Shown here piece by piece: positions 1-64,000 of a stretch of 64,000 bases of DNA; within the stretch, counting starts at the first letter, position 1, and each line of letters begins with the position of its first letter. The DNA is from Microlunatus soli (lineage in GTDB: Bacteria > Actinomycetota > Actinomycetes > Propionibacteriales > Propionibacteriaceae). The DNA lies in contig NZ_LT629772.1 of assembly GCF_900105385.1 (NCBI RefSeq), positions 3,286,001-3,350,000 of the forward strand. The letters are read 5' to 3'. The notes beneath the pieces were generated by a model. That model saw nothing but the letters and a program-made list of their open reading frames with translations. It did not search any database and had not been told where the DNA came from. The translations under genes and the position numbers were made by a program.

Positions 1-352
1 GTGCCACCGCGATCGCGCGGCCGACGCCGAGCCGACGGGCGACGGCGGGTGCGGCGAAGCCGGCACCGGCAAAACAGAATCCGGGCAGCGTGGTCAGCAC
101 ACCGGCCCACAGTGCTGAGGTCCCGAGATCGCCCCGCATCTCGGCGAGCAACGGTCCGACGCCGGTGATCACCGGCCGCAAGTTCATCGCCGTCAGGACG
201 ACCGCGACCGCCACCAACGCACCGGCGCCGGCTCGGACGGCTGCCGGTGTCTCCGCGACCTCGACGCCTTCCTCCACACTGCCCTCGATCTCGAGTTCCA
301 GGCGGTCGGCGTAGTCGTCGAGCGCGCGCAGATCGGGGGTTTCGGAAGGCAT
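1..352 (-). CDS. MFS transporter, CynX/NimT-like (partial, N-terminal part)
   Basis: The reverse strand reads open from an ATG at 350-352 to the window edge, giving about 117 residues. After a roughly 38-residue acidic cytosolic leader there is a first membrane segment (AGALVAVAVVLTAMNL) followed by NLRPVITGVGPLL. That string is characteristic of the cyanate/2-nitroimidazole-type (CynX/NimT) branch of the major facilitator superfamily, inner-membrane proteins that usually export small organic compounds. The 3' part is outside the window. It diverges from a GntR regulator, and the 93-bp gap holds a perfect dyad, so it is probably that regulator's target. Family assignment is good; the substrate is unknown. 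Confidence 0.75.
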   Translation of the reverse strand, partial: MPSETPDLRALDDYADRLELEIEGSVEEGVEVAETPAAVRAGAGALVAVAVVLTAMNLRPVITGVGPLLAEMRGDLGTSALWAGVLTTLPGFCFAGAGFAAPAVARRLGVGRAIAVA

Positions 353-355
353 TGC

Positions 356-375
356 CCTATGATCGCATACATAGG
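356..375. promoter_or_regulatory. Candidate GntR operator dyad
   Basis: A perfect inverted repeat CCTATG-N8-CATAGG lies 4 bp upstream of the MFS start codon and upstream of the GntR gene. Its position between divergent genes fits an autoregulatory operator for the FadR-type regulator. Binding itself is inferred. Confidence 0.5.
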
Positions 376-445
376 ATGATTGGACGAAAGGATGTTCAAG
401 GTCCGGTCCAGCTGGCAACCTGTTCATGACGAGAGGCGGCAGCAG

Positions 446-1108
446 ATGCCCTTGGCGAGTGCCCGACGCACCGGGCTTGTCGACCAGGTGATCGATCAAC
501 TCCGGGACGCGATCGTTGCCGGTGAGTGGGCGATCGGGGCCCGGATCCCCACCGAGCCGGAGTTGGCCGATCAGCTCGGGGTCGGCCGCAACACCGTACG
601 GGAAGCGGTCCGCGCCCTGTCGCATTCGGGGATCCTCGAGGTCCGCCAGGGTGACGGCACCTACGTCCGGGCCACCAGCGAGGTCGCCGGAGCGATCGGT
701 CGCCTCTGCGGAGTGGAACTCCGAGAGGTGCTGCAGGTCCGCCGGGCGTTGGAGGTCGAGGCAGCACGATCGGCAGCCGTGCGTCGCACCGGCGACGACC
801 TCGATCGACTGCATGCGCTGCTCGATCAGCGCGACGCCGACTGGGAGCACGGCCGGCTCGACGACTTCGCCCGCACCGACGCCGAATTCCACGTCGAGGT
901 CGTCCGGTGCAGCCACAACACCTTGTTGTCGGAGCTCTATCGCGGCCTGATGGAAACGATCACCGCCAGCATCGCCTCGACCGCGGGACAGCCCGAGCAC
1001 GCCGAGGTGATCAGGCACCGGGGTCTGGTCGACGCGATCGAGGCAGGCGATGCCGACCGGGCCGCAACCGAGGCCTCCGCCTTCCTCGACGAGCTGTTGC
1101 GGCGATAG
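446..1108 (+). CDS. GntR family transcriptional regulator (FadR/FCD type)
   Basis: The 220-residue protein has an N-terminal winged helix (about residues 8-75; VGRNTVREAVRALSHSGIL is the typical GntR recognition-helix region) and an all-helical C-terminal FCD-type ligand domain (about 90-215). The frame is open further upstream (TTG 380, ATG 392). ATG 446 is chosen because GAGAGG sits 9 bases before it and because MPLASARRTGLVDQVIDQL is a normal GntR amino terminus. It is transcribed away from a CynX/NimT-like MFS gene, which it probably controls through the dyad at 356-375. FCD proteins usually bind carboxylic acids through a metal site; the ligand cannot be deduced here. Confidence 0.88.
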   Translation: MPLASARRTGLVDQVIDQLRDAIVAGEWAIGARIPTEPELADQLGVGRNTVREAVRALSHSGILEVRQGDGTYVRATSEVAGAIGRLCGVELREVLQVRRALEVEAARSAAVRRTGDDLDRLHALLDQRDADWEHGRLDDFARTDAEFHVEVVRCSHNTLLSELYRGLMETITASIASTAGQPEHAEVIRHRGLVDAIEAGDADRAATEASAFLDELLRR

Positions 1109-1280
1109 CGGCACCTCGCAGTCGGGCCCTGCCGGAGCCGGACAAACACCTTGCGAAACAGGTTTCGCGGGCCGTTGCTGGCGCGGTTCGGCCGGGCCCG
1201 ATTAGCTTCTCGAACTGCCTCGGGGGAGTGACAGCGATGTTGTGCTGATGCCGTGAACCCTTCCTGAGGAGTGAGAACAG

Positions 1281-3323
1281 ATGCTGTTCAAAGACGCGCC
1301 GTTGCGGCGCTCCGACCGACGACGACGGTGGCTTCGTCCGGTCGCCGTGAGCGCAGCCGCCGTACTCGCCCTGAGCTGCAGCGGCCTCGACCGAGCCAGC
1401 GCCGAGCCCGACCCGGCCGATGAGGCGCAGGCCGCGGCCAGCGTGATCGACGTGTCGACCCTGCAGCAGGCCCTCGCCGGCGCCGGCAGCACGGCGGCAT
1501 CCACGTCGAATCCCGGACCCGACCAGGACGCCTTGAATGCCGGCGTGCTCGGCGACAAGACGATCGACCTCGGCGGCGGTGTCTCGGTACCGGTGTCCGA
1601 ACTGGTCGACTTCGGTAAGGGCGGTGCGATCGGCAGCGCCAGCGAGGTCTCCTCCCCGGGCGATGCGCACGCCGTCTCCGGGCTGGTCGCCGAGGGCGGC
1701 TCGGTCACCCTCAGCGGTGATGACGCCAGCTTCGCTCCGGCCACCGTCGATCTGCTGAAGCTGGCCGACAAGGCCGGCGAGAACGCGATCACCAACGCAG
1801 CCATCGATCAGCTGGAACTGCAGCTCGGCGCCTTCGGCTCCGAGGTCACCGCCGAGAACGGCACCATCTCCGATCCGGATGGTGTTGGCGGCGCCGGCCA
1901 GTATCGGATCGGTCAGGCGGACCTGCTGGTCCAGTCGCCGGCCATCAAGGACGCCGCGAACGGCATTTATGGTGCGGTCGGTTCGGTGGACGACGAGGTC
2001 GAGTCGATCGTCTCCGACAAGCTCGACCCGGGTTCGGTCACCGGCCTGCTGGGCGCCGTTCCCGGCGTCCCGGAGCCGAAGATCACCGTCGAGAGCGACA
2101 TGCAGGACGAGATCTTCGCCGACCTGCTGGCCAAGCCGATCACCTCGACCAACAAGTTGATCACCATCGACTTCTCCACCGGTCAGCTGCAGGTGCACCT
2201 TGATCAACTGGCGCACAACGGGATCAACAACATGGACCCGAACAGCGAGCTGTTGACCTCCAAGACCTACCCGCTGATCGCCGAGACCGTGCACGACATG
2301 ATGCGTGACATCACCAACCGGATCGTCGGTTCGGTGGACGGTGCGCTCGGCTCGGTGACGGTGAATCTCCAGTTCACCAAGACCTTCGGGCCCGACGACG
2401 TGCTGGACGTGACCTGGCCGGTCAATCTGCGGCAGGCCGTGAACGGCGACTTCCCGGCGGCGGTCGACAACAGCTCCGGCCCGACCGGCGGAACCCTCGG
2501 CAACTCGCTGACCACGGTGATCAACACCCTCGGCGTCACCGCGGCGCCGATCTTCAAGCCGGTGTACGACTTCATCCTGAGCGATGACGGCGATCACATC
2601 TTCGATCTGGCGATCAACGACATCAAGCTGGGTATCACCACCTCGATCGTGAACGCGATCAAGCCCGCCTTCGACGCGCTGAACGGATTCGTCTCGGTCC
2701 AGGCCAACCACCAGCAGGCGATCACCTGCACGCCGGGCACCGGCAGCGAACCGGCACTGGCCGGTGTCGGGATCTCGGCGATCAGCCTGGGGCTGGCCGG
2801 TGACACCGGACGACTCAACTTCGGCAACTCCGGCGTCCGGGTCTCGCCCGACGTCTGCGCCAGCACCGGAGTGACCGGCGACGACGCCGATTCCGAGCAG
2901 CCGACCGGTACCGGCAATGCCGACGTGAACGTCGGCGGCACCGTCACCACCGTTCAGGGTCAGCCGGTGACCTTCGGAGTCAACGTCGACAGCGACGCCG
3001 ACATCGATCCGGCCACCATCGGCCTGGTCGGCCCGGACGGCAAGAAGGTCACCGAACTGTCGACCGATCAGGGCTCCTGGACCGTCGACACCGAGCACGG
3101 GACGGTCACCTTCGAACCGGCCGGTGATCTCACCGGAACCGTCGAGCCGGTCAAGATCGTCGTCGAGGACGTCGACGGCAACGTCAGCACCGCGAACGCG
3201 ACCGTGCAGGTCAGCGGCGAAGCCACTGATCAGCAGCAGTCGGCCGACTCGCAGGTGTCGGTCGACGGCAGCAGCGACGGTCTGCTGGGATCACTGCTGG
3301 GGACGGTCTCCGGACTGATCTGA
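1281..3323 (+). CDS. Secreted choice-of-anchor-G-like surface protein
   Basis: The 680-residue protein begins with a basic segment and a hydrophobic stretch (VAVSAAAVLALS) ending at a plausible signal peptidase I site ASA-EP near residue 42. The body is rich in G, D, S, V and T, with repeated AIDQLELQLG/IADLxVxSP-like strands that resemble the actinobacterial choice-of-anchor G family. An Ig/cadherin-like segment (about residues 550-640) follows. Family members usually end in an LPXTG sorting signal or another anchor. This one ends SLLGTVSGLI with no LPXTG, no basic tail and no clear membrane helix, so it may be released or held non-covalently. The start is supported by GAGGAG 11-16 bases upstream. 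Function is unknown; cell-surface structure or adhesion is a guess. Confidence 0.6.
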   Translation: MLFKDAPLRRSDRRRRWLRPVAVSAAAVLALSCSGLDRASAEPDPADEAQAAASVIDVSTLQQALAGAGSTAASTSNPGPDQDALNAGVLGDKTIDLGGGVSVPVSELVDFGKGGAIGSASEVSSPGDAHAVSGLVAEGGSVTLSGDDASFAPATVDLLKLADKAGENAITNAAIDQLELQLGAFGSEVTAENGTISDPDGVGGAGQYRIGQADLLVQSPAIKDAANGIYGAVGSVDDEVESIVSDKLDPGSVTGLLGAVPGVPEPKITVESDMQDEIFADLLAKPITSTNKLITIDFSTGQLQVHLDQLAHNGINNMDPNSELLTSKTYPLIAETVHDMMRDITNRIVGSVDGALGSVTVNLQFTKTFGPDDVLDVTWPVNLRQAVNGDFPAAVDNSSGPTGGTLGNSLTTVINTLGVTAAPIFKPVYDFILSDDGDHIFDLAINDIKLGITTSIVNAIKPAFDALNGFVSVQANHQQAITCTPGTGSEPALAGVGISAISLGLAGDTGRLNFGNSGVRVSPDVCASTGVTGDDADSEQPTGTGNADVNVGGTVTTVQGQPVTFGVNVDSDADIDPATIGLVGPDGKKVTELSTDQGSWTVDTEHGTVTFEPAGDLTGTVEPVKIVVEDVDGNVSTANATVQVSGEATDQQQSADSQVSVDGSSDGLLGSLLGTVSGLI

Positions 3324-3364
3324 CGGCAGCGGTCGTGGGATAGGATCCCCACCACGTACAGCAC

Positions 3365-3400
3365 ATCCGGCCCTCCAGGCAGCGTCCTGGAGGGCCGGAT
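3365..3400. terminator. Long perfect hairpin, terminator-like
   Basis: ATCCGGCCCTCCAGG (3365-3379) pairs perfectly with 3386-3400 around a 6-base loop. It lies 42 bases after the stop of the secreted protein and 35 bases before the next start. There is no T-run, which is common for actinobacterial terminators. Confidence 0.65.
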
Positions 3401-3435
3401 GGCGTACGACTCGGGGTCACGGAAAGGGATGCACG

Positions 3436-4806
3436 GTGACCGAGGGCGACAACACACGAACCGGACGGACCATGATCGCAGCGGCGATCGCGTTCGTGGT
3501 GATCTTGGGGCTGGTGATCGCCGTCGTCAGTGTCAGACAACACCAGGGCCCCGGGCAGGCAGCCGCCCGACCGGGCGCCGGAGCCGGCACCACCTGTGCC
3601 GAGGACACCCAGCCGATCACCCGGGAGCTGAGCAACGGCGCGCGCTGGACGATGTGCTGGGGGATCGACCCGTACCAGGGACTGGTGCTGTCCGACATCT
3701 CCTACGCGGCACCGGGCGCCGAGTCGACCAAGATCATCGCCGAGCTGTCGCTGGGACAACTCGAGGTCCCCTACGACACCGGGATCCGGACCACGAAGGA
3801 CATCACCAAGCAGGGCTTCGGCGGCCGCAACCTGCAGTCGATCGGCCAGGCCGAATGCACCGGTGATGTCAGGGCGATCTTCGTCCCCAACTTCGGCAGC
3901 GGCAAGGTCGGCGGCGGTGAACGCCGACCGGTGCTCTGCCAGAAGATCGAGCAGACCGGGCTCGCCTACCGGGCCAACGGCGGCGGCAAGGTGGTCGCGG
4001 CCCAGGGCGAGGCGTTGCAGCTCAACACCATCTCCAAGGTCGGCTGGTACGAGTACGTCAACCAGTACAGCTTCACCGCCGACGGCGTGATCAAGCCGCA
4101 ACTCGGTGCCACCGGAACGCTGTCGCCGGAGGACTACACCGACGATGATCATCAGGGCAACGCGGTCGGCCACGGTCACCAGGACAAGGCGTCAAGTCAC
4201 TCGCACAACGCCGTCTGGCGGGTGCATTGGGCGCTCGGCGATCACGGCCCGCTCGCAGTCCAGGAATACGACGCCCGGTTCAACGGCAAGCAGGGCAAAC
4301 AGTCGCTGGAGATCGACGGCGAGCTCACCGACATCGCCCGAGAATCCAAGCGGGACAAGGCCGACCGGCGCTGGTGGCGGGTGCTCAACCCCGGTGTCCG
4401 GAACGCCGATGATCATCCGATCTCCTACCAGATCGAGATCGACCACACCGACTCCTACCACGCGACGGCCGATCAGGCCGGCGCCGATCACCACGGCGTC
4501 GAGGCCGAACCCGACTACGACGTCGCCTTCACCCAGGACGACAGCTGCGAGAAGTTCGCCTCCGACAACGACAACGCCAGTTGCGGCGAGGGCGTCGACG
4601 ACTACCTCTCCGACCGTCAGCAGCTGACCGATGTCACCAGCTGGGTCGCCGTCGGATTCCACCATGTGGTCCGGGACGAGGACCAGAGTCCGATGGACCT
4701 GCATTGGCAGGGATTCACGCTCTCTCCGCGTGACCTGCTGGCTCAGCGCCCGCAGCCACCGAGCGGCTACGCGTCGGCCAACGGCAAGCCGTCGGGCGAC
4801 TCGTGA
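3436..4806 (+). CDS. Membrane-anchored copper amine oxidase-like protein
   Basis: This 456-residue protein has one N-terminal membrane helix (about residues 12-33) and then only the large catalytic domain of copper-containing amine oxidases. Collinear landmarks are a catalytic-base region TTKDITKQGFGG (Asp122), the CTGDVRAIF and RRPVLCQKIEQTGLAYR blocks, the topaquinone-site equivalent VGWYEYVNQYSF (Tyr205), a copper pair SSHSHN (His255/His257), and a third ligand region GFHHVVRDEDQSPM (His409/410). Known enzymes oxidise primary amines to aldehydes, giving ammonia and hydrogen peroxide. Oddities: the usual N-terminal N2/N3 domains are missing (about 640 residues is normal), and the Asn before the cofactor Tyr is Trp204. 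GTG 3436 is preceded by GGAAAGGGA. Family assignment is strong; activity is less sure. Confidence 0.8.
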   Translation: MTEGDNTRTGRTMIAAAIAFVVILGLVIAVVSVRQHQGPGQAAARPGAGAGTTCAEDTQPITRELSNGARWTMCWGIDPYQGLVLSDISYAAPGAESTKIIAELSLGQLEVPYDTGIRTTKDITKQGFGGRNLQSIGQAECTGDVRAIFVPNFGSGKVGGGERRPVLCQKIEQTGLAYRANGGGKVVAAQGEALQLNTISKVGWYEYVNQYSFTADGVIKPQLGATGTLSPEDYTDDDHQGNAVGHGHQDKASSHSHNAVWRVHWALGDHGPLAVQEYDARFNGKQGKQSLEIDGELTDIARESKRDKADRRWWRVLNPGVRNADDHPISYQIEIDHTDSYHATADQAGADHHGVEAEPDYDVAFTQDDSCEKFASDNDNASCGEGVDDYLSDRQQLTDVTSWVAVGFHHVVRDEDQSPMDLHWQGFTLSPRDLLAQRPQPPSGYASANGKPSGDS

Positions 4807-4855
4807 CTACAATCTTCGTGTCCTCGGGGGGTTCCGGCGACAACAGGTTGGTGCC

Positions 4856-5872
4856 ATGCAGACCGCTCAGCAGTTCGATCCGCCACAGCGTGGTGTCACG
4901 CTGACGGCGATCGGCAGCCGGGCCGGTGTCTCCAAGGCGACGGTCTCCAAGGTCCTGAACGGTCGGCCCGGCGTCGGCGAGGACACCCGTCGACGGGTGC
5001 AGGCGCTGCTGGACGCCTACGGCTACGGCGGTGCAGAACGTGCCGGCTGGCTGGACGTCGTGGTGCCGAGCCTGCACGACCCGTGGTCGACCGGCGTGCT
5101 GGCCGAGCTCGACCAGCACGCCACCGGTGAGGGACTCAGCATCGTGCTCGGCACCGCGCCCGGTGTGCTGACCGACGAGACCCTGACCCGGGCGCTGGGC
5201 CGGGGCAGTCGCGGATTGTTGGTGGTCTCCAGTCGGATCACCGCCGCACAGCACAGCCGGCTGGTGGCGCACCGGTTGCCGTTCGCGATCCTGGACGGTG
5301 ACGTGCCGGCGGTGGCCGCGGATCGGACGGTCGACATCGACTACACCGCAGGTATCCGGCAGGCCACCCGGCACCTGCTGGACCTGGGCCACCGACGGAT
5401 CGGCCTGGTGCTCGGCCCGTACGGATTGCAGGCCAGCGAACGCTGCCTGGACGGATATCACCGGGCCTTCGCCGACCACGGCGCCGAACCGGACACCGGA
5501 CTGATCCGCTGGGGCGAGGTGGACGAACGGGCCGGTGAGGTCTTCGCCGAGGCGTTGCTGGACCTGGCCGATCCGGCTACCGCGGTGATCACCGTCTCCG
5601 ACGTGCTGGCCATCGGCGCCTATCGGGCGATCACGGCGCGTGGCCTGCGGGTCGGTGCCGATGTCTCGGTGGTCGGCCTGGACGACCGTCCGGAGGCGCG
5701 GTTGATGAGTCCGCCGCTGACGACGCTGTCCATCCCGGCCGGACCGGCCGCCGCGGCGGCGCTGCAGATGCTGCTCGACCCGTCCGCCGGCGCGTCGCCG
5801 CCGATCACACCCGAACTGGTCGTCCGACAGAGCTCGGCCGCCGTCGGCGATAGAGGTCCGTCGCGGGTCTGA
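4856..5872 (+). CDS. LacI family transcriptional regulator
   Basis: The 338-residue protein has an N-terminal LacI helix-turn-helix (VTLTAIGSRAGVSKATVSKV, about residues 14-33) with the hinge segment DTRRRVQALLDAYGY. A periplasmic-binding-protein-like effector domain follows: VVPSLHDPWSTGVLAELD at the start, RHLLDLGHRRIGLVLGP in the middle, and VVGLDDRPEARLMSPPLTTL near the end. LacI proteins of this type normally bind sugars and repress transport or catabolic genes. No sugar genes adjoin it here, so its targets are elsewhere or it acts as a global regulator. ATG 4856 is chosen because it begins the conserved domain; the frame is open upstream through the amine oxidase gene. Confidence 0.9.
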   Translation: MQTAQQFDPPQRGVTLTAIGSRAGVSKATVSKVLNGRPGVGEDTRRRVQALLDAYGYGGAERAGWLDVVVPSLHDPWSTGVLAELDQHATGEGLSIVLGTAPGVLTDETLTRALGRGSRGLLVVSSRITAAQHSRLVAHRLPFAILDGDVPAVAADRTVDIDYTAGIRQATRHLLDLGHRRIGLVLGPYGLQASERCLDGYHRAFADHGAEPDTGLIRWGEVDERAGEVFAEALLDLADPATAVITVSDVLAIGAYRAITARGLRVGADVSVVGLDDRPEARLMSPPLTTLSIPAGPAAAAALQMLLDPSAGASPPITPELVVRQSSAAVGDRGPSRV

Positions 5873-5893
5873 TGCCGGCGACAACCAATGCCA

Positions 5894-6424
5894 TCAGGTG
5901 GCTCGGTTGGACACCCTCGCGCCACCTCGCCAGTGCTGGCGGACTTCGTCATCGGCGTGTCCGGCGGAGACCGGCACATTCTCTGCCAGCCAGCGATCCA
6001 GCAGCTCGGCTCGTTCCCGCCTGCCCATTCGTCGGTAGGCATCGGCCCATACTTCCGGGTCGGCGATCGGCAGACCGTGCCACCGTCGCGTCACCCGCGT
6101 CGGAAAATGCACGACACCGTCGGGCGAGTGAGCCGAGAAGTCGACCAGTACGTCGATCTCGTGATCACCGGCGTCGACCAGGAACCGCTGCCGTGTTGCA
6201 TACACGCCGTCGCGCATCGCGGCGTCGCGGTACGGCAGACCGACACTGCTCAGCGCGTCGACAACTACCTTGTCGGCTGCTTCGGTCGTCACGTCCCAAT
6301 CGCGGATGGTGTCAACCACCCCGATCGCAGCGAGCAGCCCGGACCCGCCGACGGCGGCCACGGCACCGTTGGCCTCAAGAGCTTCGATCACGGCTCGAAC
6401 ATCGTCCAACGGCGGCATCTGCAT
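5894..6424 (-). CDS. Nucleotidyltransferase-like protein
   Basis: The 176-residue protein shows a degenerate nucleotidyltransferase fold: AVGGSGLLAAIGVVDTIRDWDVTTE (residues about 23-47) provides the G-S and D-x-D-like positions, and HEIDVLVDFSAHSP a second acidic strand. Such proteins resemble aminoglycoside/lincosamide nucleotidyltransferases or unspecified NTases, but substrate prediction is not possible. It is convergent with the LacI gene (21-bp gap) and lies downstream of the ABC exporter genes, separated from them by a palindromic repeat at 6456-6510. The C-terminus is basic and polar (GGARVSNRAT). Confidence 0.6.
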   Translation of the reverse strand: MQMPPLDDVRAVIEALEANGAVAAVGGSGLLAAIGVVDTIRDWDVTTEAADKVVVDALSSVGLPYRDAAMRDGVYATRQRFLVDAGDHEIDVLVDFSAHSPDGVVHFPTRVTRRWHGLPIADPEVWADAYRRMGRRERAELLDRWLAENVPVSAGHADDEVRQHWRGGARVSNRAT

Positions 6425-6455
6425 ATGAAGAGGCTAATGCTCGGCTGCGCAAGAA

Positions 6456-6510
6456 GGGCCCTGAGTCTGTCGAAGGTCTGGGTGGCGGCCCTTCGACAGG
6501 CTCAGGGCCC
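6456..6510. repeat. REP-like inverted repeat (CCTGAGCCTGTCGAAGG family)
   Basis: The left arm 6456-6476 (GGGCCCTGAGTCTGTCGAAG plus G) is the reverse complement of 6490-6510 with one mismatch, around a 13-base loop. The same core recurs at 13902-13956, 34295-34316, 55777-55880 and 58289-58318, so this is a dispersed family. Here it may also act as a transcript 3' end for the ABC operon. Confidence 0.75.
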
Positions 6511-6527
6511 GTGAGTCCTGCGGATGA

Positions 6528-8609
6528 TCAGCCGGCCGGGACTGCTCCCGGGATCGCCGGCGTCTCCTGCGCGGCGTCGTCCAACTCCTCCGGCGCCTCG
6601 TTGAACTGGCTGTTGTAGAGCTCGTAGTAGGCGCCGCGGGCTTCCAGCAGGGTCTCGTGATTGCCCTGCTCGACGATCGACCCGTGCTCCATCACCAAGA
6701 TCACATCGGCATCGCGAATGGTCGACAGCCGGTGCGCGATCACAAAGCTGGTCCGGTCGCTGCGCAGCCGGGCCATCGCCTGCTGCACCAGCAATTCGGT
6801 ACGGGTGTCCACCGAGCTGGTCGCCTCGTCCAAGATCAACAATGCCGGATCGGCCAGGAACGCCCGGGCGATCGTGAGCAACTGCTTCTCACCGGCGGAG
6901 ACGTTGCTGCCCTCCTCGTCGATCACCGTGTCGTAGCCGTCCGGCAACGAGTGCACGAACCGATCGACGTAGGTCGCCTCCGCGGCGGCGATGATCTCTT
7001 CGTCGGTGGCGTCCGGTCGGCCGTAGCCGATGTTGTCCCGGATCGTGCCGTGGAACAACCAGGTGTCCTGGAGCACCATCCCGATCTTGGACCGCAGGTC
7101 GGCCCGCGGAACGCTGGAGACGTCGGTCCCGTCCAGGGTGATTCGGCCGCCGTCCAACTCGTAGAACCGCATGATCAGGTTGACCAGCGTGGTCTTGCCG
7201 GCACCGGTCGGTCCGACGATCGCGACCGTCTGACCGGGCTCGGCCACCAGCGAGAGGTCCTCGATCAGCGGCTTGTCCGGGCTGTAGCTGAAGTCGACGT
7301 TCTCGAAGGCGATCCGACCGCGGGTCGGCCCGAGCTCGCCGTCGGACTCCTTGGTCTGCTCGGTCTCGTCCAGCACCTCGAAGACGCGTTCGGCCGAGGC
7401 GACGCCGGACTGCAGCAGGTTCGCCATCGACGCCAACTGGGTGAGCGGCTGGGTGAACTGTCGGGAATACTGGATGAACGCCTGCACGTCGCCGAGGCTG
7501 ATCTGCCCGTTCGCGACCCGAAGGCCACCGACGACGGCGATGATGACGTAGTTCAGGTTGCCGACGAACATCATGATCGGCATCATCATCCCGGAGATGA
7601 ACTGGGCGCCGAAGCCGGCCTTGTAGAGCTCGCCGTTCTTTTCGTTGAAGACCTCCTCGACCTCCCTGCGGCGACCGAAGACCTTGACCAGCGCGTGACC
7701 GGTGTAGGCCTCCTCGACATGGCTGTTCACCTCACCGGTGCTCTTCCACATCTGGACGAAACGCTTCTGCGCCTGCTTGCCGATGATGGTGGTGACACCG
7801 ATCGCCACCGGGATCGTGATCAACGCGATCACCGACAGCAGCGGGGAGATCCAGAACATCATGAACAGCACGCCGATCACGGTCAGCAGCGAGGTGAGCA
7901 ACTGGCTCAGCGTCTGCTGCAGCGACTGGGAGATGTTGTCGATGTCATTGGTCACCCGGCTGAGCAGCTCACCGCGGGTCTGCTTGTCGAAGTAGCTCAG
8001 CGGCAGCCGGTTGATCTTGGACTCCACGTCTCCACGGAGCCGGTAGATGGACCGCTGCACAACCACGTTCAGGATCCGGCCCTGGATCGCCAACAGCACC
8101 GAGGACAACGCGAACAGTCCGACCGCGAGCCCGAGGATCTGCGCCAGGTGGGTGAAGTCGATGCCCTGGCCGGGCACGAAGTCCTTCATCCCGGCGATCA
8201 GGTCGGCGATCTTGCCCTGACCGGCCGCTCGGAGCGCCTCGATCACCTGCTCCTTGGTGGTGCCGGCTGGGAACCTGCCGCCGATCTGCTTGCCGAGGAT
8301 GCCGGCGAACAGGATGTCGGTGCCGCGGCCGAGGATCTTCGGGCCGACAACACTGGCGACGATGCCGGCGATCGCCAGCAGGATCACCAGCACCAGCCGG
8401 ATCCGCTCCGGCGCGAGGTGGCCCAGAAGTCGCTTCAGCGACGGCCAGAAGTTCATCGCCTTCTCGTGCACCTGGCCGCCACCCGGTCCACGCTGCACAT
8501 TCTTGGCGTAGTCGGGCCGCTCGTTGGACTTGGCCGGAGTGTTGCTCGACCCCGTGTCGTCGGGTGCGTTCTCGGTCGTCTCGACCTCGGTACGGGTCTG
8601 GTCGCTCAT
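6528..8609 (-). CDS. ABC exporter, fused membrane/ATPase subunit (heterodimer partner with consensus ATPase)
   Basis: The 693-residue protein has a polar leader (about 1-65), six membrane helices (about 75-390), and a nucleotide-binding domain (about 440-665). Visible ATPase motifs are Walker A GPTGAGKTT, Q-loop VLQDTWLF, signature VSAGEKQ, Walker B LLILDEATSS with the catalytic Glu, and H-loop IAHRLST. This is a type IV (ABCB-like) exporter half, typically for drugs or lipids. Its start overlaps the stop of the partner gene by 4 bp (8606-8609), so translation is coupled. The partner has Asp-Asp in Walker B, which matches the asymmetric heterodimers LmrCD, TM287/288 and BmrCD. The cargo is unknown; TetR control suggests inducible detoxification. 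Confidence 0.93.
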   Translation of the reverse strand: MSDQTRTEVETTENAPDDTGSSNTPAKSNERPDYAKNVQRGPGGGQVHEKAMNFWPSLKRLLGHLAPERIRLVLVILLAIAGIVASVVGPKILGRGTDILFAGILGKQIGGRFPAGTTKEQVIEALRAAGQGKIADLIAGMKDFVPGQGIDFTHLAQILGLAVGLFALSSVLLAIQGRILNVVVQRSIYRLRGDVESKINRLPLSYFDKQTRGELLSRVTNDIDNISQSLQQTLSQLLTSLLTVIGVLFMMFWISPLLSVIALITIPVAIGVTTIIGKQAQKRFVQMWKSTGEVNSHVEEAYTGHALVKVFGRRREVEEVFNEKNGELYKAGFGAQFISGMMMPIMMFVGNLNYVIIAVVGGLRVANGQISLGDVQAFIQYSRQFTQPLTQLASMANLLQSGVASAERVFEVLDETEQTKESDGELGPTRGRIAFENVDFSYSPDKPLIEDLSLVAEPGQTVAIVGPTGAGKTTLVNLIMRFYELDGGRITLDGTDVSSVPRADLRSKIGMVLQDTWLFHGTIRDNIGYGRPDATDEEIIAAAEATYVDRFVHSLPDGYDTVIDEEGSNVSAGEKQLLTIARAFLADPALLILDEATSSVDTRTELLVQQAMARLRSDRTSFVIAHRLSTIRDADVILVMEHGSIVEQGNHETLLEARGAYYELYNSQFNEAPEELDDAAQETPAIPGAVPAG

Positions 8610-10345
8610 GCCAAGGCCTCCTCTGCGCTGAGCTGGGAGTCCACGATCTCGGCGTAGGTCGGACTGGACTCCAGAAGTTGATCATGGGTGCCGATGCCGA
8701 CGATCTTGCCGTCCTCCAGGACGATGATCTGATCGGCGTCGGCGATCGTCGACACCCGTTGACCGACGATGATCACCGCAGCGTCGGCCGTCTCGGCATG
8801 CAGCGCCGCCCGCAGCCGCGCGTCGGTGGTCACGTCGAGAGCGGAGAACGAGTCGTCGAAGACGTAGATCTCCGGCTTCTTCACCAGTGCTCGGGCGATC
8901 GACAGCCGCTGCCGCTGACCGCCGGAGACGTTGGTGCCGCCCTGCGAGATCGGCGCGTCCAGTCCGCCGGGCATCTCGGCCACGAAGTCCGCGGCCTGCG
9001 CGACCCGCAGTGCGTGCCACAACTCCTCGTCGGTCGCATCGGGGTCGCCGTAACGCAGGTTGCTGGCCACCGTCCCGGAGAACAGGAACGGTCGCTGCGG
9101 TACCAGGCCGACCTTGCTCCACAACAGGTCGGCGTCCATCTCGCTGACCTCGACGCCGTCGACCGTGACCGAACCGCCGGTCCGGTCGAACAGTCGGGGG
9201 ATCAACGAGATCAGGGTCGTCTTGCCGGCGCCCGTCGAACCGATCACCGCCGTGGTCTTGCCCGGCTCGGTGCTGAAGGTGATGTCCTGCAACACCGGCG
9301 CATCGGCGCCGGGGTAGGTGAACTCCGCGTCGGTGAACCGGACCACGCCGTGCTCACCGGACGTCGAAGTCACCGGCTGTGCCGGCAGCACGACGCTGGA
9401 TTCGGTGTTCAGCACGTCGCTGATCCGCTCTGCCGACACGGCGGCCCGCGGGGCGATCATCAACAGGAACGTCGCCATCATCACCGACATCAGGATCTGG
9501 ATCAGATAGGTCAGGAATGCTGTCATCTCGCCGATCTGCATGGTGCCGGCGTCGATCCGGTGTCCGCCGAACCAGATCACCGCCGCACTCGACAGATTCA
9601 TGATCAACATCACGACCGGGAACATCAACGCGAACAGTCTGCCGACCCGCAACGCGATGTCGGTCAGATCGTTGTTGGCGCTGGCGAAGCGATCCACCTC
9701 GTACGGCTCGCGGACGAAGGCGCGGACCACCCGAATGCCGGTGATCTGTTCCCGCAGCACCCGGTTGACGTTGTCGATCCGCTCCTGCATCTTGCGGAAC
9801 AGCGGGCCGAGCCGGAAGACGATCAGCCCGATCGAGATCGCCAGCACCGGAACACAGACCAGGATCAACCAGGCCAGCCCGGCGTTCTCCCGGAGTGCCA
9901 TGATCACGCCGCCGACCATGGTGATCGGGGCAGCGACCAGCATGGTGCAGGACATCAGCACCAGCATCTGGACCTGCTGGACGTCGTTGGTGTTGCGGGT
10001 GATGAGCGACGGCGCACCGAAGTGGTTGACCTCGCGCGCGGAGAAGGACAGCACCTTGTCGAAGATGCCGGCCCGGACGTCGCGGCCGTAGGCCATCGCG
10101 GTCTTGGCACCGAAGTAGACCGCGGTGATGGTGCAGACGACCTGCACCAGGCTGATCACCAGCATGATGCCACCGGTCCGCCAGATGAAGTCGATGTCAG
10201 CCTTGGCGACGCCGTCGTCGATGATCTTGGCGTTCAGGCTGGGCAGGTAGAGGTTGGCGAGGGTGCCGATCAGTTGGAACAGCACCACCAACGCGAGGAA
10301 TCCCTTGTATGGCGCCAGATATCGGCGCAGCAGGGAGATGAGCAC
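8606..10345 (-). CDS. ABC exporter, fused membrane/ATPase subunit (degenerate-site partner)
   Basis: The 579-residue protein starts at a GTG directly before the first helix region (MLISLLRRYLAPYKG). It has six membrane helices and a nucleotide-binding domain with Walker A GSTGAGKTT, Q-loop VPQRPFLF, signature VSGGQRQR, Walker B IYVFDDSFSALD and H-loop-like IVGQRVST. Two catalytic positions are non-standard: the Glu after Walker B is Asp, and the switch His is Gln. This is the usual signature of the inactive-site half of heterodimeric exporters. It sits 31 bp after the TetR gene and overlaps the next subunit by 4 bp, so TetR-ABC-ABC is one operon. Confidence 0.93.
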   Translation of the reverse strand: MLISLLRRYLAPYKGFLALVVLFQLIGTLANLYLPSLNAKIIDDGVAKADIDFIWRTGGIMLVISLVQVVCTITAVYFGAKTAMAYGRDVRAGIFDKVLSFSAREVNHFGAPSLITRNTNDVQQVQMLVLMSCTMLVAAPITMVGGVIMALRENAGLAWLILVCVPVLAISIGLIVFRLGPLFRKMQERIDNVNRVLREQITGIRVVRAFVREPYEVDRFASANNDLTDIALRVGRLFALMFPVVMLIMNLSSAAVIWFGGHRIDAGTMQIGEMTAFLTYLIQILMSVMMATFLLMIAPRAAVSAERISDVLNTESSVVLPAQPVTSTSGEHGVVRFTDAEFTYPGADAPVLQDITFSTEPGKTTAVIGSTGAGKTTLISLIPRLFDRTGGSVTVDGVEVSEMDADLLWSKVGLVPQRPFLFSGTVASNLRYGDPDATDEELWHALRVAQAADFVAEMPGGLDAPISQGGTNVSGGQRQRLSIARALVKKPEIYVFDDSFSALDVTTDARLRAALHAETADAAVIIVGQRVSTIADADQIIVLEDGKIVGIGTHDQLLESSPTYAEIVDSQLSAEEALA

Positions 10346-10376
10346 GAAGCGTCCCTTCTAGGAAGTGGCTGCGGGT

Positions 10377-11057
10377 CTACGGAGTTGCCGGGCAGGCGGA
10401 CAAGTCGAGGGGGGACGGGTCGGCCGCACGATGGTCGAAACGCTGTGTCGTCCGAGCGCTGTCGACGAGAGCACCGTGCAGGATCAGGTCGACCAGCGCC
10501 TCGGGGTCGTCGGAGAGATGCGAGACACCTTGGGTGCGGGCGATCATGGGATGGGAGACCGTCAGGGTGACGGTCGCCAGCAGTTGGACGGTCTGGTCGG
10601 AGGTGAGAAGAAGTTTGTCCTGATCCGAGTCGATCAGGCGGGCGACCGCGGCGGTGACCAGCTGGTTCTGCTCGGTCATGTACTGCCCGAACTGCTTGCG
10701 ATCCTCTTCGGTCGCGTCAGCGGGCGGACCTAGAGCATGCAGCAGTTCGAAGGTCTCGCGCAACCGTTGCTGCAAGACCATCGTGATCTGCACCAGCTTG
10801 TCCTCCAGCTCCAGGTCGGTATCGATGTGCTGCAACTGTTCGACCGTCCGTTCGGCGCTCAGTGAGCGCACCACGGTGTGGTTGATCAGATCCGCCTTGC
10901 TGTCGAAGACCCGGAAGATCGTTCCCTCGGCGACCTCGGCAGCCTGAGCGATCTGGCGGGTGCTGACGTTGCGCCCGTACTGACGCAGCAGCGGATCGGC
11001 CGCGTCCAGGATCTGGGCACGGCGTTCTTCGGGTGGCAGGGCAGTCGCACGGGGCAC
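10377..11057 (-). CDS. TetR family regulator of the ABC exporter operon
   Basis: The 226-residue protein (from GTG 11057) has a TetR N-terminal domain (about residues 5-55) with helix-turn-helix VSTRQIAQAAEVAEGTIFRV and FDSKADLINH, and then a helical ligand domain. An ATG at 11090 lies in the same frame but inside a perfect 18-bp palindrome and upstream of the -10 element. GTG 11057 gives the standard MPRATALPPEERRAQIL start and lies 7 bases after the -10 box TATCCT, so the mRNA is probably leaderless. The gene leads the ABC pair operon and is likely autoregulated and de-repressed by a transported compound. Confidence 0.9.
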   Translation of the reverse strand: MPRATALPPEERRAQILDAADPLLRQYGRNVSTRQIAQAAEVAEGTIFRVFDSKADLINHTVVRSLSAERTVEQLQHIDTDLELEDKLVQITMVLQQRLRETFELLHALGPPADATEEDRKQFGQYMTEQNQLVTAAVARLIDSDQDKLLLTSDQTVQLLATVTLTVSHPMIARTQGVSHLSDDPEALVDLILHGALVDSARTTQRFDHRAADPSPLDLSACPATP

Positions 11058-11064
11058 GACGAAC

Positions 11065-11094
11065 AGGATAGTGAGTGAGCGCTCACTCATTCAA
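11065..11094 (-). promoter_or_regulatory. TetR operon promoter with palindromic operator
   Basis: On the reverse strand, -35 TTGAAT (11094-11089), an 18-base spacer and -10 TATCCT (11070-11065) are followed after 7 bases by GTG 11057. The spacer coincides with the perfect palindrome TGAGTGAGCGCTCACTCA (11072-11089). Repressor binding there would directly exclude RNA polymerase. Confidence 0.7.
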
Positions 11095-11548
11095 GGGATT
11101 TACTGCCAGGGTTGAGAATGTCTCAGGGTTGCGCCCGGATCAATGACAACTGTCACGGCCCGGACATCGCCGGCCTCCCGGCGAGGGCACGCACCCGACC
11201 CCGCGAGAGCAGCTTACGAGGGTTCCATTCACATGTTCGAAAGTGAGGAGAACCGTCATCATGTTCTAGACAGGTCACCGTCTGCGCGAGCATCTGCCGC
11301 GGAGTGCGACACGGACAAACCGACCCCGACCGAGTCCGCTGGGCCGAGGGACTACCCGGTCACCCGTGTATCCAGGTTGTGCGAGTTCGGGCCTCCGTAG
11401 GTCGTCCGTTCACCGGGGCGGGGGAGCCGGGCGGGTGCTGCGGGCACCTCGCTGCGCCGCCTGCGGGAGCCGCCGCCACTGGCCCGTTGGTGGAACGGTT
11501 TGCGGGCGGCCTGTCGAGTGACCATCACTACGGCACGGCGACCAGAAT

Positions 11549-11608
11549 CACGCCCGGCTTGATCGGACCGCGCGGCAGATTTCTGCTCTCAGGAGCAAGC
11601 CGGGCGTG
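11549..11608. repeat. 13-bp inverted repeat with 34-base loop
   Basis: CACGCCCGGCTTG (11549-11561) is the exact reverse complement of 11596-11608. It could be a transcript end or part of a small structured RNA; no adjacent gene explains it. Confidence 0.5.
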
Positions 11609-11933
11609 AAGTGGTCGTGGCGGGGCCGGCAGGCCGGTTGCGTCGCCGTTCGGTGTGTTCGCGCGGGAATGCCTCAAAAATGTCTCGTGAGGAGGGTGCG
11701 AGCTGGCGGTGCCAATAACGCAGCACGAGTGGGCCTGCCTCCCCTCGTGTTGGGCCGGGTTGGCCCTGGTGCTGTTGCGTTCTTCGCACAGAGCCGTATC
11801 GGCATCCACTTCACCACGACCCCTGCACCATCTCGACCGCGCGGTAGGGAAGCTTGATGGCCAACTCGCGCGGGCGTCGTCATCTGCGGGTGCTGACCTG
11901 CCCACTGCCGGTCAGGGATCGGCTTGCGGGCCG

Positions 11934-11958
11934 GGAACGTTCCAACGGGAACGTTCCC
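11934..11958. repeat. Two GGAACGTTCC palindromes in tandem
   Basis: GGAACGTTCC (11934-11943) and GGGAACGTTCCC (11947-11958) are perfect palindromes with centres 14 bp apart. Variants (GGAACGTCCC near 12270, GGGACGTTCC near 12355, GAACGTTC near 12458) recur across the gene-poor region. Confidence 0.5.
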
Positions 11959-11960
11959 GG

Positions 11961-12009
11961 ATTGAGCACCCGCGCGGTCAGCTGGGACCGGGACCGGCCC
12001 GCGCCATCG
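11961..12009 (+). repeat. 49-bp dispersed repeat, copy 1
   Basis: The segment beginning ATTGAGCACCCGCGCG and ending GGCCCGCGCCATCG matches the reverse complement of 12392-12440 at 44 of 49 positions. Weaker similarity continues upstream into the GGAACGTTC motif. Confidence 0.65.
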
Positions 12010-12391
12010 CTCCCGGAGCGACCGACCGATACCGGAACCGGCTATGGGCTACCTGCGTCCCCGGGGAACCTGACCGAGGAAGTTGCTGCCGAACGGGCCC
12101 TACCACAGCGACCTTCTCGGGCAACTTGCGCGGCTGGGTCTGTTCGGGCTCCAGTTGCCGCCGACACAGCCGAGCTACTCGAGAATCGAACTCTCAGGAC
12201 CGAGGATCGACAACTCAAAGCTCGAGTAGTCTGACGCGACCCGATCTGAGCGGGTGAATAGAGACGTTCGGGTGGAACGTCCCAGGGGTCGTGTTGCTGC
12301 CGATCCAGACTGTCCGAGCCAACGATCCTGCACCGGTCGGGTCCCCTCAAGCTGGGACGTTCCAGCGAGAACGCCCCAGCGGCTACGCGAT

Positions 12392-12440
12392 CGATGGCGC
12401 GGGCCGGTCCCTGTCTGAGCTGAACGCGCGGCTGCTCAAT
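12392..12440 (-). repeat. 49-bp dispersed repeat, copy 2 (inverted)
   Basis: This is the inverted partner of 11961-12009 with 44/49 identity. A short third relative, ATTGAGCAGCCGCGCTGG, occurs at about 12521-12538 within the acetyltransferase remnant. Confidence 0.65.
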
Positions 12441-12502
12441 GCGGGAGGCTCCAGCTGAACGTTCCGGCGCCGCAAGACGATCGTCATCGGCGACAAGCAG
12501 AT

Positions 12503-12755
12503 GTGGGCCGCGGGTACGCCATTGAGCAGCCGCGCTGGGCGTCGAATATGCGTTCTCTCGATCTTGAACGCATCACCGCCGAGGTGTACCCGCAAACCCA
12601 CGGATGCCCGACTCCTGGAAGACGTCGGCTTCGTCCGCGAGGGCGTCCTGCGGCAGAGCGTGCTCCGTTATGGACGGTGGGTCGACGTCGTGATCTACGG
12701 GGTGCTGCGCGGCGATTTGGTGAAATGCGCCCAGGCAGGGTTTGCACGACGGTAG
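12503..12755 (+). pseudogene. GNAT acetyltransferase C-terminal remnant, frameshifted
   Basis: One frame gives LDLERITAEVYPQTHG (to about 12600). A second frame continues DARLLEDVGFVREGVLRQSV and RYGRWVDVVIYGVLRGDL to the stop at 12755. Together they match the end of RimJ/RimL-type GNAT N-acetyltransferases (substrate-side strand, then the RLLExxGF motif), but they need a frameshift near 12600. The acetyl-CoA-binding R-x-x-G-x-G/A loop is not found upstream. The sequence next to it carries the dispersed repeat, suggesting rearrangement destroyed the 5' half. Confidence 0.7.
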
Positions 12756-12771
12756 CGGATAGCATCTGCGG

Positions 12772-14382
12772 GTGTCCGACTCGCTGATCGGGAATGCCGC
12801 CGCACGGGGTATCCGTGGCTTCAGCGCGGGCGCCGGGTGCGTCGTTCTCGGCAACACCGAAGTCGGCGGGCGCTGGCCGGAGATCCTCCAGCAGGTCTGT
12901 CGGCCCACGGCCGTGACGGCGGCGGACAACCTGGCCGGCTTGGCGGCGGCTGCCGCGGAGCCAGGCGGGCCGCTGGTCGTCGTCGACAGCGGACTGCAGT
13001 TGGAACTGCCGGGCACCTTGGATCTGCTCGACGTGCCGACCGACCCGACCGCTGCGCTGCTGGCCGACCCCCGCAACGTCGAAGCCCCGCGGCAACCCGA
13101 ACACGGCCTCGATCGAGCGACGACGGCCGGCGTCGATGCCGATGGTCTGCTGTCTGGTGGTGCCGCGCCGAACCGGATCGTGGTCGGCATCCTGAGAGTC
13201 AACGCCGACGACCGCGCCCGGGCGGCCACACTGTGGCAACAGGCGGCAGGGTCGATCTCGAAAGAACCCGGCGAGGACCCCGGCCGGCTCTTCGATCTCG
13301 CGCTGCAGGTCCTCGTCGATGGCGGGCTGCCGGTGATGGGGAAGTCGCTGGGCTATTACACCTGGTCCCGCGGCCCTGTGGGACAGACCGGGTTGGGTGG
13401 CTCGCCCTGGAAACAACGGCTCCGGACGTCGTCCCGGCTCGGCGACGGTGCCTACTCGGCAGCCGTGGTCCGGCCGCTGTCCCGGGTCGGCACCCGGCTG
13501 GCGCTCTCGGTCGGCCTGACCCCCAATCTGGTCACCGCGATCAGCCTGCTCGTCGGTATCGGCTCCGGATTGTTGGTCCTGACCGGGAATCGGCCGCTGT
13601 GGATCGTCGCCGCGGTGTTGCTGCAAGTCGCCCTCGTGATCGACTGCATGGACGGCGAGATCGCCCGCTTCACCCGGCGCTTCTCCGCCTTCGGCGGCTG
13701 GCTGGACGGGATCGGCGACCGGATCAAGGAGTACCTGGTCTTCGCCGCCGTCGGCGCGGTCGCCGTACGAGAGGGCCACGAGTCGGGCTGGCTGCTGGCG
13801 ATGATCGCGATGGTGATCGTCACCGGGCGCCACCTGGAGGACTACTCCTACGGCGATCGGACGGCGGCGGTCCGAGCGGCGGCAACGGCAGCGAACGGCC
13901 CGTCGACAGGCTCAGGGAGCTCGGCGGATCCAGGGCCTCCGACAAGCTCAGGGATCTTGCCGCCGGTTCCGTCGACCCGGCAGCGGATCGCCTTCTGGGG
14001 CAAGAAGATCGCCCACGTCCCGATCGCCGAACGCTATTTGATCTTGAGTTTGGCGCTGCTCACCGGACGACCGATCTGGGTGTTGGTGGCGGCGATCGCG
14101 GTGTCGGCGTTCGCATTGCTGTGGACCTTCGGCGGCAGGCTGCTGCGCGCCTTCCGGGCGGCGCCGCCACCGCCGGTCGACACGCTTGATCAACAACTCG
14201 ATCTCGGCAGGTTGGCTCGGGCGTCCGGTCGGCTACGAATCCCGTTCCTGCTCGGGTCGGTGTTGCTGATCGGCTGCTGGTTGCTGATCATCCTCGGCAT
14301 CTGTGCCCGGCTGTGGCCGCTGAGTGTTGCTGCCGGTCTGATCGCCGTCGTCCTCGCCGGGGGAGCGCTCCGTCCCCACTGA
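12772..14382 (+). CDS. CDP-alcohol phosphatidyltransferase family protein (frameshifted before its DUF5941 region)
   Basis: The 536-residue frame has a soluble N-terminal domain (about 1-230), then a CDP-alcohol phosphatidyltransferase domain. The hallmark D-x2-D-G-x2-A-R-x8-G-x3-D-x3-D is visible as DCMDGEIARF plus AFGGWLDGIGDR (residues about 291-316). More membrane helices follow. The enzyme class transfers a phosphoalcohol from a CDP-linked donor onto an alcohol acceptor in the membrane. Actinobacterial relatives continue into a DUF5941 domain. Here the frame stops at 14382, and that domain continues in another frame (14313-14759). A REP-like repeat is inserted in frame at 13902-13956, giving a PSTGSG-type linker. 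The start is GTG 12772. The substrate is unknown. Confidence 0.82.
   Translation: MSDSLIGNAAARGIRGFSAGAGCVVLGNTEVGGRWPEILQQVCRPTAVTAADNLAGLAAAAAEPGGPLVVVDSGLQLELPGTLDLLDVPTDPTAALLADPRNVEAPRQPEHGLDRATTAGVDADGLLSGGAAPNRIVVGILRVNADDRARAATLWQQAAGSISKEPGEDPGRLFDLALQVLVDGGLPVMGKSLGYYTWSRGPVGQTGLGGSPWKQRLRTSSRLGDGAYSAAVVRPLSRVGTRLALSVGLTPNLVTAISLLVGIGSGLLVLTGNRPLWIVAAVLLQVALVIDCMDGEIARFTRRFSAFGGWLDGIGDRIKEYLVFAAVGAVAVREGHESGWLLAMIAMVIVTGRHLEDYSYGDRTAAVRAAATAANGPSTGSGSSADPGPPTSSGILPPVPSTRQRIAFWGKKIAHVPIAERYLILSLALLTGRPIWVLVAAIAVSAFALLWTFGGRLLRAFRAAPPPPVDTLDQQLDLGRLARASGRLRIPFLLGSVLLIGCWLLIILGICARLWPLSVAAGLIAVVLAGGALRPH
13902..13956. repeat. REP-like repeats inside the phosphatidyltransferase gene
   Basis: GTCGACAGGCTCAGGGA (13902-13918) and TCCGACAAGCTCAGGGATC (13938-13956) are two same-orientation copies of the dispersed core. 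They are translated as a Gly/Pro/Ser linker between membrane segments. Confidence 0.65.
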
Positions 14383-14759
14383 CCCATCGGCTGGCCTGGC
14401 TGACGCTGCCGTTGGTCTGGGCGGCGGAATCGGCGGTGATCGGCTCGCTGCTGTCCTGGTCGGTGCCGGGGGTGCTGCTCTTCGTCACCCTGGCCGTCAT
14501 CGCCTACCGCCGTTACGAGCTGATCTACTCGATCCGATTGCGCGGCCTGGCGGGGCCCACCGCACTGCTCGGCTTCGACGGCCGGATCGTCGTGCTGGCA
14601 CTGCTGATCGCGGTTGCGAGTCTGATCGGCCGCCCCGATGCGGTGCTCGGCTGGGGGCTGGTGCTGCTGGCCGGTGAGACCCTGGCCGAGGCCGTGATCG
14701 GCACCGTGCGACGCTGGCGGCCTACCCCGACCGCAGGACAGGAGAACCATGGCCATTGA
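14313..14759 (+). CDS. DUF5941-like C-terminal domain, frameshifted continuation of the upstream gene
   Basis: From about 14361 this frame encodes LTHRLAWLTLPLVWAAESAV, RRYELIYSIRLRGL, GFDGRIVVLALLIA and a final ETLAEAVIGTVRRW. This is the pattern of DUF5941, normally fused to the CDP-alcohol phosphatidyltransferase. The first residues of the open frame (before about 14361) are Cys/Arg-rich and read as out-of-frame DNA, so a separate start is doubtful. Adding one G to the G5 run at 14359-14363 would join both frames into a single protein (12772-14759). The 3' end overlaps the HAD gene by 11 bp. Either the gene is truly broken or the assembly lacks one G. Confidence 0.65.
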   Translation: MAAECCCRSDRRRPRRGSAPSPLTHRLAWLTLPLVWAAESAVIGSLLSWSVPGVLLFVTLAVIAYRRYELIYSIRLRGLAGPTALLGFDGRIVVLALLIAVASLIGRPDAVLGWGLVLLAGETLAEAVIGTVRRWRPTPTAGQENHGH

Positions 14760-15423
14760 TTCCGATCGTGGTGCCGGGCTGGCCGAACGCCGGTTCCAGG
14801 CCGTCATCTTCGACATGGACGGCACGTTGATCGACTCCACGCCGGCGGTGCTGCGCGCCTGGACGACGTGGGCCCTACAGCAGGACGTGCCGGCCGAGGC
14901 CCTGAACGGCTTCCATGGTGTCCCGTCGGCCGGGGTGGTGGCCGCCGTGCTCCCGGCCGACCGGCAGGCTGCCGGCCTCGAGCTGATCAACCGGCTGGAA
15001 CTCACCGACACCGAAGGCATCGTGCCGTTGCCCGGTGCCACTGGTGCGCTGGCCGAGTTGCCGCCGGACCGGATCGCGATCGCGACCTCCTGCACGGCCC
15101 CGTTGGCCGCTGCTCGGCTGGCGGCTTCCGGGCTGGTCGCGCCGAAGGTCCTGGTGACCGTCGACGACGTCGAACGCGGTAAGCCGGCACCGGACCCGTA
15201 CCTGAAGGCGGCCGAACTGCTCGGCTTCGACCCGACCAGCTGCCTGGTCGTCGAGGACGCCCCGAAGGGTTTGCAGTCGGCCCACGCCGCCGGTGCCGCG
15301 ACGCTTGCGGTGGTCACCACGTCACCCAGGGACGAACTGCTGGCCGATCTCGTCGTACCGGACCTGAGCGCCGTCGACTGGTTGATCAACGATGACCTGA
15401 CGATCAGCGTCGGCCGTCGGTGA
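14749..15423 (+). CDS. HAD-IA family phosphatase
   Basis: The 224-residue protein shows all HAD motifs: VIFDMDGTLIDSTPAVL (motif I, Asp nucleophile near residue 22), ATSCTAP (motif II), Lys in RGKPAPDPYLKAAELLG (motif III), and VVEDAPKGLQSAHAAG (motif IV). Cap-domain placement and the GKPAPDP string point to small sugar or polyol phosphate phosphatases or beta-phosphoglucomutase-like enzymes. ATG 14749 is preceded by AGGAGA. The 11-bp overlap with the phosphatidyltransferase/DUF5941 gene implies a joint transcript, so its substrate may be a phosphoalcohol in the same lipid or polyol pathway; this is inference. Confidence 0.88.
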   Translation: MAIDSDRGAGLAERRFQAVIFDMDGTLIDSTPAVLRAWTTWALQQDVPAEALNGFHGVPSAGVVAAVLPADRQAAGLELINRLELTDTEGIVPLPGATGALAELPPDRIAIATSCTAPLAAARLAASGLVAPKVLVTVDDVERGKPAPDPYLKAAELLGFDPTSCLVVEDAPKGLQSAHAAGAATLAVVTTSPRDELLADLVVPDLSAVDWLINDDLTISVGRR

Positions 15424-15436
15424 TCGGCCGCCGGCC

Positions 15437-16300
15437 TCAGATGATCCTCGGCAGGTAGGCGTTCTTCAGACCGGACCGGTGCGGACCGACCCCGCCGGTC
15501 CGATCGCCGCCGTCCGACATCGCGTCGACGACGACCCGCAGCTGTTCACGGGCCGCGGCCGCCGCACGATCCCGCTGCCGGACCGGCGGCAGCTGGTCGC
15601 GTAGCCGTCGGTAGATCTCCACACAACGGCCGATCGCCGCGCCGCAGGATGCGCGATCGTGGGTTGCCAGCGTGCCGGTGAGCTCCTCGGCGAGTTCGGG
15701 TGCGAAGAATTCGACCCGGCGCACTCCGCGTGGCTCGATGCCACGCCGCGCACACTCCAACGGCACCAGCACCTGGGCCCTGATGAAGGCCAGGAATTCG
15801 AGCACCTCGAACAGTTCGCCTCGGTCCAGTTTCGTCGTGGCGTAGTGGATCCACACCCAGAACCGATCCTCGATCCACTGCGGAGACACGGTCAGCGGAG
15901 TCGCCGTCGTCCGGGCCAGCCCGGTGGCCAGCCGACCGTCACGGTCCCAGATGATCATCGGATCCTCGATCCGCGGTTCAAGATCATCGAGCCGGACGAA
16001 CTTCAGGTCGACATGGACCAGTGGGGCATAGAGGGCGATGATCAGCCGTGGTTCGCCGACATGTTCGCCGGTGAAGGCGGCGAGCAGATCTCCCCACTGG
16101 CCGGCGAGCCGCAGCCGGTCGCGCAGTACATCGTCGTACGCGTCGTCCTCGCTGACCACGACGAGGTCGAGATCGGAGTTGTCGTCGGCGGTGCCGGACA
16201 GCACCGACCCGCCGGCGGCCAACCCGACGAAGCGGCGATCTGCGCGGACGGCGGCCTCGATCGGTGCGAGAGCCTGGGCGAGATGGTCGGGCCATGGCAT
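15437..16300 (-). CDS. Nucleotidyltransferase domain protein
   Basis: The 287-residue protein has an N-terminal minimal nucleotidyltransferase core: GLAAGGSVLSGTADDNSDLD (about residues 27-46) fits G-G-S-x9-12-S-D-x-D, and LVHVDLKFVRLDDLEPRI supplies the third carboxylate strand. The C-terminal half (about 150-260) is helical, like the substrate-binding part of aminoglycoside or other small-molecule adenylyltransferases. ATG 16300 has AGGAG 5 bases upstream. It is convergent with the HAD gene and follows the monooxygenase gene in the same direction (11-bp gap), so the two may be cotranscribed. Target molecule unknown. Confidence 0.75.
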   Translation of the reverse strand: MPWPDHLAQALAPIEAAVRADRRFVGLAAGGSVLSGTADDNSDLDLVVVSEDDAYDDVLRDRLRLAGQWGDLLAAFTGEHVGEPRLIIALYAPLVHVDLKFVRLDDLEPRIEDPMIIWDRDGRLATGLARTTATPLTVSPQWIEDRFWVWIHYATTKLDRGELFEVLEFLAFIRAQVLVPLECARRGIEPRGVRRVEFFAPELAEELTGTLATHDRASCGAAIGRCVEIYRRLRDQLPPVRQRDRAAAAAREQLRVVVDAMSDGGDRTGGVGPHRSGLKNAYLPRII

Positions 16301-16311
16301 GGTGACTCCTG

Positions 16312-17547
16312 TCAACGATGGTCGACATCGGGTTGTTCGGTCTTCATGAATCGCGCGCCGACCCGGATCATCGGGGCGACCGGGACCCTTCGCAGCAGCG
16401 TGTTGCGAACGATCTGCCGCCAGCCGCCGGGTACGGCATCGCCGATCCGGGCGAGCAGCAGTCCTTGCCGGGCGAGCCGTCGGCACCGTGGCCGTCGAGT
16501 GCGGTCGAACGCGGTCATGGCGTCGCCGAGGTCCTGTCCCGCTGCCACCGGCGCAGCGATCAGCCGTCCGACCTGGACGCCGTCCTCGAGGGCGGTGGCC
16601 GCACCGTAGCCACTGTTCGGCACCATCGCGTGCGCGGCGTCACCGATCAGGACGACGCGGCCCGAGATGTAGCAGGGCAGCCCGCCGGGCAGGTGGTAGA
16701 TGTCGTTGCGGATCAGCTGGTCGGAGCTGGTTGCCGTCGTCAGCGCACGGATCCGCGGCGACCAGGTCGCGAAGTGGCGACGGGCGGCTTCGGCCTCGTC
16801 GTCGACGGTCGTCCCCTCGGGCTGCACGACGTCGCCGTACCAATAGGTCTCGTTGTCGCTGATCCGCAGCGCTCCGAACGACGTCCTCGGCCCCCACACC
16901 TCGATGTAGCGGTCGTCGGTATCGGCGTCCTCGATCACGGCCCGCCAGCTGCTGGCGCCGGCATACTGCGGCCGACCGGTCGGGAAGAGCTGGCTGCGGA
17001 TCGTGCTCCAGATGCCGTCGGCGGCCACCACCAGATCGCACGTCGCGGCCTCGGTACGGGATCGGCGGCGCCACGTCACCACCGCTGGTTCGCTGCCGGG
17101 TCGGCCCGGCGCGACCGAGATCACGTCGGCCCCGGTGAGGCGATCGATCCGCGGGTCATCGGTGCCGTCGAGCAGGACACGGTGCAGCCGCCGGCGATGC
17201 ATTCCCCAGAAGGACGTCAACGACGCCAACTCGGCGCGGTCGGGAAACCGCGCCAGCCACCGTCCACCGGGATCCTGGTAGCCGGCGTGCCGGACGCGAT
17301 GGCCGGCCGCTCGTGCTTGCTCGCCGAGCCCGAGCGCTGCCAGCGCGTTCATCCCGCTGTTGGTCACGCCGAGCCCCGCGCCGACCTCGGAGAACGCCGC
17401 GGCCCGCTCCAGCACCCGCACGGTCCAGCCGGCTCGGGCCAGGGACGCTGCGGCGGCCAGTCCGGCGATCCCGCCGCCGACGACCGTTGCAGTCGGTCGG
17501 GGGGTCGAGGGGTGCCCACCCGGGGGACGAAGGGCGGTGTGGACCAT
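16312..17547 (-). CDS. FAD-dependent monooxygenase (aromatic hydroxylase type)
   Basis: The 411-residue protein has the flavin dinucleotide fold ATVVGGGIAGLAAAASLARA (about residues 20-39), the second FAD motif CDLVVAADGIWSTIRSQLF, and the third, VVLIGDAAHAMVPNSGYGAA. This is the layout of salicylate-hydroxylase/PHBH-type monooxygenases that use NAD(P)H and oxygen to hydroxylate aromatic compounds. ATG 17547 is chosen. An upstream TTG at 17574 lies inside the regulator operator and would add residues not typical of the family. It is divergent from a MarR gene across an 80-bp gap with a 19-bp inverted operator pair, so it is very likely MarR-controlled. Confidence 0.9.
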   Translation of the reverse strand: MVHTALRPPGGHPSTPRPTATVVGGGIAGLAAAASLARAGWTVRVLERAAAFSEVGAGLGVTNSGMNALAALGLGEQARAAGHRVRHAGYQDPGGRWLARFPDRAELASLTSFWGMHRRRLHRVLLDGTDDPRIDRLTGADVISVAPGRPGSEPAVVTWRRRSRTEAATCDLVVAADGIWSTIRSQLFPTGRPQYAGASSWRAVIEDADTDDRYIEVWGPRTSFGALRISDNETYWYGDVVQPEGTTVDDEAEAARRHFATWSPRIRALTTATSSDQLIRNDIYHLPGGLPCYISGRVVLIGDAAHAMVPNSGYGAATALEDGVQVGRLIAAPVAAGQDLGDAMTAFDRTRRPRCRRLARQGLLLARIGDAVPGGWRQIVRNTLLRRVPVAPMIRVGARFMKTEQPDVDHR

Positions 17548-17561
17548 GGGAACCAACTCCA

Positions 17562-17609
17562 GTTGACGTGTCAACTCAAGAATGATCCCGCTTGAGTTGA
17601 CACGTCAAC
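17562..17609. promoter_or_regulatory. Double MarR operator and divergent promoter
   Basis: GTTGACGTGTCAACTCAAG (17562-17580) is perfectly repeated in inverse at 17591-17609 around AATGATCCCG. Each arm contains its own near-palindrome TTGAC-GT-GTCAA. On the + strand, TTGAGT (17592-17597), an 18-base spacer and TAGCGT (17616-17621) lead to ATG 17628 after 6 bases, suggesting a leaderless marR mRNA repressed by its own product. Confidence 0.75.
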
Positions 17610-17627
17610 CCGGTTTAGCGTGGCGGG

Positions 17628-18110
17628 ATGCCGGACTCTCCGTGGCTCACCCCCGCCGAAGAGCGCGCGTGGCGCGGCTACATGCTGATGCACCCGCTGG
17701 TCGATCTGCGGATCTCCCGGGACCTGAGCCGCGACTCCGGTCTGTCGATGGCCGACTACATGGTGCTGGTCAGCGTCTCCGAGGACGCCGACCGGCAGCT
17801 GCGACTGGTCGAACTGGCCGAGGTGATGCTCTGGTCGAAGAGCCGACTCGGTCATCATCTGGACCGGATGGTCGCCCGCGGGCTGGTGCTACGCCGACAG
17901 CTCCCGACCAACAGCCGGGCCACCGTGATCGAGCTCACCGAAGCCGGTTGGGCTGCGATCCGGCAGGCCGCTCCGCTGCATGTTCGGTCGGTGCGCCGCC
18001 ATCTGCTCGATCTGCTCAGCGCCGATCAGGTGGCTGCGCTCGCCGACATCACCGAGACCGTGCTGGGGCAGGTCGACGGGGTGCGACCGGACGCCGACCG
18101 GTCGGACTGA
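17628..18110 (+). CDS. MarR family transcriptional regulator
   Basis: The 160-residue protein has the MarR winged helix: LSMADYMVLVSVSEDADRQL, then LVELAEVMLWSKSRLGHHLD as recognition region, and the wing RRQLPTNSRATVIELTEAGW (about residues 85-108). It is transcribed away from the flavin monooxygenase and probably senses an aromatic ligand degraded or detoxified by that enzyme. Two inverted TTGACxxGTCAA sites overlap its promoter, consistent with autorepression. Confidence 0.9.
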   Translation: MPDSPWLTPAEERAWRGYMLMHPLVDLRISRDLSRDSGLSMADYMVLVSVSEDADRQLRLVELAEVMLWSKSRLGHHLDRMVARGLVLRRQLPTNSRATVIELTEAGWAAIRQAAPLHVRSVRRHLLDLLSADQVAALADITETVLGQVDGVRPDADRSD

Positions 18111-18133
18111 ACCTGTGCCGGGTCCCGGACGGG

Positions 18134-18349
18134 TCAGCCGGTCTTGCGGCGGAACACCCTCTTCTCGCTGACCGGGCCGTGTCCGTGTTCGGTCGGATGC
18201 GGGTCGGAATCCACATGGTCCTCGCCCTGGCGGCCCTGTTTGGCCTCCAGGGCCTCCCGGAACCGACGCTTGGTGGCTTCCTGAGCTGATTCGTTCCGGC
18301 CATCGTTCTCTGGCCCGTTGCCGGCGGCGTTGTCGGTGTCGGAAGTCAT
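18134..18349 (-). CDS. DUF5302 small protein
   Basis: The 71-residue acidic-then-basic protein begins MTSDTDNAAGNGPENDGRNE, has the conserved KRRFREALEAK helix, a His/Gly linker, and ends KRVFRRKTG. This matches DUF5302, a small actinobacterial family of unknown function. ATG 18349 is used; it is divergent from lysS. A much longer frame continues upstream on this strand but is only the antisense of lysS. Confidence 0.75.
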   Translation of the reverse strand: MTSDTDNAAGNGPENDGRNESAQEATKRRFREALEAKQGRQGEDHVDSDPHPTEHGHGPVSEKRVFRRKTG

Positions 18350-18463
18350 GGGGCCATTGTTGACCACCGGCGGGGCAGCACGCCAGCGATATGCCCGGGT
18401 CGGGATGCCGACGCGGATATCGGAGTGCGTGCCCGTCGGTGCGATCGCATAGGCTTGCCCGCT

Positions 18464-19984
18464 GTGAGCGAGGAGGAGTTCGGTAGCGAAGCGGATCAGG
18501 CCGAGGTGTCGGAGCAGACCAGGATCCGGCAGGAAAAGCGCGCCCGTTTGCTGGCGAGCGGCACCCAGCCCTATCCGGTGTCGGTGCCCCGGACCCACTC
18601 GCTGCAGCAGGTCCGGCAGCAGTGGGGCCATCTGACGACCGGCGAGGAGACCCAGGACCGGGTCGGCGTCACCGGCCGGGTGGTCTTCATCCGTAACACC
18701 GGCAAGCTGTGCTTCGCCACCCTGCAAGAGGGTCTGACCCAGGACACGTCGGTGACCCGGCTGCAGGTGATGCTGTCGCTGGCCGAGGTCGGCGAGGACG
18801 CACTCGCCGCCTGGAAGGCCGATGTCGACCTCGGCGACTACGTCTTCGTCGAGGGTCGGGTGATCTCGTCCCGTCGGGGTGAGCTCTCGGTGATGGCCGC
18901 CGACTGGCGACTGGCCTCCAAGGCGCTGCGGCCGATGCCGAACCTGCACAAGGAGCTGTCCGACGAGACCCGGGTCCGGCAGCGTTACGCCGACCTGACC
19001 GTGCGGGAGGCGGCCCGGGACATGGTCCGCAACCGAGCCGCGGTGACCCGGAGCGTCCGAGAGAGCCTGCACGGCAGCGGTTTCGTCGAGATCGAGACGC
19101 CGGCGCTGCAACTGGTGCACGGCGGCGCGCACGCCCGGCCGTTCGGGACCCACATGAACGCCTTCGACATCGACATGACGCTGCGGATCGCGCTCGAACT
19201 GTTCCTCAAGCGGGCCGTCGTCGGCGGCGTCGAGCAGGTCTACGAGATGGGCAAGATCTACCGCAACGAGGGCAGCGATCACACCCACGCGCCCGAGTTC
19301 ACGATGCTGGAGTTCTACCAGGCCTGGGGCGACCAGACCTCGGTGGCGGAGCTGACCCGCAAGATCATCATCGATGCGGCTGATGCGGTCGGCAAGCGAC
19401 AGATCGAGACCGCCGACGGTGTGATCGACCTGGACGGCGAGTGGACCTGGCTGTCGGTCTATCCCGGACTGTCGGCCAAGCTGGGCGAGGAGATCACGCC
19501 CCGGACCGACCTGCAGACCTTGATCAAGTACGCCGAGGCCAACCAGGTCGAGGTCGACCCGGCCTGGGGCGAGCAGAAGTTGGTGATGGAGCTCTTCGGC
19601 GACCTGGTCGAGCCCGATCTGCAGCAGCCCACCTTCGTCTGCGACTATCCGCCGATCGCGCAGCCGCTGGCTCGCCCGCATCGCAGTGATCCGGATCTGA
19701 TCGAGGCCTGGGATCTGATCATCGGCGGTGTCGAACGCGGCACCGGATTCAGCGAACTGATCGACCCCGTGATCCAACGGGAACGGCTCGTCCAGCAGTC
19801 ACTGGAGGCGGCCAACGGCGATCCGGAAGCGATGCAACTGGACGAGGATTTCCTGTCTGCCTTGGAGTTCGGCGCCCCGCCGATGGGCGGCGTCGGTCTG
19901 GGCATCGATCGGCTGCTGGCCCTGTTCTACGGCGTCGGGCTGCGGGAAACTATCTTGTTCCCACTGCTGAAGCCGGAAGGCTGA
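18464..19984 (+). CDS. lysS: Lysyl-tRNA synthetase, class II
   Basis: The 506-residue protein has an N-terminal OB-fold anticodon-binding domain (about residues 45-165; GVTGRVVFIRNTGKLCFATL) and a class II catalytic core. Motif 1 is HGSGFVEIETPAL, motif 2 includes VYEMGKIYRNEGSD and HAPEFTMLEFYQAWGD, and motif 3 is GLGIDRLLALFYG, ending RETILFPLLKPEG. HGGAHARPFGTHMNAFDIDM is the lysine-type active-site region. It charges tRNA-Lys with lysine in the cytosol. GTG 18464 is chosen since upstream codons are antisense-like. No panC, clpC or lsr2 neighbours are present, so it could be a second copy. Confidence 0.9.
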   Translation: MSEEEFGSEADQAEVSEQTRIRQEKRARLLASGTQPYPVSVPRTHSLQQVRQQWGHLTTGEETQDRVGVTGRVVFIRNTGKLCFATLQEGLTQDTSVTRLQVMLSLAEVGEDALAAWKADVDLGDYVFVEGRVISSRRGELSVMAADWRLASKALRPMPNLHKELSDETRVRQRYADLTVREAARDMVRNRAAVTRSVRESLHGSGFVEIETPALQLVHGGAHARPFGTHMNAFDIDMTLRIALELFLKRAVVGGVEQVYEMGKIYRNEGSDHTHAPEFTMLEFYQAWGDQTSVAELTRKIIIDAADAVGKRQIETADGVIDLDGEWTWLSVYPGLSAKLGEEITPRTDLQTLIKYAEANQVEVDPAWGEQKLVMELFGDLVEPDLQQPTFVCDYPPIAQPLARPHRSDPDLIEAWDLIIGGVERGTGFSELIDPVIQRERLVQQSLEAANGDPEAMQLDEDFLSALEFGAPPMGGVGLGIDRLLALFYGVGLRETILFPLLKPEG

Positions 19985-19999
19985 CGGGGTAGCTGACCG

Positions 20000-20431
20000 A
20001 TGGACGGCGAGCACACAGCGGGAGCGGGCGGACCGGTGCCGGACGGTTCGGACCCGGTTGAGCTGGCGCACTGGCTCTTCGACCGGGCCCGGGCCGGCGA
20101 GGCCGAACGGCTGGCCGCCTACATCGAAGCCGGGATGCCGGTCAACCTGACCGATGCCCACGGCAACACGCTGCTGATGTTGGCGGCGTACCACGGTCAC
20201 GCCGCGGCCGTGTCCACCCTGATCGAGCGGGGCGCGACCGTCGATGCGCTCAACGATCGTGGCCAGACGCCGTTGGCCGGCGCGGTGTTCAAGGGCTATG
20301 GCGATGTCGTCGAGGTCCTGATCGCCGCCGGTGCCGACCCTCGCGCGGGGACCCCGTCGGCCTGGGACACCGCCACCTTCTTCGATCGGCCCGATCTGTT
20401 GCAGACGCTGCGGACGGCCAAGCCGCACTGA
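20000..20431 (+). CDS. Ankyrin repeat protein
   Basis: The 143-residue protein contains three ankyrin units: PVNLTDAHGNTLLMLAAYHG, TVDALNDRGQTPLAGAVFKG and a last ADPRAGTPSAWDTATFF (about residues 48-135). It lacks a signal peptide and is probably a cytosolic protein-protein interaction module. It follows lysS by 15 bp and is probably cotranscribed. Small ankyrin proteins of this sort are often linked to stress enzymes, but no partner can be named from this locus. Confidence 0.85.
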   Translation: MDGEHTAGAGGPVPDGSDPVELAHWLFDRARAGEAERLAAYIEAGMPVNLTDAHGNTLLMLAAYHGHAAAVSTLIERGATVDALNDRGQTPLAGAVFKGYGDVVEVLIAAGADPRAGTPSAWDTATFFDRPDLLQTLRTAKPH

Positions 20432-20500
20432 TCATCGCGTCGGTGCCACCGACTGCTCAGAAGTACTATCCCAACAGGAAAAGGAACGTGACCCGCAACG

Positions 20501-21025
20501 GTGCGAAACGGTGAGCTGAGTTCAGCACATCAAGATCAATTGGAGCATGATCGTTTCCGGGTGGTGCCGGCGGCGTACGTGATCCTGAGGCGCGACGATC
20601 AGGTGCTGCTGCAACTGCGCAGTAACACCGGCTACCGCGATGATCATTGGGCGATGGGCGCTGCCGGCCACGTCGAGCAAGGCGAGTCGGTCTTCCGGGC
20701 GGCCTGCCGAGAGGCATTCGAGGAACTCGGCGTCGAGGTGGAGGAATCCAATCTGCAGCCGGTCACCGCGATGCACCGGACCAACCGGGATGCCGACCGG
20801 CGCAACAACGGTATCGACGAGCGCGTCGACTTCTTCTTCAGCACCGAACGCTGGAAGGGCAAGCCGCGGACCATGGAGCCGGAGAAGTCCGCCGGACTGG
20901 ACTGGTTCGCCCTGGACGAGTTGCCCGAACCGGTGGTGCCGCACGAACTGGCGGTGCTGATGGCGCTACGGGCCGAGTTCCACGGCAGCGGCGACGTGCC
21001 GCGGATCATGAGCCACGGTTGGTGA
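20501..21025 (+). CDS. NUDIX hydrolase
   Basis: The 174-residue protein has a complete Nudix box, G-x5-E-x7-REUxEExGU, visible as GHVEQGES and ACREAFEELGV (about residues 55-77), after the strand AAYVILRRDDQVLLQLRSN. Nudix enzymes cleave nucleoside diphosphates linked to another group. The context IDERVDFFFSTERWKG with GLDWFALDELPEPVVPHE resembles the MutT/8-oxo-dGTPase or broad NTP pyrophosphohydrolase group. The start is GTG 20501; AGGAAAAGGA lies somewhat far upstream (16 bases), so the start is tentative. Confidence 0.87.
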   Translation: MRNGELSSAHQDQLEHDRFRVVPAAYVILRRDDQVLLQLRSNTGYRDDHWAMGAAGHVEQGESVFRAACREAFEELGVEVEESNLQPVTAMHRTNRDADRRNNGIDERVDFFFSTERWKGKPRTMEPEKSAGLDWFALDELPEPVVPHELAVLMALRAEFHGSGDVPRIMSHGW

Positions 21026-21105
21026 TCGGCTCCGTTCACACGGATTTTCCTCACCGGTCGCCATCCGGTCTTGTCAATTGTTGACCTGCACGCCACAGTG
21101 AGCAG

Positions 21106-24100
21106 GTGACTCAGCCATCGTCTCGACGGCCGGCGGCTCGCCGGCTCACCATCGCCCTGCTTGCGCTGACCGTTCTCGGGACCGGTTGGCTGCAGGCGCC
21201 GGCAGCCCGGGCCGACCCGGCGACTGCCGACGCCCGGGAGCTGCCCGGTCTGGACCGCGCCGACTCGGTCTATCGCCAGCAGCGGCAGACCTCGATCGCG
21301 CCCGGACTCGACCTGACCTCGTTCCAACGGCTGCAGCCGGGTGGCTGGGTGACCGGCCACGTGATGACGGCGGACCTGTCGACGCCCTCGCTGTCCCTCG
21401 ACGTGGCCGACGGCGGCACCGTCTCGGGGTCCAATGCGACGGTCGGCGACTTCGCCACAGCCGACAGCAGGGTGGTGGCCGCGGTGAACGGTGACTACTA
21501 CGACATGAACGCCTCCGACGCGCCGATCGGCACCGACATCTCCAGCGCCGGGCTGCGGACCGCCGGTTCGACAGCGCGCGAATCGCTCACCCTCGCGGGA
21601 GGCAAGGCGGCGATCCGCCAGTTGATGTCGGGTGCCTCGTTCCGGGTCGGCGACAGCAGCACCGACGTCGGATCGGTCAACTCGCCGACCTTCGCGGCGG
21701 ACTCGGTCGGCCTGTTCACCTCGGTCTGGGGCAGCTACCCGATCTCTCGGCTGTTCCCCGCCGACGAGCCGGTCCGGGTGGTACGGATCAAGGACGGCGC
21801 CGTCACCGCCGTCTCCGACGACCGCAGCACCATCGGTACCGCCGAACCGGTCCCGCAGGGCACCTCGGTGCTGGTCGGCCGCGGCGCCGGAGCAGCGAGG
21901 CTCGCCGACCTGACCGTCGGACGACGGGTCGACCTGACGGTCAAGGCCAGTGCCGATGTCGATCTGGCGGTCGGCGGCAGCCAACGGCTACTGACCGACG
22001 GCAAGCCGACCGACGAGGACCAGGTGACCGCCGGTCGCACCGCGGTCGGCGTCAGCAAGGACGGCAGCCGGCTCTGGGTGGTCAGCATCGACGGCCGGCA
22101 GGGCGATAGCCACGGGATGACGATCCAGGAACTTGCCGCGCTGATGGCCGATCTCGGCGCCTGGAACGCGCTCAACCTGGACGGCGGCGGGTCCACCACC
22201 CTCGTCGCCCGGCCCGCGGGCGGTACCGAACCGACCCTGATCGACCGGCCGTCCGACGGCGGTCAACGCAAGGTCTCCAACGCCCTGGTGTTCCGCTCCA
22301 CGGCATCCTCCGGAGCCTGTGGCGGTGTGACCGCGCGGCCGGCCCTGCAACCGGCCGCCGGGCTGCCCGCCGACGGCGCGGACCAGCTGCTGATCGGCCT
22401 GTCCCGCACCGTCACCGGTTCCCGGGTGGACGGCGATCTGGCCGCCCGCGCCGGGGGCGGCCGGTTCGGCGTCACCGGCCCCGAACTGCGCACCGTCGAC
22501 CTTGATCATCATCGGACCACCGACGATCTGGTGGTCCGTGGCCGGTCCACCGGCACTACCGCTGTCAGCTACACCGCCGACGGCGACCGGGTCCGGGTCC
22601 CGCTCACCGTGCACGGCCGCCCCGAACGGCTGGAGTCATCCAGTCAGGTGCTCTCGATCCCGTCCGCTGATGCCACCGGCTCGCTCACGCTGACCGCGGT
22701 CGACGGCGACGGCTACCGGGTGCCGGTGGAGAACTCCGATGTCACCGTCGACGCCGGCGACGGGATCACGGTCGACCAGGACGGCCTGTCCGGGTTCCTG
22801 GTGACACCGACGGGCAGCGACCTGGTGTCCACCACGATCACCTTCGCCGCGGCCGGACGCAAGATCACCGTCCCGGTCACTGTCGGTTACCACGAGTCGC
22901 AGCTGGCCGACTTCGCCAACGCCGGCTCCTGGACCTTCGCCGCCGACCGGGCCACCGGGTCGGTCGCTGCGACCGACGGTCCGGATGGCAAGCCGGGGCT
23001 CGGGCTGGACTTCGACTTCAGCACCACCACCGCCACCCGCGGCGGCTACGCGGTGCCGGCGGAGCCGATCGCGGTGCCCGGACAGCCGCAGGCGTTGGCC
23101 TTGTGGATCAAGAGCACCGGCAAGGGCGAGTGGCCGCGGCTGATGATCAACAAGGGCGACGGAACCGTCACCAACCTGGATCCCGAGCAGGGCGCCAGCA
23201 ACCCGATCATGACCTGGAACGGCTGGCAGCAGGTTCGGTTCCCGGTGCCGGCCGGCACCCCGTACCCGATCTCGTTGACCAAGATCAGATTCATGGAGAC
23301 TCGGTCCGATGCCTCCTACACCGACAAGGTCGCAATTGCCGATCTGACCGCGCAGGTGCCGCTGGACGCCGAGCAGCCGGAGCAGACCTGGCCGCAGGAT
23401 GGCAGCGTGATCACCAACGGCACCACCGAACACAGTCGGCAACGGATCGCGGTGATGAGCGACACCCAGTTCGTCGCCCGCGATCCCGATTCGCCGATCG
23501 TCGCGGCCGGTCGCCGGACCCTGCGCGAGATCGTCGCCGCGAAGCCGGATCTGCTGGTGATCGACGGTGACTTCGTCGACGAAGGGTCGCCCGCCGATCT
23601 TCAACTGGCCAAGAAGATCCTCACCGAGGAGGTCGGCGACACCATCCCGTACGTCTATGTCCCGGGCAACCACGAGATCATGGGCGGCAGCATCGACAAC
23701 TTCACCGACGTCTTCGGCCCGGCGGCCACGCATCGCGATCTCGCCGGCACCAAGATCATCACGCTGGACTCCTCCTCGGGCAACCTGCATCCCGGCGGGT
23801 CCACCGAACAGTTGCAGATGCTGCGTGACCAACTGGAGCAGGCCGCCGACGATCCGTCGATCACCGGGGTGCTGGTCTTCAACCACCACCCGGTCGACGA
23901 TCCGCTGCCGGACAAGGCCTCTCGGCTCGGCGACCGCTACGAAGCAGCGGCGTTGGCGCGGCAGTTGGCGGCCTTCACCGCCGAGAGCGGCAAGGCGATC
24001 GCCCAGGTCAACGGCCACGTCGGCATCTTCTCCACCGACGCCGCCGGCGGCGTCACCCGGACCACCAACGGCAACTCCGGCAAGAGCCCGAGCGGCTCGG

Positions 24101-24504
24101 CGGCGCAGGGCGGCTTCACCGGCTGGACGATGCTCGGGCTCGACCCGGCCGAGGGCCGGATCGGTCGGGCGCCGCGGCCGGGTGCCCGATTGGACTGGCT
24201 ACGGATCGAGACCAAGGCTCGGGTCGACGAGCTGACCCTGACGGCACCGGCAACCCTGCGGCGCGGACAGACCGGGACGGTGACCGCCGAGATCACCCAG
24301 GACACCGACCGTACGGTGCCGGTCGGCTGGCCGGTCAGCGCCCAGTGGTCCGGCCGGCAGGTGCGGATCGGTGATCAGCACGGACCGGCGGTGATCGCCT
24401 TCGACCCCGACAGCGGAAAGGTCACCGCCCTGCGGCGCGGCACAGCGACCCTCTCGGTCCTCGTCAACGGCGTCCGCCGCAGCGCCACGATCACCGTCGC
24501 CTGA
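21106..24504 (+). CDS. Secreted phosphodiester glycosidase (NAGPA domain) fused to metallophosphoesterase
   Basis: The 1132-residue protein has a signal peptide (cleavage near ARA-DP, residue about 36). A NAGPA-type phosphodiester glycosidase domain follows (about 85-400; VVAAVNGDYYDMN, RTAVGVSKDGSRLWVVSIDG, NALNLDGGGSTTLV). Beta-sandwich regions come next (about 420-760), and then a calcineurin-like phosphoesterase (about 780-965) with IAVMSDTQ, VIDGDFVDEG, VPGNHE, VFNHHPVDDP and NGHVG. A final Ig/Big-like segment follows. NAGPA domains cleave sugar-1-phosphodiesters; together the two domains could strip capped phosphoglycans such as teichoic acids outside the cell (inference). The first metal motif has Gln (DTQ) where His is common. 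The start is GTG 21106. Confidence 0.85.
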   Translation: MTQPSSRRPAARRLTIALLALTVLGTGWLQAPAARADPATADARELPGLDRADSVYRQQRQTSIAPGLDLTSFQRLQPGGWVTGHVMTADLSTPSLSLDVADGGTVSGSNATVGDFATADSRVVAAVNGDYYDMNASDAPIGTDISSAGLRTAGSTARESLTLAGGKAAIRQLMSGASFRVGDSSTDVGSVNSPTFAADSVGLFTSVWGSYPISRLFPADEPVRVVRIKDGAVTAVSDDRSTIGTAEPVPQGTSVLVGRGAGAARLADLTVGRRVDLTVKASADVDLAVGGSQRLLTDGKPTDEDQVTAGRTAVGVSKDGSRLWVVSIDGRQGDSHGMTIQELAALMADLGAWNALNLDGGGSTTLVARPAGGTEPTLIDRPSDGGQRKVSNALVFRSTASSGACGGVTARPALQPAAGLPADGADQLLIGLSRTVTGSRVDGDLAARAGGGRFGVTGPELRTVDLDHHRTTDDLVVRGRSTGTTAVSYTADGDRVRVPLTVHGRPERLESSSQVLSIPSADATGSLTLTAVDGDGYRVPVENSDVTVDAGDGITVDQDGLSGFLVTPTGSDLVSTTITFAAAGRKITVPVTVGYHESQLADFANAGSWTFAADRATGSVAATDGPDGKPGLGLDFDFSTTTATRGGYAVPAEPIAVPGQPQALALWIKSTGKGEWPRLMINKGDGTVTNLDPEQGASNPIMTWNGWQQVRFPVPAGTPYPISLTKIRFMETRSDASYTDKVAIADLTAQVPLDAEQPEQTWPQDGSVITNGTTEHSRQRIAVMSDTQFVARDPDSPIVAAGRRTLREIVAAKPDLLVIDGDFVDEGSPADLQLAKKILTEEVGDTIPYVYVPGNHEIMGGSIDNFTDVFGPAATHRDLAGTKIITLDSSSGNLHPGGSTEQLQMLRDQLEQAADDPSITGVLVFNHHPVDDPLPDKASRLGDRYEAAALARQLAAFTAESGKAIAQVNGHVGIFSTDAAGGVTRTTNGNSGKSPSGSAAQGGFTGWTMLGLDPAEGRIGRAPRPGARLDWLRIETKARVDELTLTAPATLRRGQTGTVTAEITQDTDRTVPVGWPVSAQWSGRQVRIGDQHGPAVIAFDPDSGKVTALRRGTATLSVLVNGVRRSATITVA

Positions 24505-24511
24505 GACGGCA

Positions 24512-25666
24512 TCAGTCCCGGCCGAACAGCGACGCGACGGCGCCGATCACACGCAACACCTGGACGATGATCACGAGGGCTTGCAGGACGGCGATGACGC
24601 CCTGCAGGGTGCTGCCGAGGCTGCGCAGGTTGTGCGCAGTATCGGCGGCGCCTCCCAGGTGCTCGAACTCGCGGGCCCAGGTCCCTTCCTGTCCGAACAA
24701 GATCGCGTACGGCAGCAGTCGTTCGGTGAGGACGTAGCGGTCCAACGCGGACTGGGCGACGGGATCACCGGCGGTCGGCCGGGACTGGAGGCCGAGCGCT
24801 ACGCCACCGGGGGTGAGTCCGCCGGCGCTCGTCCGCAGCGCACCCTGCGGAGACTGCAGCATCCGGAGCCGATCCTGCTCGGCCATCCCGATGTAGGCCC
24901 GCAGCCCCGAGAGCTGTCGCCGCAATTCCACACCCTGGTCGGTGAAGCGCAGCAGCGGCGGAGGTGCGAGCATCAGCACCCCGAACAGGACGGCGATGTC
25001 GACCAGCACCACAACGGCTCCGATCCATTCGTCGTTCATGATCGCGCCCAAGATCAACACCAGGCCGGTGACGAGGGCGGCCAGGAACAGCAGCGACAAC
25101 AGCACCAGGTGCACCGAGTTGGCCCGCGGACGGGTCCATCCGTCGGCCGCGAGCCGGCTCCGCGCCCGGTCGAGGAATTTCGGCAGGTTGCGGCTGCGGT
25201 GCCAACGGAAAGCTCCGCGACCGCGGAAGAAGATCACCCCAGGGGCCTCCTCGGCGGACCCGACGACGATGCCCACGGCACGCAACGCCCGCAGATATCG
25301 GCGTTCTCGTCGTCCCCGCAGCTGTTCCGGCTGGAGAGCTCTGATCAGATCGTGTTCCTCGGCCGTGAGCTGGGCCCCGGGCGCCACCTGGAACGCGACG
25401 GGTCGGCGACCTCCCCGGACCGTGAGCAGCCGAGCCTTGCCGCGGACGGTCAGGTCGATGATCGCGGCGGTCAGCACGCGACGGTCGGCACGCACGGCCA
25501 GACCGTGCTCGACGATGCTGCCGCCGCGCGGTGGTAGGTACTCCACGACGATCGACGGTGCGAGCCGGTGAGCGGCCAGTCGCGCGATGCCGACGATCAA
25601 CATTCCGATGAGGGCCAATCCGGCCCCGATGAGCAGGAACCCAGCAATCGCGGAAGGGTCGGACAC
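24512..25666 (-). CDS. DUF2207-like membrane protein, C-terminal type
   Basis: The 384-residue protein has an N-terminal membrane helix, a soluble winged-helix-like part with AAIIDLTVRGKARLLTVRGG, two more helices (about 195-250), then FTDQGVELRRQLSGLRAYIG, LTERLLPYAILFGQEGTWAR and a hydrophobic tail. The L-x-G-L-R-x-Y-I and L-P-Y-A-I-L-F-G blocks are typical of the C-terminal half of DUF2207 predicted membrane proteins. The usual N-terminal extracellular beta domain and signal peptide are absent. It is convergent with the NAGPA fusion gene (7-bp gap). Function unknown. Confidence 0.65.
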   Translation of the reverse strand: MSDPSAIAGFLLIGAGLALIGMLIVGIARLAAHRLAPSIVVEYLPPRGGSIVEHGLAVRADRRVLTAAIIDLTVRGKARLLTVRGGRRPVAFQVAPGAQLTAEEHDLIRALQPEQLRGRRERRYLRALRAVGIVVGSAEEAPGVIFFRGRGAFRWHRSRNLPKFLDRARSRLAADGWTRPRANSVHLVLLSLLFLAALVTGLVLILGAIMNDEWIGAVVVLVDIAVLFGVLMLAPPPLLRFTDQGVELRRQLSGLRAYIGMAEQDRLRMLQSPQGALRTSAGGLTPGGVALGLQSRPTAGDPVAQSALDRYVLTERLLPYAILFGQEGTWAREFEHLGGAADTAHNLRSLGSTLQGVIAVLQALVIIVQVLRVIGAVASLFGRD

Positions 25667-25697
25667 GTCCTCAGATTACCGGGCGAGGAGGTCGTGA

Positions 25698-26126
25698 TCA
25701 TCGAACGTTGTTGATCATGGTGTCCAGGACGCGTTCGTAGGTCTCGCGGTCGGCGGCCGGGATGCCTCGGCGGAGCCGGCGGTCGAAGTCGCTGGCGACG
25801 TCGCGCAGCCGCAGGAACAACTGTTCACCGGCCTCGGTCAGCTCGACGATGTGCACCCTGCGATTGTCCGGGTCGCGGCGCCGGGAGATCAGCTGCTGGT
25901 CCTCCATCGCCGACAGGTGATGGGTCAGCGTTGCCCCGCGGATGCCGATCGAGGCGGCGAGCTCGTTCTGGTTCCAGCCGCCGCGGGACTTGCAGGCGAT
26001 CAGGATCGACCACACCGGAGCGGAGCCGCCGGCCGCGGCCATGGCTTCGTTGAAGGCGCGTTCGAGAACCCGCGCCGATCGGGTCGTCCGAAGGCCGATC
26101 GGGATCTGTCGGGGTGGTCCGGGCAC
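25698..26126 (-). CDS. MarR family transcriptional regulator
   Basis: The 142-residue protein shows the MarR fold: APVWSILIACKSRGGWNQNE, LAASIGIRGATLTHHLSAME (recognition helix) and the wing ISRRRDPDNRRVHIVELTEA (about residues 80-100). It is divergent from an NTF2-like/SDR operon. A 20-bp dyad ACCGTT-N8-AACGGT at 26184-26203 sits in the shared intergenic region. It probably represses that operon in the absence of a ligand. Confidence 0.88.
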   Translation of the reverse strand: MPGPPRQIPIGLRTTRSARVLERAFNEAMAAAGGSAPVWSILIACKSRGGWNQNELAASIGIRGATLTHHLSAMEDQQLISRRRDPDNRRVHIVELTEAGEQLFLRLRDVASDFDRRLRRGIPAADRETYERVLDTMINNVR

Positions 26127-26183
26127 CTCTCAACGCTACGTTGCTCGACGTACGCCGGGGTTCGGGGTACGGCCAGGGCCGAA

Positions 26184-26203
26184 ACCGTTTGATGTCTAAC
26201 GGT
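26184..26203. promoter_or_regulatory. Candidate MarR operator dyad
   Basis: ACCGTT (26184-26189) and AACGGT (26198-26203) form a perfect inverted repeat with an 8-base spacer in the MarR/NTF2 divergent region, just upstream of a possible -10 element (CCTAGCGT). Confidence 0.4.
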
Positions 26204-26272
26204 CGGCGATCCTAGCGTGGATCACGTGCACCGCGAGCGGCAATCGGGCCGCCGCCAACCCTGGAGATGATC

Positions 26273-26713
26273 ATGGAACAACAGACAACAGCCGACGAGG
26301 CTGCGCTGCGCGACCTCGGTCGACGGTGGGCCGAAGCCGAGGTCGCCAAGGATCTCGACACCCTCGACGCGATGGCGCATCCGGAGCTGAAGCTCGTCGG
26401 CCCGCTCGGCTTCATCCTGGACCGCAACGCCTGGGTGCATCGCTACGCGACCGGTGATCTGGAGACCACCGAACTGACCTGGGACCAGGTCGAGATCAGG
26501 ACCTTCGGTGACGTGGCGATCGCGATCGGACGGCAGCACCAGCAGGCCGCCTACCGTGGCACACCGAACAACGGCGATTTCCGGATCAGCCACGTGTTCG
26601 TCCGCGATCCGCAGGCTCGCTTCGGTTGGCTGATCGCACACGTCCAGCTGAGTCAGATGGTCGCTCCGCCGGGAGGCGCACCGGCTGGGCCGCCGACCGG
26701 CGACCGGTCATGA
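26273..26713 (+). CDS. NTF2-like (SnoaL/DUF4440-type) protein
   Basis: The 146-residue protein starts with the helix EAALRDLGRRWAEAEVAKDL, then MAHPELKLVGPLGFILDRNA (cone-shaped fold core), GDVAIAIGRQHQQAAYRGTP and a terminal strand FRISHVFVRDPQARFGWLIA. This is the NTF2-like fold used by small-molecule isomerases, dehydratases and unassigned proteins. ATG 26273 is preferred over 26267 because CTGGAG lies 6 bases before it. Its stop overlaps the SDR start by 4 bp, so the two proteins are translationally coupled and may act on the same substrate. Confidence 0.82.
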   Translation: MEQQTTADEAALRDLGRRWAEAEVAKDLDTLDAMAHPELKLVGPLGFILDRNAWVHRYATGDLETTELTWDQVEIRTFGDVAIAIGRQHQQAAYRGTPNNGDFRISHVFVRDPQARFGWLIAHVQLSQMVAPPGGAPAGPPTGDRS

Positions 26714-27531
26714 GTGCACCCTCGGCCGACGGTCGACGGCCGGACCTGACGGGTCGGGTGGCACTGATCGCCGGCGCCAGCCGCGGCATCGGGGCCGATG
26801 CCGCGCGCGCGTTCGCCGGCGCGGGGGCCGAGGTGGTCCTCGGTGCCCGCGACACCGCGCGGCTGGACGTGCTGGTCGGCGAGATCACCGAGGCCGGCGG
26901 CCGAGCGGTCGCGCAGCGGACCGACGTGGCCGATCCCGATTCCTCCCGGGAGTTGGTCGAGACCGCGACCCGGACGTACGGCCGACTCGACTTCGCGTTC
27001 AACAACGCCACCGCCGGCGTCAACCGCCCCGGCCCGCTGGCCGACCTGGACATCGACATCTTCGACGCCGAGATCGCCACCAACCTTCGGGGCACGTTCC
27101 TGGGAATGAAGTATCAGATCCCGGCGCTGCTGGCCTCTGGCGGCGGCTCGATCGTCAACATGGCCTCCGGAGCCGGGCTGACCGCGATCGCCAACCTGGC
27201 CGCCTACGTCGCGGCCAAGGCGGGCATCATCCGACTCAGCCAGGTCGCGGCCCTGGACTACGCCGACCAGGGCATCCGGGTCAACGTCGTCGCGCCCGGG
27301 CCGATCAAGACCCATCACATCGAGGCGGCCGGTGAACGGGCCCAGCAGCTCGCGGCAGCATCGGTGCCGATGCGCAGGATGGGACTGCCGGCCGACGTCA
27401 GCGACGTCGTTCTCTGGTTGTGTTCCTCCGCGTCGGCGTACGTGACCGGCACCGTGATCCCGATCGACGGCGGCCAGAGCGCGGGCAGCAAGCCGCACAC
27501 GATGTACGACCAGGGCAAGCCGATGGACTGA
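26710..27531 (+). CDS. Short-chain dehydrogenase/reductase
   Basis: The 273-residue classical SDR shows the NAD(P)-binding GASRGIG motif (residues 22-28), FNNATAG (Asn-Asn-Ala position), catalytic Ser153 (VNMASG), Tyr166 and Lys170 (AAYVAAKAG), and the end strand GTVIPIDGGQSAGSKPHT. It would oxidise or reduce an alcohol/ketone with NAD(P)(H). Arg after GAS hints at NADPH preference, a weak inference. The start overlaps the NTF2-like gene by 4 bp. The MarR regulator upstream suggests inducible catabolism or detoxification. Confidence 0.92.
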   Translation: MSAPSADGRRPDLTGRVALIAGASRGIGADAARAFAGAGAEVVLGARDTARLDVLVGEITEAGGRAVAQRTDVADPDSSRELVETATRTYGRLDFAFNNATAGVNRPGPLADLDIDIFDAEIATNLRGTFLGMKYQIPALLASGGGSIVNMASGAGLTAIANLAAYVAAKAGIIRLSQVAALDYADQGIRVNVVAPGPIKTHHIEAAGERAQQLAAASVPMRRMGLPADVSDVVLWLCSSASAYVTGTVIPIDGGQSAGSKPHTMYDQGKPMD

Positions 27532-27590
27532 ATCGGTGCCGGCCCGCGACGGAGCCGGCCCCGTCGGAGCACGGTCCGCCCGGCAAGTGG

Positions 27591-29219
27591 TCACCGCCAG
27601 CGACGGCCCCGCGGCTGATCGTCCTCCGCGTCGTCCTCGCGGAGATCGGCGAAGTTGAAGGACTCGTCGTCGGATCGTGAGCGTCGGGAACGCACCTTCG
27701 TCTCGGTCGTTTCGTCCGACCCGGTGCCGTCGGCCGCAGGTTGGCCGGCGGCGCTGTCGTCGTCCCGCCGGATCCGCGGCAGCCGGGTGGTCTCGCGTTC
27801 GTCGAGGGGTGCCGTCGTGGCGGCGGTCGGACGCACCCGCTGGCTGTCGGTCACGGCGCCCACCGGGGTCTCGGCCGGTTCCTTCGTGCCGGTCCGCTTG
27901 CTGGCCGCCACCTTCGCCCCCTTGCCGGAGGTCTTCTTCGCCGCTGCCGGCTTGGCCGCGCCGCCGGAGCCGGACCCACCGGCCGCTTGCTCCGCCGGCT
28001 TCCGACCGATCCTGCCTGCAGCCACCACCGCGACGCCGACGGCCGTGGTCAGCGGCATCGCCAGCACCAGCCCGATCGCGCCGACCAGGGTCCGGACGAT
28101 CTCCTCGCTGAGCGCCTCGGTCTGCGCCACCTCACCCAGCGGCCGGTTGTAGACCGTGATCAGCAGCAGCGTCGCCAGCCCGGCGCCCGCGGTCGCGAAC
28201 GCGATCGTGTAGACGCTGGAGGCGATGTGATCGCGGCCGATCCGCATCGCCCGGGAGAACAGCTTCTTCTGGTCCGGATCGGATTCGGCGAGCTCCCAGA
28301 CCGCGGAGGCCTGCGTGATGGTCACGTCGTTCAACACGCCGAGGCCGGCGACGATGATGCCGCACAGCACGACCGAGGTCAGCGCCATGTCCGGTGCCGA
28401 CGCGGCCAGCAGATAGTCGTCCTCGGCCGAGATCCCGGTCAGATGTGCCCAGGAACTCATCGCCCAGCCGAGGCCGGCGGTGACCAGCAGCCCGAACAAC
28501 GTCCCGAGCAGGGCGGTCGTCGTCCGGGCACTGAATCCGTGCGCGGTGTAGAGCACGACGAACATGATCGCCACCGAGCCGATCAGGCCGACCAGTATCG
28601 GATTGGACCCGCTGACCATCGCCGGGAACATGAATTTGATCAGGATGAACGCCGCGAAACCCAACCCGATCAAGGATGCGAAGCCTCGCCATCGGGCGAC
28701 GATGATCACCGCGAGCGCGAACGCACCGGCCAGGACGATCAGCGGCACCGTACGGTCGAAGTCGGAGAACTGGTACGACGCCTGGGCTCCGCCCTGGGTG
28801 CCGGCCGGCACCCGGACCAGTTTGACCTTCTGGCCCACCTCGACCCCGGAGCGGAACTGGGCTTCGGTCAGCACGACCTGGACCTCGCGCCCCTGCTCCG
28901 GGCCCTCGAGCAGTTTGGCGGTGATGTTGCCGCAGGACTTCTGGTCGCCGGAGCCTGACACCGAGCCGACCTGACCCTGGCAGGAGGTGCGCTGGACCTT
29001 GGTGATCTCGGCCTTCGGGAGGGTGACGCCCTTGGCCGAATAGGTCGAGGTGTCCTCCCGGATGTGGTCGCTGACGTCGTGCGGCCACAGCCAGATCAGC
29101 CCGACAACGGTCCAGATCGCGATCGGGATCAGGATCACGATCATCAGCCGCAACGCCTTCAACTGGCGCACCGAGCTTTCGGCCGTCGTCGGGTGGTCGG
29201 TAGCGTGCGAGTGGGTCAC
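27591..29219 (-). CDS. YibE/F family membrane protein
   Basis: The 542-residue protein has an N-terminal helix, an extracytoplasmic beta domain (about 60-150, with a CQGQVG...KSCG cysteine pair), then seven or more membrane helices with LNDVTITQASAVWEL and the final LTTAVGVAVVAAGRIGRKP. These are hallmarks of the YibE/F family, of unknown biochemical role. The C-terminal about 130 residues are low-complexity, with Ala/Lys runs and many Arg/Asp/Glu. GTG 29219 (MTHSHATDHP) is preferred. An earlier ATG at 29249 would overlap the divergent neighbour's start. Confidence 0.87.
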   Translation of the reverse strand: MTHSHATDHPTTAESSVRQLKALRLMIVILIPIAIWTVVGLIWLWPHDVSDHIREDTSTYSAKGVTLPKAEITKVQRTSCQGQVGSVSGSGDQKSCGNITAKLLEGPEQGREVQVVLTEAQFRSGVEVGQKVKLVRVPAGTQGGAQASYQFSDFDRTVPLIVLAGAFALAVIIVARWRGFASLIGLGFAAFILIKFMFPAMVSGSNPILVGLIGSVAIMFVVLYTAHGFSARTTTALLGTLFGLLVTAGLGWAMSSWAHLTGISAEDDYLLAASAPDMALTSVVLCGIIVAGLGVLNDVTITQASAVWELAESDPDQKKLFSRAMRIGRDHIASSVYTIAFATAGAGLATLLLITVYNRPLGEVAQTEALSEEIVRTLVGAIGLVLAMPLTTAVGVAVVAAGRIGRKPAEQAAGGSGSGGAAKPAAAKKTSGKGAKVAASKRTGTKEPAETPVGAVTDSQRVRPTAATTAPLDERETTRLPRIRRDDDSAAGQPAADGTGSDETTETKVRSRRSRSDDESFNFADLREDDAEDDQPRGRRWR

Positions 29220-29225
29220 AGGACC

Positions 29226-29239
29226 TAATCTTTCTAGAC
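29226..29239 (+). promoter_or_regulatory. Probable -10 element for a leaderless DUF3152 transcript
   Basis: TAATCT (29226-29231) is followed after 8 bases by GTG 29240, with no ribosome-binding sequence between. This is the spacing of a leaderless actinobacterial mRNA. A clear -35 element is not seen. Confidence 0.35.
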
Positions 29240-30085
29240 GTGGTTCCATCCAGCGAACAAGGGAACGGTACAGACCCGAGCCCAGAAGAGCACGATTTCA
29301 TACCGAAATCGTCCAATTCGCGGCGCCTACTGGCCATCCCGGTCGCGGTCCTGGTAGTGGTCCTGACCGCGGGACTCGCGGTGAATCGGCTCGGTTGGGC
29401 CGATGAGCTGGCCGGATCGCCGGAGGGGTCGCCGAGCCCGAGCCGGAGCGTTTCGGTGTCGGAGAAGGCCTCGGCGAAGCCGTCCAAGGCGGCCAAGAGC
29501 CACAAACCGACGACGAAACCGTCCACGAAGCGGACCGCGCCGCAGCGGGTGGCGACCAACGGCCCCCGCAAATACACCCCGGCCCAGCTGTGGGGCGCGC
29601 CGAAGGGCAAGCGCGGCGCGCTGATCACCTACACCGTACGAGTGCAGCACGGCCTGCCGTACGACGCCAAGCAGACGGCCCGCTTCATCCACGGCGTGCT
29701 GAACGACAAGCGCAGCTGGGGACGGTCCGGCCAGTGGCGGTTGAAGCTGGTGCCGACCACCGCCGACTCCGACGTCGACATCTATCTGGTCACCCGGACC
29801 ACCACCGACCGGCTGTGCGCGCCGCTGCAGACCCGAAGGAAGGTGTCCTGCTTCAACAACGGCAGGGTGGTGCTGAACGCCGACCGCTGGGCCTACGGTG
29901 CCAAGTCCTACGGCAAGGACCTGATCGGCTACCGTCGCAACCTCGTCAATCATGAATTCGGTCACAGCCTCGGTCACGGGCACGTGTCCTGCCCCGGCAA
30001 GGGCAAGCGGGCGCCGATCATGATGCAACAGACCAAGGGTCTCGACGGCTGCCGCCGCAACCCGTGGCCGAATCCGAAGGGCTGA
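29240..30085 (+). CDS. DUF3152 secreted/anchored zinc metallopeptidase-like protein
   Basis: The 281-residue protein has one N-terminal membrane helix (about residues 31-50), a long Ser/Lys/Pro/Thr linker (about 60-105), and a C-terminal catalytic-like domain. It carries the zinc motif HEFGHSLGHGH (238-248) and a downstream Met-turn-like IMMQQ. This is the metzincin arrangement and fits the DUF3152 family. The domain should face outside the membrane and be Zn-dependent; substrates are unknown. Cysteines flank the active site (LCAPL, SCFNN, SCPGK, DGCRR), suggesting disulfides. The start codon lies only 20 bp from the divergent YibE/F start. Confidence 0.85.
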   Translation: MVPSSEQGNGTDPSPEEHDFIPKSSNSRRLLAIPVAVLVVVLTAGLAVNRLGWADELAGSPEGSPSPSRSVSVSEKASAKPSKAAKSHKPTTKPSTKRTAPQRVATNGPRKYTPAQLWGAPKGKRGALITYTVRVQHGLPYDAKQTARFIHGVLNDKRSWGRSGQWRLKLVPTTADSDVDIYLVTRTTTDRLCAPLQTRRKVSCFNNGRVVLNADRWAYGAKSYGKDLIGYRRNLVNHEFGHSLGHGHVSCPGKGKRAPIMMQQTKGLDGCRRNPWPNPKG

Positions 30086-30134
30086 GGCCGAATCCCTGAG
30101 GTCGAATCAGAGAGTGTGAGGTGCGGTTCCACCG

Positions 30135-30920
30135 ATGCTGATCCTGCTGCCCCCGTCGGAAGGTAAAGCCGACCCACCGCGCCGCGGCCGGCCGGTCGAG
30201 GTCGACGCGTTGTCCACCCCGGAGCTGGGAGCCGCCCGGCGAAAGGTGGCCGATGCGTTGGTGGCCAGCAGCTCGCTCCCGGAGGCGGCCGAGATCCTCG
30301 GCCTGAGTGCCGGTCAGCTGGACGAACTGCAGCGCAACCGGACCCTGCTCGAGCAGCCGGCCCGGCCGGCCGCCGAGGTCTACACCGGTGTGCTCTACGA
30401 CGCCCTCGCTCTGGGCACGCTGGATCCGGCGGCCCGGCGCCGGGCTCGGGCGGCGATCAGGGTCCAGAGTGCGCTGTGGGGACCGATCAAGATCACTGAC
30501 CGGATCCCGTCCTATCGACTCTCGATCGGTACGACCCTGCCGGGGATCGGCGGGCTGGCGAGCTATTGGCGAGAACAGCTGGCCGGGGTGTTCGACGAGC
30601 AGGCGGGCAGCGAACTGATCGTCGACTGCCGGTCCAGCGGGTACGCCGCCTGGCGCCCGGAGCGCACCGAGAAGTTGATCAAGGTCACCGCGGTCACCGA
30701 GAAGGCCGGTCGACGCAGCGTGGTGTCGCACTTCGCCAAGCACACCCGCGGAGCGGTCGCCAGGATCCTGCTGCAGGCACCCCGGGCGCCGCGCACCCCC
30801 GCCCGGGTGGCCGCCCTCGTCGCCGAGAGCGCCCAGTGTGAGCTGACCGGACCGGGCCGTGGCGGCTGGGAGCTGACCGTGATCACCGATTCGCTGGGCC
30901 GGCTGGCAGCACCGTCCTGA
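30135..30920 (+). CDS. yaaA: YaaA family peroxide-stress protein
   Basis: The 261-residue protein opens with MLILLPPSEGKADPP, the defining N-terminal block of the YaaA/DUF328 family. It continues with LYDALALGTLD, SALWGPIKITDRIPSYRLSI and the conserved VDCRSSGYAAW, then VSHFAKHTRG near the end. In E. coli YaaA limits intracellular iron and DNA damage during hydrogen peroxide stress; DNA-binding by the fold has been reported. The gene stands alone between DUF3152 and a reductase. Confidence 0.92.
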   Translation: MLILLPPSEGKADPPRRGRPVEVDALSTPELGAARRKVADALVASSSLPEAAEILGLSAGQLDELQRNRTLLEQPARPAAEVYTGVLYDALALGTLDPAARRRARAAIRVQSALWGPIKITDRIPSYRLSIGTTLPGIGGLASYWREQLAGVFDEQAGSELIVDCRSSGYAAWRPERTEKLIKVTAVTEKAGRRSVVSHFAKHTRGAVARILLQAPRAPRTPARVAALVAESAQCELTGPGRGGWELTVITDSLGRLAAPS

Positions 30921-31061
30921 ACGACACCGGTCTTCCGGACAGGCCGAAACGTCTCGCGCGGGGCTGTCGTCTGCGACAGTCTTGTCGAATCCACTGCAGG
31001 ATGTTCGACGCGTTGTCATCAGGCACGACATCCGACACGTGCCGCAAGCGGAGGAGACGGC

Positions 31062-31646
31062 ATGGGCAAGATCCTGACCCACATGACGATGTCCCTGGAC
31101 GGCTTCATCGCCGAGCCCGACGATCAGATCGGCGAGCTGTTCGACTGGTACCAGGCCGGTGACATCACCGTGGACAATCCGAGTGACGATGTCGTGTTCT
31201 CCGTCGACGAGGGCGGAGCGGAGGTCCTGCATCAGCTGACCGACAACGTCGGCGCCCTGATCTCGGGGCGCCGACTGTTCGACATCGCCGACGGCTGGAA
31301 CGATGTGCACCCGGTGGGGGCTCCGGTCGTCGTGGTCACTCACCAACCACCGAGCAACGCGGAACGGTGGCCGCGGACGACCTTTGTGAACGGTGTCGAG
31401 GCGGCGGTCGCGCGGGCGAGGGAGATCGCCGGCGACCGGGACGTCACCATCGCCAGCGCCGACATCATCCAACAGGCACTCAATCTCGGCCTGGTGGATG
31501 AGCTCTGTGTCAGTCAGGTGCCGGTGCTGTTCGGTGCCGGCATCCGCTACTTCGGGGAGCTGGTCGGCGGGCACATCCTGCTCGACGACCCGACCGTCGT
31601 TGAAGGTCGTCGGGCGCTGCATCTGCGCTATCCGGTCCGACACTGA
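31062..31646 (+). CDS. Dihydrofolate reductase-like (RibD C-terminal) protein
   Basis: The 194-residue protein begins KILTHMTMSLDGFIAEPDDQ (the S-x-D-G-x-I strand of the DHFR/RibD_C fold), has DNVGALISGRRLFDIADGWN, VVVVTHQPP, TIASADIIQQALNLGLVDEL and ends with the LLDDPTVVEGRRALHLRYPV strand. The family uses NADPH, but most bacterial members have no proven substrate. GAGGAG lies 6-11 bases before ATG 31062. Confidence 0.9.
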   Translation: MGKILTHMTMSLDGFIAEPDDQIGELFDWYQAGDITVDNPSDDVVFSVDEGGAEVLHQLTDNVGALISGRRLFDIADGWNDVHPVGAPVVVVTHQPPSNAERWPRTTFVNGVEAAVARAREIAGDRDVTIASADIIQQALNLGLVDELCVSQVPVLFGAGIRYFGELVGGHILLDDPTVVEGRRALHLRYPVRH

Positions 31647-31681
31647 CCGGTCGATAACGCCTGGACAGTCGGTCGGCGTCC

Positions 31682-32734
31682 TTGCCAGACTGCGAGATCG
31701 TGATCCTCAGTCAGCAGCTGATCGAATTCTGCCGTCGTCGTGATGTTGATCTTGCTGCGGGCACGGTGACCCGGCTGTACGGCGGAGAAGTCAACGACAA
31801 CTGGAAGATCGAGCGGCCGGGTGCGTCGGCCGTCGTGCTGCGCCGATACCGACAGACCGTCGAGCCGGAGGAGCTCGATTGCGAGTTGGCAGCCGCCGAC
31901 GTTCTGGCGAGGTCCGGATTTCCTACCCCCGCACCGATCGCCGTGAGTGGCGAGTCCCTCGCCGGCCGCTGGGAAATGGTCGAGGGGCGTCCGACGGCAC
32001 TCTTCGACTTCGTCGACGGCCGGCATCCGGTGCAGCGCCCCGGCGGATACGGGTCGCTGGACCTCGAGCTCGGCCGGGCGGCAGCCGGTCTGGCGGGTCG
32101 GATGCAGCTGCTGCTCGCCCAAGATCAACAGGCCGGCCACCAGTTGCCGGGCGCAAGATCGCCGGTCCGCGATCCGCGGCATCGGGTGCAGGCGTTCCTC
32201 GACGGCGATCTCGCCGAGCAACCGGTCTTCGGATCGTTGATTGCACCACTGCGAGACCTCAATGACCGAATGGCATCGCTCAGCGATGATCAGGAAGAAT
32301 TGCCGGTCGGCCTGATCCACAACGACATCAGTCCGCCCAATCTGCTGCTCGGCGACGACGACAGCATCGTTGCCCTGTTGGACTTCGATGACAGCGCTCA
32401 GACCTGTCTGTGCTACGAGCTCGGTCCGATCATCAGCAACTTCGGCAAGGACCAGAAGCGCCGCATCGACGCGGATCGAGTCGAGATGTTGATCACTGCC
32501 TACCACGCGGTCCGCTCGCTCACGCCGTACGAGTGCAGGTTGCTGCCCGACCTGCTGGCGATACACGCAGCAGCCGAAGCCGTCGAGGTGATCACCAACT
32601 GGCTGGCGGCCGGTCGAACCGATCTTGATCCGATGGAGAGTTACAGCGCACAGCAGTTCCTGGATCTGCTGGCGATGCGGACCGAACTGCAGAGCAGGAT
32701 CATCAGCGAGCAGACGAACGATCACCAGCGTTGA
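31682..32734 (+). CDS. Aminoglycoside phosphotransferase-like kinase (APH/ChoK family)
   Basis: The 350-residue protein has the kinase-like fold: GGEVNDNWKIER (nucleotide loop), VVLRRY (Lys/Arg strand), the catalytic loop GLIHNDISPPNLLL (His-x-Asp-x4-Asn) and the metal site VALLDFDDSAQTCLCYELG. Homologues phosphorylate aminoglycosides, choline, homoserine or other small alcohols. The arrangement is closest to homoserine kinase II/methylthioribose kinase-type proteins. The start is uncertain: TTG 31682 or GTG 31700 are both in frame, without a strong ribosome site. Confidence 0.83.
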   Translation: MPDCEIVILSQQLIEFCRRRDVDLAAGTVTRLYGGEVNDNWKIERPGASAVVLRRYRQTVEPEELDCELAAADVLARSGFPTPAPIAVSGESLAGRWEMVEGRPTALFDFVDGRHPVQRPGGYGSLDLELGRAAAGLAGRMQLLLAQDQQAGHQLPGARSPVRDPRHRVQAFLDGDLAEQPVFGSLIAPLRDLNDRMASLSDDQEELPVGLIHNDISPPNLLLGDDDSIVALLDFDDSAQTCLCYELGPIISNFGKDQKRRIDADRVEMLITAYHAVRSLTPYECRLLPDLLAIHAAAEAVEVITNWLAAGRTDLDPMESYSAQQFLDLLAMRTELQSRIISEQTNDHQR

Positions 32735-32812
32735 CTGCACCTTCTGTCGGATCGCCGGACGGCCCAGCGAGGGTAGTGCAGTCCGGTACGGCGCCCGTCC
32801 ACGGATCCGGGC

Positions 32813-33208
32813 TCAGCGAGGTAGGTAGGCCATGGCTGGGCGAGGGTTGACCACGATCTGCACCCCGTCCTCGTAGATCACGCTGCCCGGATCGTCGGAC
32901 TCGACCCGGAGGCAGGGCACCTGATGGGAGCGCAGGATCTCCAGGTAGGGCGGCACCCGAGCCAGCAGATGGACGGCGGTGTCCTTGAACCACGCCGTGG
33001 CCTGCGGGTTGACGGTCTCGCTGTAGACGTCGGGATCGGCTGCGCTCGGATCGGGGTAGGCGGCGTTGAACCAGTCGTTGCCGCGGCGCCAGATCCGATG
33101 CTCGGCGTCGGTCAGCAGTCCACTGCGGCCGAGGCCGTTCATCAGGCCGAAGACGCCGGTGTGCACGCCCCGCTTGCCCGGCACCGGGGACTGGAATCTG
33201 ATGAACAC
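32813..33208 (-). CDS. Conserved hypothetical protein
   Basis: The 131-residue protein begins MFIRFQSPVPGKRGVHTGVF, contains NGLGRSGLLTDAEHRIWRRG, NDWFNAAYPDPS, NPQATAWFKDTAVHLLARVP and ends EDGVQIVVNPRPAMAYLPR. The many Trp/Phe and the N-x-A-T-A-W-F-K block look like an actinobacterial family I recall as unannotated. There is no signal peptide and no metal-binding or catalytic motif that I recognise. It is convergent with the kinase and divergent from the DUF222/HNH gene. Confidence 0.65.
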   Translation of the reverse strand: MFIRFQSPVPGKRGVHTGVFGLMNGLGRSGLLTDAEHRIWRRGNDWFNAAYPDPSAADPDVYSETVNPQATAWFKDTAVHLLARVPPYLEILRSHQVPCLRVESDDPGSVIYEDGVQIVVNPRPAMAYLPR

Positions 33209-33394
33209 CGATCAGCTCCTGGGCAGCCGGTCCGCCTGATCGTGGGCAGGGGAAGCGATGTTGCTGTGCAGCATCGACACGCTTTCGGGGCGGCTGATCA
33301 TGATCGGGAAGTCTACTGTCCTGCTCCGGCACCGCTGGGTACACAGAGCGGCGTGGACCGAAGAATGTCAGTACCGCCCTCTAGAGTTTTGATC

Positions 33395-35137
33395 ATGGAT
33401 GAGGATCTGGAGCAGCTCGATCTCGGCGGCCTCGCGGCCGCCGCGTCGGTCTGCGCCAGCGCCGAGATGGCCGCCGGATGCCGGTTGCTCCAGATCGCCG
33501 CGATCTGGGCCGACAACCATCCTGCGGACGGCATCTTCCACCAGCGGACGCCGCTCGCTGTCGCCGGCGAACGGACCATGCAGTTCGGTGGCGAGGGGAC
33601 CCCGGATGTCGCGGAGTTCGCGCCGGCCGAATTGGCCCCCGAGATCGGCGAGAGCGTCTATCAGGCAACGAGTCTGCTGGCCGACGCGTTGGATCTGCGG
33701 CACCGCTTCCCGATGATCTGGCGACGCGTCACGTCCGGTTCGGTTCGAGCCAGGCTGGCCCGCCGGGTCGCGTTCCGGACCCGGACGTTGACAACGGCGC
33801 AGGCTGCGGAGATTGACGCCGAGATCGCGCCGACGTTGGGCCAGTTGTCGTTCTATCGGCTGGAGCTGAGGCTGGACGCAGCGATCCTGCGTGTTGATCA
33901 TGTGAATGTCGCGCGGCGCGCCGAGGAAGCGGCCAAGCAGCGCTCGGTCCGGATGGGCAGGTCGACCGAAGAGGGTCTGACGACGATCTACGCCACGATG
34001 GACACCCCGGATGCGATCGCGCTCGACGCGACGGTCGATCGGTTGGCCGACATCCTCGCCGGTCAGCGCGATGCCTTGCCCGCCGGAGTGCCTGATCGTG
34101 CAGCGCAGAGCAAGGACGAGTGGCGCGCGGTCGCCGCCGGCCTGCTCGGCAAGCCGTTGATCGCGGCACGGGTGATCGCCGACCACGAGCAACCGGACCT
34201 CTTCGATGATCTTGAATTCGGCCACGACCCCACCGGTGATGTCCGGGAGCAAGCCGATCCGGACGACGTCCCGGAGCATGCCCACTCGGACAAGGGTCCT
34301 GAGCTTGTCGAAGGGCTGCAACCTGACGCCGCATCGACGACTCCTGGAGCACCCAGGCAGCCAGCCGCGGCAGAATCCGGCAATCAGTCCCGGACCGCGC
34401 CGAACCCTCAACCCGCAGGGATCTGGGCGCCGCGCGATCGGGAGCGACTGCTGCTGGAGTTGGCGCGACGGATCGATCCGAACCGCCTTGCGCCGCGGTC
34501 CGTCCTGCATATCCACATCAGTCCGGATGCGATTGACGGCTCGACCGACGAAGTCCGGATCGCTCGGGTGGAGCAGCTCGGGCCGCACCTGATCAGCACC
34601 GTTCGGCAGTGGCTGGACGGCAGTCGGGTGAGTGTGCAGACGATCATCGACTCCGACCGGATCCCGTCGGTGGACCGCTACGAAGTGCCGGCCATGATGG
34701 CGGAGGCGTTGCTGGCTCGGTCACCGGGCAGTGTGTTCCCGTGGTCGTCGGGTCGTCATCTTGATCATGATCACACCATCCCGTATCGACCTCCGCCCAG
34801 TGGCCCGCCGGGCCAGACCGGCTTGGGCAAGCTCGGACCGTTGAGTCGCCGAGAGCATCGGTTCAAGACCCACGGCCGGATCTCGGTGCTGCAGCCCGAT
34901 GCGGGCACCTTTGTCTGGCGGACCCGATTCGGTCGGGTGCTCATCACCAATCCCGCTGGGACTCATGACCTCGGTGGAGGACCATTCGCTGATGCGGTCT
35001 GGCGGGCTGCCATCAGCGTGGACGATCCGACCGGCGTGCCTGCGGGGGACGAACGATTGGCCGAGACGATCAAGCTCGTCCGGCTCGGTTACCCGGACAC
35101 TCGACCGACACGACGAGCAAGCAGTGCCGGCGGATGA
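33395..35137 (+). CDS. DUF222/13E12-type protein with HNH-like C-terminus
   Basis: The 580-residue protein has the DUF222 helical N-terminal domain (RRVAFRTRTLTTAQAAEIDA, DAAILRVDHVNVARRAEEAA, MDTPDAIALDATVDRLADIL). A low-complexity linker (about 285-350) contains an in-frame REP-like repeat. The C-terminal HNH-like zone has GRHLDHDHTIPYRPP and LSRREHRFKTHG. These proteins occur in many copies in actinobacterial genomes and are thought to be mobile or DNA-cleaving; activity is unproven. ATG 33395 marks the normal family start, though the frame stays open far upstream. Confidence 0.85.
   Translation: MDEDLEQLDLGGLAAAASVCASAEMAAGCRLLQIAAIWADNHPADGIFHQRTPLAVAGERTMQFGGEGTPDVAEFAPAELAPEIGESVYQATSLLADALDLRHRFPMIWRRVTSGSVRARLARRVAFRTRTLTTAQAAEIDAEIAPTLGQLSFYRLELRLDAAILRVDHVNVARRAEEAAKQRSVRMGRSTEEGLTTIYATMDTPDAIALDATVDRLADILAGQRDALPAGVPDRAAQSKDEWRAVAAGLLGKPLIAARVIADHEQPDLFDDLEFGHDPTGDVREQADPDDVPEHAHSDKGPELVEGLQPDAASTTPGAPRQPAAAESGNQSRTAPNPQPAGIWAPRDRERLLLELARRIDPNRLAPRSVLHIHISPDAIDGSTDEVRIARVEQLGPHLISTVRQWLDGSRVSVQTIIDSDRIPSVDRYEVPAMMAEALLARSPGSVFPWSSGRHLDHDHTIPYRPPPSGPPGQTGLGKLGPLSRREHRFKTHGRISVLQPDAGTFVWRTRFGRVLITNPAGTHDLGGGPFADAVWRAAISVDDPTGVPAGDERLAETIKLVRLGYPDTRPTRRASSAGG
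34295..34316 (+). repeat. REP-like repeat inside the DUF222/HNH gene
   Basis: GGTCCTGAGCTTGTCGAAGG plus GC is a copy of the dispersed core. It is translated as GPELVEGL within the disordered linker, and so is tolerated there. Confidence 0.65.
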
Positions 35138-35178
35138 TGACCGGCGCCGCAGTCCCCGACTGACTCGGTCCGGTCAGT

Positions 35179-35607
35179 TCATTCCTCCTCGGCGAAGGAC
35201 CAGGTGAACCCGACGTTCGACTCCTGGACAACGGATCCGAGGCTTCGGTAGGTGCCGAGCGCAGCTTCGTTGTCGGCGTCGGTGAGCACCCACATCCCAT
35301 AGCAACCGTGCTCCCGGGCAAGATCAGAAAGAGCCCGGGTCAGGGCCGACCCGATCCCGCGACGTCGGTAGCGCTGATCGACCCCGAGCTCGTACAGGAA
35401 CATCTCGGTTCCTTTGTCCGGATGGGTGAGCTCAACCCCGGTGACCATCCCGGCCGGCTGTTCCCCGACATAGGCGATCAGCAGATGATGATCCGCAGAG
35501 GCGACGAACCGCTCGGACGCCGCCGGCTGTGGCGGGTGATCGAAGAGCACGGCTGCCGCCCGGACATCGGCAACATCGGTGATGCGACGGATCGTGAAGT
35601 CGGCCAT
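35179..35607 (-). CDS. GNAT family N-acetyltransferase
   Basis: The 142-residue protein shows the acetyl-CoA loop VDQRYRRRGIGSALTRALSD (R-R-x-G-I-G), a preceding FLYELGV strand and the C-terminal MWVLTDADNEAALGTYRSLG. The block order and the MWV-T-D-x-x-N-x-A-A-x-x-Y pattern resemble AAC(3)-I type aminoglycoside acetyltransferases, but resistance cannot be claimed from sequence alone. ATG 35607 follows ACAGG by 6 bases; ATG 35613 is an alternative start. It precedes the uridine kinase-like gene on the opposite side of a 28-bp gap. Confidence 0.85.
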   Translation of the reverse strand: MADFTIRRITDVADVRAAAVLFDHPPQPAASERFVASADHHLLIAYVGEQPAGMVTGVELTHPDKGTEMFLYELGVDQRYRRRGIGSALTRALSDLAREHGCYGMWVLTDADNEAALGTYRSLGSVVQESNVGFTWSFAEEE

Positions 35608-35635
35608 GATCATCCTGTTCCGTAACGTCTCGGTG

Positions 35636-36328
35636 TCACGAGTGGTTGGGCGTCCGATCGACGGGCGGCGTGACGCGTGTCAGTCTGGGGCGTCGAAGGT
35701 CGGTGTTGTCCAGCATCCAGGTGCTGCGGGACACCGGGTCGGCCTCGGTGAGGTAGAGCCGTTGGCCTCCGACGTAGCGCTGGTTGCTCGGCGCCTCGGG
35801 GTCGGCATCGTGATCACCGGGAAACCGCGCGTTGCCGCGCGGCACGGTCACCGCAAACGGTGCGTCGACCCACACGGTGGCATCCCACACGTCGGCGAGC
35901 TCGGGACGTTGCAGGAAGATCCCGTCGACGAGCACGATCGCTTCCGGCGGGACCTCGACAGACGTGTGCGGCACCGGTCGGTCGAGTGCGACGTCCCAGA
36001 TCGCCGGCGTGATCGGCCGCCCCGCGCGGATCGGCTCCACCACCCGCCGACGAAACTCCTGATAACGGTAGGAGCTGCGGTAATAACTCTCCGCGTCCTG
36101 CCCAGCGGCTCTCCGTACCGCCCTCGGATGGTGAAAACCGTCGATGCTCACCGGCACCATCGGCCGATAAGCCGGACCCGCGGCGTCGACGAGTTCGTGC
36201 GACAGCTGCGTCTTGCCCACTCCGTCATGTCCGTCCAGGGCGATCATCGCCCGTTCTCCCGGGCGCACCTGCTGAAAGGCTGCGAGCAGTTCGGCGATGA
36301 CGGGTTCGCGGTCGGACTCGATCCCCAT
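35636..36328 (-). CDS. Uridine kinase-like P-loop NTPase
   Basis: The 230-residue protein has Walker A GHDGVGKT (residues 33-40), the VSIDGFHHPRAVRR block (substrate-site Asp and His as in uridine/pantothenate kinases), VLVDGIFLQRPEL (Walker B-like) and VTVPRGNARF (lid Arg). The phosphoribulokinase/uridine kinase family phosphorylates nucleosides, ribulose phosphate or pantothenate. ATG 36328 begins 14 bp after the HIT gene stop, so HIT and this kinase probably share an mRNA, consistent with a nucleotide-linked role. Confidence 0.87.
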   Translation of the reverse strand: MGIESDREPVIAELLAAFQQVRPGERAMIALDGHDGVGKTQLSHELVDAAGPAYRPMVPVSIDGFHHPRAVRRAAGQDAESYYRSSYRYQEFRRRVVEPIRAGRPITPAIWDVALDRPVPHTSVEVPPEAIVLVDGIFLQRPELADVWDATVWVDAPFAVTVPRGNARFPGDHDADPEAPSNQRYVGGQRLYLTEADPVSRSTWMLDNTDLRRPRLTRVTPPVDRTPNHS

Positions 36329-36342
36329 AGTGGTCCCGCAGG

Positions 36343-36720
36343 TCAGCGCCGGGGACCGCTGTGCACGTGGATGTGCAGGTGCTTGGAGTCCTGATAATCG
36401 CCCAGGTTGGTGAGCACCGCCGCAGCGCCGGTTGCCCGCTCGGTCTCTGCGGCGACGGACTGGACGACCTCCAGCAGCCGGCGGGCGTCCGGTTCGTCCG
36501 CCGCGGTGAGCGTCGTCAACGAGCCGATGTGTCGCTTCGGGACGACCACGATGTGGTTCTGCCAGAACGGCCGGGTGTGGTGGAACGCCAGAACAAGATC
36601 ATCTTCGTGCACGACCTGCAGCCGGGACGGGTCCGGGATCGCCACATCACAGTAGAAGTCGTCGCCGCCGTATTCGGAGTTTCGCGCATCGGCGGAGGGA
36701 TTCTCGGCCTCGGTCGTCAT
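36343..36720 (-). CDS. HIT family nucleotide-binding protein
   Basis: The 125-residue protein carries the histidine triad HLHIHVH (about residues 114-120), with VVVPKRHIGSLTTL and VLAFHHTRPFWQNH upstream. HIT proteins hydrolyse or transfer nucleoside monophosphates from phosphoramidate or dinucleotide substrates. It is followed 14 bp later by the uridine kinase-like gene. Confidence 0.92.
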   Translation of the reverse strand: MTTEAENPSADARNSEYGGDDFYCDVAIPDPSRLQVVHEDDLVLAFHHTRPFWQNHIVVVPKRHIGSLTTLTAADEPDARRLLEVVQSVAAETERATGAAAVLTNLGDYQDSKHLHIHVHSGPRR

Positions 36721-36841
36721 GGTCGCCAGCGTAGCGAGTATCTCGCGACCGAACTTCGGGTGCGGGATACGAGGAATGCTCGGAAATCGGCGAATCAGCC
36801 GTGCTCGCCGACCCTGCGGGCCATGATCCGGCTGACTCGTT

Positions 36842-38110
36842 CTAACTCTGCTGCCGAGTGACGGGCCGGCGCCGTTCGTCGACGTTCGGCCGCAGTCGTG
36901 CGGACACCACGGCTGCAGGACCGAACAGGATCGCGGAGACGATCAACGCGACCGGAATCGAGGTCCTGGTCGCGAGTGCGCCGAGCGGCGGCCCGCCGAT
37001 CACCTGGCCGATCGCATCGGCCTGATTGGCGAAGGACAGCGTCGTGGCGCGTGACGTCGAGGAGACGTTGCGCGCCAACCAGGCCGAGCGGATCGGTGCG
37101 GCGACGGTCTGGGCTGCGGTACGCAGCCACATCGCGCCGAGAGCCAACCACAGCGAGCCGGACACGGCGAAGCCGATCACTCCAGCCAGCTGGATCAAGA
37201 TCAACAGCGCCATCACGCCGGCCGGATGTCTGGCGTTGATCCGTTCGGCGGCGAACCTGTTGGCGGCCAGACTGGAGATCAAGGCGATCAGTCGGCCGGC
37301 CAGCGCGAACGCGGTGAACCAGAGTGCCGCTTCGTTGACGCCGGCCAGCGACGGGAGTCGGAAGGTCTGCAGCAGATGCGCTGTCCACAGCCGATCGAAG
37401 ACTTCCGAGGAGATGCCGGTGAGTAGGGCGATGATCAAGAACGAGCGGACCACGCCACGGCGTCGTGCAGCGGTCAGTCCTTCGACCATCAGCCGGCGCA
37501 GGTGTCGGAAGGATTCCCGTTCGTTGCGCGGTGTCGGGGTGAAGCCGGTCTCCGGCATCAGCGGCGCCATGATCAACGCCAGAGCGATGTAGCTGCAGCC
37601 GGCGATGATCATCGGCAACCGCAGATCGAGCAGTCCGAGTGCGCCCGCCAGCAGCGTTCCGCCGACCCCGACACCGAGGTTGATCTGTTCGGCGCGGGTG
37701 AACACCGGTTGGACGCCGTCGGGCTCGACCTCATCGGAGATCCAGGCCTCGCCGGCTCCGGACAGGAAGGTGTAGCCGATGGCCCAGATCACGTTCCCGA
37801 TCAGGATCGGGACGAACGCCGGGAACACACCCTGGACTCCGATGCCGACGCCGACCACGACCGCTCCGATCAGCATCGAGAGCCGACGGGAGTAGAGGTC
37901 CGCGACGATTCCGGTCGGCACCTCCGCCAGGAAGCAGGTCGCCTCCATCACGGTGCCGACCAGCACCAGTTGCAGCGGGGTGAGATCAGCGGTCTGGACC
38001 TGATAGACCAATAGCAGGGTGAACGAGACGGCGTGCAGCAACGACCAGCTGCCGTCGAACCAGAGGTAGGCATGCGACGCGCGGATCGGGCGTCGACCGA
38101 GAAGTGACAT
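36842..38110 (-). CDS. MFS transporter, DHA1-like
   Basis: The 422-residue protein has about 12 hydrophobic segments. The signature between helices 2 and 3 reads TGIVADLYSRRLSMLIGAVV (G-x3-D-x2-S-R-R). An acidic/basic central loop (ETGFTPTPRNERESFRHLRR) separates the two six-helix halves. The family exports drugs or metabolites by proton antiport. The final residues are basic and cytosolic. No regulator is adjacent; it is divergent from the aminotransferase gene. Confidence 0.9.
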   Translation of the reverse strand: MSLLGRRPIRASHAYLWFDGSWSLLHAVSFTLLLVYQVQTADLTPLQLVLVGTVMEATCFLAEVPTGIVADLYSRRLSMLIGAVVVGVGIGVQGVFPAFVPILIGNVIWAIGYTFLSGAGEAWISDEVEPDGVQPVFTRAEQINLGVGVGGTLLAGALGLLDLRLPMIIAGCSYIALALIMAPLMPETGFTPTPRNERESFRHLRRLMVEGLTAARRRGVVRSFLIIALLTGISSEVFDRLWTAHLLQTFRLPSLAGVNEAALWFTAFALAGRLIALISSLAANRFAAERINARHPAGVMALLILIQLAGVIGFAVSGSLWLALGAMWLRTAAQTVAAPIRSAWLARNVSSTSRATTLSFANQADAIGQVIGGPPLGALATRTSIPVALIVSAILFGPAAVVSARLRPNVDERRRPVTRQQS

Positions 38111-38251
38111 CCGTCGGTTCCTGAGGCGAAGAGGGTAGGCGTAGCGGCACGCCCGACACGCGTACGGAGTCCGGACCGTACGCGGTCACTACGGGGGATG
38201 CCTGGCTCAGGATGCGATGTTCATGCAGCCGACCGTAGCGGCTCGACGTCG

Positions 38252-38291
38252 CCGTCGCAGCGGAATTCGGGCCGCCGCAGCGGATTTCGGT
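38252..38291. repeat. Tandem pair of 20-bp repeats
   Basis: GCCGTCGCAGCGGAATTCGG (38252-38271) is followed immediately by GCCGCCGCAGCGGATTTCGG (38272-38291), 18/20 identical. It lies 35 bp before the aminotransferase start in the divergent MFS/aminotransferase region and could be a regulator site. Confidence 0.45.
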
Positions 38292-38326
38292 GAGGTCAGT
38301 TCGTGCTCGGAACGCGGCCTGAGACG

Positions 38327-39523
38327 ATGGACACCGTGAGCATCTTCGCAACAGTCCAGCGTGCCCCGCGTGATCCGATCCTCGGCCTGACCGAGCAGTT
38401 CGTCGCCGACCAACGCGAGCACAAGGTCAACCTCGGGGTCGGCGTCTACCAGGACGCGTCCGGAAAGGTTCCGGTGCTGGAGTGCGTCCGGGCCGCCGAC
38501 GCCGACCTGTCGGCCGGCGGCAAGCCGTACGGCTATCTGCCGATCGACGGACTGGCCGCCTACGACAACGCCGTCGCCGACCTGGTGTTCGACGACAGTG
38601 TCGAGCGGGACCGGGTCGCCGTCGTCCAGTCGCTCGGCGGCACCGGCGCGCTGAAGGTGATCGCCGACTTCCTGCACCAGACCCGGCCCGACGCGGGCGT
38701 CTTGATCTCCGCCCCGAGCTGGGAGAACCACCGGGCGATCTTCACCCGGGCCGGCTTCGAGGTCGCCGAGTATCCGTACTACGACGCCGACCGGCGCGGT
38801 GTCGACGTCGACGCGATGGTGGCTGCGCTGCAGTCCGCCGAACCCGGCACCGTCGTCGTACTGCACGCCTGCTGCCACAACCCGACCGGCTACGACCTCT
38901 CGCCGGCCGACTGGGAACGGGTGCTGGCCGTCGTCGTCGAGCGGGACCTGTTCCCGATCCTGGACATGGCCTATCAGGGCTTCGCCACGTCACTGGAGGC
39001 CGACGGGGCAGCGGTCCGGGCCTTCGCGGCCGCCGGAATCAACGGTGCGGTGACCACCTCCTTCTCCAAGACCTTCAGCCTGTACGGCGAGCGGGTCGGG
39101 GCGCTCAGCGTGGTCTGCGCCGACGCGGACGAGGCCGGTCGGGTGCTCAGCCAACTCAAGATCATCGTCCGCACCACCTACTCCAACCCGCCCACCCATG
39201 GCGCCGCGATCGTCGCGGCAGTCCTCACCGATCCGGCCCAGCGGGCGGGCTGGGAGAGCGAACTCGGCGGGATGCGGGACCGGATCAAGCAGATGCGGAC
39301 GGCGCTCGTCGACGGACTCACCGCGGCCGGAGCGACCGGCTGGGAGCACATCACCGCCCAGAACGGCATGTTCAGCTACTCCGGCCTGACCGCCGAGCAG
39401 ATGATCGCGTTGCGGGAGGAGCACGCCGTCTACGGTCTGGACTCCGGCCGGCTCTGCGTCGCCGCCCTGAACCCGACCAACCTGGACCGGGTCATCACCG
39501 CGATCGCCGCCGTCAGCAACTGA
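38327..39523 (+). CDS. Aromatic/aspartate aminotransferase (class I)
   Basis: The 398-residue protein is a fold-type I PLP enzyme of the AspC/TyrB group. It begins VSIFATVQRAPRDPILGLTE and VNLGVGVYQDASG, has HACCHNPTGYDLSP (PLP-phenol site), ILDMAYQGFA (Asp for pyridine N), TSFSKTFSLYGERVG with the Schiff-base Lys248, and ends RLCVAALNPTNLDRVITAIA. It transfers an amino group between aspartate or aromatic amino acids and 2-oxoglutarate. ATG 38327 or the in-frame GTG 38336 could start it. Confidence 0.92.
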   Translation: MDTVSIFATVQRAPRDPILGLTEQFVADQREHKVNLGVGVYQDASGKVPVLECVRAADADLSAGGKPYGYLPIDGLAAYDNAVADLVFDDSVERDRVAVVQSLGGTGALKVIADFLHQTRPDAGVLISAPSWENHRAIFTRAGFEVAEYPYYDADRRGVDVDAMVAALQSAEPGTVVVLHACCHNPTGYDLSPADWERVLAVVVERDLFPILDMAYQGFATSLEADGAAVRAFAAAGINGAVTTSFSKTFSLYGERVGALSVVCADADEAGRVLSQLKIIVRTTYSNPPTHGAAIVAAVLTDPAQRAGWESELGGMRDRIKQMRTALVDGLTAAGATGWEHITAQNGMFSYSGLTAEQMIALREEHAVYGLDSGRLCVAALNPTNLDRVITAIAAVSN

Positions 39524-39528
39524 CACCA

Positions 39529-39600
39529 CCCCGTCGCACCGTTTGCGTACCTTCGCACCACGTACACCTGGTGCGAAGGTACGCAAATGGTGCGACGGGG
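39529..39600. terminator. 32-bp near-perfect hairpin
   Basis: Left arm 39529-39560 pairs with 39569-39600 over 32 positions, with only one G-T position (39541), around the 8-base loop CGTACACC. It directly follows the aminotransferase stop, so it is likely a terminator. It also covers the open-frame start of the next gene, supporting a later start there. Confidence 0.75.
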
Positions 39601-39649
39601 GTTGGGTGGGGTTGCCGGAGCTGTCGGTGCTCGGCGGCATGATGGTGGG

Positions 39650-40618
39650 GTGACTGTGACGGCAACTGGTTCGAGCTCTCGGGCGAGGGGCGTCCGGTTG
39701 CCGTATCGGCCGATGGTCGGTTCGGTGTTCGGCGGGTTGCAGCGCGGGTCGCATGATCCGACGCATCAACGATGCGGCTCCGGCTGGCTGCGGGCTTCCC
39801 GGACGCCGGAAGGGCCGGTGCTGCTCCGGGTATCGCCGACCGCCGACGGAGTGCACGGCCGCGCCTGGGGAGCAGGAGCCGAATGGGCGTTGGACCAACT
39901 GCCCGCGCTGTTCGGTGCCGACGACGATCCGACCAGCTTCCGGCCCCGGCATTCGGTGCTGCAGGAAGCGGTGCGGCGGCTGCCCGACCTCCGGCTCGGC
40001 AGCACCGGGCTGGTGTTCGAGGCGCTCGCCCCGTCGATCATCGAGCAGAAGGTGACCGGGCTCGAGGCCTACGGCGCGTTCCGCCGGCTGGTCACCCGCT
40101 ACGGCGAACCGGCGCCCGGCCCGGCCCGGCAGCAGGGGTCGGCGGCGTACGGGATGCGGCTACCGCCCGATCCGCGGACCTGGGCGACGATCCCGAGCTG
40201 GCGGTTCCTGCAGCTCGGTCTGGAGTCGACCCGCAGCCGGGCGTTGGTCGGTGCCGCTCGCCGCGGCAGCGCACTGGAGCGGCTGGCGGGCCGATCTGCT
40301 GCCGACGCCGACCGAGGACTGCGCAGTTTGCCCGGGATCGGTGCCTGGACCTCGGCCGAGGTGCGGCAGCGGACCCACGGCGACGCCGACGCCTGGAGCA
40401 TCGGGGACTACCACGTCGGCAAGGACATCACCTGGGCGTTGACCGGGGAGGTGCTCGACGACGACGCCTGCACCGAGATCCTTGAGCCCTACCGCGGACA
40501 TCGTTACCGGGTCCAGGTGCTGCTCGGGATGATGGGGCTGCACCGGCCGCGGCGGGCGCCGCGGATGACACTGCCCACTCACACCCCGTACGCGATGGGG
40601 CTCAGCTCAGACCGATGA
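39650..40618 (+). CDS. AlkA-like DNA-3-methyladenine glycosylase
   Basis: The 322-residue protein contains the helix-hairpin-helix and catalytic region of alkyl-base DNA glycosylases: LRSLPGIGAWTSAEVRQR, then ADAWSIGDYHVGKDI with catalytic Asp253. EALAPSIIEQKVTGLEAYGA and AYGMRLPPDPRTW also match the family. It would remove alkylated purines during base excision repair. GTG 39650 is chosen; an earlier in-frame GTG-like start at 39587 falls within the preceding hairpin. The 3' end overlaps the convergent PQQ-like gene by 17 bp. Confidence 0.86.
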   Translation: MTVTATGSSSRARGVRLPYRPMVGSVFGGLQRGSHDPTHQRCGSGWLRASRTPEGPVLLRVSPTADGVHGRAWGAGAEWALDQLPALFGADDDPTSFRPRHSVLQEAVRRLPDLRLGSTGLVFEALAPSIIEQKVTGLEAYGAFRRLVTRYGEPAPGPARQQGSAAYGMRLPPDPRTWATIPSWRFLQLGLESTRSRALVGAARRGSALERLAGRSAADADRGLRSLPGIGAWTSAEVRQRTHGDADAWSIGDYHVGKDITWALTGEVLDDDACTEILEPYRGHRYRVQVLLGMMGLHRPRRAPRMTLPTHTPYAMGLSSDR

Positions 40619-42323
40619 ACCGGTAGCGAGGCTCGTCGGCGACCGAGGACGCCTTCGGGTCCCGGACGAGGTGCAGCGCCAGCAGGTAGCTGTCGCCGAC
40701 GCGCAGCACTTGCGAACCGTTGCAGTGCACGCTGCCAGGCTTGAACGGTGAGCTGTAGCCGGTGTTGCGGAAGTCCTCGGCGAAGGTCTTCAGCGGGGTC
40801 GCCGCCGAGCGGGTCAGCAGCGAGACCGTACAGGTCCGGTCGGTGCGCTGCAGCGCCAACACCCGGTCGTCATCGACGGCGACCATCGACGGCATGGGCT
40901 GACCTCCGCGCCGCTGCCAGAGTTCCCTGCCGCTCTCCAGGTCGTACGCGGTGAGCGTCGTCGGACCGTCGGTGTCGCCGACGCAGGTCGCGGCGAACGC
41001 GGTCCGGGTGCTGCCGACCAGGGTGGAGTCGTCCAGGCAGTCCGACCTGGCCGGCGTCGTCCAGCTGATCCGGCCGGTGGTCAGGTCCCGGCGCTGCAGC
41101 GCCTTCGGGTCACCTTCCAGTTGGTAGCCGGGCCGGACCAGCACCTGGTCCGGCCGGTCGGAGTCCGCCACCTGCTGGGCCCAGCGGCGGTCGCCGGTCT
41201 TCGGGTCGAGACCGATCAGGTCGGCGCCCTCGTCGTCGCAGCGGTAGGCATAGACCAGCACAACGGTCGGCGTGCTGGTCACGTCGCGTGGGTCGGCACA
41301 GCGTTCGGGCCGGTATCGCCAGAGCCTGCGCCCGGTGGTCGGGGAGACGGCAACCGCGGAATTGGTGCCCTGCGCCACATGATCGAAATACACCGGTGGA
41401 TCGCTGCCCTGCGGGTCGCCGCCGCCGGACGGCCAGAAGGCACGGAGCTGCCCGGTGTCGGCGGACAGGGTGAAGGTCTGATCGGACATGTCATCCGCGG
41501 CGTCACGCCCATCCACGCCGACGACGACCGACCGGCCACCCTCGGTCGACTGCAGTGACGGCGCGGCTGACAGGCCACGGATCTGGTACCGCCACCGGAC
41601 CCGGCCGCTGGTCGGATCGAGCATCACCACGCCGGCGTTGTGGCCTTGATCGGCAGCAACCGGGACCGCCAGACCGGAACGGGTCGGCAGCGGCGGCTGG
41701 TCGGTGTCCAGGTCGATCTGCCAGCGGGTCCGGCCGGACAACGTCGACGGTTGCTGCGGTACGGCCGCGGCACCGGCGGTGACCGTGCTGTTGGCCCGCA
41801 CCATCCAGCCGGGCGCAGCCGTGACCAGCAGGATCACCAGCACAGTGAGGAGCGCCAACGGGGCGGCCACGCCAGCCGCCGCGTGCCACCAGGGCCGATC
41901 ACCGGACTCCTCGCCGCCACGGCCGGCCAGGGCGCGGAGTTCGACGACACAGGCCGCGACGATGATCACCCAGAGCAGCACGTCCAGCGCTGCGGTCCAG
42001 GCCGTCGTCCACAATCCGCGATGCGCATCGAACCGGGCCGGTCGGATGATCACGATGGTGATCAACAACATGGCGGCCGCCAGCGCCCCCGTGATGATCA
42101 TCAGCGCGACCAGCCAACGGCGCCGACTGCGGGCCCTGCTCCAGACGATCAGCAACCCGATGCCGAGCACCGCGACGATGCCGAAGAAGATGCTGCGCGC
42201 GCCGTCGACGTCGACGCCGGAACCGTCCGCCCACCCGGCCACCGCGGCGCCGCAGGCCAGCACGGCGAGCGCCCCGCAGGCGATCTGCAGGGTGGCGGCG
42301 GAGATCCGGAGCGGCTGGCGCAT
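40602..42323 (-). CDS. Membrane-anchored PQQ-like beta-propeller protein
   Basis: The 573-residue protein has four or five membrane helices in the first about 170 residues, with a basic cytosolic loop RARSRRRW, and one more ending LLVTAAPGW. A large extracellular region follows with propeller-blade motifs GVVMLDPTSGRVRWRYQI, VAVSPTTGRRLWRYRPERC, LIGLDPKTGDRRWAQQVADS, LQRRDLTTGRISWTTP and LTAYDLESGRELWQRRG. The A-x-D-x-x-T-G-x-x-x-W blades are of the PQQ-binding-like/BamB type, usually without bound PQQ when the cofactor residues are absent. It follows the sensor kinase by 46 bp and may be part of its signalling output. Confidence 0.83.
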   Translation of the reverse strand: MRQPLRISAATLQIACGALAVLACGAAVAGWADGSGVDVDGARSIFFGIVAVLGIGLLIVWSRARSRRRWLVALMIITGALAAAMLLITIVIIRPARFDAHRGLWTTAWTAALDVLLWVIIVAACVVELRALAGRGGEESGDRPWWHAAAGVAAPLALLTVLVILLVTAAPGWMVRANSTVTAGAAAVPQQPSTLSGRTRWQIDLDTDQPPLPTRSGLAVPVAADQGHNAGVVMLDPTSGRVRWRYQIRGLSAAPSLQSTEGGRSVVVGVDGRDAADDMSDQTFTLSADTGQLRAFWPSGGGDPQGSDPPVYFDHVAQGTNSAVAVSPTTGRRLWRYRPERCADPRDVTSTPTVVLVYAYRCDDEGADLIGLDPKTGDRRWAQQVADSDRPDQVLVRPGYQLEGDPKALQRRDLTTGRISWTTPARSDCLDDSTLVGSTRTAFAATCVGDTDGPTTLTAYDLESGRELWQRRGGQPMPSMVAVDDDRVLALQRTDRTCTVSLLTRSAATPLKTFAEDFRNTGYSSPFKPGSVHCNGSQVLRVGDSYLLALHLVRDPKASSVADEPRYRFIGLS

Positions 42324-42369
42324 CCGCCGATTATGGGTGAAATCCGGCTCAGCGGTGGGCGCCGGGCCG

Positions 42370-43944
42370 TCAGTCGACGCGCAGGCTCTCGAAGTCGGTC
42401 GAGCCGGGCAACCGTACGGTGAACTCCGCACCGCCCTGTGCCGACCGGCCGGCCCGGATAGTGCCGCCGTGCCGGGCGACGGCCTGCGCGACGATCGACA
42501 GACCGAGCCCGGTGCCTGGGGTGTTGCGGGAGGTGTCGGCGCGATAGAACCGGTCGAAGATGTGCGGCAGATCCTGCTCGGCGATGCCCGAACCCTCATC
42601 GGCGACCCGGAGCCGGTCACCCTCCAGCTGGACCCGGACGGTGCCGCCCGGCGGGCTCCACTTGACCGCGTTGTCCAGCAGGTTGGTGACCGCCCGTTCC
42701 AGGGTGTCGGCCTCACCGACCAGATAGAACGGGTTCAGCTCGACGTCGAATTTCAGACCCGGGCCGCGCCGCCGTACGCGTTCCAGGGCGGCGTTCACGA
42801 CATCGCGGAAGTCGATCGGCTCCGGCGCGGGTTTGACCTGATCGTCACGGGCCAGCTGGACCAGATCGCCGATCAGACTGGTGAATTCGGCCAACTGCGC
42901 GGTGACGTCGGCCAGGATCTCGGCCCGCGCCTGCTCCGGCAGATGGCCCTGCTTCTGGTCGGCCTGCAGCAGCTCGATGTTGGTCCGCAGGCTGGTCAGC
43001 GGCGTCCGCAGCTCATGCCCGGCATCACCGATCAGCCGCCGCTGCCGTTCCCGGGACTGCTCCAGCGACGTCAGCATCTTGTTGAACGACTCGGCCAGCC
43101 GGGACAGCTCGTCGTTGCCGGTGACCGGGATCGGATCAAGATCGTCGGTGTCGGCGACGTGCTCGGTCGCCGCGGTCAGCCGGCGCACCGGACGCAGCCC
43201 GGACCTGGCCACCGCCGATCCGGCGATCGCCGCCCAGACCACACCGGCGGCACCGAAGATCACCAACACCAGCCAGAGCGAGCTGAGCACCAGGTTGGTC
43301 GGCCGCAGCGGCCGACCCAGCACCAGTGCCAGTTCCGAATTCGGCACCGGGACGGCGACCACCCGATACGGCTCGCCGTTGGACGCGGTCGCCGACCGCA
43401 CCGAACGGCTACTACCCAGCCGGGCGACCGACAGCTCCTCCGGACCCGGCTGCAACGCGATCTGCTCCTGCGGCAGCTGATAGACCTGCCCGTCGGCCCG
43501 GATCAGGGCCGCGCTGGCGTTGGCAGCGCGGACCGCGGCCGCGGTGGTCTCGTCCAGGTTCTGCGGATCGTCGCCGACCGAGGTGGCCACCGTGGTGGCA
43601 AGATCAAGAAGCCCGGAGTCGAGTTGCTGATACAGCGCAACCCGGGTCGTCAGGTACGCTGCCGCACCGGTCACCGCAACCGCCAGGGCGACCGCGACCG
43701 CCGTCAGCACGGTGACCCGGGTCTGCAGCGAGAAGGTGCGCAGGAAGGACCGGAACCGCAGGATCAACGAACCCGGGATGACCAGCTGAGTACCCCGGAT
43801 CCGCAACACCCGCGGCTCCGGCGGGCCCCACCGTTCGAGATCGTCCCCGGTGGAGTCGTCGCGGCTGGGTTCGTCCCGGCCCGCGATGTCCCGGCCCGCA
43901 GTCTCCCGGCCCGGTTCCTCGCGGCCCGGATCGTTGTCGGCCAT
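42370..43944 (-). CDS. mprB: Sensor histidine kinase, MprB-like
   Basis: The 524-residue protein has a charged N-terminal cytosolic tail with repeated GRD/GRE units (residues 7-30), a first membrane helix (about 80-100), an extracellular sensor region (about 101-215), a second helix (about 220-242), HAMP, HisKA with RRLIGDAGHELRTPLTSLRT (His310), and a HATPase with N-box LLDNAVKWS and G-boxes DEGSGI and GTGLGLSIVAQ. The GDAGHELRTPL string and the partner gene are typical of mycobacterial MprB, the envelope stress sensor. It lies 35 bp after its response regulator. Confidence 0.9.
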   Translation of the reverse strand: MADNDPGREEPGRETAGRDIAGRDEPSRDDSTGDDLERWGPPEPRVLRIRGTQLVIPGSLILRFRSFLRTFSLQTRVTVLTAVAVALAVAVTGAAAYLTTRVALYQQLDSGLLDLATTVATSVGDDPQNLDETTAAAVRAANASAALIRADGQVYQLPQEQIALQPGPEELSVARLGSSRSVRSATASNGEPYRVVAVPVPNSELALVLGRPLRPTNLVLSSLWLVLVIFGAAGVVWAAIAGSAVARSGLRPVRRLTAATEHVADTDDLDPIPVTGNDELSRLAESFNKMLTSLEQSRERQRRLIGDAGHELRTPLTSLRTNIELLQADQKQGHLPEQARAEILADVTAQLAEFTSLIGDLVQLARDDQVKPAPEPIDFRDVVNAALERVRRRGPGLKFDVELNPFYLVGEADTLERAVTNLLDNAVKWSPPGGTVRVQLEGDRLRVADEGSGIAEQDLPHIFDRFYRADTSRNTPGTGLGLSIVAQAVARHGGTIRAGRSAQGGAEFTVRLPGSTDFESLRVD

Positions 43945-43979
43945 CGCCGATCACGACCCGCCGGTGAAGTCGCTGCGGA

Positions 43980-44696
43980 TCACGGGGGCGTCTCGCGGAG
44001 CACGTAGCCGACCCCGCGGACGGTGTGGATCAGCCTCGGCTCGTCCTCGGCCTCGGTCTTGCGCCGCAGATAGCCGATGTAGACCTCGAGCGAATTGGCG
44101 GTGGTCGGGAAGTCGAAGCCCCAGACCTCGTTCAGCAGCCAGGAGCGTTCCAGCACCCGCCGCGGATGCTCCATGAAGGCTTCCAGCAGGGCGAACTCGG
44201 TCCGGGTCAGGGTGATCGCGCGGCCACCACGGACCACCTCACGGGTCTGGATGTTCAGCGCCAGATCGCTGAAGCTCAGGCTGTCGGCGGACGGATCGGC
44301 CGAATCGGCGACCGTGCCGGCCCGCCGGACCAGGGCCCGCAGCCGGGCCAGCAACTCGTCCAGTGCGAACGGCTTGACCAGATAGTCGTCGGCGCCGGCA
44401 TCCAGACCGTCGACCCGATCGCCGACCGCGTCCCGCGCGGTGAGCACCAGGATCGGCACGTCGTTGCCCGCCGAACGCAGCATCCGAGTGGTCTCCAGCC
44501 CGTCCAACTTCGGCATCATCACGTCCATGATCACCGCGTCCGGGCGGACCGCGCCGAGCCGGGCCATCGCCTCCAGACCGTCCCCGGCCGTGGTCACCTG
44601 ATACCCGCTGTAAGCCAGCGAACGGCGCAGTGACTCCCGGACCGACTGATCGTCGTCGACCACCAGTACGTGCATGTCCGCGTTCTGACCCGACAT
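43980..44696 (-). CDS. mprA: OmpR-family response regulator, MprA-like
   Basis: The 238-residue protein has a receiver domain with acidic pocket VVDDD (near residues 13-15), phospho-acceptor Asp58 ([12 protein letters not shown]) and Lys near 107 ([14 protein letters not shown]). A winged-helix output domain follows (about 140-235; [41 protein letters not shown]). Close resemblance of [14 protein letters not shown] and [19 protein letters not shown] to MprA supports the name. ATG 44696 is selected because GGGAG lies 5 bases upstream. Phosphorylation by the adjacent kinase should control envelope-stress genes. Confidence 0.9.
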
Positions 44697-44736
44697 CTGA
44701 CTCCCGATCCGCTTCCGTTGGCCGATCCTGTTGTGC

Positions 44737-45396
44737 CTAGCTTCCGGTGCACCCATCTTGCCCGACCGGACGGCTGATCGCGGTGAGCAGCGCCTCCATC
44801 GGGCCCGGGTCGACCGCCGATTCGGTCAGCAGAGCGGTCAGCTCGATCCGGGACGCGCAGGCGTGCAGCATCGAGATCGCGGTCCGGTAGTCGACGGTGA
44901 ACTCGATACCGATCGCGGTCAGTGCCTGCTCGACCAGATGACCGAGGCTGTCGTACAGCTGGTTCAGGTAGGCACTGTACGGAGCCCGCAGCTCGGGACG
45001 GCGGATGGCGTACAGATCCATCTCGTGCCGAGCCAGCACCTCGGCCGGTTCCTTGGCGACGTCGCCGAACATCGTGCTCAAGGCCAGATTGATGAGCATC
45101 CCGGGCTGGTTCCCGCGCTCGGCGGCGTTGTCCACCAAGGTCACCGAGATCTCCCGGACCTTCTCTCGGGCGTCCTCGGCGTCGCGCTGAACCATCGCCA
45201 GCACGAGGTCGTCCTTGTCGGTGAAGTTCGAGTAGAACGCGCCCCGGGTGAAGCCCGCTGCTTCGCAGATCTCCTCGACGCTGGCGCCGATGATGCCGCG
45301 TTCGGCGAACACACCGACCGCTCCGGCCATCAGACGGTCCCGAGTCTGGGCACGACGAGCGGACGGTGCCGGTGTGCTGGCGGCCGTCTTCGTCAT
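44737..45396 (-). CDS. TetR family regulator
   Basis: The 219-residue protein has a TetR N-terminal domain: [20 protein letters not shown], then helix-turn-helix [20 protein letters not shown] with [12 protein letters not shown] (about residues 15-75). The C-terminal part is helical, with no ligand evident. It is the first gene of the minus-strand cluster (40 bp before mprA) and diverges from the MMPL/YhgE operon. Three overlapping GTATC-type dyads between the two start codons are likely operator sites. It probably represses the exporter and perhaps its own cluster. Confidence 0.9.
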
Positions 45397-45511
45397 CTAC
45401 CCATTCCTACCCGTGTCGAGGCCGGACATCTCGAGTCGGCGGCTTTCCGGCTCGCCGCCCCGTTCGTCGCACGACCTTAGCGGCAGATGTGGGCCACGTC
45501 TCGTTCCGGTT

Positions 45512-45546
45512 GGATACACATCTGTATCCGGATACAGTACTGTATC
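45512..45546. promoter_or_regulatory. Triple overlapping operator dyads upstream of the MMPL gene
   Basis: GGATACA-N4-TGTATCC (45512-45529), CTGTATCCGGATACAG (45522-45537) and GATACAGTACTGTATC (45531-45546) are all perfect palindromes that share half-sites. They lie 71 bp before the MMPL start and 116 bp from the TetR start. Stacked half-sites suggest cooperative TetR binding. Confidence 0.7.
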
Positions 45547-45616
45547 GAAACGACGCGGGGTCCAACGGGGGAGCCTGCACAGTTGCGATCACGAGCGGGT
45601 GCGTCGGAAGGCTCAG

Positions 45617-48367
45617 ATGTCCTCATTTCTGTACGGCCTCGGCCGGGCTGCCTTCCGGCACCGGTTCCGCGTCCTCGGGGTCTGGCTGGCGATCCTGGTG
45701 CTCGCCGGTCTCGGCGCGCTCGGTCTCGGCAAGACCTTCGACAACGCGTTCACCCTGCCCGGGACCTCCTCCCAGCAGGCGTTGACGCAGCTGGAGCACA
45801 CCTTCCCCCAGGTCAGCGGTGCCTCGGCCCAAGTGATCATGGTCGCTCCCGACGGTGAGTCGGTCCGCGATGCCGAGGTCCGAGACGCGATCGACGACGC
45901 GGTCGCCGACTACAAGAAGATGGACCAGGTCGCGGCGGCGGCATCGCCGTTCGACAAGAACGCCGGCGACGCGATCGCGGAGGGGGGCAAGGCGGCGCTG
46001 ATCAGTGTCCAGCTCGACGGCCAGCGGGCCGACATCACCGAAGAAACCACCGAACAGCTGACCAAGATCACCGAGCAACTCCAGCAAGCGGTCCCGGGAT
46101 CGCAGGCCTCGGTCGGAGGCGACGCCTTCAGCATGGACTCGGTCGAGCTGAGCATCACCGAGGTGGTCGGCGTCGTCGTCGCCCTGGTGGTGCTGCTGAT
46201 CACCCTCGGATCGTTCGTCGCCGCCGGAATGCCGCTGCTGAACGCGATCCTCGGTGTCATCATCACCATGGCCGGCATCATGGCTGCCACCGGAGTGGCC
46301 AAGATCAACTCCTCCACGCCGATGCTGGCCCTGATGCTCGGCCTGGCCGTCGGCATCGACTATGCGCTCTTCATCATCTCCCGGCACCGTGATCAGCTGG
46401 CCGACGGGATGGACGCCGAGGAGTCGACCGCCCGCTCGGTCGCCACCGCCGGATCGGCGGTGGTCTTTGCCGGGCTGACGGTGATGATCGCGCTGGCCGG
46501 CCTGTCGGTCGCCGGCATCCCGTTCCTGACCACGATGGGCATTGCTGCGGCGATCGGCGTCGCCGTCGCCGTCGCGATCGCCCTCACCCTGCTGCCGGCC
46601 ATGCTCGGCCTGGCCGGTGAACGGCTCCGACCCAAGCCCCGCCGGGCCAAGCAGAAGGCCGCCCGACAGGCACAGGACCCGTCAGCGCTGCGAGGTGCTC
46701 AGCGGTTCTTCTCCGGCTGGGTGAAGATCGCGACCAAGATCCCGATCCTGACCGTCGTGGTGGTGATCGGTGGCCTCGGCGCCCTGGCGCTGCCGGCACG
46801 CGGGCTGGAGCTGGCACTGCCCGACAACGGCAGTGCGGCAGCCGGTTCACCGGCCAGGGTCACCTACGATCTGGTCGCCAAGTATTACGGTGCGGGACAG
46901 AACGCGCCGTTGATCGTGACCGCCGACATCGTCACCTCCGACGATCCGCTCGGTGTGATGGACGACCTGAAGTCCGAGATCGAGGACCTGCCGGGCGTGG
47001 CCCGGGTGCCGCTGGCGACGCCGAACCAGAATGCCGACACCGGCATCGTTCAGGTGGTGCCGACCTCGGCCGGTGACTCCGAGCAGACCAAGCAGCTCGT
47101 CCAGCGGATCCGTGATCTTGCCCCCGGGTTCGAGGACGAACACGGCACCGCGGTGAACGTCACCGGCACCACGGCGATCCAGATCGACGTCTCCGATCAG
47201 CTCGGCAAGGCGCTGCTGCCGTTCGGCATCCTGGTCGTCGGGTTGTCACTGGTGCTGCTGATGATGGTGTTCCGCTCGATCGCAGTGCCGCTGAAGGCGG
47301 CCGTCGGCTACCTGCTCAGCGTCGGAGCATCGTTCGGGGTCGTGTCGCTGGTCTTCCAGCACGGCTTCCTGGCCGACCTGCTCAACGTGGACAAACAAGG
47401 GCCCGTGCTCAGCTTCCTGCCGATCATCCTGATGGGCATCCTGTTCGGGCTGGCGATGGACTACGAGGTCTTCCTGGTCTCCCGGATCCGCGAGGACTAC
47501 GTGCACGGCGGCGACGCGCAGCGGGCGATCCGGACCGGCTTCATCAGCTCGGCCCGGGTGGTGACCGCGGCCGCGGTGATCATGTTCGCGGTGTTCGCCG
47601 CCTTCATTCCCGAAGGCGACTCGACGATCAAGGCGATCGCCGTCGGGCTGGCGACCGGCGTCTTCGTCGACGCCTTCATCGTCCGAATGACACTGGTGCC
47701 AGCCGTGCTTGCCCTGTTGGGCAAGACCGCCTGGCGGCTGCCGGCCTGGATCGACAAGCGGCTGCCGTCGTTCGACGTCGAGGGCGCCGAGTTGGAGCAT
47801 CTGGTGGCGTTGCGGGACTGGCCGGAGCCGGACAGCACGGCACTGATCAGCGCCGAAGGGCTGACGGTCCGGGTCGAACGCCAAGGACGCAGCGAGTTGA
47901 TCTTCGACCGCACCGACGTCGCTCTGCAGCCCGGGCAGCTGCTGGTTGTCGAGGGCAGCGACGTGGCCCGTTCGGCGTTGCTCTGGACACTGTCGGGACG
48001 GATGCGTCCGAGCACCGGCTCGGTCAAGTCGCTCGGTCTGGTGCTGCCGCAGCAGGCCGGCGGCGTACGGCGTCGCAGCCGGCTGATCGATCTGGCCACG
48101 ACCGATGATCAGGTCGGTGCGCTGTCCGCCGCGCGTGATCGGCGGACGCCGTTGATCATGGTCGACCACGTCGAACGGATCGCCGCCGGGCCGGCGTCCG
48201 CGGCACTGTCGGAATTGATCACCGATTGCGCCACCGGTGGCCGTGGGTTGGTGCTCGCAGTGGCCGATCTCGCTGCCGTGGAAGGAAATCTGCCGGAGAG
48301 CTACCTACGGCTCCGGCTGGCGCCGGTAGAAGCGCCCGAATACGAGTTGTCAGGAGTCAGGGTATGA
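45617..48367 (+). CDS. MMPL/RND transporter with C-terminal degenerate ABC-ATPase-like domain
   Basis: The 916-residue protein has a duplicated MMPL transporter core (helix 1, soluble loop, five helices; repeated). GLAVGIDYALFIISRHRDQL and FGLAMDYEVFLVSRIREDY mark the central helices of each half. After helix 12 (about residue 715) a soluble domain (about 741-910) starts ALISAEGLTVRVERQGRSEL and has LVVEGSDVARSALLWTLSGR (about 776-795), the Walker A position with G-K changed to A-R. It continues with LVLPQQ (Q-loop-like) and PLIMVDHVE (Walker B-like, about 845), but has no LSGGQ signature. This resembles a degenerated ABC ATPase. Its stop overlaps the YhgE start by 4 bp. Probably an envelope lipid or drug exporter. 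Confidence 0.85.
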   Translation: MSSFLYGLGRAAFRHRFRVLGVWLAILVLAGLGALGLGKTFDNAFTLPGTSSQQALTQLEHTFPQVSGASAQVIMVAPDGESVRDAEVRDAIDDAVADYKKMDQVAAAASPFDKNAGDAIAEGGKAALISVQLDGQRADITEETTEQLTKITEQLQQAVPGSQASVGGDAFSMDSVELSITEVVGVVVALVVLLITLGSFVAAGMPLLNAILGVIITMAGIMAATGVAKINSSTPMLALMLGLAVGIDYALFIISRHRDQLADGMDAEESTARSVATAGSAVVFAGLTVMIALAGLSVAGIPFLTTMGIAAAIGVAVAVAIALTLLPAMLGLAGERLRPKPRRAKQKAARQAQDPSALRGAQRFFSGWVKIATKIPILTVVVVIGGLGALALPARGLELALPDNGSAAAGSPARVTYDLVAKYYGAGQNAPLIVTADIVTSDDPLGVMDDLKSEIEDLPGVARVPLATPNQNADTGIVQVVPTSAGDSEQTKQLVQRIRDLAPGFEDEHGTAVNVTGTTAIQIDVSDQLGKALLPFGILVVGLSLVLLMMVFRSIAVPLKAAVGYLLSVGASFGVVSLVFQHGFLADLLNVDKQGPVLSFLPIILMGILFGLAMDYEVFLVSRIREDYVHGGDAQRAIRTGFISSARVVTAAAVIMFAVFAAFIPEGDSTIKAIAVGLATGVFVDAFIVRMTLVPAVLALLGKTAWRLPAWIDKRLPSFDVEGAELEHLVALRDWPEPDSTALISAEGLTVRVERQGRSELIFDRTDVALQPGQLLVVEGSDVARSALLWTLSGRMRPSTGSVKSLGLVLPQQAGGVRRRSRLIDLATTDDQVGALSAARDRRTPLIMVDHVERIAAGPASAALSELITDCATGGRGLVLAVADLAAVEGNLPESYLRLRLAPVEAPEYELSGVRV

Positions 48368-51240
48368 AGACCGTGTTCGGACTGGAGCGGACGACCGGAA
48401 GTCGTCGGTTGTCCTGGGTGTCCTTGGTCGGAGTGCTCCTGGTACCGATCCTGATCGCCGCCGGATTCCTGGCGGCCACCTGGGACTCCAGCTCGCGCTG
48501 GCACAAGGTGCAGGCGGCGATCGTCAACAACGATGACGGTGCCAAGATCAACGGGCAGTTGGTGCCATTGGGCCGGCAACTGTCCGGCGGTCTGGTCGAC
48601 GGTGGCTCCGACGGCGACGACAAGGCGGTGAACAACTTCGACTGGGTGATCACCGATGCCGACGACGCCGCCGACGGGCTGGCCTCGGGACAGTACGCGG
48701 CCGTGGTGACGATCCCGAAGGACTTCTCCAAGAACGCGACGTCCTACTCCCACAACGACGGCGACAAGGCCGAGCAGGCGACCCTGGACATCGCCACCTC
48801 GAAGGTGTCCGGGATCACCGACTCCGCGATCGGGCAGGCGATCTCCAGTACCGCCGTGCAGACCATGAACACCGAGCTCACCAAGCAGTATCTGGGCAAT
48901 CTCTATCTCGGCTTCAACCAGACCGCCGACGGGATGAAGAAGTCGGCCGACGGTGCCGCCAAGCTGTCCGACGGCTCCAGCCAACTCAGCGACGGCATCG
49001 GCAAGTCCGCCGACGGCTCGGCCAAGCTCACCGACGGTCTGGACCAACTGGGTACGGGCACCAAGCAGTTGGCCGGGGGGCTGCACCAGACCGATTCCGG
49101 CGCATCGCAGCTGGCTGACGGCACGTCCGGCCTGGCCGACGGGATCAAGCAGACCGATGCCGGCGTGGTGAAGCTCGACAACGGCGTCGCCACCTTGGAC
49201 AAGTCCACCGGCGCCTTCGTCGACGGCGTCCAGCAGACCGCCGACGGCGTCGACAGCTACACCGGCGGGGTGCAGAAGTACGTCAACGGCGTCGGCCAGT
49301 ACGCCGACGGCGTCAACTCCTACGTCGGCGGCGTCGAACAGCTCGCCGGGGGAGTGCCCGGCTACGTCGACGGCGTCAGCTCCTACGTCGGCGGCGCCAA
49401 TCAGTTGCTCGGCGGTGTCGGGCAGTATGCCGACGGTGTCGATCAGTACGCCTCCGGTGTTGATCAATACGCGACCGGGGTGAAGAAGTTCACCGGCGGG
49501 ATCAGCGAGTACACCGACGGCGTCAGCGGTTACGTCGGCGGCGTCAACAAGTACAGCAACGGTGTCGACAGCTACCTCACCGAAGGCGTCGCCCCGTACG
49601 TGACCGGGGTCAAGGACTACGCCGGTGGCGTCGACCAATACGCCGGTGGAGTCAGGGACTACGTCAAGGGTGTCAACCAGACACCGGACCAGGTCGCCGA
49701 CGGAGTCACCAGCCCGGAGTCCCTCCAGGCCGCCTGTGCGCAAGCCGGCCTGACCGGCAAGGACTGCGTGAACTTCCAGAACGGGATGAAGGCCGGCGCC
49801 AACGGTACGGCGGACGGTGTCACCTCGGCGCTCAAGGAGCCGGGCCAGAAGATCAGGTCCGGCGCCGACGATCTGCAGGACGGTTCGGACAAGATCAGCA
49901 GCGGCAGTGACGGTGTCCTCGACGGCGCTGACAAGACGACCGCGGGCGGGAAGGAGCTGCGCGCCGGTGGCAAGGACCTGAAGGACGGCGGCAAGCCGCT
50001 CACGTCCGGCGCGTCCAAGCTGAGCACGTCCTCGACCAAGATCATCGAGGGATCGGACAAGATCAGCGGCGGCGCCGATCAGCTCTCCGGGGGCGCCGCC
50101 AAGCTGACCACAGGCGGCGAGCAGCTGATCACTGGCGGCGACAAGCTCAGCAGCGGTGCCGAACAGCTCGGGCAGAACGCTCCCAAGATCAAGAAGGGCG
50201 CCGATCAGCTGTCCGGCAAGAACGCCGATCAACTGGTGTCCGGCGGTGATCAACTCAGCACCGGCGCCACCAAACTGGCCGACGGCGCCAAGCAGCTCGG
50301 CACCGGGATCAGCGGACTGCACACCGGCACCAGCAAGCTCGCCGACGGGACCGGCAAGCTGGCCACCGGCGCAACCCAACTGAACACCGGCGCCCAGAAG
50401 CTGGCCGACGGCACCGGCAAGCTGGCCGAAGCCGGTGATCAACTTGCCAGCGGGACCGCACAGTCGGCTAAGGGATCGGCGCAGCTGACGGACGGGCTGA
50501 AGAAGCTCGACGACGGCGGCAAGACCCTGTCCGACGGGACGGCCGACCTGGCCGACGGGCTGCAGAAGGGCGCGGACCAGCTGCCGTCGTACTCCAAGAA
50601 CGACCGCACCCAGCTGTCCAAGGTCGCCAGCGCACCGGTCAGCACCGACCAGACCGATGAGCTCTTCTCCAACGTCGTCACCACCACCCTGCTGATGGCG
50701 CTGGCGTTGTGGATCGGCGGGCTCGCGACCTACCTGGTGGTCCGCGCGGTGCCGCGGGACGCGTTCGGTTCGTCGAAGTCCGCCGCCCGGCTCGCGCTCG
50801 AAGGCGTTGCCCCGGGGGCGATCATCGGAGCGATCCAGGCCGTGGTGTTGTCGATCATGCTGACCGCCTTGCTCGACCTGTCGGCCGGCCGCTTCCTGGG
50901 CCTGCTCGGCTTCGGGCTACTGGCGGCCGCGGCGTTCGCAGCCCTCAACCACGCCCTGGTCGCCTGGTTCGGCGGCGTCGGCCGCTTCATCTCGCTGGCC
51001 GTCGTGGTGCTGTCGGCCGCGGCGTCACTGACCAATGCGTTGCCGGCCTTCTTCGACACGATCCGGCCCTGGCTGCCGCTGACCCCGGCACTCGACGGGA
51101 TCCGCGCGATCGTCACCGGGGCGTCGGCCGGAAGCCAGGTCGGCGTGCTGATCGGCTGGCTGGTGATCGGCGCGGCCGCCGGCATCCTCGCCGTCGCCCG
51201 CCGTCGGATGGCACCATCCGCGGCCCCCGCCACCCCCTGA
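48364..51240 (+). CDS. YhgE/Pip family protein with 22 heptad repeats
   Basis: The 958-residue protein has an N-terminal membrane helix (about 15-40), a conserved VQAAIVNNDDGAKINGQLVP start of the YhgE domain, a long extracytoplasmic region, and five or six C-terminal helices (about 780-950) with the Pip-like AALNHALVAWFGGVGRFISL. Residues 285-439 are 22 heptads of type Y-x-x-G-V-x-x, and about 180-280 and 500-740 are runs of L-x-D-G/G-A-x-x-L repeats, all predicted to form rods or coiled coils. YhgE/Pip proteins are membrane scaffolds or phage-infection proteins of unclear transport role. Coupling to the MMPL gene by a 4-bp overlap suggests a joint envelope complex. Confidence 0.87.
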   Translation: MKTVFGLERTTGSRRLSWVSLVGVLLVPILIAAGFLAATWDSSSRWHKVQAAIVNNDDGAKINGQLVPLGRQLSGGLVDGGSDGDDKAVNNFDWVITDADDAADGLASGQYAAVVTIPKDFSKNATSYSHNDGDKAEQATLDIATSKVSGITDSAIGQAISSTAVQTMNTELTKQYLGNLYLGFNQTADGMKKSADGAAKLSDGSSQLSDGIGKSADGSAKLTDGLDQLGTGTKQLAGGLHQTDSGASQLADGTSGLADGIKQTDAGVVKLDNGVATLDKSTGAFVDGVQQTADGVDSYTGGVQKYVNGVGQYADGVNSYVGGVEQLAGGVPGYVDGVSSYVGGANQLLGGVGQYADGVDQYASGVDQYATGVKKFTGGISEYTDGVSGYVGGVNKYSNGVDSYLTEGVAPYVTGVKDYAGGVDQYAGGVRDYVKGVNQTPDQVADGVTSPESLQAACAQAGLTGKDCVNFQNGMKAGANGTADGVTSALKEPGQKIRSGADDLQDGSDKISSGSDGVLDGADKTTAGGKELRAGGKDLKDGGKPLTSGASKLSTSSTKIIEGSDKISGGADQLSGGAAKLTTGGEQLITGGDKLSSGAEQLGQNAPKIKKGADQLSGKNADQLVSGGDQLSTGATKLADGAKQLGTGISGLHTGTSKLADGTGKLATGATQLNTGAQKLADGTGKLAEAGDQLASGTAQSAKGSAQLTDGLKKLDDGGKTLSDGTADLADGLQKGADQLPSYSKNDRTQLSKVASAPVSTDQTDELFSNVVTTTLLMALALWIGGLATYLVVRAVPRDAFGSSKSAARLALEGVAPGAIIGAIQAVVLSIMLTALLDLSAGRFLGLLGFGLLAAAAFAALNHALVAWFGGVGRFISLAVVVLSAAASLTNALPAFFDTIRPWLPLTPALDGIRAIVTGASAGSQVGVLIGWLVIGAAAGILAVARRRMAPSAAPATP
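49216..49680 (+). repeat. 22 x 21-bp coding repeat
   Basis: Twenty-one-base units encode Y-[AV]-[DG]-G-V-x-x heptads in frame (one unit has an extra codon at YLTEGVAP). Units are diverged, not identical, indicating old amplification under selection for the amino-acid pattern. Confidence 0.8.
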
Positions 51241-51246
51241 CCGTTC

Positions 51247-51308
51247 CCGCGCACCTTCGGTGTCCCCGCGCAGGCTGCAGCCCGCGCCGGAACACCGAAA
51301 GTGCGCGG
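51247..51308. terminator. Extended dyad downstream of YhgE
   Basis: 51247-51263 (CCGCGCACCTTCGGTGT) pairs with 51292-51308 with one mismatch, and the interior pairs further around the palindrome GGCTGCAGCC. It begins just after the YhgE stop and is a likely transcript end. Confidence 0.6.
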
Positions 51309-51357
51309 CAACCGAGGGGTTAGGGTTGGCTGGGAAGCCAGCAGACAGGGAGGGACG

Positions 51358-51714
51358 ATGGCGCGGGACCGAGGACAGCTCGAGGCCGATGTGATGCATC
51401 GGCTGTGGGCTGCCGACGCGCCCCGGACCGCCAAGCAGCTGCAGGCCGACTTCGGCGACGATGCGCCGGCGATCACGACGCTGCTGACCGTGCTCGACCG
51501 GCTCGGCCGCAAGGGGCTGGTGGCGCGCTCCGATGCCCGTACCAACATCACCTTCAGCGCCACCCGATCGGAATCCGATCACGCCGTGGAGGCGATGCTC
51601 ACCTCGCTGCAGGCCACCGGAGACCGGGAGGCCGTCCTGCTTCGGTTTGCCGGCGACCTGGACAACGAGGACGCGGAGCTGCTGCGTCGAGCACTGGCCG
51701 GCCGGGGTCGATGA
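51358..51714 (+). CDS. BlaI/MecI/CopY family regulator
   Basis: The 118-residue protein has the winged helix of penicillinase-repressor type regulators: ARDRGQLEADVMHRLWAADA, TAKQLQADFGDDAPAITTLL (recognition helix) and VLDRLGRKGLVARSDARTNI (wing), with a short dimerisation tail. Such repressors are inactivated when a cognate M56 protease cleaves them. The next gene (overlap ATGA, 51711-51714) is such an M56 protein. AGGGAGG precedes the ATG. Confidence 0.9.
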   Translation: MARDRGQLEADVMHRLWAADAPRTAKQLQADFGDDAPAITTLLTVLDRLGRKGLVARSDARTNITFSATRSESDHAVEAMLTSLQATGDREAVLLRFAGDLDNEDAELLRRALAGRGR

Positions 51715-52559
51715 TCAGCACCCCGGGGCTGATCGTCGCGGTCGCGCTGGCGACGTACGCGGTGGTTTGTCTGGTCGCCGCGCCCTACCTGCTCACCCGG
51801 GGCAGCTGGCGGGTGCATTACCCGCGGCTCTGCCTCACGCTGTGGTACGCCGCGTTCCTGACCGGCGTCGGTGCCGGCGTCGGTTCCGGAGCGATCGGCG
51901 TCTGGTACGGCTGGCAGATCGGTGTCGACGGCCAGATCCTGGCCGACTCCTTCGGCTTCTCGGCCGAGCCCTGGGTCGGCCGGACCGTACAGATCGCCGG
52001 CGGCGTGATCGGCTGGTCGACGCTGGCCATCGGCGGTGGCCTGGCGGGCCTGGTCGCGACCCGGGCCGCGACACTGGTCAGTTCACAGCGTCGGCTGCGG
52101 GCCGACGTCGATCGGGTCGTCGCCCGCTCCGGCTACCGGCGCGAGGTCGTCGCCGGCACCCCGGTCACCTACGTCGCGAGTCGGCAGCCGATCGCCTGCG
52201 GGCTGACCGGCCGTTCGCGCGGCGCGGTGATCATCTCCGCCGAACTCGACCTGGCCCTGAGCCGGCGTGAGCTGCGCGCGGTGATCGAACACGAACGAGC
52301 CCATCTGCGCGGCGCGCACCAGTTGCTGTCCCGGCTCGCGCTGCTCAACCAGGCCTGCCTGCCCTCGGCCCGGGCCGCTCGCGAGCTGCGGCGGGCCACC
52401 GCATTGCTGATCGAACTGATCGCCGACGACGCCGCCGCCCGCCGCTGCGGTGGCGCCGATCTGGCCGCCGCGCTGACCAAGATCGGGAACGCCGACGGCG
52501 ATCCGACGATCGGTCTCCGGGCCCGCCGGATCGAACAACGGCTGGCCCTCGCGGCCTGA
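51711..52559 (+). CDS. M56 family metallopeptidase (BlaR1-type, no sensor domain)
   Basis: The 282-residue protein has four membrane helices, and between helices the zinc motif HERAH (residues 194-198; H-E-x-x-H) preceded by the typical LSRRELRAVIE and AGTPVTYVASRQPIACGLTG. It overlaps the BlaI-type repressor gene by 4 bp, making a classic regulator/protease pair. It ends after the last cytosolic helices and lacks the extracellular penicillin-binding sensor found in BlaR1, so the signal is unlikely to be beta-lactam through that domain. The paired repressor targets are not in this window. Confidence 0.86.
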   Translation: MISTPGLIVAVALATYAVVCLVAAPYLLTRGSWRVHYPRLCLTLWYAAFLTGVGAGVGSGAIGVWYGWQIGVDGQILADSFGFSAEPWVGRTVQIAGGVIGWSTLAIGGGLAGLVATRAATLVSSQRRLRADVDRVVARSGYRREVVAGTPVTYVASRQPIACGLTGRSRGAVIISAELDLALSRRELRAVIEHERAHLRGAHQLLSRLALLNQACLPSARAARELRRATALLIELIADDAAARRCGGADLAAALTKIGNADGDPTIGLRARRIEQRLALAA

Positions 52560-52568
52560 CCAACCCGC

Positions 52569-52625
52569 CGACCCGTCAGTTCCTCCCCGATTTTCGCGGT
52601 GTGTCGCGGAGCAACTGACGGGTCG
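52569..52625. terminator. Convergent-gene hairpin
   Basis: CGACCCGTCAGTT (52569-52581) is the reverse complement of 52613-52625, with CTCC/GGAG continuing the stem after one mismatch. It lies between the 3' ends of the M56 and nucleotidyltransferase genes and can terminate both. Confidence 0.6.
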
Positions 52626-52649
52626 CCGGCTGGTCGCGGGCCTGGACGT

Positions 52650-53510
52650 TCAAACTGCTGCGGCCGTAACCCGCTCGTGCTCGGCCAGCCACCACGGTGC
52701 ACTCCGGTCGATCAGCTCAAGAGCGGCCTCGTGGTCGGCGTCGGTGCTCGGTGGCCGGCCGGACAGCCTGCCCCAGCCGAGGTCGACGCAGCGTTCGATC
52801 TCGTCGACCCGGTCAGGGTAGAAGGCGGCGAGGACTGCGGTCATGGTGAACGGATCGCTGGTCCAGCCGGGCCAACGGGCGAGTACGGCGGCGAAGGCGA
52901 GCCGGGCGATCCGACGGCCGACCCGCTGCCGCAGCCTCTCCGGACGATCTGCCCCCTGCAGCAGACCGGTCCGAAGCCGGACGAAGGCCTGCTCGGAGCC
53001 GCGTTCGATGTCGTGGGCCAGTTGCCGGGTCGGATACTGGTCGGGCAGATCGGCGGCGAGATCGGGTCCCCACAGCGGCGTGCACAGACACGAGATGTGG
53101 AACGCCATGTCGTAGCGCTGGTCGGCCGACAGCAGGAACGGCAGGTCGTCGACGGTGATGCCGACCTCCGACACCGCGGGTGTGGCCAGTTCCGCACCCA
53201 GTCGGGCCGCCCGTTCGCGATCGTCGTCGGTGACATGGTCGGCCAGCACGATGCTGACATCGAGGTCGGAACGGCCCGGCACGGCGGTGCCGCGGGGCAC
53301 GCTGCCGTAGAGGTAGATGCTGTGCAGCCGGTCCGGTGTCCAAGCCTGCCGGATCGCCTGCTCGGTGGCCGCGACCAGGTCGCCGAACTCGGGACCGATC
53401 CGTTCCAGGGAGCCCTCGCGGCGGATCCGGCCGGCGGCGTCCAGACCGTTGTCGAGCCGCGGGATGACGTCGACCGCGGAGTCCGGGTGATGTCGGTCCG
53501 GGACGGTCAC
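52650..53510 (-). CDS. Nucleotidyltransferase domain protein (AadA/ANT-like)
   Basis: The 286-residue protein has YLYGSVPRGTAVPGRSDLD (about residues 67-85), the G-S-x10-S-D-x-D nucleotidyltransferase motif, and a helical C-terminal half (RRIARLAFAAVLARWPGW) like aminoglycoside adenylyltransferases. Length and layout match streptomycin-3''-adenylyltransferase-like proteins loosely; a different small acceptor is equally possible. The start overlaps the phosphatase stop by 4 bp, so it ends a three-gene operon (54396-52650). Confidence 0.75.
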   Translation of the reverse strand: MTVPDRHHPDSAVDVIPRLDNGLDAAGRIRREGSLERIGPEFGDLVAATEQAIRQAWTPDRLHSIYLYGSVPRGTAVPGRSDLDVSIVLADHVTDDDRERAARLGAELATPAVSEVGITVDDLPFLLSADQRYDMAFHISCLCTPLWGPDLAADLPDQYPTRQLAHDIERGSEQAFVRLRTGLLQGADRPERLRQRVGRRIARLAFAAVLARWPGWTSDPFTMTAVLAAFYPDRVDEIERCVDLGWGRLSGRPPSTDADHEAALELIDRSAPWWLAEHERVTAAAV

Positions 53511-54010
53511 CGGGTCCGGCTTGCTGCGAGCTCGCCGACCCGGTCCAGCACTCCCGGCATCGCCGCCTCGACCGCGGCGAGCGTGTCCTCGAAACCTTCG
53601 GCGCCGCCGTACCAGGGATCCGGTACGCCGGCGCCGGGCTCGGCGTCGGGGTCGAAGTCGGTCAGCAACCGGACCCGGGAGACGTCGCCGATCCGCCGCA
53701 TCCGGTCGATGTGCAACGACTCCATCGCGATCACCAGGTCGGCGTCGTCGAGCTCGCGGCGACTGATCTGGTGCGCGACGTGGTCGGTGGAACGGTAGCC
53801 GTGCCGGCGCAGCACGTCGGCCGCCCGCGGATCCATCGGCTCGCCCAACTCCTCGGTGCTGGTGGCCGCGCTGGTGAACCGGACGCCGGTCAAGCCCCCC
53901 TCCTCGGCCACCCGCTCGGCTACCCGCTCGGCGATCGGCGACCGGCAGATGTTGCCCCAGCAGACGAACACCACGGACAGGTCGGAGGGCACGGCAGCGG
54001 TCGAACTCAC
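53507..54010 (-). CDS. Low-molecular-weight protein tyrosine phosphatase
   Basis: The 167-residue protein has the catalytic loop VFVCWGNICRSP (C-x5-R; Cys17) and the general-acid loop VPDPWYGG. DAADLVIAMESLHIDRMRR-type strands complete the LMW-PTP fold. It hydrolyses phosphotyrosine (or arsenate/other substrates) in the cytosol. The start GTG 54010 overlaps the upstream stop by 4 bp, and its stop overlaps the next start by 4 bp, so all three operon members are translationally coupled. Confidence 0.9.
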   Translation of the reverse strand: MSSTAAVPSDLSVVFVCWGNICRSPIAERVAERVAEEGGLTGVRFTSAATSTEELGEPMDPRAADVLRRHGYRSTDHVAHQISRRELDDADLVIAMESLHIDRMRRIGDVSRVRLLTDFDPDAEPGAGVPDPWYGGAEGFEDTLAAVEAAMPGVLDRVGELAASRTR

Positions 54011-54396
54011 CGGCGACGGTCCTCGTTCTTGTCCGGCACGAACGCGTTCAGCACCCAACTCACCACCGCCACGATCAGACCACCGAGCACCGCTGTCCAG
54101 AATCCGTCCACGTGCCAGCCGATATTGAACAGGCCGGACAGCCAGGAGGTCAATAGCAGCATCAGGGCGTTGATCACGACCAGGAAGATGCCCAGGGTGA
54201 TGATCAGGATCGGCAGCGAGACCAGCTTGAAGATCGGCTTCACGATCGCGTTCACGATGCCGAAGATCAACGCCACGAGCAGCATCACCAGCACCTTCTT
54301 GCCGGTGTCCGTCGCGGTCAGCGTGATGCCACTCAACAGCCAGGTCGCCAACGCCAGGGCAGCGGCATTGGCCAGCAATCGCAGAAGCCATCTCAT
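54007..54396 (-). CDS. Phage-holin-4-like membrane protein
   Basis: The 129-residue protein has four membrane segments (LLANAAALALATWLLSGI; VLVMLLVALIFGIVNAIVKP; VSLPILIITLGIFLVVINAL; TAVLGGLIVAVVSWVLNAFV). FGIVNAIVKPIFKLVSLPI is the conserved core of the widespread phage holin 4 superfamily. Bacterial chromosomal members are not phage lysis proteins; their role is unknown. ATG 54396 is used, and the gene starts the operon with the LMW phosphatase. Confidence 0.83.
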   Translation of the reverse strand: MRWLLRLLANAAALALATWLLSGITLTATDTGKKVLVMLLVALIFGIVNAIVKPIFKLVSLPILIITLGIFLVVINALMLLLTSWLSGLFNIGWHVDGFWTAVLGGLIVAVVSWVLNAFVPDKNEDRRR

Positions 54397-54547
54397 ACCT
54401 CGATCGTGCCACGTGGAGCGCGCACCGACCAGTCGATTCGGTGAGGTGCAGGGGAACATACGGGGCAACCCCTGCCCGTGATCGGAGCAGGCGTAGGTTG
54501 TTCACTCGTCAACGACGAGTGGTCGTGACGGGCGACAGGAGTTGATC

Positions 54548-55519
54548 ATGGACTACGTACGTTTGGGAAACACCGGTCTGCAGGTCTCGCCGATCTGTGT
54601 CGGCTGCATGTCCTGGGGAGACCCCAGCAAGGGCCGGCCCTGGACCCTGACCGAGGACGAGGCGCGACCGCTGATCAAGCAGGCGATCGAGGCCGGGATC
54701 AACTTCTTCGACACCGCCAACGTGTACGCCGCCGGAACCAGTGAGGAGATCACCGGCCGAGCACTGCGTGACTTCGGCCAACGGGACAACATCGTATTGG
54801 CCACCAAGGTGCACGGCAGGATGAGTGACGGGCCGAACGGGCAGGGACTGTCCCGCAAGGCGATCATGCAGGAGATCGACAACTCGCTGCGCCGGCTCGG
54901 CACCGACTACGTCGACCTCTACCAGATCCACCGCTGGGATCCGATCACGCCGATCGAGGAGACCATGCAGGCTCTGCACGACGTGGTGCAGGCCGGCAAG
55001 GCCCGCTACATCGGCGCCTCCTCGATGTATGCCTGGCAGTTCTCCAAGGCCCAGTACACCGCGATGATCAACGGTTGGACGCCGTTCGTCAGCATGCAGG
55101 ACCACTACAACCTGCTGGCCCGTGAGGAGGAACGGGAGATGCTGCCGCTGTGTGACGATCTCGGTGTCGGCGTCATCCCGTGGAGTCCGCTGGCCCGTGG
55201 CCGGCTGACCCGACCCTGGGACGCCACCACCAAGCGGTTGGAGACCGACCAGTACGGCCGCAACCTCTACTCCGAGGGGGACAAGGAGATCGTCGCCGCG
55301 GTGCTCGAGATCGCCGAGGCGCGTGGGGTGCCCGCCGCCCAGGTCGCCCTGGCCTGGGTCAACGCCAACCCGGTCGTCACCGCGCCGATCGTGGGAATGA
55401 GCAAGTCCCAGCACCTCGACGACGCCCTCGCCTCGCTGTCGATCACCCTGACCGACGACGAGATCGCCCGCCTCGAAGCCCCGTACGCTCCACGACTCGC
55501 TGCGGAACTACCCCGCTGA
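54548..55519 (+). CDS. Aldo/keto reductase
   Basis: The 323-residue TIM-barrel enzyme shows [20 protein letters not shown] with catalytic Asp and Tyr, ATKVHG with catalytic Lys, [20 protein letters not shown] with the His, and [18 protein letters not shown] (cofactor loop). It reduces aldehydes or ketones with NADPH. ATG 54548 ([20 protein letters not shown]) has ACAGGAG upstream; ATG 54542 is an alternative. The closest style is the YajO/Yeast-type AKR group. Confidence 0.92.
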
Positions 55520-55558
55520 GTTTGCTCGCCCTTGTTTGGCGCGGTCCTGGGTGCGTGG

Positions 55559-55677
55559 GCCGTTCGGTGTGGTTGAGGGGACTCCCGCCCTCGAAGCCTC
55601 ACCTGGTCTCGCAAGCTCGACCAGCTGAGTTTCAAACGCCCGACCCACCCAGAGCCCCCTCAACCACACCGAACGGC
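55559..55677. repeat. 22-bp inverted repeat around a GGTCTCGCAAGCTCGACC element
   Basis: GCCGTTCGGTGTGGTTGAGG plus GG (55559-55580) is the exact reverse complement of 55656-55677. Between the arms lies CTGGTC-N10-GACCAG (about 55603-55624), a second dyad of a type common in actinobacteria. It could terminate the aldo-keto reductase transcript. Confidence 0.65.
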
Positions 55678-55733
55678 AGGTCGGTCTGGCCGCTCACCCT
55701 TGGGTGCGCGGCCAGATCGCAACGGGGCTGTGT

Positions 55734-55880
55734 CGGTCGTTGCGCTTGTCGATGGGGGACGCACGCGGTCTGCCCCGAGGTCCCTGAGCTTGTCGATGGG
55801 CGCGTGTCTCTGCCCTGAGGTCCTGAGCCTGTCGAAGGGCTGCTTGTCTGGCCTATGGTCCTTCGACAGGCTCAGGACTC
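55734..55880. repeat. REP-like repeat cluster (about 40-bp tandem units)
   Basis: Copies of the dispersed core at 55777-55801 and 55817-55840 lie 40 bp apart in direct orientation, with a degenerate unit before them (about 55737). An inverted copy at 55857-55880 pairs with the second. No gene is seen in 55520-55883. Confidence 0.65.
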
Positions 55881-55883
55881 TTG

Positions 55884-56570
55884 CTAGTTGACGTTGGCTC
55901 GTTCGGCGCCGATGGTGGTGGATGGGCCGTGGCCGGTCAGGACTTCGGTGTCGTCGGGGAGGGTGAGCAGCCGGGTGCGGATCGACTCGACGATCTGATC
56001 ATGGTCGGAGAAGCTGCGGCCGGTGGCGCCGGGACCGCCCTCGAAGAGGGTGTCGCCGGTGAACAGCACGCCGTTGTCGTAGCCGGGGAATTCCTCGGCG
56101 TAGAAGCAGACCGCGCCGGGGGTGTGGCCGGGGGTGTGGATCACCCGCAGGTCGATGCCGGCGATCGGGATCAGTTGGCCGTCACGCAATGCACCGTCAG
56201 GATCCTTACGGTGGGTCAACCGCCACACCGGGAGATCGTCGCCGTGCAGCAGCACCCGGGCGCCGGTGGCCCGGCCGAGATCGGGAGCGAATCGCACATG
56301 ATCATCATGACCGTGGGTGCACAGGATCGCGATCACCCGGCGGTCGTCGATCACCTTCAAGATCTCGGCGACATCGTGCGGGGCATCGATCACCACACAC
56401 TCGGCGTCGTCGCCGATCACCCAGATGTTGTTCTCCACATCGAAGGTCTGGCCGTCCAGGGAGAAGGTGCCGCTGACGACGGCATGGTCGATCCCCGCGT
56501 CACCGTGCGGGCCGAAGTCAGGCTCCTCGTCCTCCTCGAAGTCCTGGTACTCCGGATCGAGATCACTCAT
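55884..56570 (-). CDS. MBL-fold metallo-hydrolase paired with MscR
   Basis: The 228-residue protein has the HxHxDH metal motif as THGHDDH (His86, His88, Asp90, His91), preceded by VVIDAPHDVAEI and followed by IHTPGHTPGAVCFY, LFTGDTLFEG and TEVLTGHGPSTTIG. It is a glyoxalase II-like hydrolase. It begins directly at the mscR stop (1-bp overlap), and this gene pairing is common in actinobacteria. The product is therefore a good candidate for hydrolysing S-formylmycothiol or another mycothiol thioester formed by MscR (inference). Confidence 0.85.
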   Translation of the reverse strand: MSDLDPEYQDFEEDEEPDFGPHGDAGIDHAVVSGTFSLDGQTFDVENNIWVIGDDAECVVIDAPHDVAEILKVIDDRRVIAILCTHGHDDHVRFAPDLGRATGARVLLHGDDLPVWRLTHRKDPDGALRDGQLIPIAGIDLRVIHTPGHTPGAVCFYAEEFPGYDNGVLFTGDTLFEGGPGATGRSFSDHDQIVESIRTRLLTLPDDTEVLTGHGPSTTIGAERANVN

Positions 56571-57661
56571 CAGCCCTCCATCACGACCACCGACCGGAGC
56601 ACCTGGCCGGCAGCCATCGTCTCGAATGCCTGATCGACACCGTCGATGCCGATCTCCTCACTGACGAAGCTGTCCAGCGGCAACCTGCCCTGCAGGTACA
56701 GATCGATCAACATCGGGAAATCCCGCTCGGGCAGACAGTCGCCGTACCAACTGGACTTCAGTGATCCGCCCCGACCGAAGACGTCGAGCAGCGGCAACTC
56801 CAGCTGCATCTCCGGCGTCGGTACGCCGACCAGCACAACGGTGCCGGCAAGATCACGAGCGTAGAACGCCTGCTTCCAGGTCTCCGGGCGGCCGACGGCG
56901 TCGATCACCACGTCGGCGCCGAAACCGCCGGTCAGTCCCTGCACCGCCTCGACCGGATCGGCATTGCGGGAATTGATCACATCGGTCGCGCCGAGTTGTT
57001 TGGCGCCCTCGAGCTTGCGGTCGTCGACATCGATCGCGATGATCTTGCTCGCGCCGGCCAGCCGCGCACCGGCGATCGCCGCCGAACCGACACCGCCACA
57101 GCCGATCACCGCGACGGAGTCGCCGCGGGACACGCCGCCGGTGTTGATCGCCGCGCCGAGCCCGGCCATGATGCCGCAACCGAGCAGACCGGCGGCAGCG
57201 GGACGAGCGTCCGGATCGACCTTGGTGCATTGCCCGGCGGCGACCAACGTCTTGTCGGCGAACGCGCCGATGCCCAGCGCCGGGGACAGCTCGGTGCCGT
57301 CCTCGAGCGTCATCTTCTGATCGGCGTTGAAGGTCGCGAAGCAATACCACGGCCGGCCGCGCTTGCAGGCCCGGCAGCTGCCGCAGACGGCGCGCCAGTT
57401 CAAGATCACGTAGTCGCCGGGCTCGAGGTCGGTGACGCCGTCGCCGACCGACTCGACGATCCCGGCCGCCTCGTGTCCCAGCAGGTAGGGGTAGTCGTCG
57501 CCGATGCCGCCCTCCCGATAGTGCAGGTCGGTGTGGCAGACGCCGCAGGCCTTGATCGCGACGACCGCCTCACCGGGTCCGGGATCGGGGATGTTGATCG
57601 TCACCAGCTCGGTCGGTGCGCCCTTCGCTCGGGCGATCACGCCACGGACCTGTTGCGGCAT
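56570..57661 (-). CDS. mscR: S-(hydroxymethyl)mycothiol dehydrogenase
   Basis: The 363-residue zinc alcohol dehydrogenase has catalytic-zinc residues Cys42 (CGVCHTDLH) and His63 (LGHE), the structural zinc cluster Cys93/96/99/107 ([15 protein letters not shown]), and the NAD fold [20 protein letters not shown]. The [18 protein letters not shown] region matches the mycothiol-dependent formaldehyde dehydrogenase subfamily. It oxidises S-hydroxymethylmycothiol (formaldehyde-mycothiol adduct) to the formyl thioester. The adjacent metallo-hydrolase supports a formaldehyde detoxification operon. Confidence 0.92.
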
Positions 57662-57754
57662 ACCTTCTCCTTCGAACTGTGCTGACTCGAGGGGGCCAAC
57701 TCGAGAGGACCGGTGCCGACGTCACGTCGTACCGACGTCCATGCGAGCATCGTA

Positions 57755-57766
57755 GAAGGAACCTTC
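57755..57766. promoter_or_regulatory. Short palindrome in mscR/sulfatase divergent region
   Basis: GAAGGAACCTTC, a 5-bp inverted repeat with AA centre, lies between the divergent mscR and sulfatase starts. A regulator site is possible but unsupported otherwise. Confidence 0.3.
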
Positions 57767-57820
57767 GAGGACAGAAACCTCCACCCGCTACGAGCACGTT
57801 CCTGAGGAGAATAGTCACCG

Positions 57821-59257
57821 ATGACGTCGAGCACGCCGCGGCCCTCTACGGCGCAACCCCATGTCCTGTTGTTGCACTGCCACGACCTCGGCCGGCACCT
57901 CGGCTGCTACGGAGCTCGTACGGTGTCCGCGCCGCGGCTCGATGCACTCGCCGCGGAGTCGGTCGTCGCCGAGCAGATGTTCTGCAGTGCGCCCCAGTGC
58001 AGCCCGTCCAGGGCCAGCATGTTCACCGGGCGCTGGCCGCACAGCAACGGTGTCCTCGGGCTGACCCATGACGGCTTCGGCTGGGATCTGAACGCCGACG
58101 AACGGCACCTCGCCGACCGGCTCGGCGCTGCCGGCTACCGCTCGGAACTGATCGGGATGCATCACGAGAGCGCGCGGATCTCCGACCAGCAGGTCGCCGA
58201 ACGGCTCGGCTTCGACCGGGTGCAGACCGGCGGCAGTGACCGGGAGGTGGTCGAGCGGGCCAAGCAGGCGATGGACCGTCTCGCCTCCTCGACAGGTTCC
58301 GACCCTTCGACAGGGCCCTTCTATCTGCAAGTGGGTTTCAGCGCACCGCACCGGGCCCCGGGTGCCCGCGACGCGCCGGGGGTGATGGGATTCCTCGGCA
58401 ACCACATCGAGCCGGACGACAGTCTCGGCGTCGAGGTGCCGCGCTACCTGGCCGACACCGACTCGGCGCGGGAGGAGATCGCCGAGCTGCAGGGCGCGAT
58501 CGCCCACATGGACGACTGCGTCGGCCAGGTGCTGGACGAGCTCGATCGGCGCGGCCTGACCGACAACACGATCACCATCTTCGTCACCGACCACGGCCTG
58601 GCGTTGCCGCGCTCCAAGTGCTCCTTGTACGACCCCGGGATGGAGATCGCGTTCCTGATCCGGTGGCCGGACCGCGGCTGGACCGGTGGCCGGCTGGACG
58701 AGGTGTTGCTCAACCTGGACATCGTGCCGACCCTGCTGGATGCCCTCGGGCTCGCCGAACAACCCGAACAATCGGCCGGCCCGCCGCTGCAGGGCCGCAG
58801 CTTCCGGCCGTTGCTGGACGGCGACCGGGACGCGCTCGACGAGCGCAGCGAGATCTTCGGCGAGATCACCTACCACGACTACTACGACCCGCGGCGCAGC
58901 ATCCGGACCGATCGGCACAAGCTGATCGTCAACTTCAGTTCCGCCCCGACCTTCATGGACCCGAGCCAGGGCTGGGTACGGCGCTGCGTCCCGGTCGCAG
59001 CGCCCGGCGAACCGGACGGCCGCGGCAATCTCGGCTCCCATCCCGCCGTCGAGCTCTACGATCTGGCCGCCGACCCGCTGGAGCTGACCGATCTGGCCGC
59101 CGACCCCGAACACGCCACGGTGCGCGACGACCTGCTCGGCCGGCTGACGCGCTGGATGACCGACACCGGCGACCCGCTGCTGGACGGCGCAGTCACGTCA
59201 CCGCTGCACCGCCGCTCGCTGGAGATGTTGAGGCAGCCAGAAGCTTTGCCGCGGTAA
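57821..59257 (+). CDS. Sulfatase (arylsulfatase/N-sulfoglucosamine sulfohydrolase type)
   Basis: The 478-residue protein has the sulfatase signature CSPSRASMFTG with Cys60 as the formylglycine precursor (C-x-P-S-R), preceded by AAESVVAEQMFCSAPQ and followed by ADRLGAAGYRSELIGMHHES, IFVTDHGLALPRSKCSLYDP, MEIAFLIRWPDRGW and YDLAADPLELTDLA. This layout is nearest heparan N-sulfatase-like enzymes. The first metal ligand motif, normally D-D, reads CHDLGRHLGCYG. No signal peptide is visible, so the enzyme seems cytosolic. A REP-like repeat is translated in frame (SSTGSDPSTGPF). ATG 57821 has GAGGAG upstream. Confidence 0.88.
   Translation: MTSSTPRPSTAQPHVLLLHCHDLGRHLGCYGARTVSAPRLDALAAESVVAEQMFCSAPQCSPSRASMFTGRWPHSNGVLGLTHDGFGWDLNADERHLADRLGAAGYRSELIGMHHESARISDQQVAERLGFDRVQTGGSDREVVERAKQAMDRLASSTGSDPSTGPFYLQVGFSAPHRAPGARDAPGVMGFLGNHIEPDDSLGVEVPRYLADTDSAREEIAELQGAIAHMDDCVGQVLDELDRRGLTDNTITIFVTDHGLALPRSKCSLYDPGMEIAFLIRWPDRGWTGGRLDEVLLNLDIVPTLLDALGLAEQPEQSAGPPLQGRSFRPLLDGDRDALDERSEIFGEITYHDYYDPRRSIRTDRHKLIVNFSSAPTFMDPSQGWVRRCVPVAAPGEPDGRGNLGSHPAVELYDLAADPLELTDLAADPEHATVRDDLLGRLTRWMTDTGDPLLDGAVTSPLHRRSLEMLRQPEALPR
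58289..58318 (+). repeat. REP-like repeat inside the sulfatase gene
   Basis: CTCGACAGGTTCCGA and CCCTTCGACAGGGCCC are two partial copies of the dispersed core in one reading frame, coding for a short Ser/Thr/Gly/Pro loop just before FYLQVGF. Confidence 0.6.
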
Positions 59258-59393
59258 CTGTTAGCAACGCGAAGCAATCCGGACGACCCGATGAGATTCT
59301 GGGTTAATCGATCACCTCTTCGGGCCCAGAACCGGATAGAGTGGCCTTCCGGCCGCGAAGAACACAATTCGCGCCAGGCTCGTGGGTTACCGG

Positions 59394-59424
59394 TTGACCT
59401 CAACCATTGTTGAGCTTGCACACT
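59394..59424 (+). promoter_or_regulatory. MerR-type promoter of the second ABC exporter operon
   Basis: TTGACC (59394-59399), a 19-base spacer and CACACT (59419-59424) enclose the dyad CTCAAC-CATT-GTTGAG (59399-59414). A dyad in an overlong 19-bp spacer is typical of MerR/SoxR-activated promoters. No MerR-family gene is in the window. Confidence 0.5.
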
Positions 59425-59430
59425 GAAGCG

Positions 59431-59535
59431 ATGCTCAGCCGCCCCTGCCGTCCGGTCCGTACCTCGTCCGGCGATCCCGCCCCACAGCCGGGGCCCGATC
59501 CGCCGCCTCGATCTGTGGGCACGTACAGGGGCTGA
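59431..59535 (+). CDS. Possible leaderless leader peptide (34 codons)
   Basis: An ATG lies 6 bases after the -10 box of the MerR-type promoter, where transcription would start. The frame reads 34 codons to TGA 533-535 of this kilobase: Arg/Pro-rich, starting MLSRPCRPVRTSSG, with PPP near the end (PDPPPRSVGTYRG). It ends 79 bases before the ABC gene. Leader peptides of this kind can tune exporter expression, but coding is not proven and composition alone is weak support. Confidence 0.25.
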   Translation: MLSRPCRPVRTSSGDPAPQPGPDPPPRSVGTYRG

Positions 59536-59614
59536 GTCGTCGGTCGGTCCCATCAGCATCCAGGAGCACTCCCGCCCGTGCTCGACGCCCAACGATCCAC
59601 CCGAGGTATGCCCC

Positions 59615-61558
59615 ATGTCTGCCGATTTATCGGCACCGACGTCATCGACGTCACAGCAGAAGGACGACCAGACACCGACTCGAACACAGCAGGGCCCGGC
59701 CGGATCCGGGCCCGTCACCACCGCACTTGACCGGCCGGCGGCGATCCTGCCGCCGCCACCGGTCCGTTACGACAAGAACGGCGAACCCAAGCGCCACTCC
59801 TACACCTCACTGTGGCGACTGCGCAGCTACATGCTGCCGTACCTGCCGCGGTTCATCGCGATGTTCGTCTTCGGCGGATTGAGCGTCGGCGCCACCATCG
59901 TCGTACCGCTGGTCACCCGGCAGGTGATCGACGGGCCGATCGCTCACGCCGACCGGCCCGGCCTGTGGGCCCTCGGCTTCTTCGCGATGGGACTGGGGAT
60001 CGTCGAGGCGATCCTGGTCTTCGGCCGCCGGTGGACCGTCGCCAAGGCGACCCTGGGCGTGGAGTACGACATCCGCGTCGACCTGTACGCCAAACTGCAA
60101 CGGCTGCCGATGGCGGTGCACGACCGCTGGCAGTCCGGCCAGTTGCTGTCCCGGATGATGAGCGACCTGTCGACGATCCGTCGGTTCCTCGGTTTCGGTC
60201 TGCTGTTCCTGATCATCAACTCTGCGCAGATCCTGGTCGTCACCGGGATCCTGATCCACCTCTACTGGCCGCTCGGTGTCGTCGTGCTGATCTCGATCGT
60301 GCCGACGGTGCTGCTCTGCCGCCGGGTCGCCCGCGAGTTCGTCCGGCTGTCCCGCAAGATCCAGGACGAGACCGGTGACGTCGCCTCCACCATCGAGGAG
60401 GGCGCCCATGGGCTGCGGGTGATCAAGTCCTTCGGTCGCGCGGAGTACATGTTCTCCAAGTTCGACGCGCGCAGCGTGCAGTTGTACAAAACCTCATTGC
60501 AGAAGATCAAGCTGCAGTCGAGCTTCTGGACCTTCCTGGAGGTGATCCCGAACGCGACGCTGGTGATCGTGCTGGCACTCGGCGCGGTCGCCGCCGGTCA
60601 GGACAAGGTGACGCTCGGGACCCTGGTCGCGTTCGCCACCCTGATGACCTCGCTGACCGGGCCGATCTCGATGCTCGGGATGCAGATCTCCCAGGCCCAG
60701 GAGGCGATGACCGCCTCGGACCGACTGGCCGACATCTTCGACACCGAGAACACCATCACCGACGGTCCGGTCGAGCTCGGCGACCAGGTCCGCGGCCACC
60801 TCAAGCTGGAGAACGTCGGCTTCACCTTCGCCGACGCCGACCAGCCGGTGCTGCACGACCTCAACCTGGACCTGGCACCCGGCGAGACGGTGGCGTTGGT
60901 CGGTGCGACCGGCGCCGGAAAATCGATCCTGACCGGGCTCGTCCCACGGCTCTACGACGTCACGGCCGGCCGGATCACCGTCGACGACGTCGACATCCGC
61001 GAACTCAGGCTGCCGGAACTGCGGCGCGTGGTCGCCATCGCCTTCGAGGACCCGACGCTGTTCTCGATGTCGGCCCGGGAAAATCTGACGCTCGGCCGGC
61101 CCGATGCCAGCCAGGAGGACATCGACGAAGCGATCGACGTCGCCCAGGCACACTTCGTCTACGACCTGCCCTGGGGGCTGGACACCCGGATCGGCGAGCA
61201 GGGGATGAGCCTGTCCGGCGGTCAGCGGCAACGCCTTGCGCTGGCCCGCGCTGTGCTGTCCAAGCCGTCGGTGCTGGTCCTGGACGACACCCTGTCCGCG
61301 CTCGACATCCACACCGAGGCGCTGGTCGAGGCCGCACTGAAGCGGGTGTTGAAGGGAGTCACCGGCATCGTCGTCGCCCACCGGGCCTCGACAGTGCTCC
61401 TGGCCGATCGGGTGGCGATGCTGTCCGGCGGGACGATCACCCACGTCGGTTCCCACGCCGAGCTGTTGGAGACCGTTCCGGAGTATCGCGAGCTGCTCAG
61501 CGCGGACTTCAACCCGACCGAGGAGTTCGACGTGCTCGAAGAGGAGGCCCGCCGATGA
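59615..61558 (+). CDS. ABC exporter, fused membrane/ATPase subunit (degenerate-site partner)
   Basis: The 647-residue protein has a disordered leader (about 1-65), six helices (about 70-370), and a nucleotide-binding domain. Walker A is GATGAGKS, signature LSGGQRQR and H-loop VVAHRAST. The Q-loop position reads AFEDPTLF (Glu instead of Gln), and Walker B is VLVLDDTLSALD (Asp for catalytic Glu). It overlaps the next gene by 4 bp. Together they form an asymmetric heterodimeric exporter, a second one in this window. ATG 59615 is preceded by GAGG at 8 bases. Confidence 0.92.
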   Translation: MSADLSAPTSSTSQQKDDQTPTRTQQGPAGSGPVTTALDRPAAILPPPPVRYDKNGEPKRHSYTSLWRLRSYMLPYLPRFIAMFVFGGLSVGATIVVPLVTRQVIDGPIAHADRPGLWALGFFAMGLGIVEAILVFGRRWTVAKATLGVEYDIRVDLYAKLQRLPMAVHDRWQSGQLLSRMMSDLSTIRRFLGFGLLFLIINSAQILVVTGILIHLYWPLGVVVLISIVPTVLLCRRVAREFVRLSRKIQDETGDVASTIEEGAHGLRVIKSFGRAEYMFSKFDARSVQLYKTSLQKIKLQSSFWTFLEVIPNATLVIVLALGAVAAGQDKVTLGTLVAFATLMTSLTGPISMLGMQISQAQEAMTASDRLADIFDTENTITDGPVELGDQVRGHLKLENVGFTFADADQPVLHDLNLDLAPGETVALVGATGAGKSILTGLVPRLYDVTAGRITVDDVDIRELRLPELRRVVAIAFEDPTLFSMSARENLTLGRPDASQEDIDEAIDVAQAHFVYDLPWGLDTRIGEQGMSLSGGQRQRLALARAVLSKPSVLVLDDTLSALDIHTEALVEAALKRVLKGVTGIVVAHRASTVLLADRVAMLSGGTITHVGSHAELLETVPEYRELLSADFNPTEEFDVLEEEARR

Positions 61559-63456
61559 CCACCCAGGTGCAGACCACCCGCGACGAGCAGGACGACAGCC
61601 GCGGCCGGAAGAAAACCGACGTCGAGGTCGCCGAGGACAGCATTCAGCAGTGGCGCGGTGTCGGTGCCGAGGACTCCGCCGAGCTCAGCGCCAAGGGCAG
61701 CGTCTTCCTCAAGCACCGCAGCCGGCGGCTGCTCGGCGACCTGCTGGCGCCGTACAAGCTGACCGTGGTGTTCATGATCGTCCTGGTGGTGATCGAGAAC
61801 GCGGCCCGGTTGGCGATCCCGTACCTGGTCAGTCTCGGGATCGACAAGGGCGTGCCGCCGATCATGAACGACGGGCCGCCCACGGTGCTGGTCCAGGTGG
61901 TGATCGCGATGCTGGTGACGATCGTCTTCCAGGCGGTCACCCGGATCGGCTTCCAGCGGCTCTCCGGCCGGGTCGGTCAGGACGTGCTGCTGGAGGTACG
62001 CCGCCGGGTCTTCAAGCACTTCCAGAAGCTCGACGTGAAGTTCCATGATCGCTACACCTCGGGTCGGGTGGTCTCCCGACTGACCAGCGATGTGGAAGCC
62101 ATCCAGGAGATGTTGAACGGTGGCTTCGACAGTCTGATCAGGGCAGTCCTGACCCTGGTCGGCGTCGGCATCATGTTGATCACGATGGACGCCAAGCTCG
62201 GCATCGTCTGTCTGCTCAGCTTCCCGCTGCTGATGCTGTTGGTCCGGTGGTTCTCGGTGAACTCGTCCAAGACCTACCGCAAGGTGCGGGAGTTCTCGGC
62301 GATGGTGATCGTGCAGTTCGTGGAGACGATGACCGGCATCCGGGCCGTCCAGGCCTACCGCCGCGAACCGCGGAACGCCGAGATCTTCGAGGACATGGCC
62401 CGCGGCTTCCGGGACATCAACACCAAGGCGTTCCGGCTGGTTGCGCTCTTCATGCCCGGCGTCAAACTGATCGGCAACGTCACCATCGGCATCGTCGTGC
62501 TCTACGGCGGATTCCGTGCCCTGGAAGGCGATCTGACGGTCGGTGTGCTGACCGCGTTCCTGCTCTACCTGCGGATGTTCTTCGACCCGATGCAGGACAT
62601 CAGTCAGTTCTACAACCTCTTCCAATCCGCCTCGGCGGCGTTGGAGAAGCTGTCCGGTGTGCTGGAACAGGACCCCGAAGTCGAGGAGCCGACCGAGCCC
62701 ACCCCGATCGATCGGGCCAAGGGCACCGTCGAGTTCGAGCACGTCGACTTCGGCTATGTCGACGACCGGCCGGTCCTTCCTGATCTTGATCTGACGATCC
62801 CGGCGGGACAGACCGTCGCGCTGGTCGGCACCACCGGTGCGGGCAAGACCACGATCGCGAAGATGATCTCGCGGTTCTACGATCCGACCGGTGGCCGGAT
62901 CACGCTGGACGGGACCGATCTGCGTGAGCTCAGCGATGTCGACCTTCGTCGCAACGTGGTGATGGTGACCCAGGAGAACTTCATGTTCGACGGCACGGTC
63001 GCCGACAACATCGCCTTCGGCAAGCCGGAGGCCAGTCGGGACGAGATCGTCGCGGCGGCGTCGGCGGTCGGTGCGCACGAGTTCATCACGGCACTGCCGC
63101 ACGGCTACGACACCGACGTGGAGAAGCGGGGCGGCCGGCTGTCCGCCGGTCAGCGACAGTTGGTCGCCTTCGCCCGCGCCTTCCTTGCCGACCCGGCGGT
63201 GTTGATCTTGGACGAGGCCACCTCGAGCTTGGACATCCCGAGCGAACGGCTGGTCCAGCAGGCCTTGCAGACCATCCTGGCCAGCCGGACCGCGGTGATC
63301 ATCGCGCACCGGCTGAGTACCGTCGAGATCGCCGACCGGGTGTTGGTGCTCGAACACGGTCGGATCCTCGAGGACGGCAGCCCGGCCGAACTGATGCACG
63401 CCGAGGGTGGCCGCTACGCGGCTCTCTACGACGCCTGGGAGGAATCCCTGGCCTGA
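61555..63456 (+). CDS. ABC exporter, fused membrane/ATPase subunit (consensus partner)
   Basis: The 633-residue protein has a polar leader (about 1-50), six helices and a standard nucleotide-binding domain: Walker A GTTGAGKTT, Q-loop VTQENFMF, signature RLSAGQRQL, Walker B VLILDEATSSLD and H-loop IIAHRLST. It completes the heterodimer with the preceding gene (4-bp overlap). Cargo is unknown; the upstream MerR-type promoter suggests drug or redox induction. Confidence 0.93.
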   Translation: MTTQVQTTRDEQDDSRGRKKTDVEVAEDSIQQWRGVGAEDSAELSAKGSVFLKHRSRRLLGDLLAPYKLTVVFMIVLVVIENAARLAIPYLVSLGIDKGVPPIMNDGPPTVLVQVVIAMLVTIVFQAVTRIGFQRLSGRVGQDVLLEVRRRVFKHFQKLDVKFHDRYTSGRVVSRLTSDVEAIQEMLNGGFDSLIRAVLTLVGVGIMLITMDAKLGIVCLLSFPLLMLLVRWFSVNSSKTYRKVREFSAMVIVQFVETMTGIRAVQAYRREPRNAEIFEDMARGFRDINTKAFRLVALFMPGVKLIGNVTIGIVVLYGGFRALEGDLTVGVLTAFLLYLRMFFDPMQDISQFYNLFQSASAALEKLSGVLEQDPEVEEPTEPTPIDRAKGTVEFEHVDFGYVDDRPVLPDLDLTIPAGQTVALVGTTGAGKTTIAKMISRFYDPTGGRITLDGTDLRELSDVDLRRNVVMVTQENFMFDGTVADNIAFGKPEASRDEIVAAASAVGAHEFITALPHGYDTDVEKRGGRLSAGQRQLVAFARAFLADPAVLILDEATSSLDIPSERLVQQALQTILASRTAVIIAHRLSTVEIADRVLVLEHGRILEDGSPAELMHAEGGRYAALYDAWEESLA

Positions 63457-63475
63457 TCCGGGTCCGATAACACCG

Positions 63476-63521
63476 AAGGGGTGAGATTCAGCCGCATACT
63501 CGCGGCTGAATCTCACCCCTT
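63476..63521. terminator. Perfect 20-bp bidirectional hairpin
   Basis: AAGGGGTGAGATTCAGCCGC (63476-63495) pairs perfectly with 63502-63521 around ATACTC. It sits between convergent genes, and its right arm includes the stop codon of the DUF559 gene. Confidence 0.75.
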
Positions 63522-64000
63522 AGCCCGTACGGAGCCGGTGGGGCAGTGGGCACAGCGGGTGGGGGTGCCGGTCCAACCGCCACGGATCAGCATCTCGGCG
63601 ACCTGAAGTGCGACAGCACAACCCTGCTGAGTGACGTCGTGCCAGCCGTAACGGAGCGTCGCCTCGCCGTCGAGCAGGGCCGCGTTGTCCCGAATGAAGT
63701 CCCGGAACCGAGCAGTTCCGGCATGCCCGAGCTCCCCGTCCAGCTCAACCAACAGCCGGTACTTCCGGTACCGGACGTCTCGGCGGCGGCGGACACCTCG
63801 TTGATCGACCCGGACCTGCCGCTCTCCGACCGGGAGCCCGTGTGCCCGTTCCACGTCGTTGAGGTAGCACACCTCCAGAGGTGACTCGGCCCCGGCGTCG
63901 GTGTCGGCGAGCAATGCCATGAGTTCGTGTCGTCCGACCAGTCGAGCCCGAGCGTTGACCGCGCGTCGCAGCCGCGCCGGCGTGGTGAGATTGCGTTGTA
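63513..64000 (-). CDS. DUF559/AbiEi-like protein (partial, C-terminal part)
   Basis: The frame is open to the window edge on this strand, so the 5' end is missing. The visible 162 residues include ARLRRAVNARARLVGRHELM, ESPLEVCYLNDVERAHGLPV, VRYRKYRLLVELDGELGHAG and NAALLDGEATLRYGWHDVTQ, with a C-terminal CAHC. R-x-V-E-L-D-G-x-x-x-H with T-L-R-x-G-W is the DUF559 (Vsr-nuclease-like) pattern. Such actinobacterial proteins often carry an N-terminal AbiEi-type helix-turn-helix, outside this window. The fold is probably endonuclease-like; activity is unknown. Confidence 0.72.
   Translation of the reverse strand, partial: QRNLTTPARLRRAVNARARLVGRHELMALLADTDAGAESPLEVCYLNDVERAHGLPVGERQVRVDQRGVRRRRDVRYRKYRLLVELDGELGHAGTARFRDFIRDNAALLDGEATLRYGWHDVTQQGCAVALQVAEMLIRGGWTGTPTRCAHCPTGSVRAKG

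What the first reader, a model, noticed from the sequence alone, without database searches (positions are those of the whole stretch)
45617..51240. MMPL transporter fused to a degenerate ABC-ATPase-like domain, coupled to a repeat-rich YhgE/Pip protein
Seen in sequence: the MMPL protein continues past its last helix into a soluble domain (about residues 741-910) with Walker A-, Q-loop- and Walker B-like positions but A-R replacing G-K and no signature motif. Its stop codon overlaps the YhgE start by 4 bp. Known: YhgE/Pip genes often sit beside atypical ABC ATPase genes in actinobacteria, and MMPL pumps use proton motive force. Inference: here the ATPase-like partner has been captured by the transporter as a fixed scaffold or sensor, making one RND-plus-YhgE envelope machine.
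Basis: partly seen in the sequence, partly recalled or inferred. Interest (0 to 1): 0.72.

Follow-up and report, generated by a model that had tools for sequence, protein, structure and literature searches.

The report
Proton pump fused to dead ABC domain
In many soil and skin actinobacteria, including this one, a proton-driven membrane pump (MMPL) carries at its end a worn-out copy of the ATP-burning motor that normally serves the neighbouring transporter YhgE, which suggests that the two work as one hybrid machine, although this has not been shown by experiment.

Summary
The 916-aa MMPL protein (45617-48367) continues past its membrane part into a soluble domain. AlphaFold2 models this domain with high confidence (pLDDT 90.8, pTM 0.86) as an ABC-ATPase core lacking the helical subdomain. 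The P-loop is one residue short with K replaced by R; the catalytic Glu, H-loop and signature are absent. YhgE follows with a 4-bp overlap.

It is not a local oddity or artefact. The fusion occurs in about 110 loci across many Actinomycetes families, always beside YhgE wherever the contig allows a check. The fused MMPLs form one clade against 15 unfused ones, and those 15 have no YhgE next door. The domain descends from the free-standing ABC protein normally encoded just upstream of YhgE: in 13 of 13 genomes tested that gene is the best free-standing match to a profile of the fused domains. The domain lost catalytic motifs repeatedly, yet stays under purifying selection. The proton-relay Asp-Tyr pairs of MMPL are invariant.

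Best reading: the pseudo-ATPase is a fixed adaptor that docks YhgE, an ABC-2-type permease, onto a proton-driven pump under a dedicated TetR repressor. Docking and substrate are inferred, not shown. This is a new variant of known kinds.

The parts
44737..45396 (-). TetR-family regulator, divergent from the operon
   Evidence: Pfam TetR_N E 1.3e-12; present at the same place in nearly all fused loci
45513..45546 (.). Two tandem palindromes GATACA-N4-TGTATC (45513-45528 and 45531-45546), likely TetR operators
   Evidence: Only these two sites in the 6.73-Mb genome, reversed-pattern control 0; same palindromes upstream of several relatives
45617..48367 (+). MMPL transporter with C-terminal pseudo-ABC domain, 916 aa
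46358..46363 (+). Asp248-Tyr249 of the proton relay (first half)
   Evidence: Invariant in the 27-row alignment of relatives; aligns with the IDY stretch of MmpL3 7nvh
47459..47464 (+). Asp615-Tyr616 of the proton relay (second half)
   Evidence: Invariant in the 27-row alignment of relatives; aligns with the TDYEVFL stretch of MmpL3
47777..47824 (+). Linker helix and invariant Trp735-Pro736 (residues 721-736)
   Evidence: Helix in model, invariant WP
47834..48331 (+). Pseudo-ABC ATPase domain (about residues 740-905), NBD core without helical subdomain
   Evidence: AF2 pLDDT 90.8, VIA Z 17.9 to ABC NBDs
47954..47974 (+). Degenerate P-loop GSDVARS (residues 780-786)
48152..48169 (+). Walker B-like LIMVDH (residues 846-851), catalytic Glu replaced by His
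48364..48367 (+). ATGA stop/start overlap
   Evidence: a 4-bp overlap in 68 of 113 related loci, a 1-bp overlap in 15
48364..51240 (+). YhgE/Pip family protein, 958 aa: one N-terminal TM, extracytoplasmic xxxLxxG repeat stalk, C-terminal ABC-2 permease domain
   Evidence: TIGR03061/TIGR03062 above cut-off, ABC2_membrane_3 E 1.5e-20
50653..51216 (+). YhgE membrane domain (residues 764-951) with ABCG-type permease fold
   Evidence: AF2 high confidence here; VIA Z 16.9 to ABCG2, 184 residues, 2.5 A

Best explanation
The operon encodes a hybrid RND/ABC-2 envelope transport complex. Shown by sequence and structure prediction: (1) MMPL is an MmpL3-like RND transporter with both proton-relay Asp-Tyr pairs kept. 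(2) Its C-terminal domain is a pseudo-ATPase descended from the ABC protein that normally partners YhgE. (3) YhgE is an ABC-2-type (ABCG-like) permease with a long extracytoplasmic repeat stalk. (4) The arrangement TetR / MMPL-pseudoNBD / YhgE is conserved over many families. Inferred: the pseudo-NBD still binds the cytoplasmic face of YhgE, so it tethers YhgE to the pump as a fixed adaptor. It no longer hydrolyses ATP, at least in this genome, and the work is driven by the proton motive force through MMPL. The complex probably moves an envelope lipid or amphipathic compound, with its expression repressed by the neighbouring TetR protein.
For: Fold of the domain. Origin: a profile of 25 short fused domains (the less degenerate L054 and L056 left out) finds the YhgE-adjacent ABC gene as the best free-standing match in 13 of 13 genomes, including this one (E 1.7e-7 against 2.0e-6 for the next), each genome having 101-372 first-look candidates. 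A less degenerate fused domain (L054) does so in 13 of 18 genomes, with E down to 7e-30. Pfam ABC_tran recognises less degenerate fused members above its cut-off (L054 E 3.1e-16, L090 E 3.8e-8). Linkage: YhgE lies directly downstream in all evaluable fused loci, none of the 15 unfused MMPLs has YhgE nearby, and no separate ABC gene was found between MMPL and YhgE in fused loci. One fused clade, SH-aLRT 99. Loss of catalysis: GK[ST] in 17 of 111, at least 6 changes on the tree; helical subdomain kept in 13. Maintained: dN/dS of the domain 0.14-0.47 in 16 pairs. YhgE permease fold. Proton-relay pairs invariant.
Against: No docking was modelled or measured. The short form lacks the helical subdomain, which in ABC exporters supplies much of the TMD contact (established knowledge of type V exporters), so the docking mode would have to differ. 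The domain mostly evolves faster than the pump (dN/dS about 1.0-2.9 times that of MMPL), which fits relaxed constraint. Seventeen fused members keep GK[ST], so nucleotide binding may persist elsewhere. In this genome the margin of the YhgE partner over the next ABC gene is small. The substrate is unknown. The 15 unfused MMPLs are a small sample.
Confidence: 0.6

Rival explanations
1. Nucleotide sensor: the domain binds ATP/ADP or another ligand without hydrolysis and gates the MMPL pump.
For: 16 of 112 fused domains keep GxxxxGK[ST] (17 with one partial motif) and many keep the Walker B Asp.
Against: In this protein the P-loop is short, Lys is Arg, and the residues after Walker B are changed; 95 of 112 have no Walker A at all. 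It does not explain the constant YhgE neighbour.
Confidence: 0.15
2. Relic: a once functional NBD that is now a tolerated tail, decaying slowly; MMPL and YhgE work separately and are merely co-transcribed.
For: Repeated mosaic loss of catalytic motifs and of the helical subdomain; mostly faster evolution than MMPL.
Against: dN/dS well below 1 in all 16 pairs; only 2 of the 112 or so fused loci (L139, L158) look frameshifted in the MMPL gene; confident compact fold; invariant WP, GR, G, P and R positions.
Confidence: 0.15
3. ATP-dependent hybrid: the domain still completes an active heterodimer or is activated by another NBD, so ATP is still used.
For: Asymmetric ABC pairs with one degenerate site are known (established knowledge, e.g. 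CFTR); some free YhgE partners keep a full P-loop (L165, L063).
Against: No second ABC gene next to the fused pair; the free YhgE partners sampled also lack DE, LSGGQ and the H-loop.
Confidence: 0.08
4. Assembly or annotation artefact joining two genes.
For: None found.
Against: The fusion is present in about 110 independent loci, including complete genomes.
Confidence: 0.01

Closest known systems
MmpL3 (trehalose monomycolate exporter), RND/MMPL family
   Same: Best solved relatives of the transporter part (E 6.9e-58), same Asp-Tyr proton-relay motifs
   Different: Score far below the MmpL3 equivalog cut-off (232 against 1400 bits); its C-terminal domain here is ABC-like; YhgE partner
YhgE/Pip plus free-standing ABC protein (ABC-YhgE-TetR operons of Actinomycetes, Pip of Firmicutes)
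   Same: YhgE passes TIGR03061 and TIGR03062 cut-offs; the fused domain is a relative of the free ABC partner
   Different: The ABC partner is not a separate gene but the tail of an MMPL pump, and is more eroded
EsaA of the type VIIb secretion system
   Same: N-terminal homology to the YhgE extracytoplasmic domain (E 2e-13)
   Different: Score below cut-off (50 against 122 bits)
ABCG/ABCA-type (type V) exporters
   Same: YhgE membrane domain folds like the ABCG2 TMD (Z 16.9) and the fused domain like an NBD core (Z 17.9)
   Different: NBD is on a different, proton-driven protein, with no catalytic residues and no helical subdomain

Membership tests
ABC ATPase (NBD) fold/homology | RecA-like core with antiparallel beta subdomain | tested here: met
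   AF2 pLDDT 90.8; Foldseek E 2.6e-10; VIA Z 17.9 over 157 residues
ABC ATPase (NBD) fold/homology | Pfam ABC_tran above gathering score | tested here: not met
   No Pfam hit for the window domain; less degenerate relatives L054 and L090 pass
Active ABC ATPase | Walker A GxxxxGK[ST] | tested here: not met
   GSDVARS; 95 of 112 fused domains also lack it
Active ABC ATPase | Catalytic Glu after Walker B | tested here: not met
   LIMVDH: His in its place
Active ABC ATPase | Signature LSGGQ and helical subdomain | tested here: not met
   About 20 residues between strand 821-825 and Walker B; mid segment of 28 aa against 86-125 in long members
Active ABC ATPase | ATP binding and hydrolysis | not testable with these tools
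   needs a biochemical assay
MMPL/RND transporter | Pfam MMPL domains | tested here: met
   E 1.8e-97, two stretches
MMPL/RND transporter | Asp-Tyr proton-relay pairs in both halves | tested here: met
   D248-Y249 and D615-Y616 invariant and aligned with MmpL3
MmpL3 equivalog | NCBIfam NF052608 cut-off | tested here: not met
   232 bits against 1400
YhgE/Pip | TIGR03061 and TIGR03062 above cut-off | tested here: met
   126.4 of 96.15 and 104.5 of 102.2 bits
EsaA (T7SSb) | TIGR03929 above cut-off | tested here: not met
   50.4 against 122 bits
YhgE-partner ABC family | Closer to YhgE-adjacent ABC genes than to other ABC genes of the same genome | tested here: met
   13 of 13 genomes with a profile; 13 of 18 with a single related query

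The most novel reading that the evidence does not exclude
A hybrid transporter in which a proton-driven RND pump mechanically drives an ABC-2 permease (YhgE) through a catalytically dead NBD fused to the pump: proton motive force has replaced ATP as the energy source of an ABC-type permease.
Probability: 0.3. Interest if true: 0.85.

Novelty: new variant of a known kind. Interest (0 to 1): 0.6.

Why it matters
RND and ABC transporters are normally treated as separate classes with separate energy sources. A conserved fusion of an RND pump to the (dead) motor domain of an ABC-2 permease, with that permease next door, is a natural link between them. It gives YhgE/Pip, known mainly as a phage-infection protein, a concrete partner and a testable mechanism. 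It also marks an undescribed domain family that general libraries miss in its eroded forms. The series from nearly complete to fully eroded domains lets one ask experimentally when and how ATP use was lost.

Tried and rejected
Assembly artefact: rejected by about 110 fused loci. Unrelated fold: rejected by the model and fold search. Recent degeneration in this genome only: rejected. A relative in which MMPL, the domain and YhgE form one ORF (L046, 1863 aa) as proof of one machine: set aside, because the junction reads out of frame through a stretch with a 16-bp tandem repeat and looks like a frameshift. Top matches of the window domain in other orders (L058-L060) are ordinary dipeptide-type ABC ATPases: the single-sequence search is too noisy, so profiles were used instead. 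A class-wide search with the full-length alignment A2 failed on the server and a single-protein search was used. YhgE by Foldseek alone gave no match with E under 0.001, because of the long low-confidence stalk; VIA on the confident membrane part was clear. Docking of the domain to YhgE could not be modelled: coordinates are not exposed and only two jobs were allowed. Literature searches for the fusion found nothing relevant in the open library; subscription papers were not searchable.

Full report
Observation. The MMPL gene is 45617-48367 (916 aa) and YhgE is 48364-51240 (958 aa), joined by ATGA. Pfam covers MMPL (E 1.8e-97) and stops near residue 715; the last 190 residues have no Pfam hit and only weak hits to CcmA-type ABC proteins in NCBIfam and to MlaF in PDB sequences.

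Fold. An alignment of 28 C-terminal domains (A1) gave an AlphaFold2 model with pLDDT 90.8 and pTM 0.86. Foldseek returned over a thousand matches with E under 0.001, the best an ABC NBD (FtsE) at 2.6e-10. VIA Z was 17.9 at 2.4 A over 157 residues. The secondary structure shows a linker helix (721-734), the beta subdomain (744-779), the P-loop helix (782-792), strand 821-825, then only 20 residues to the Walker B strand (846-850), where a normal NBD has the helical subdomain and signature. The P-loop is GSDVARS; Walker B is LIMVD followed by His; no H-loop His is present.

Spread. In the genome's own family (genomes G000-G032), 26 of 33 genomes carry the fused domain, and the loci examined show TetR divergent, then MMPL with the domain, then YhgE. 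A scan of named genomes returned 80 further loci, nearly all clearly fused, from Microbacteriaceae, Brevibacterium, Promicromonosporaceae, Pseudonocardiaceae, Glycomyces, Bifidobacterium, Nocardioides, Cutibacterium and others. YhgE follows with a 4-bp overlap in 68 of 113 loci, a 1-bp overlap in 15 and a short gap in most others; the rest are contig ends or apparent frameshifts. Fifteen close MMPLs without the domain have no YhgE nearby, while the five class-level ones with it do. On a tree of 126 MMPL domains the 111 fused ones are one side of a branch, SH-aLRT 99 (quick method, small unfused sample).

Origin. Free-standing YhgE genes in the class are preceded by an ABC-type gene (18 of 20 by score; the other two, L172 and L178, resemble the L171 protein by eye). 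A less degenerate fused domain (L054) searched in 18 genomes finds the YhgE-adjacent ABC gene first among free genes in 13 of them, with E from 7e-30 to 5e-11. A profile of only short, degenerate domains (A4) finds it first in 13 of 13 genomes, including this one, although in this genome the margin over the next ABC gene is small (1.7e-7 against 2.0e-6). Fused domains and free partners share the L-x-G-R stretch after the P-loop, and many share LPxxAxxVR after it. The free partners sampled are themselves atypical: no LSGGQ, no DE, no H-loop, and K replaced by R in several. So the fused domain comes from the YhgE partner family, which was already unusual.

Erosion and constraint. Of 112 fused domains 16 keep GxxxxGK[ST] and one more GKS; 13 of 111 keep a long middle segment; only L054 and L056 keep both. 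The tree needs at least 6 changes of the P-loop state and 3 of the helical subdomain. In 16 close pairs, dN/dS is 0.14-0.47 for the domain and 0.07-0.24 for MMPL: faster, but clearly under purifying selection. The P-loop-bearing pair L054/L056 has near-equal ratios (0.23 and 0.24).

Partners. The MMPL part is closest to MmpL3 among solved structures (E 6.9e-58), and its two Asp-Tyr pairs (D248-Y249, D615-Y616) are invariant in the 27-row alignment. The membrane domain of YhgE (764-951) has the ABCG-type permease fold, Z 16.9 to ABCG2, in line with ABC2_membrane_3 (E 1.5e-20). Upstream lie two tandem palindromes GATACA-N4-TGTATC, the only two in the genome, with a reversed-pattern control of 0, and similar ones in relatives, so TetR control is probably local and dedicated.

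Mechanism. ABC-2 permeases need an NBD; here the NBD relative is fixed to a proton-driven pump and has lost its chemistry, while the proton relay of the pump is intact. The simplest reading is an adaptor that holds YhgE to MMPL, with proton motive force as the energy source. Shown: homology, predicted fold, origin, linkage, loss of motifs, constraint. Inferred: docking, complex formation, energy coupling, substrate (envelope lipid or amphiphile). Because the helical subdomain is missing, any docking must differ from that of ordinary exporters; this is the weakest step.

Novelty. MMPL, YhgE and ABC NBDs are all known. The conserved fusion, its origin in the YhgE partner and its repeated erosion were not found described in the open literature searched. 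I file it as a new variant of known kinds.

Noticed in passing
G000:C1:2597500-2609000 (L165), outside the window: The same genome has a second YhgE with a free-standing ABC partner that keeps an intact P-loop (GTDGSGKST): a natural internal comparison for the fused, eroded copy.
   Followed up: partly
L046:6000-6240: In one relative MMPL, the domain and YhgE read as one 1863-aa ORF through a 16-bp tandem repeat that shifts the frame; real fusion or sequencing error not decided.
   Followed up: partly
L166-L184: Free-standing YhgE-partner ABC proteins across Actinomycetes lack signature, catalytic Glu and H-loop; several have Arg for the Walker A Lys. The whole YhgE-partner family may be pseudo-ATPases.
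   Followed up: partly
L064:3560-9377: A same-genus genome (G019) has a second, divergent fused MMPL-YhgE pair whose domain is longer and keeps an EE after Walker B.
   Followed up: no
45513-45546: Two tandem 16-bp palindromes unique in the genome, in the TetR-MMPL intergenic region.
   Followed up: yes
42370-44756: A two-component system (histidine kinase and response regulator ORFs) lies next to the TetR gene on the minus strand; link to the operon not examined.
   Followed up: no
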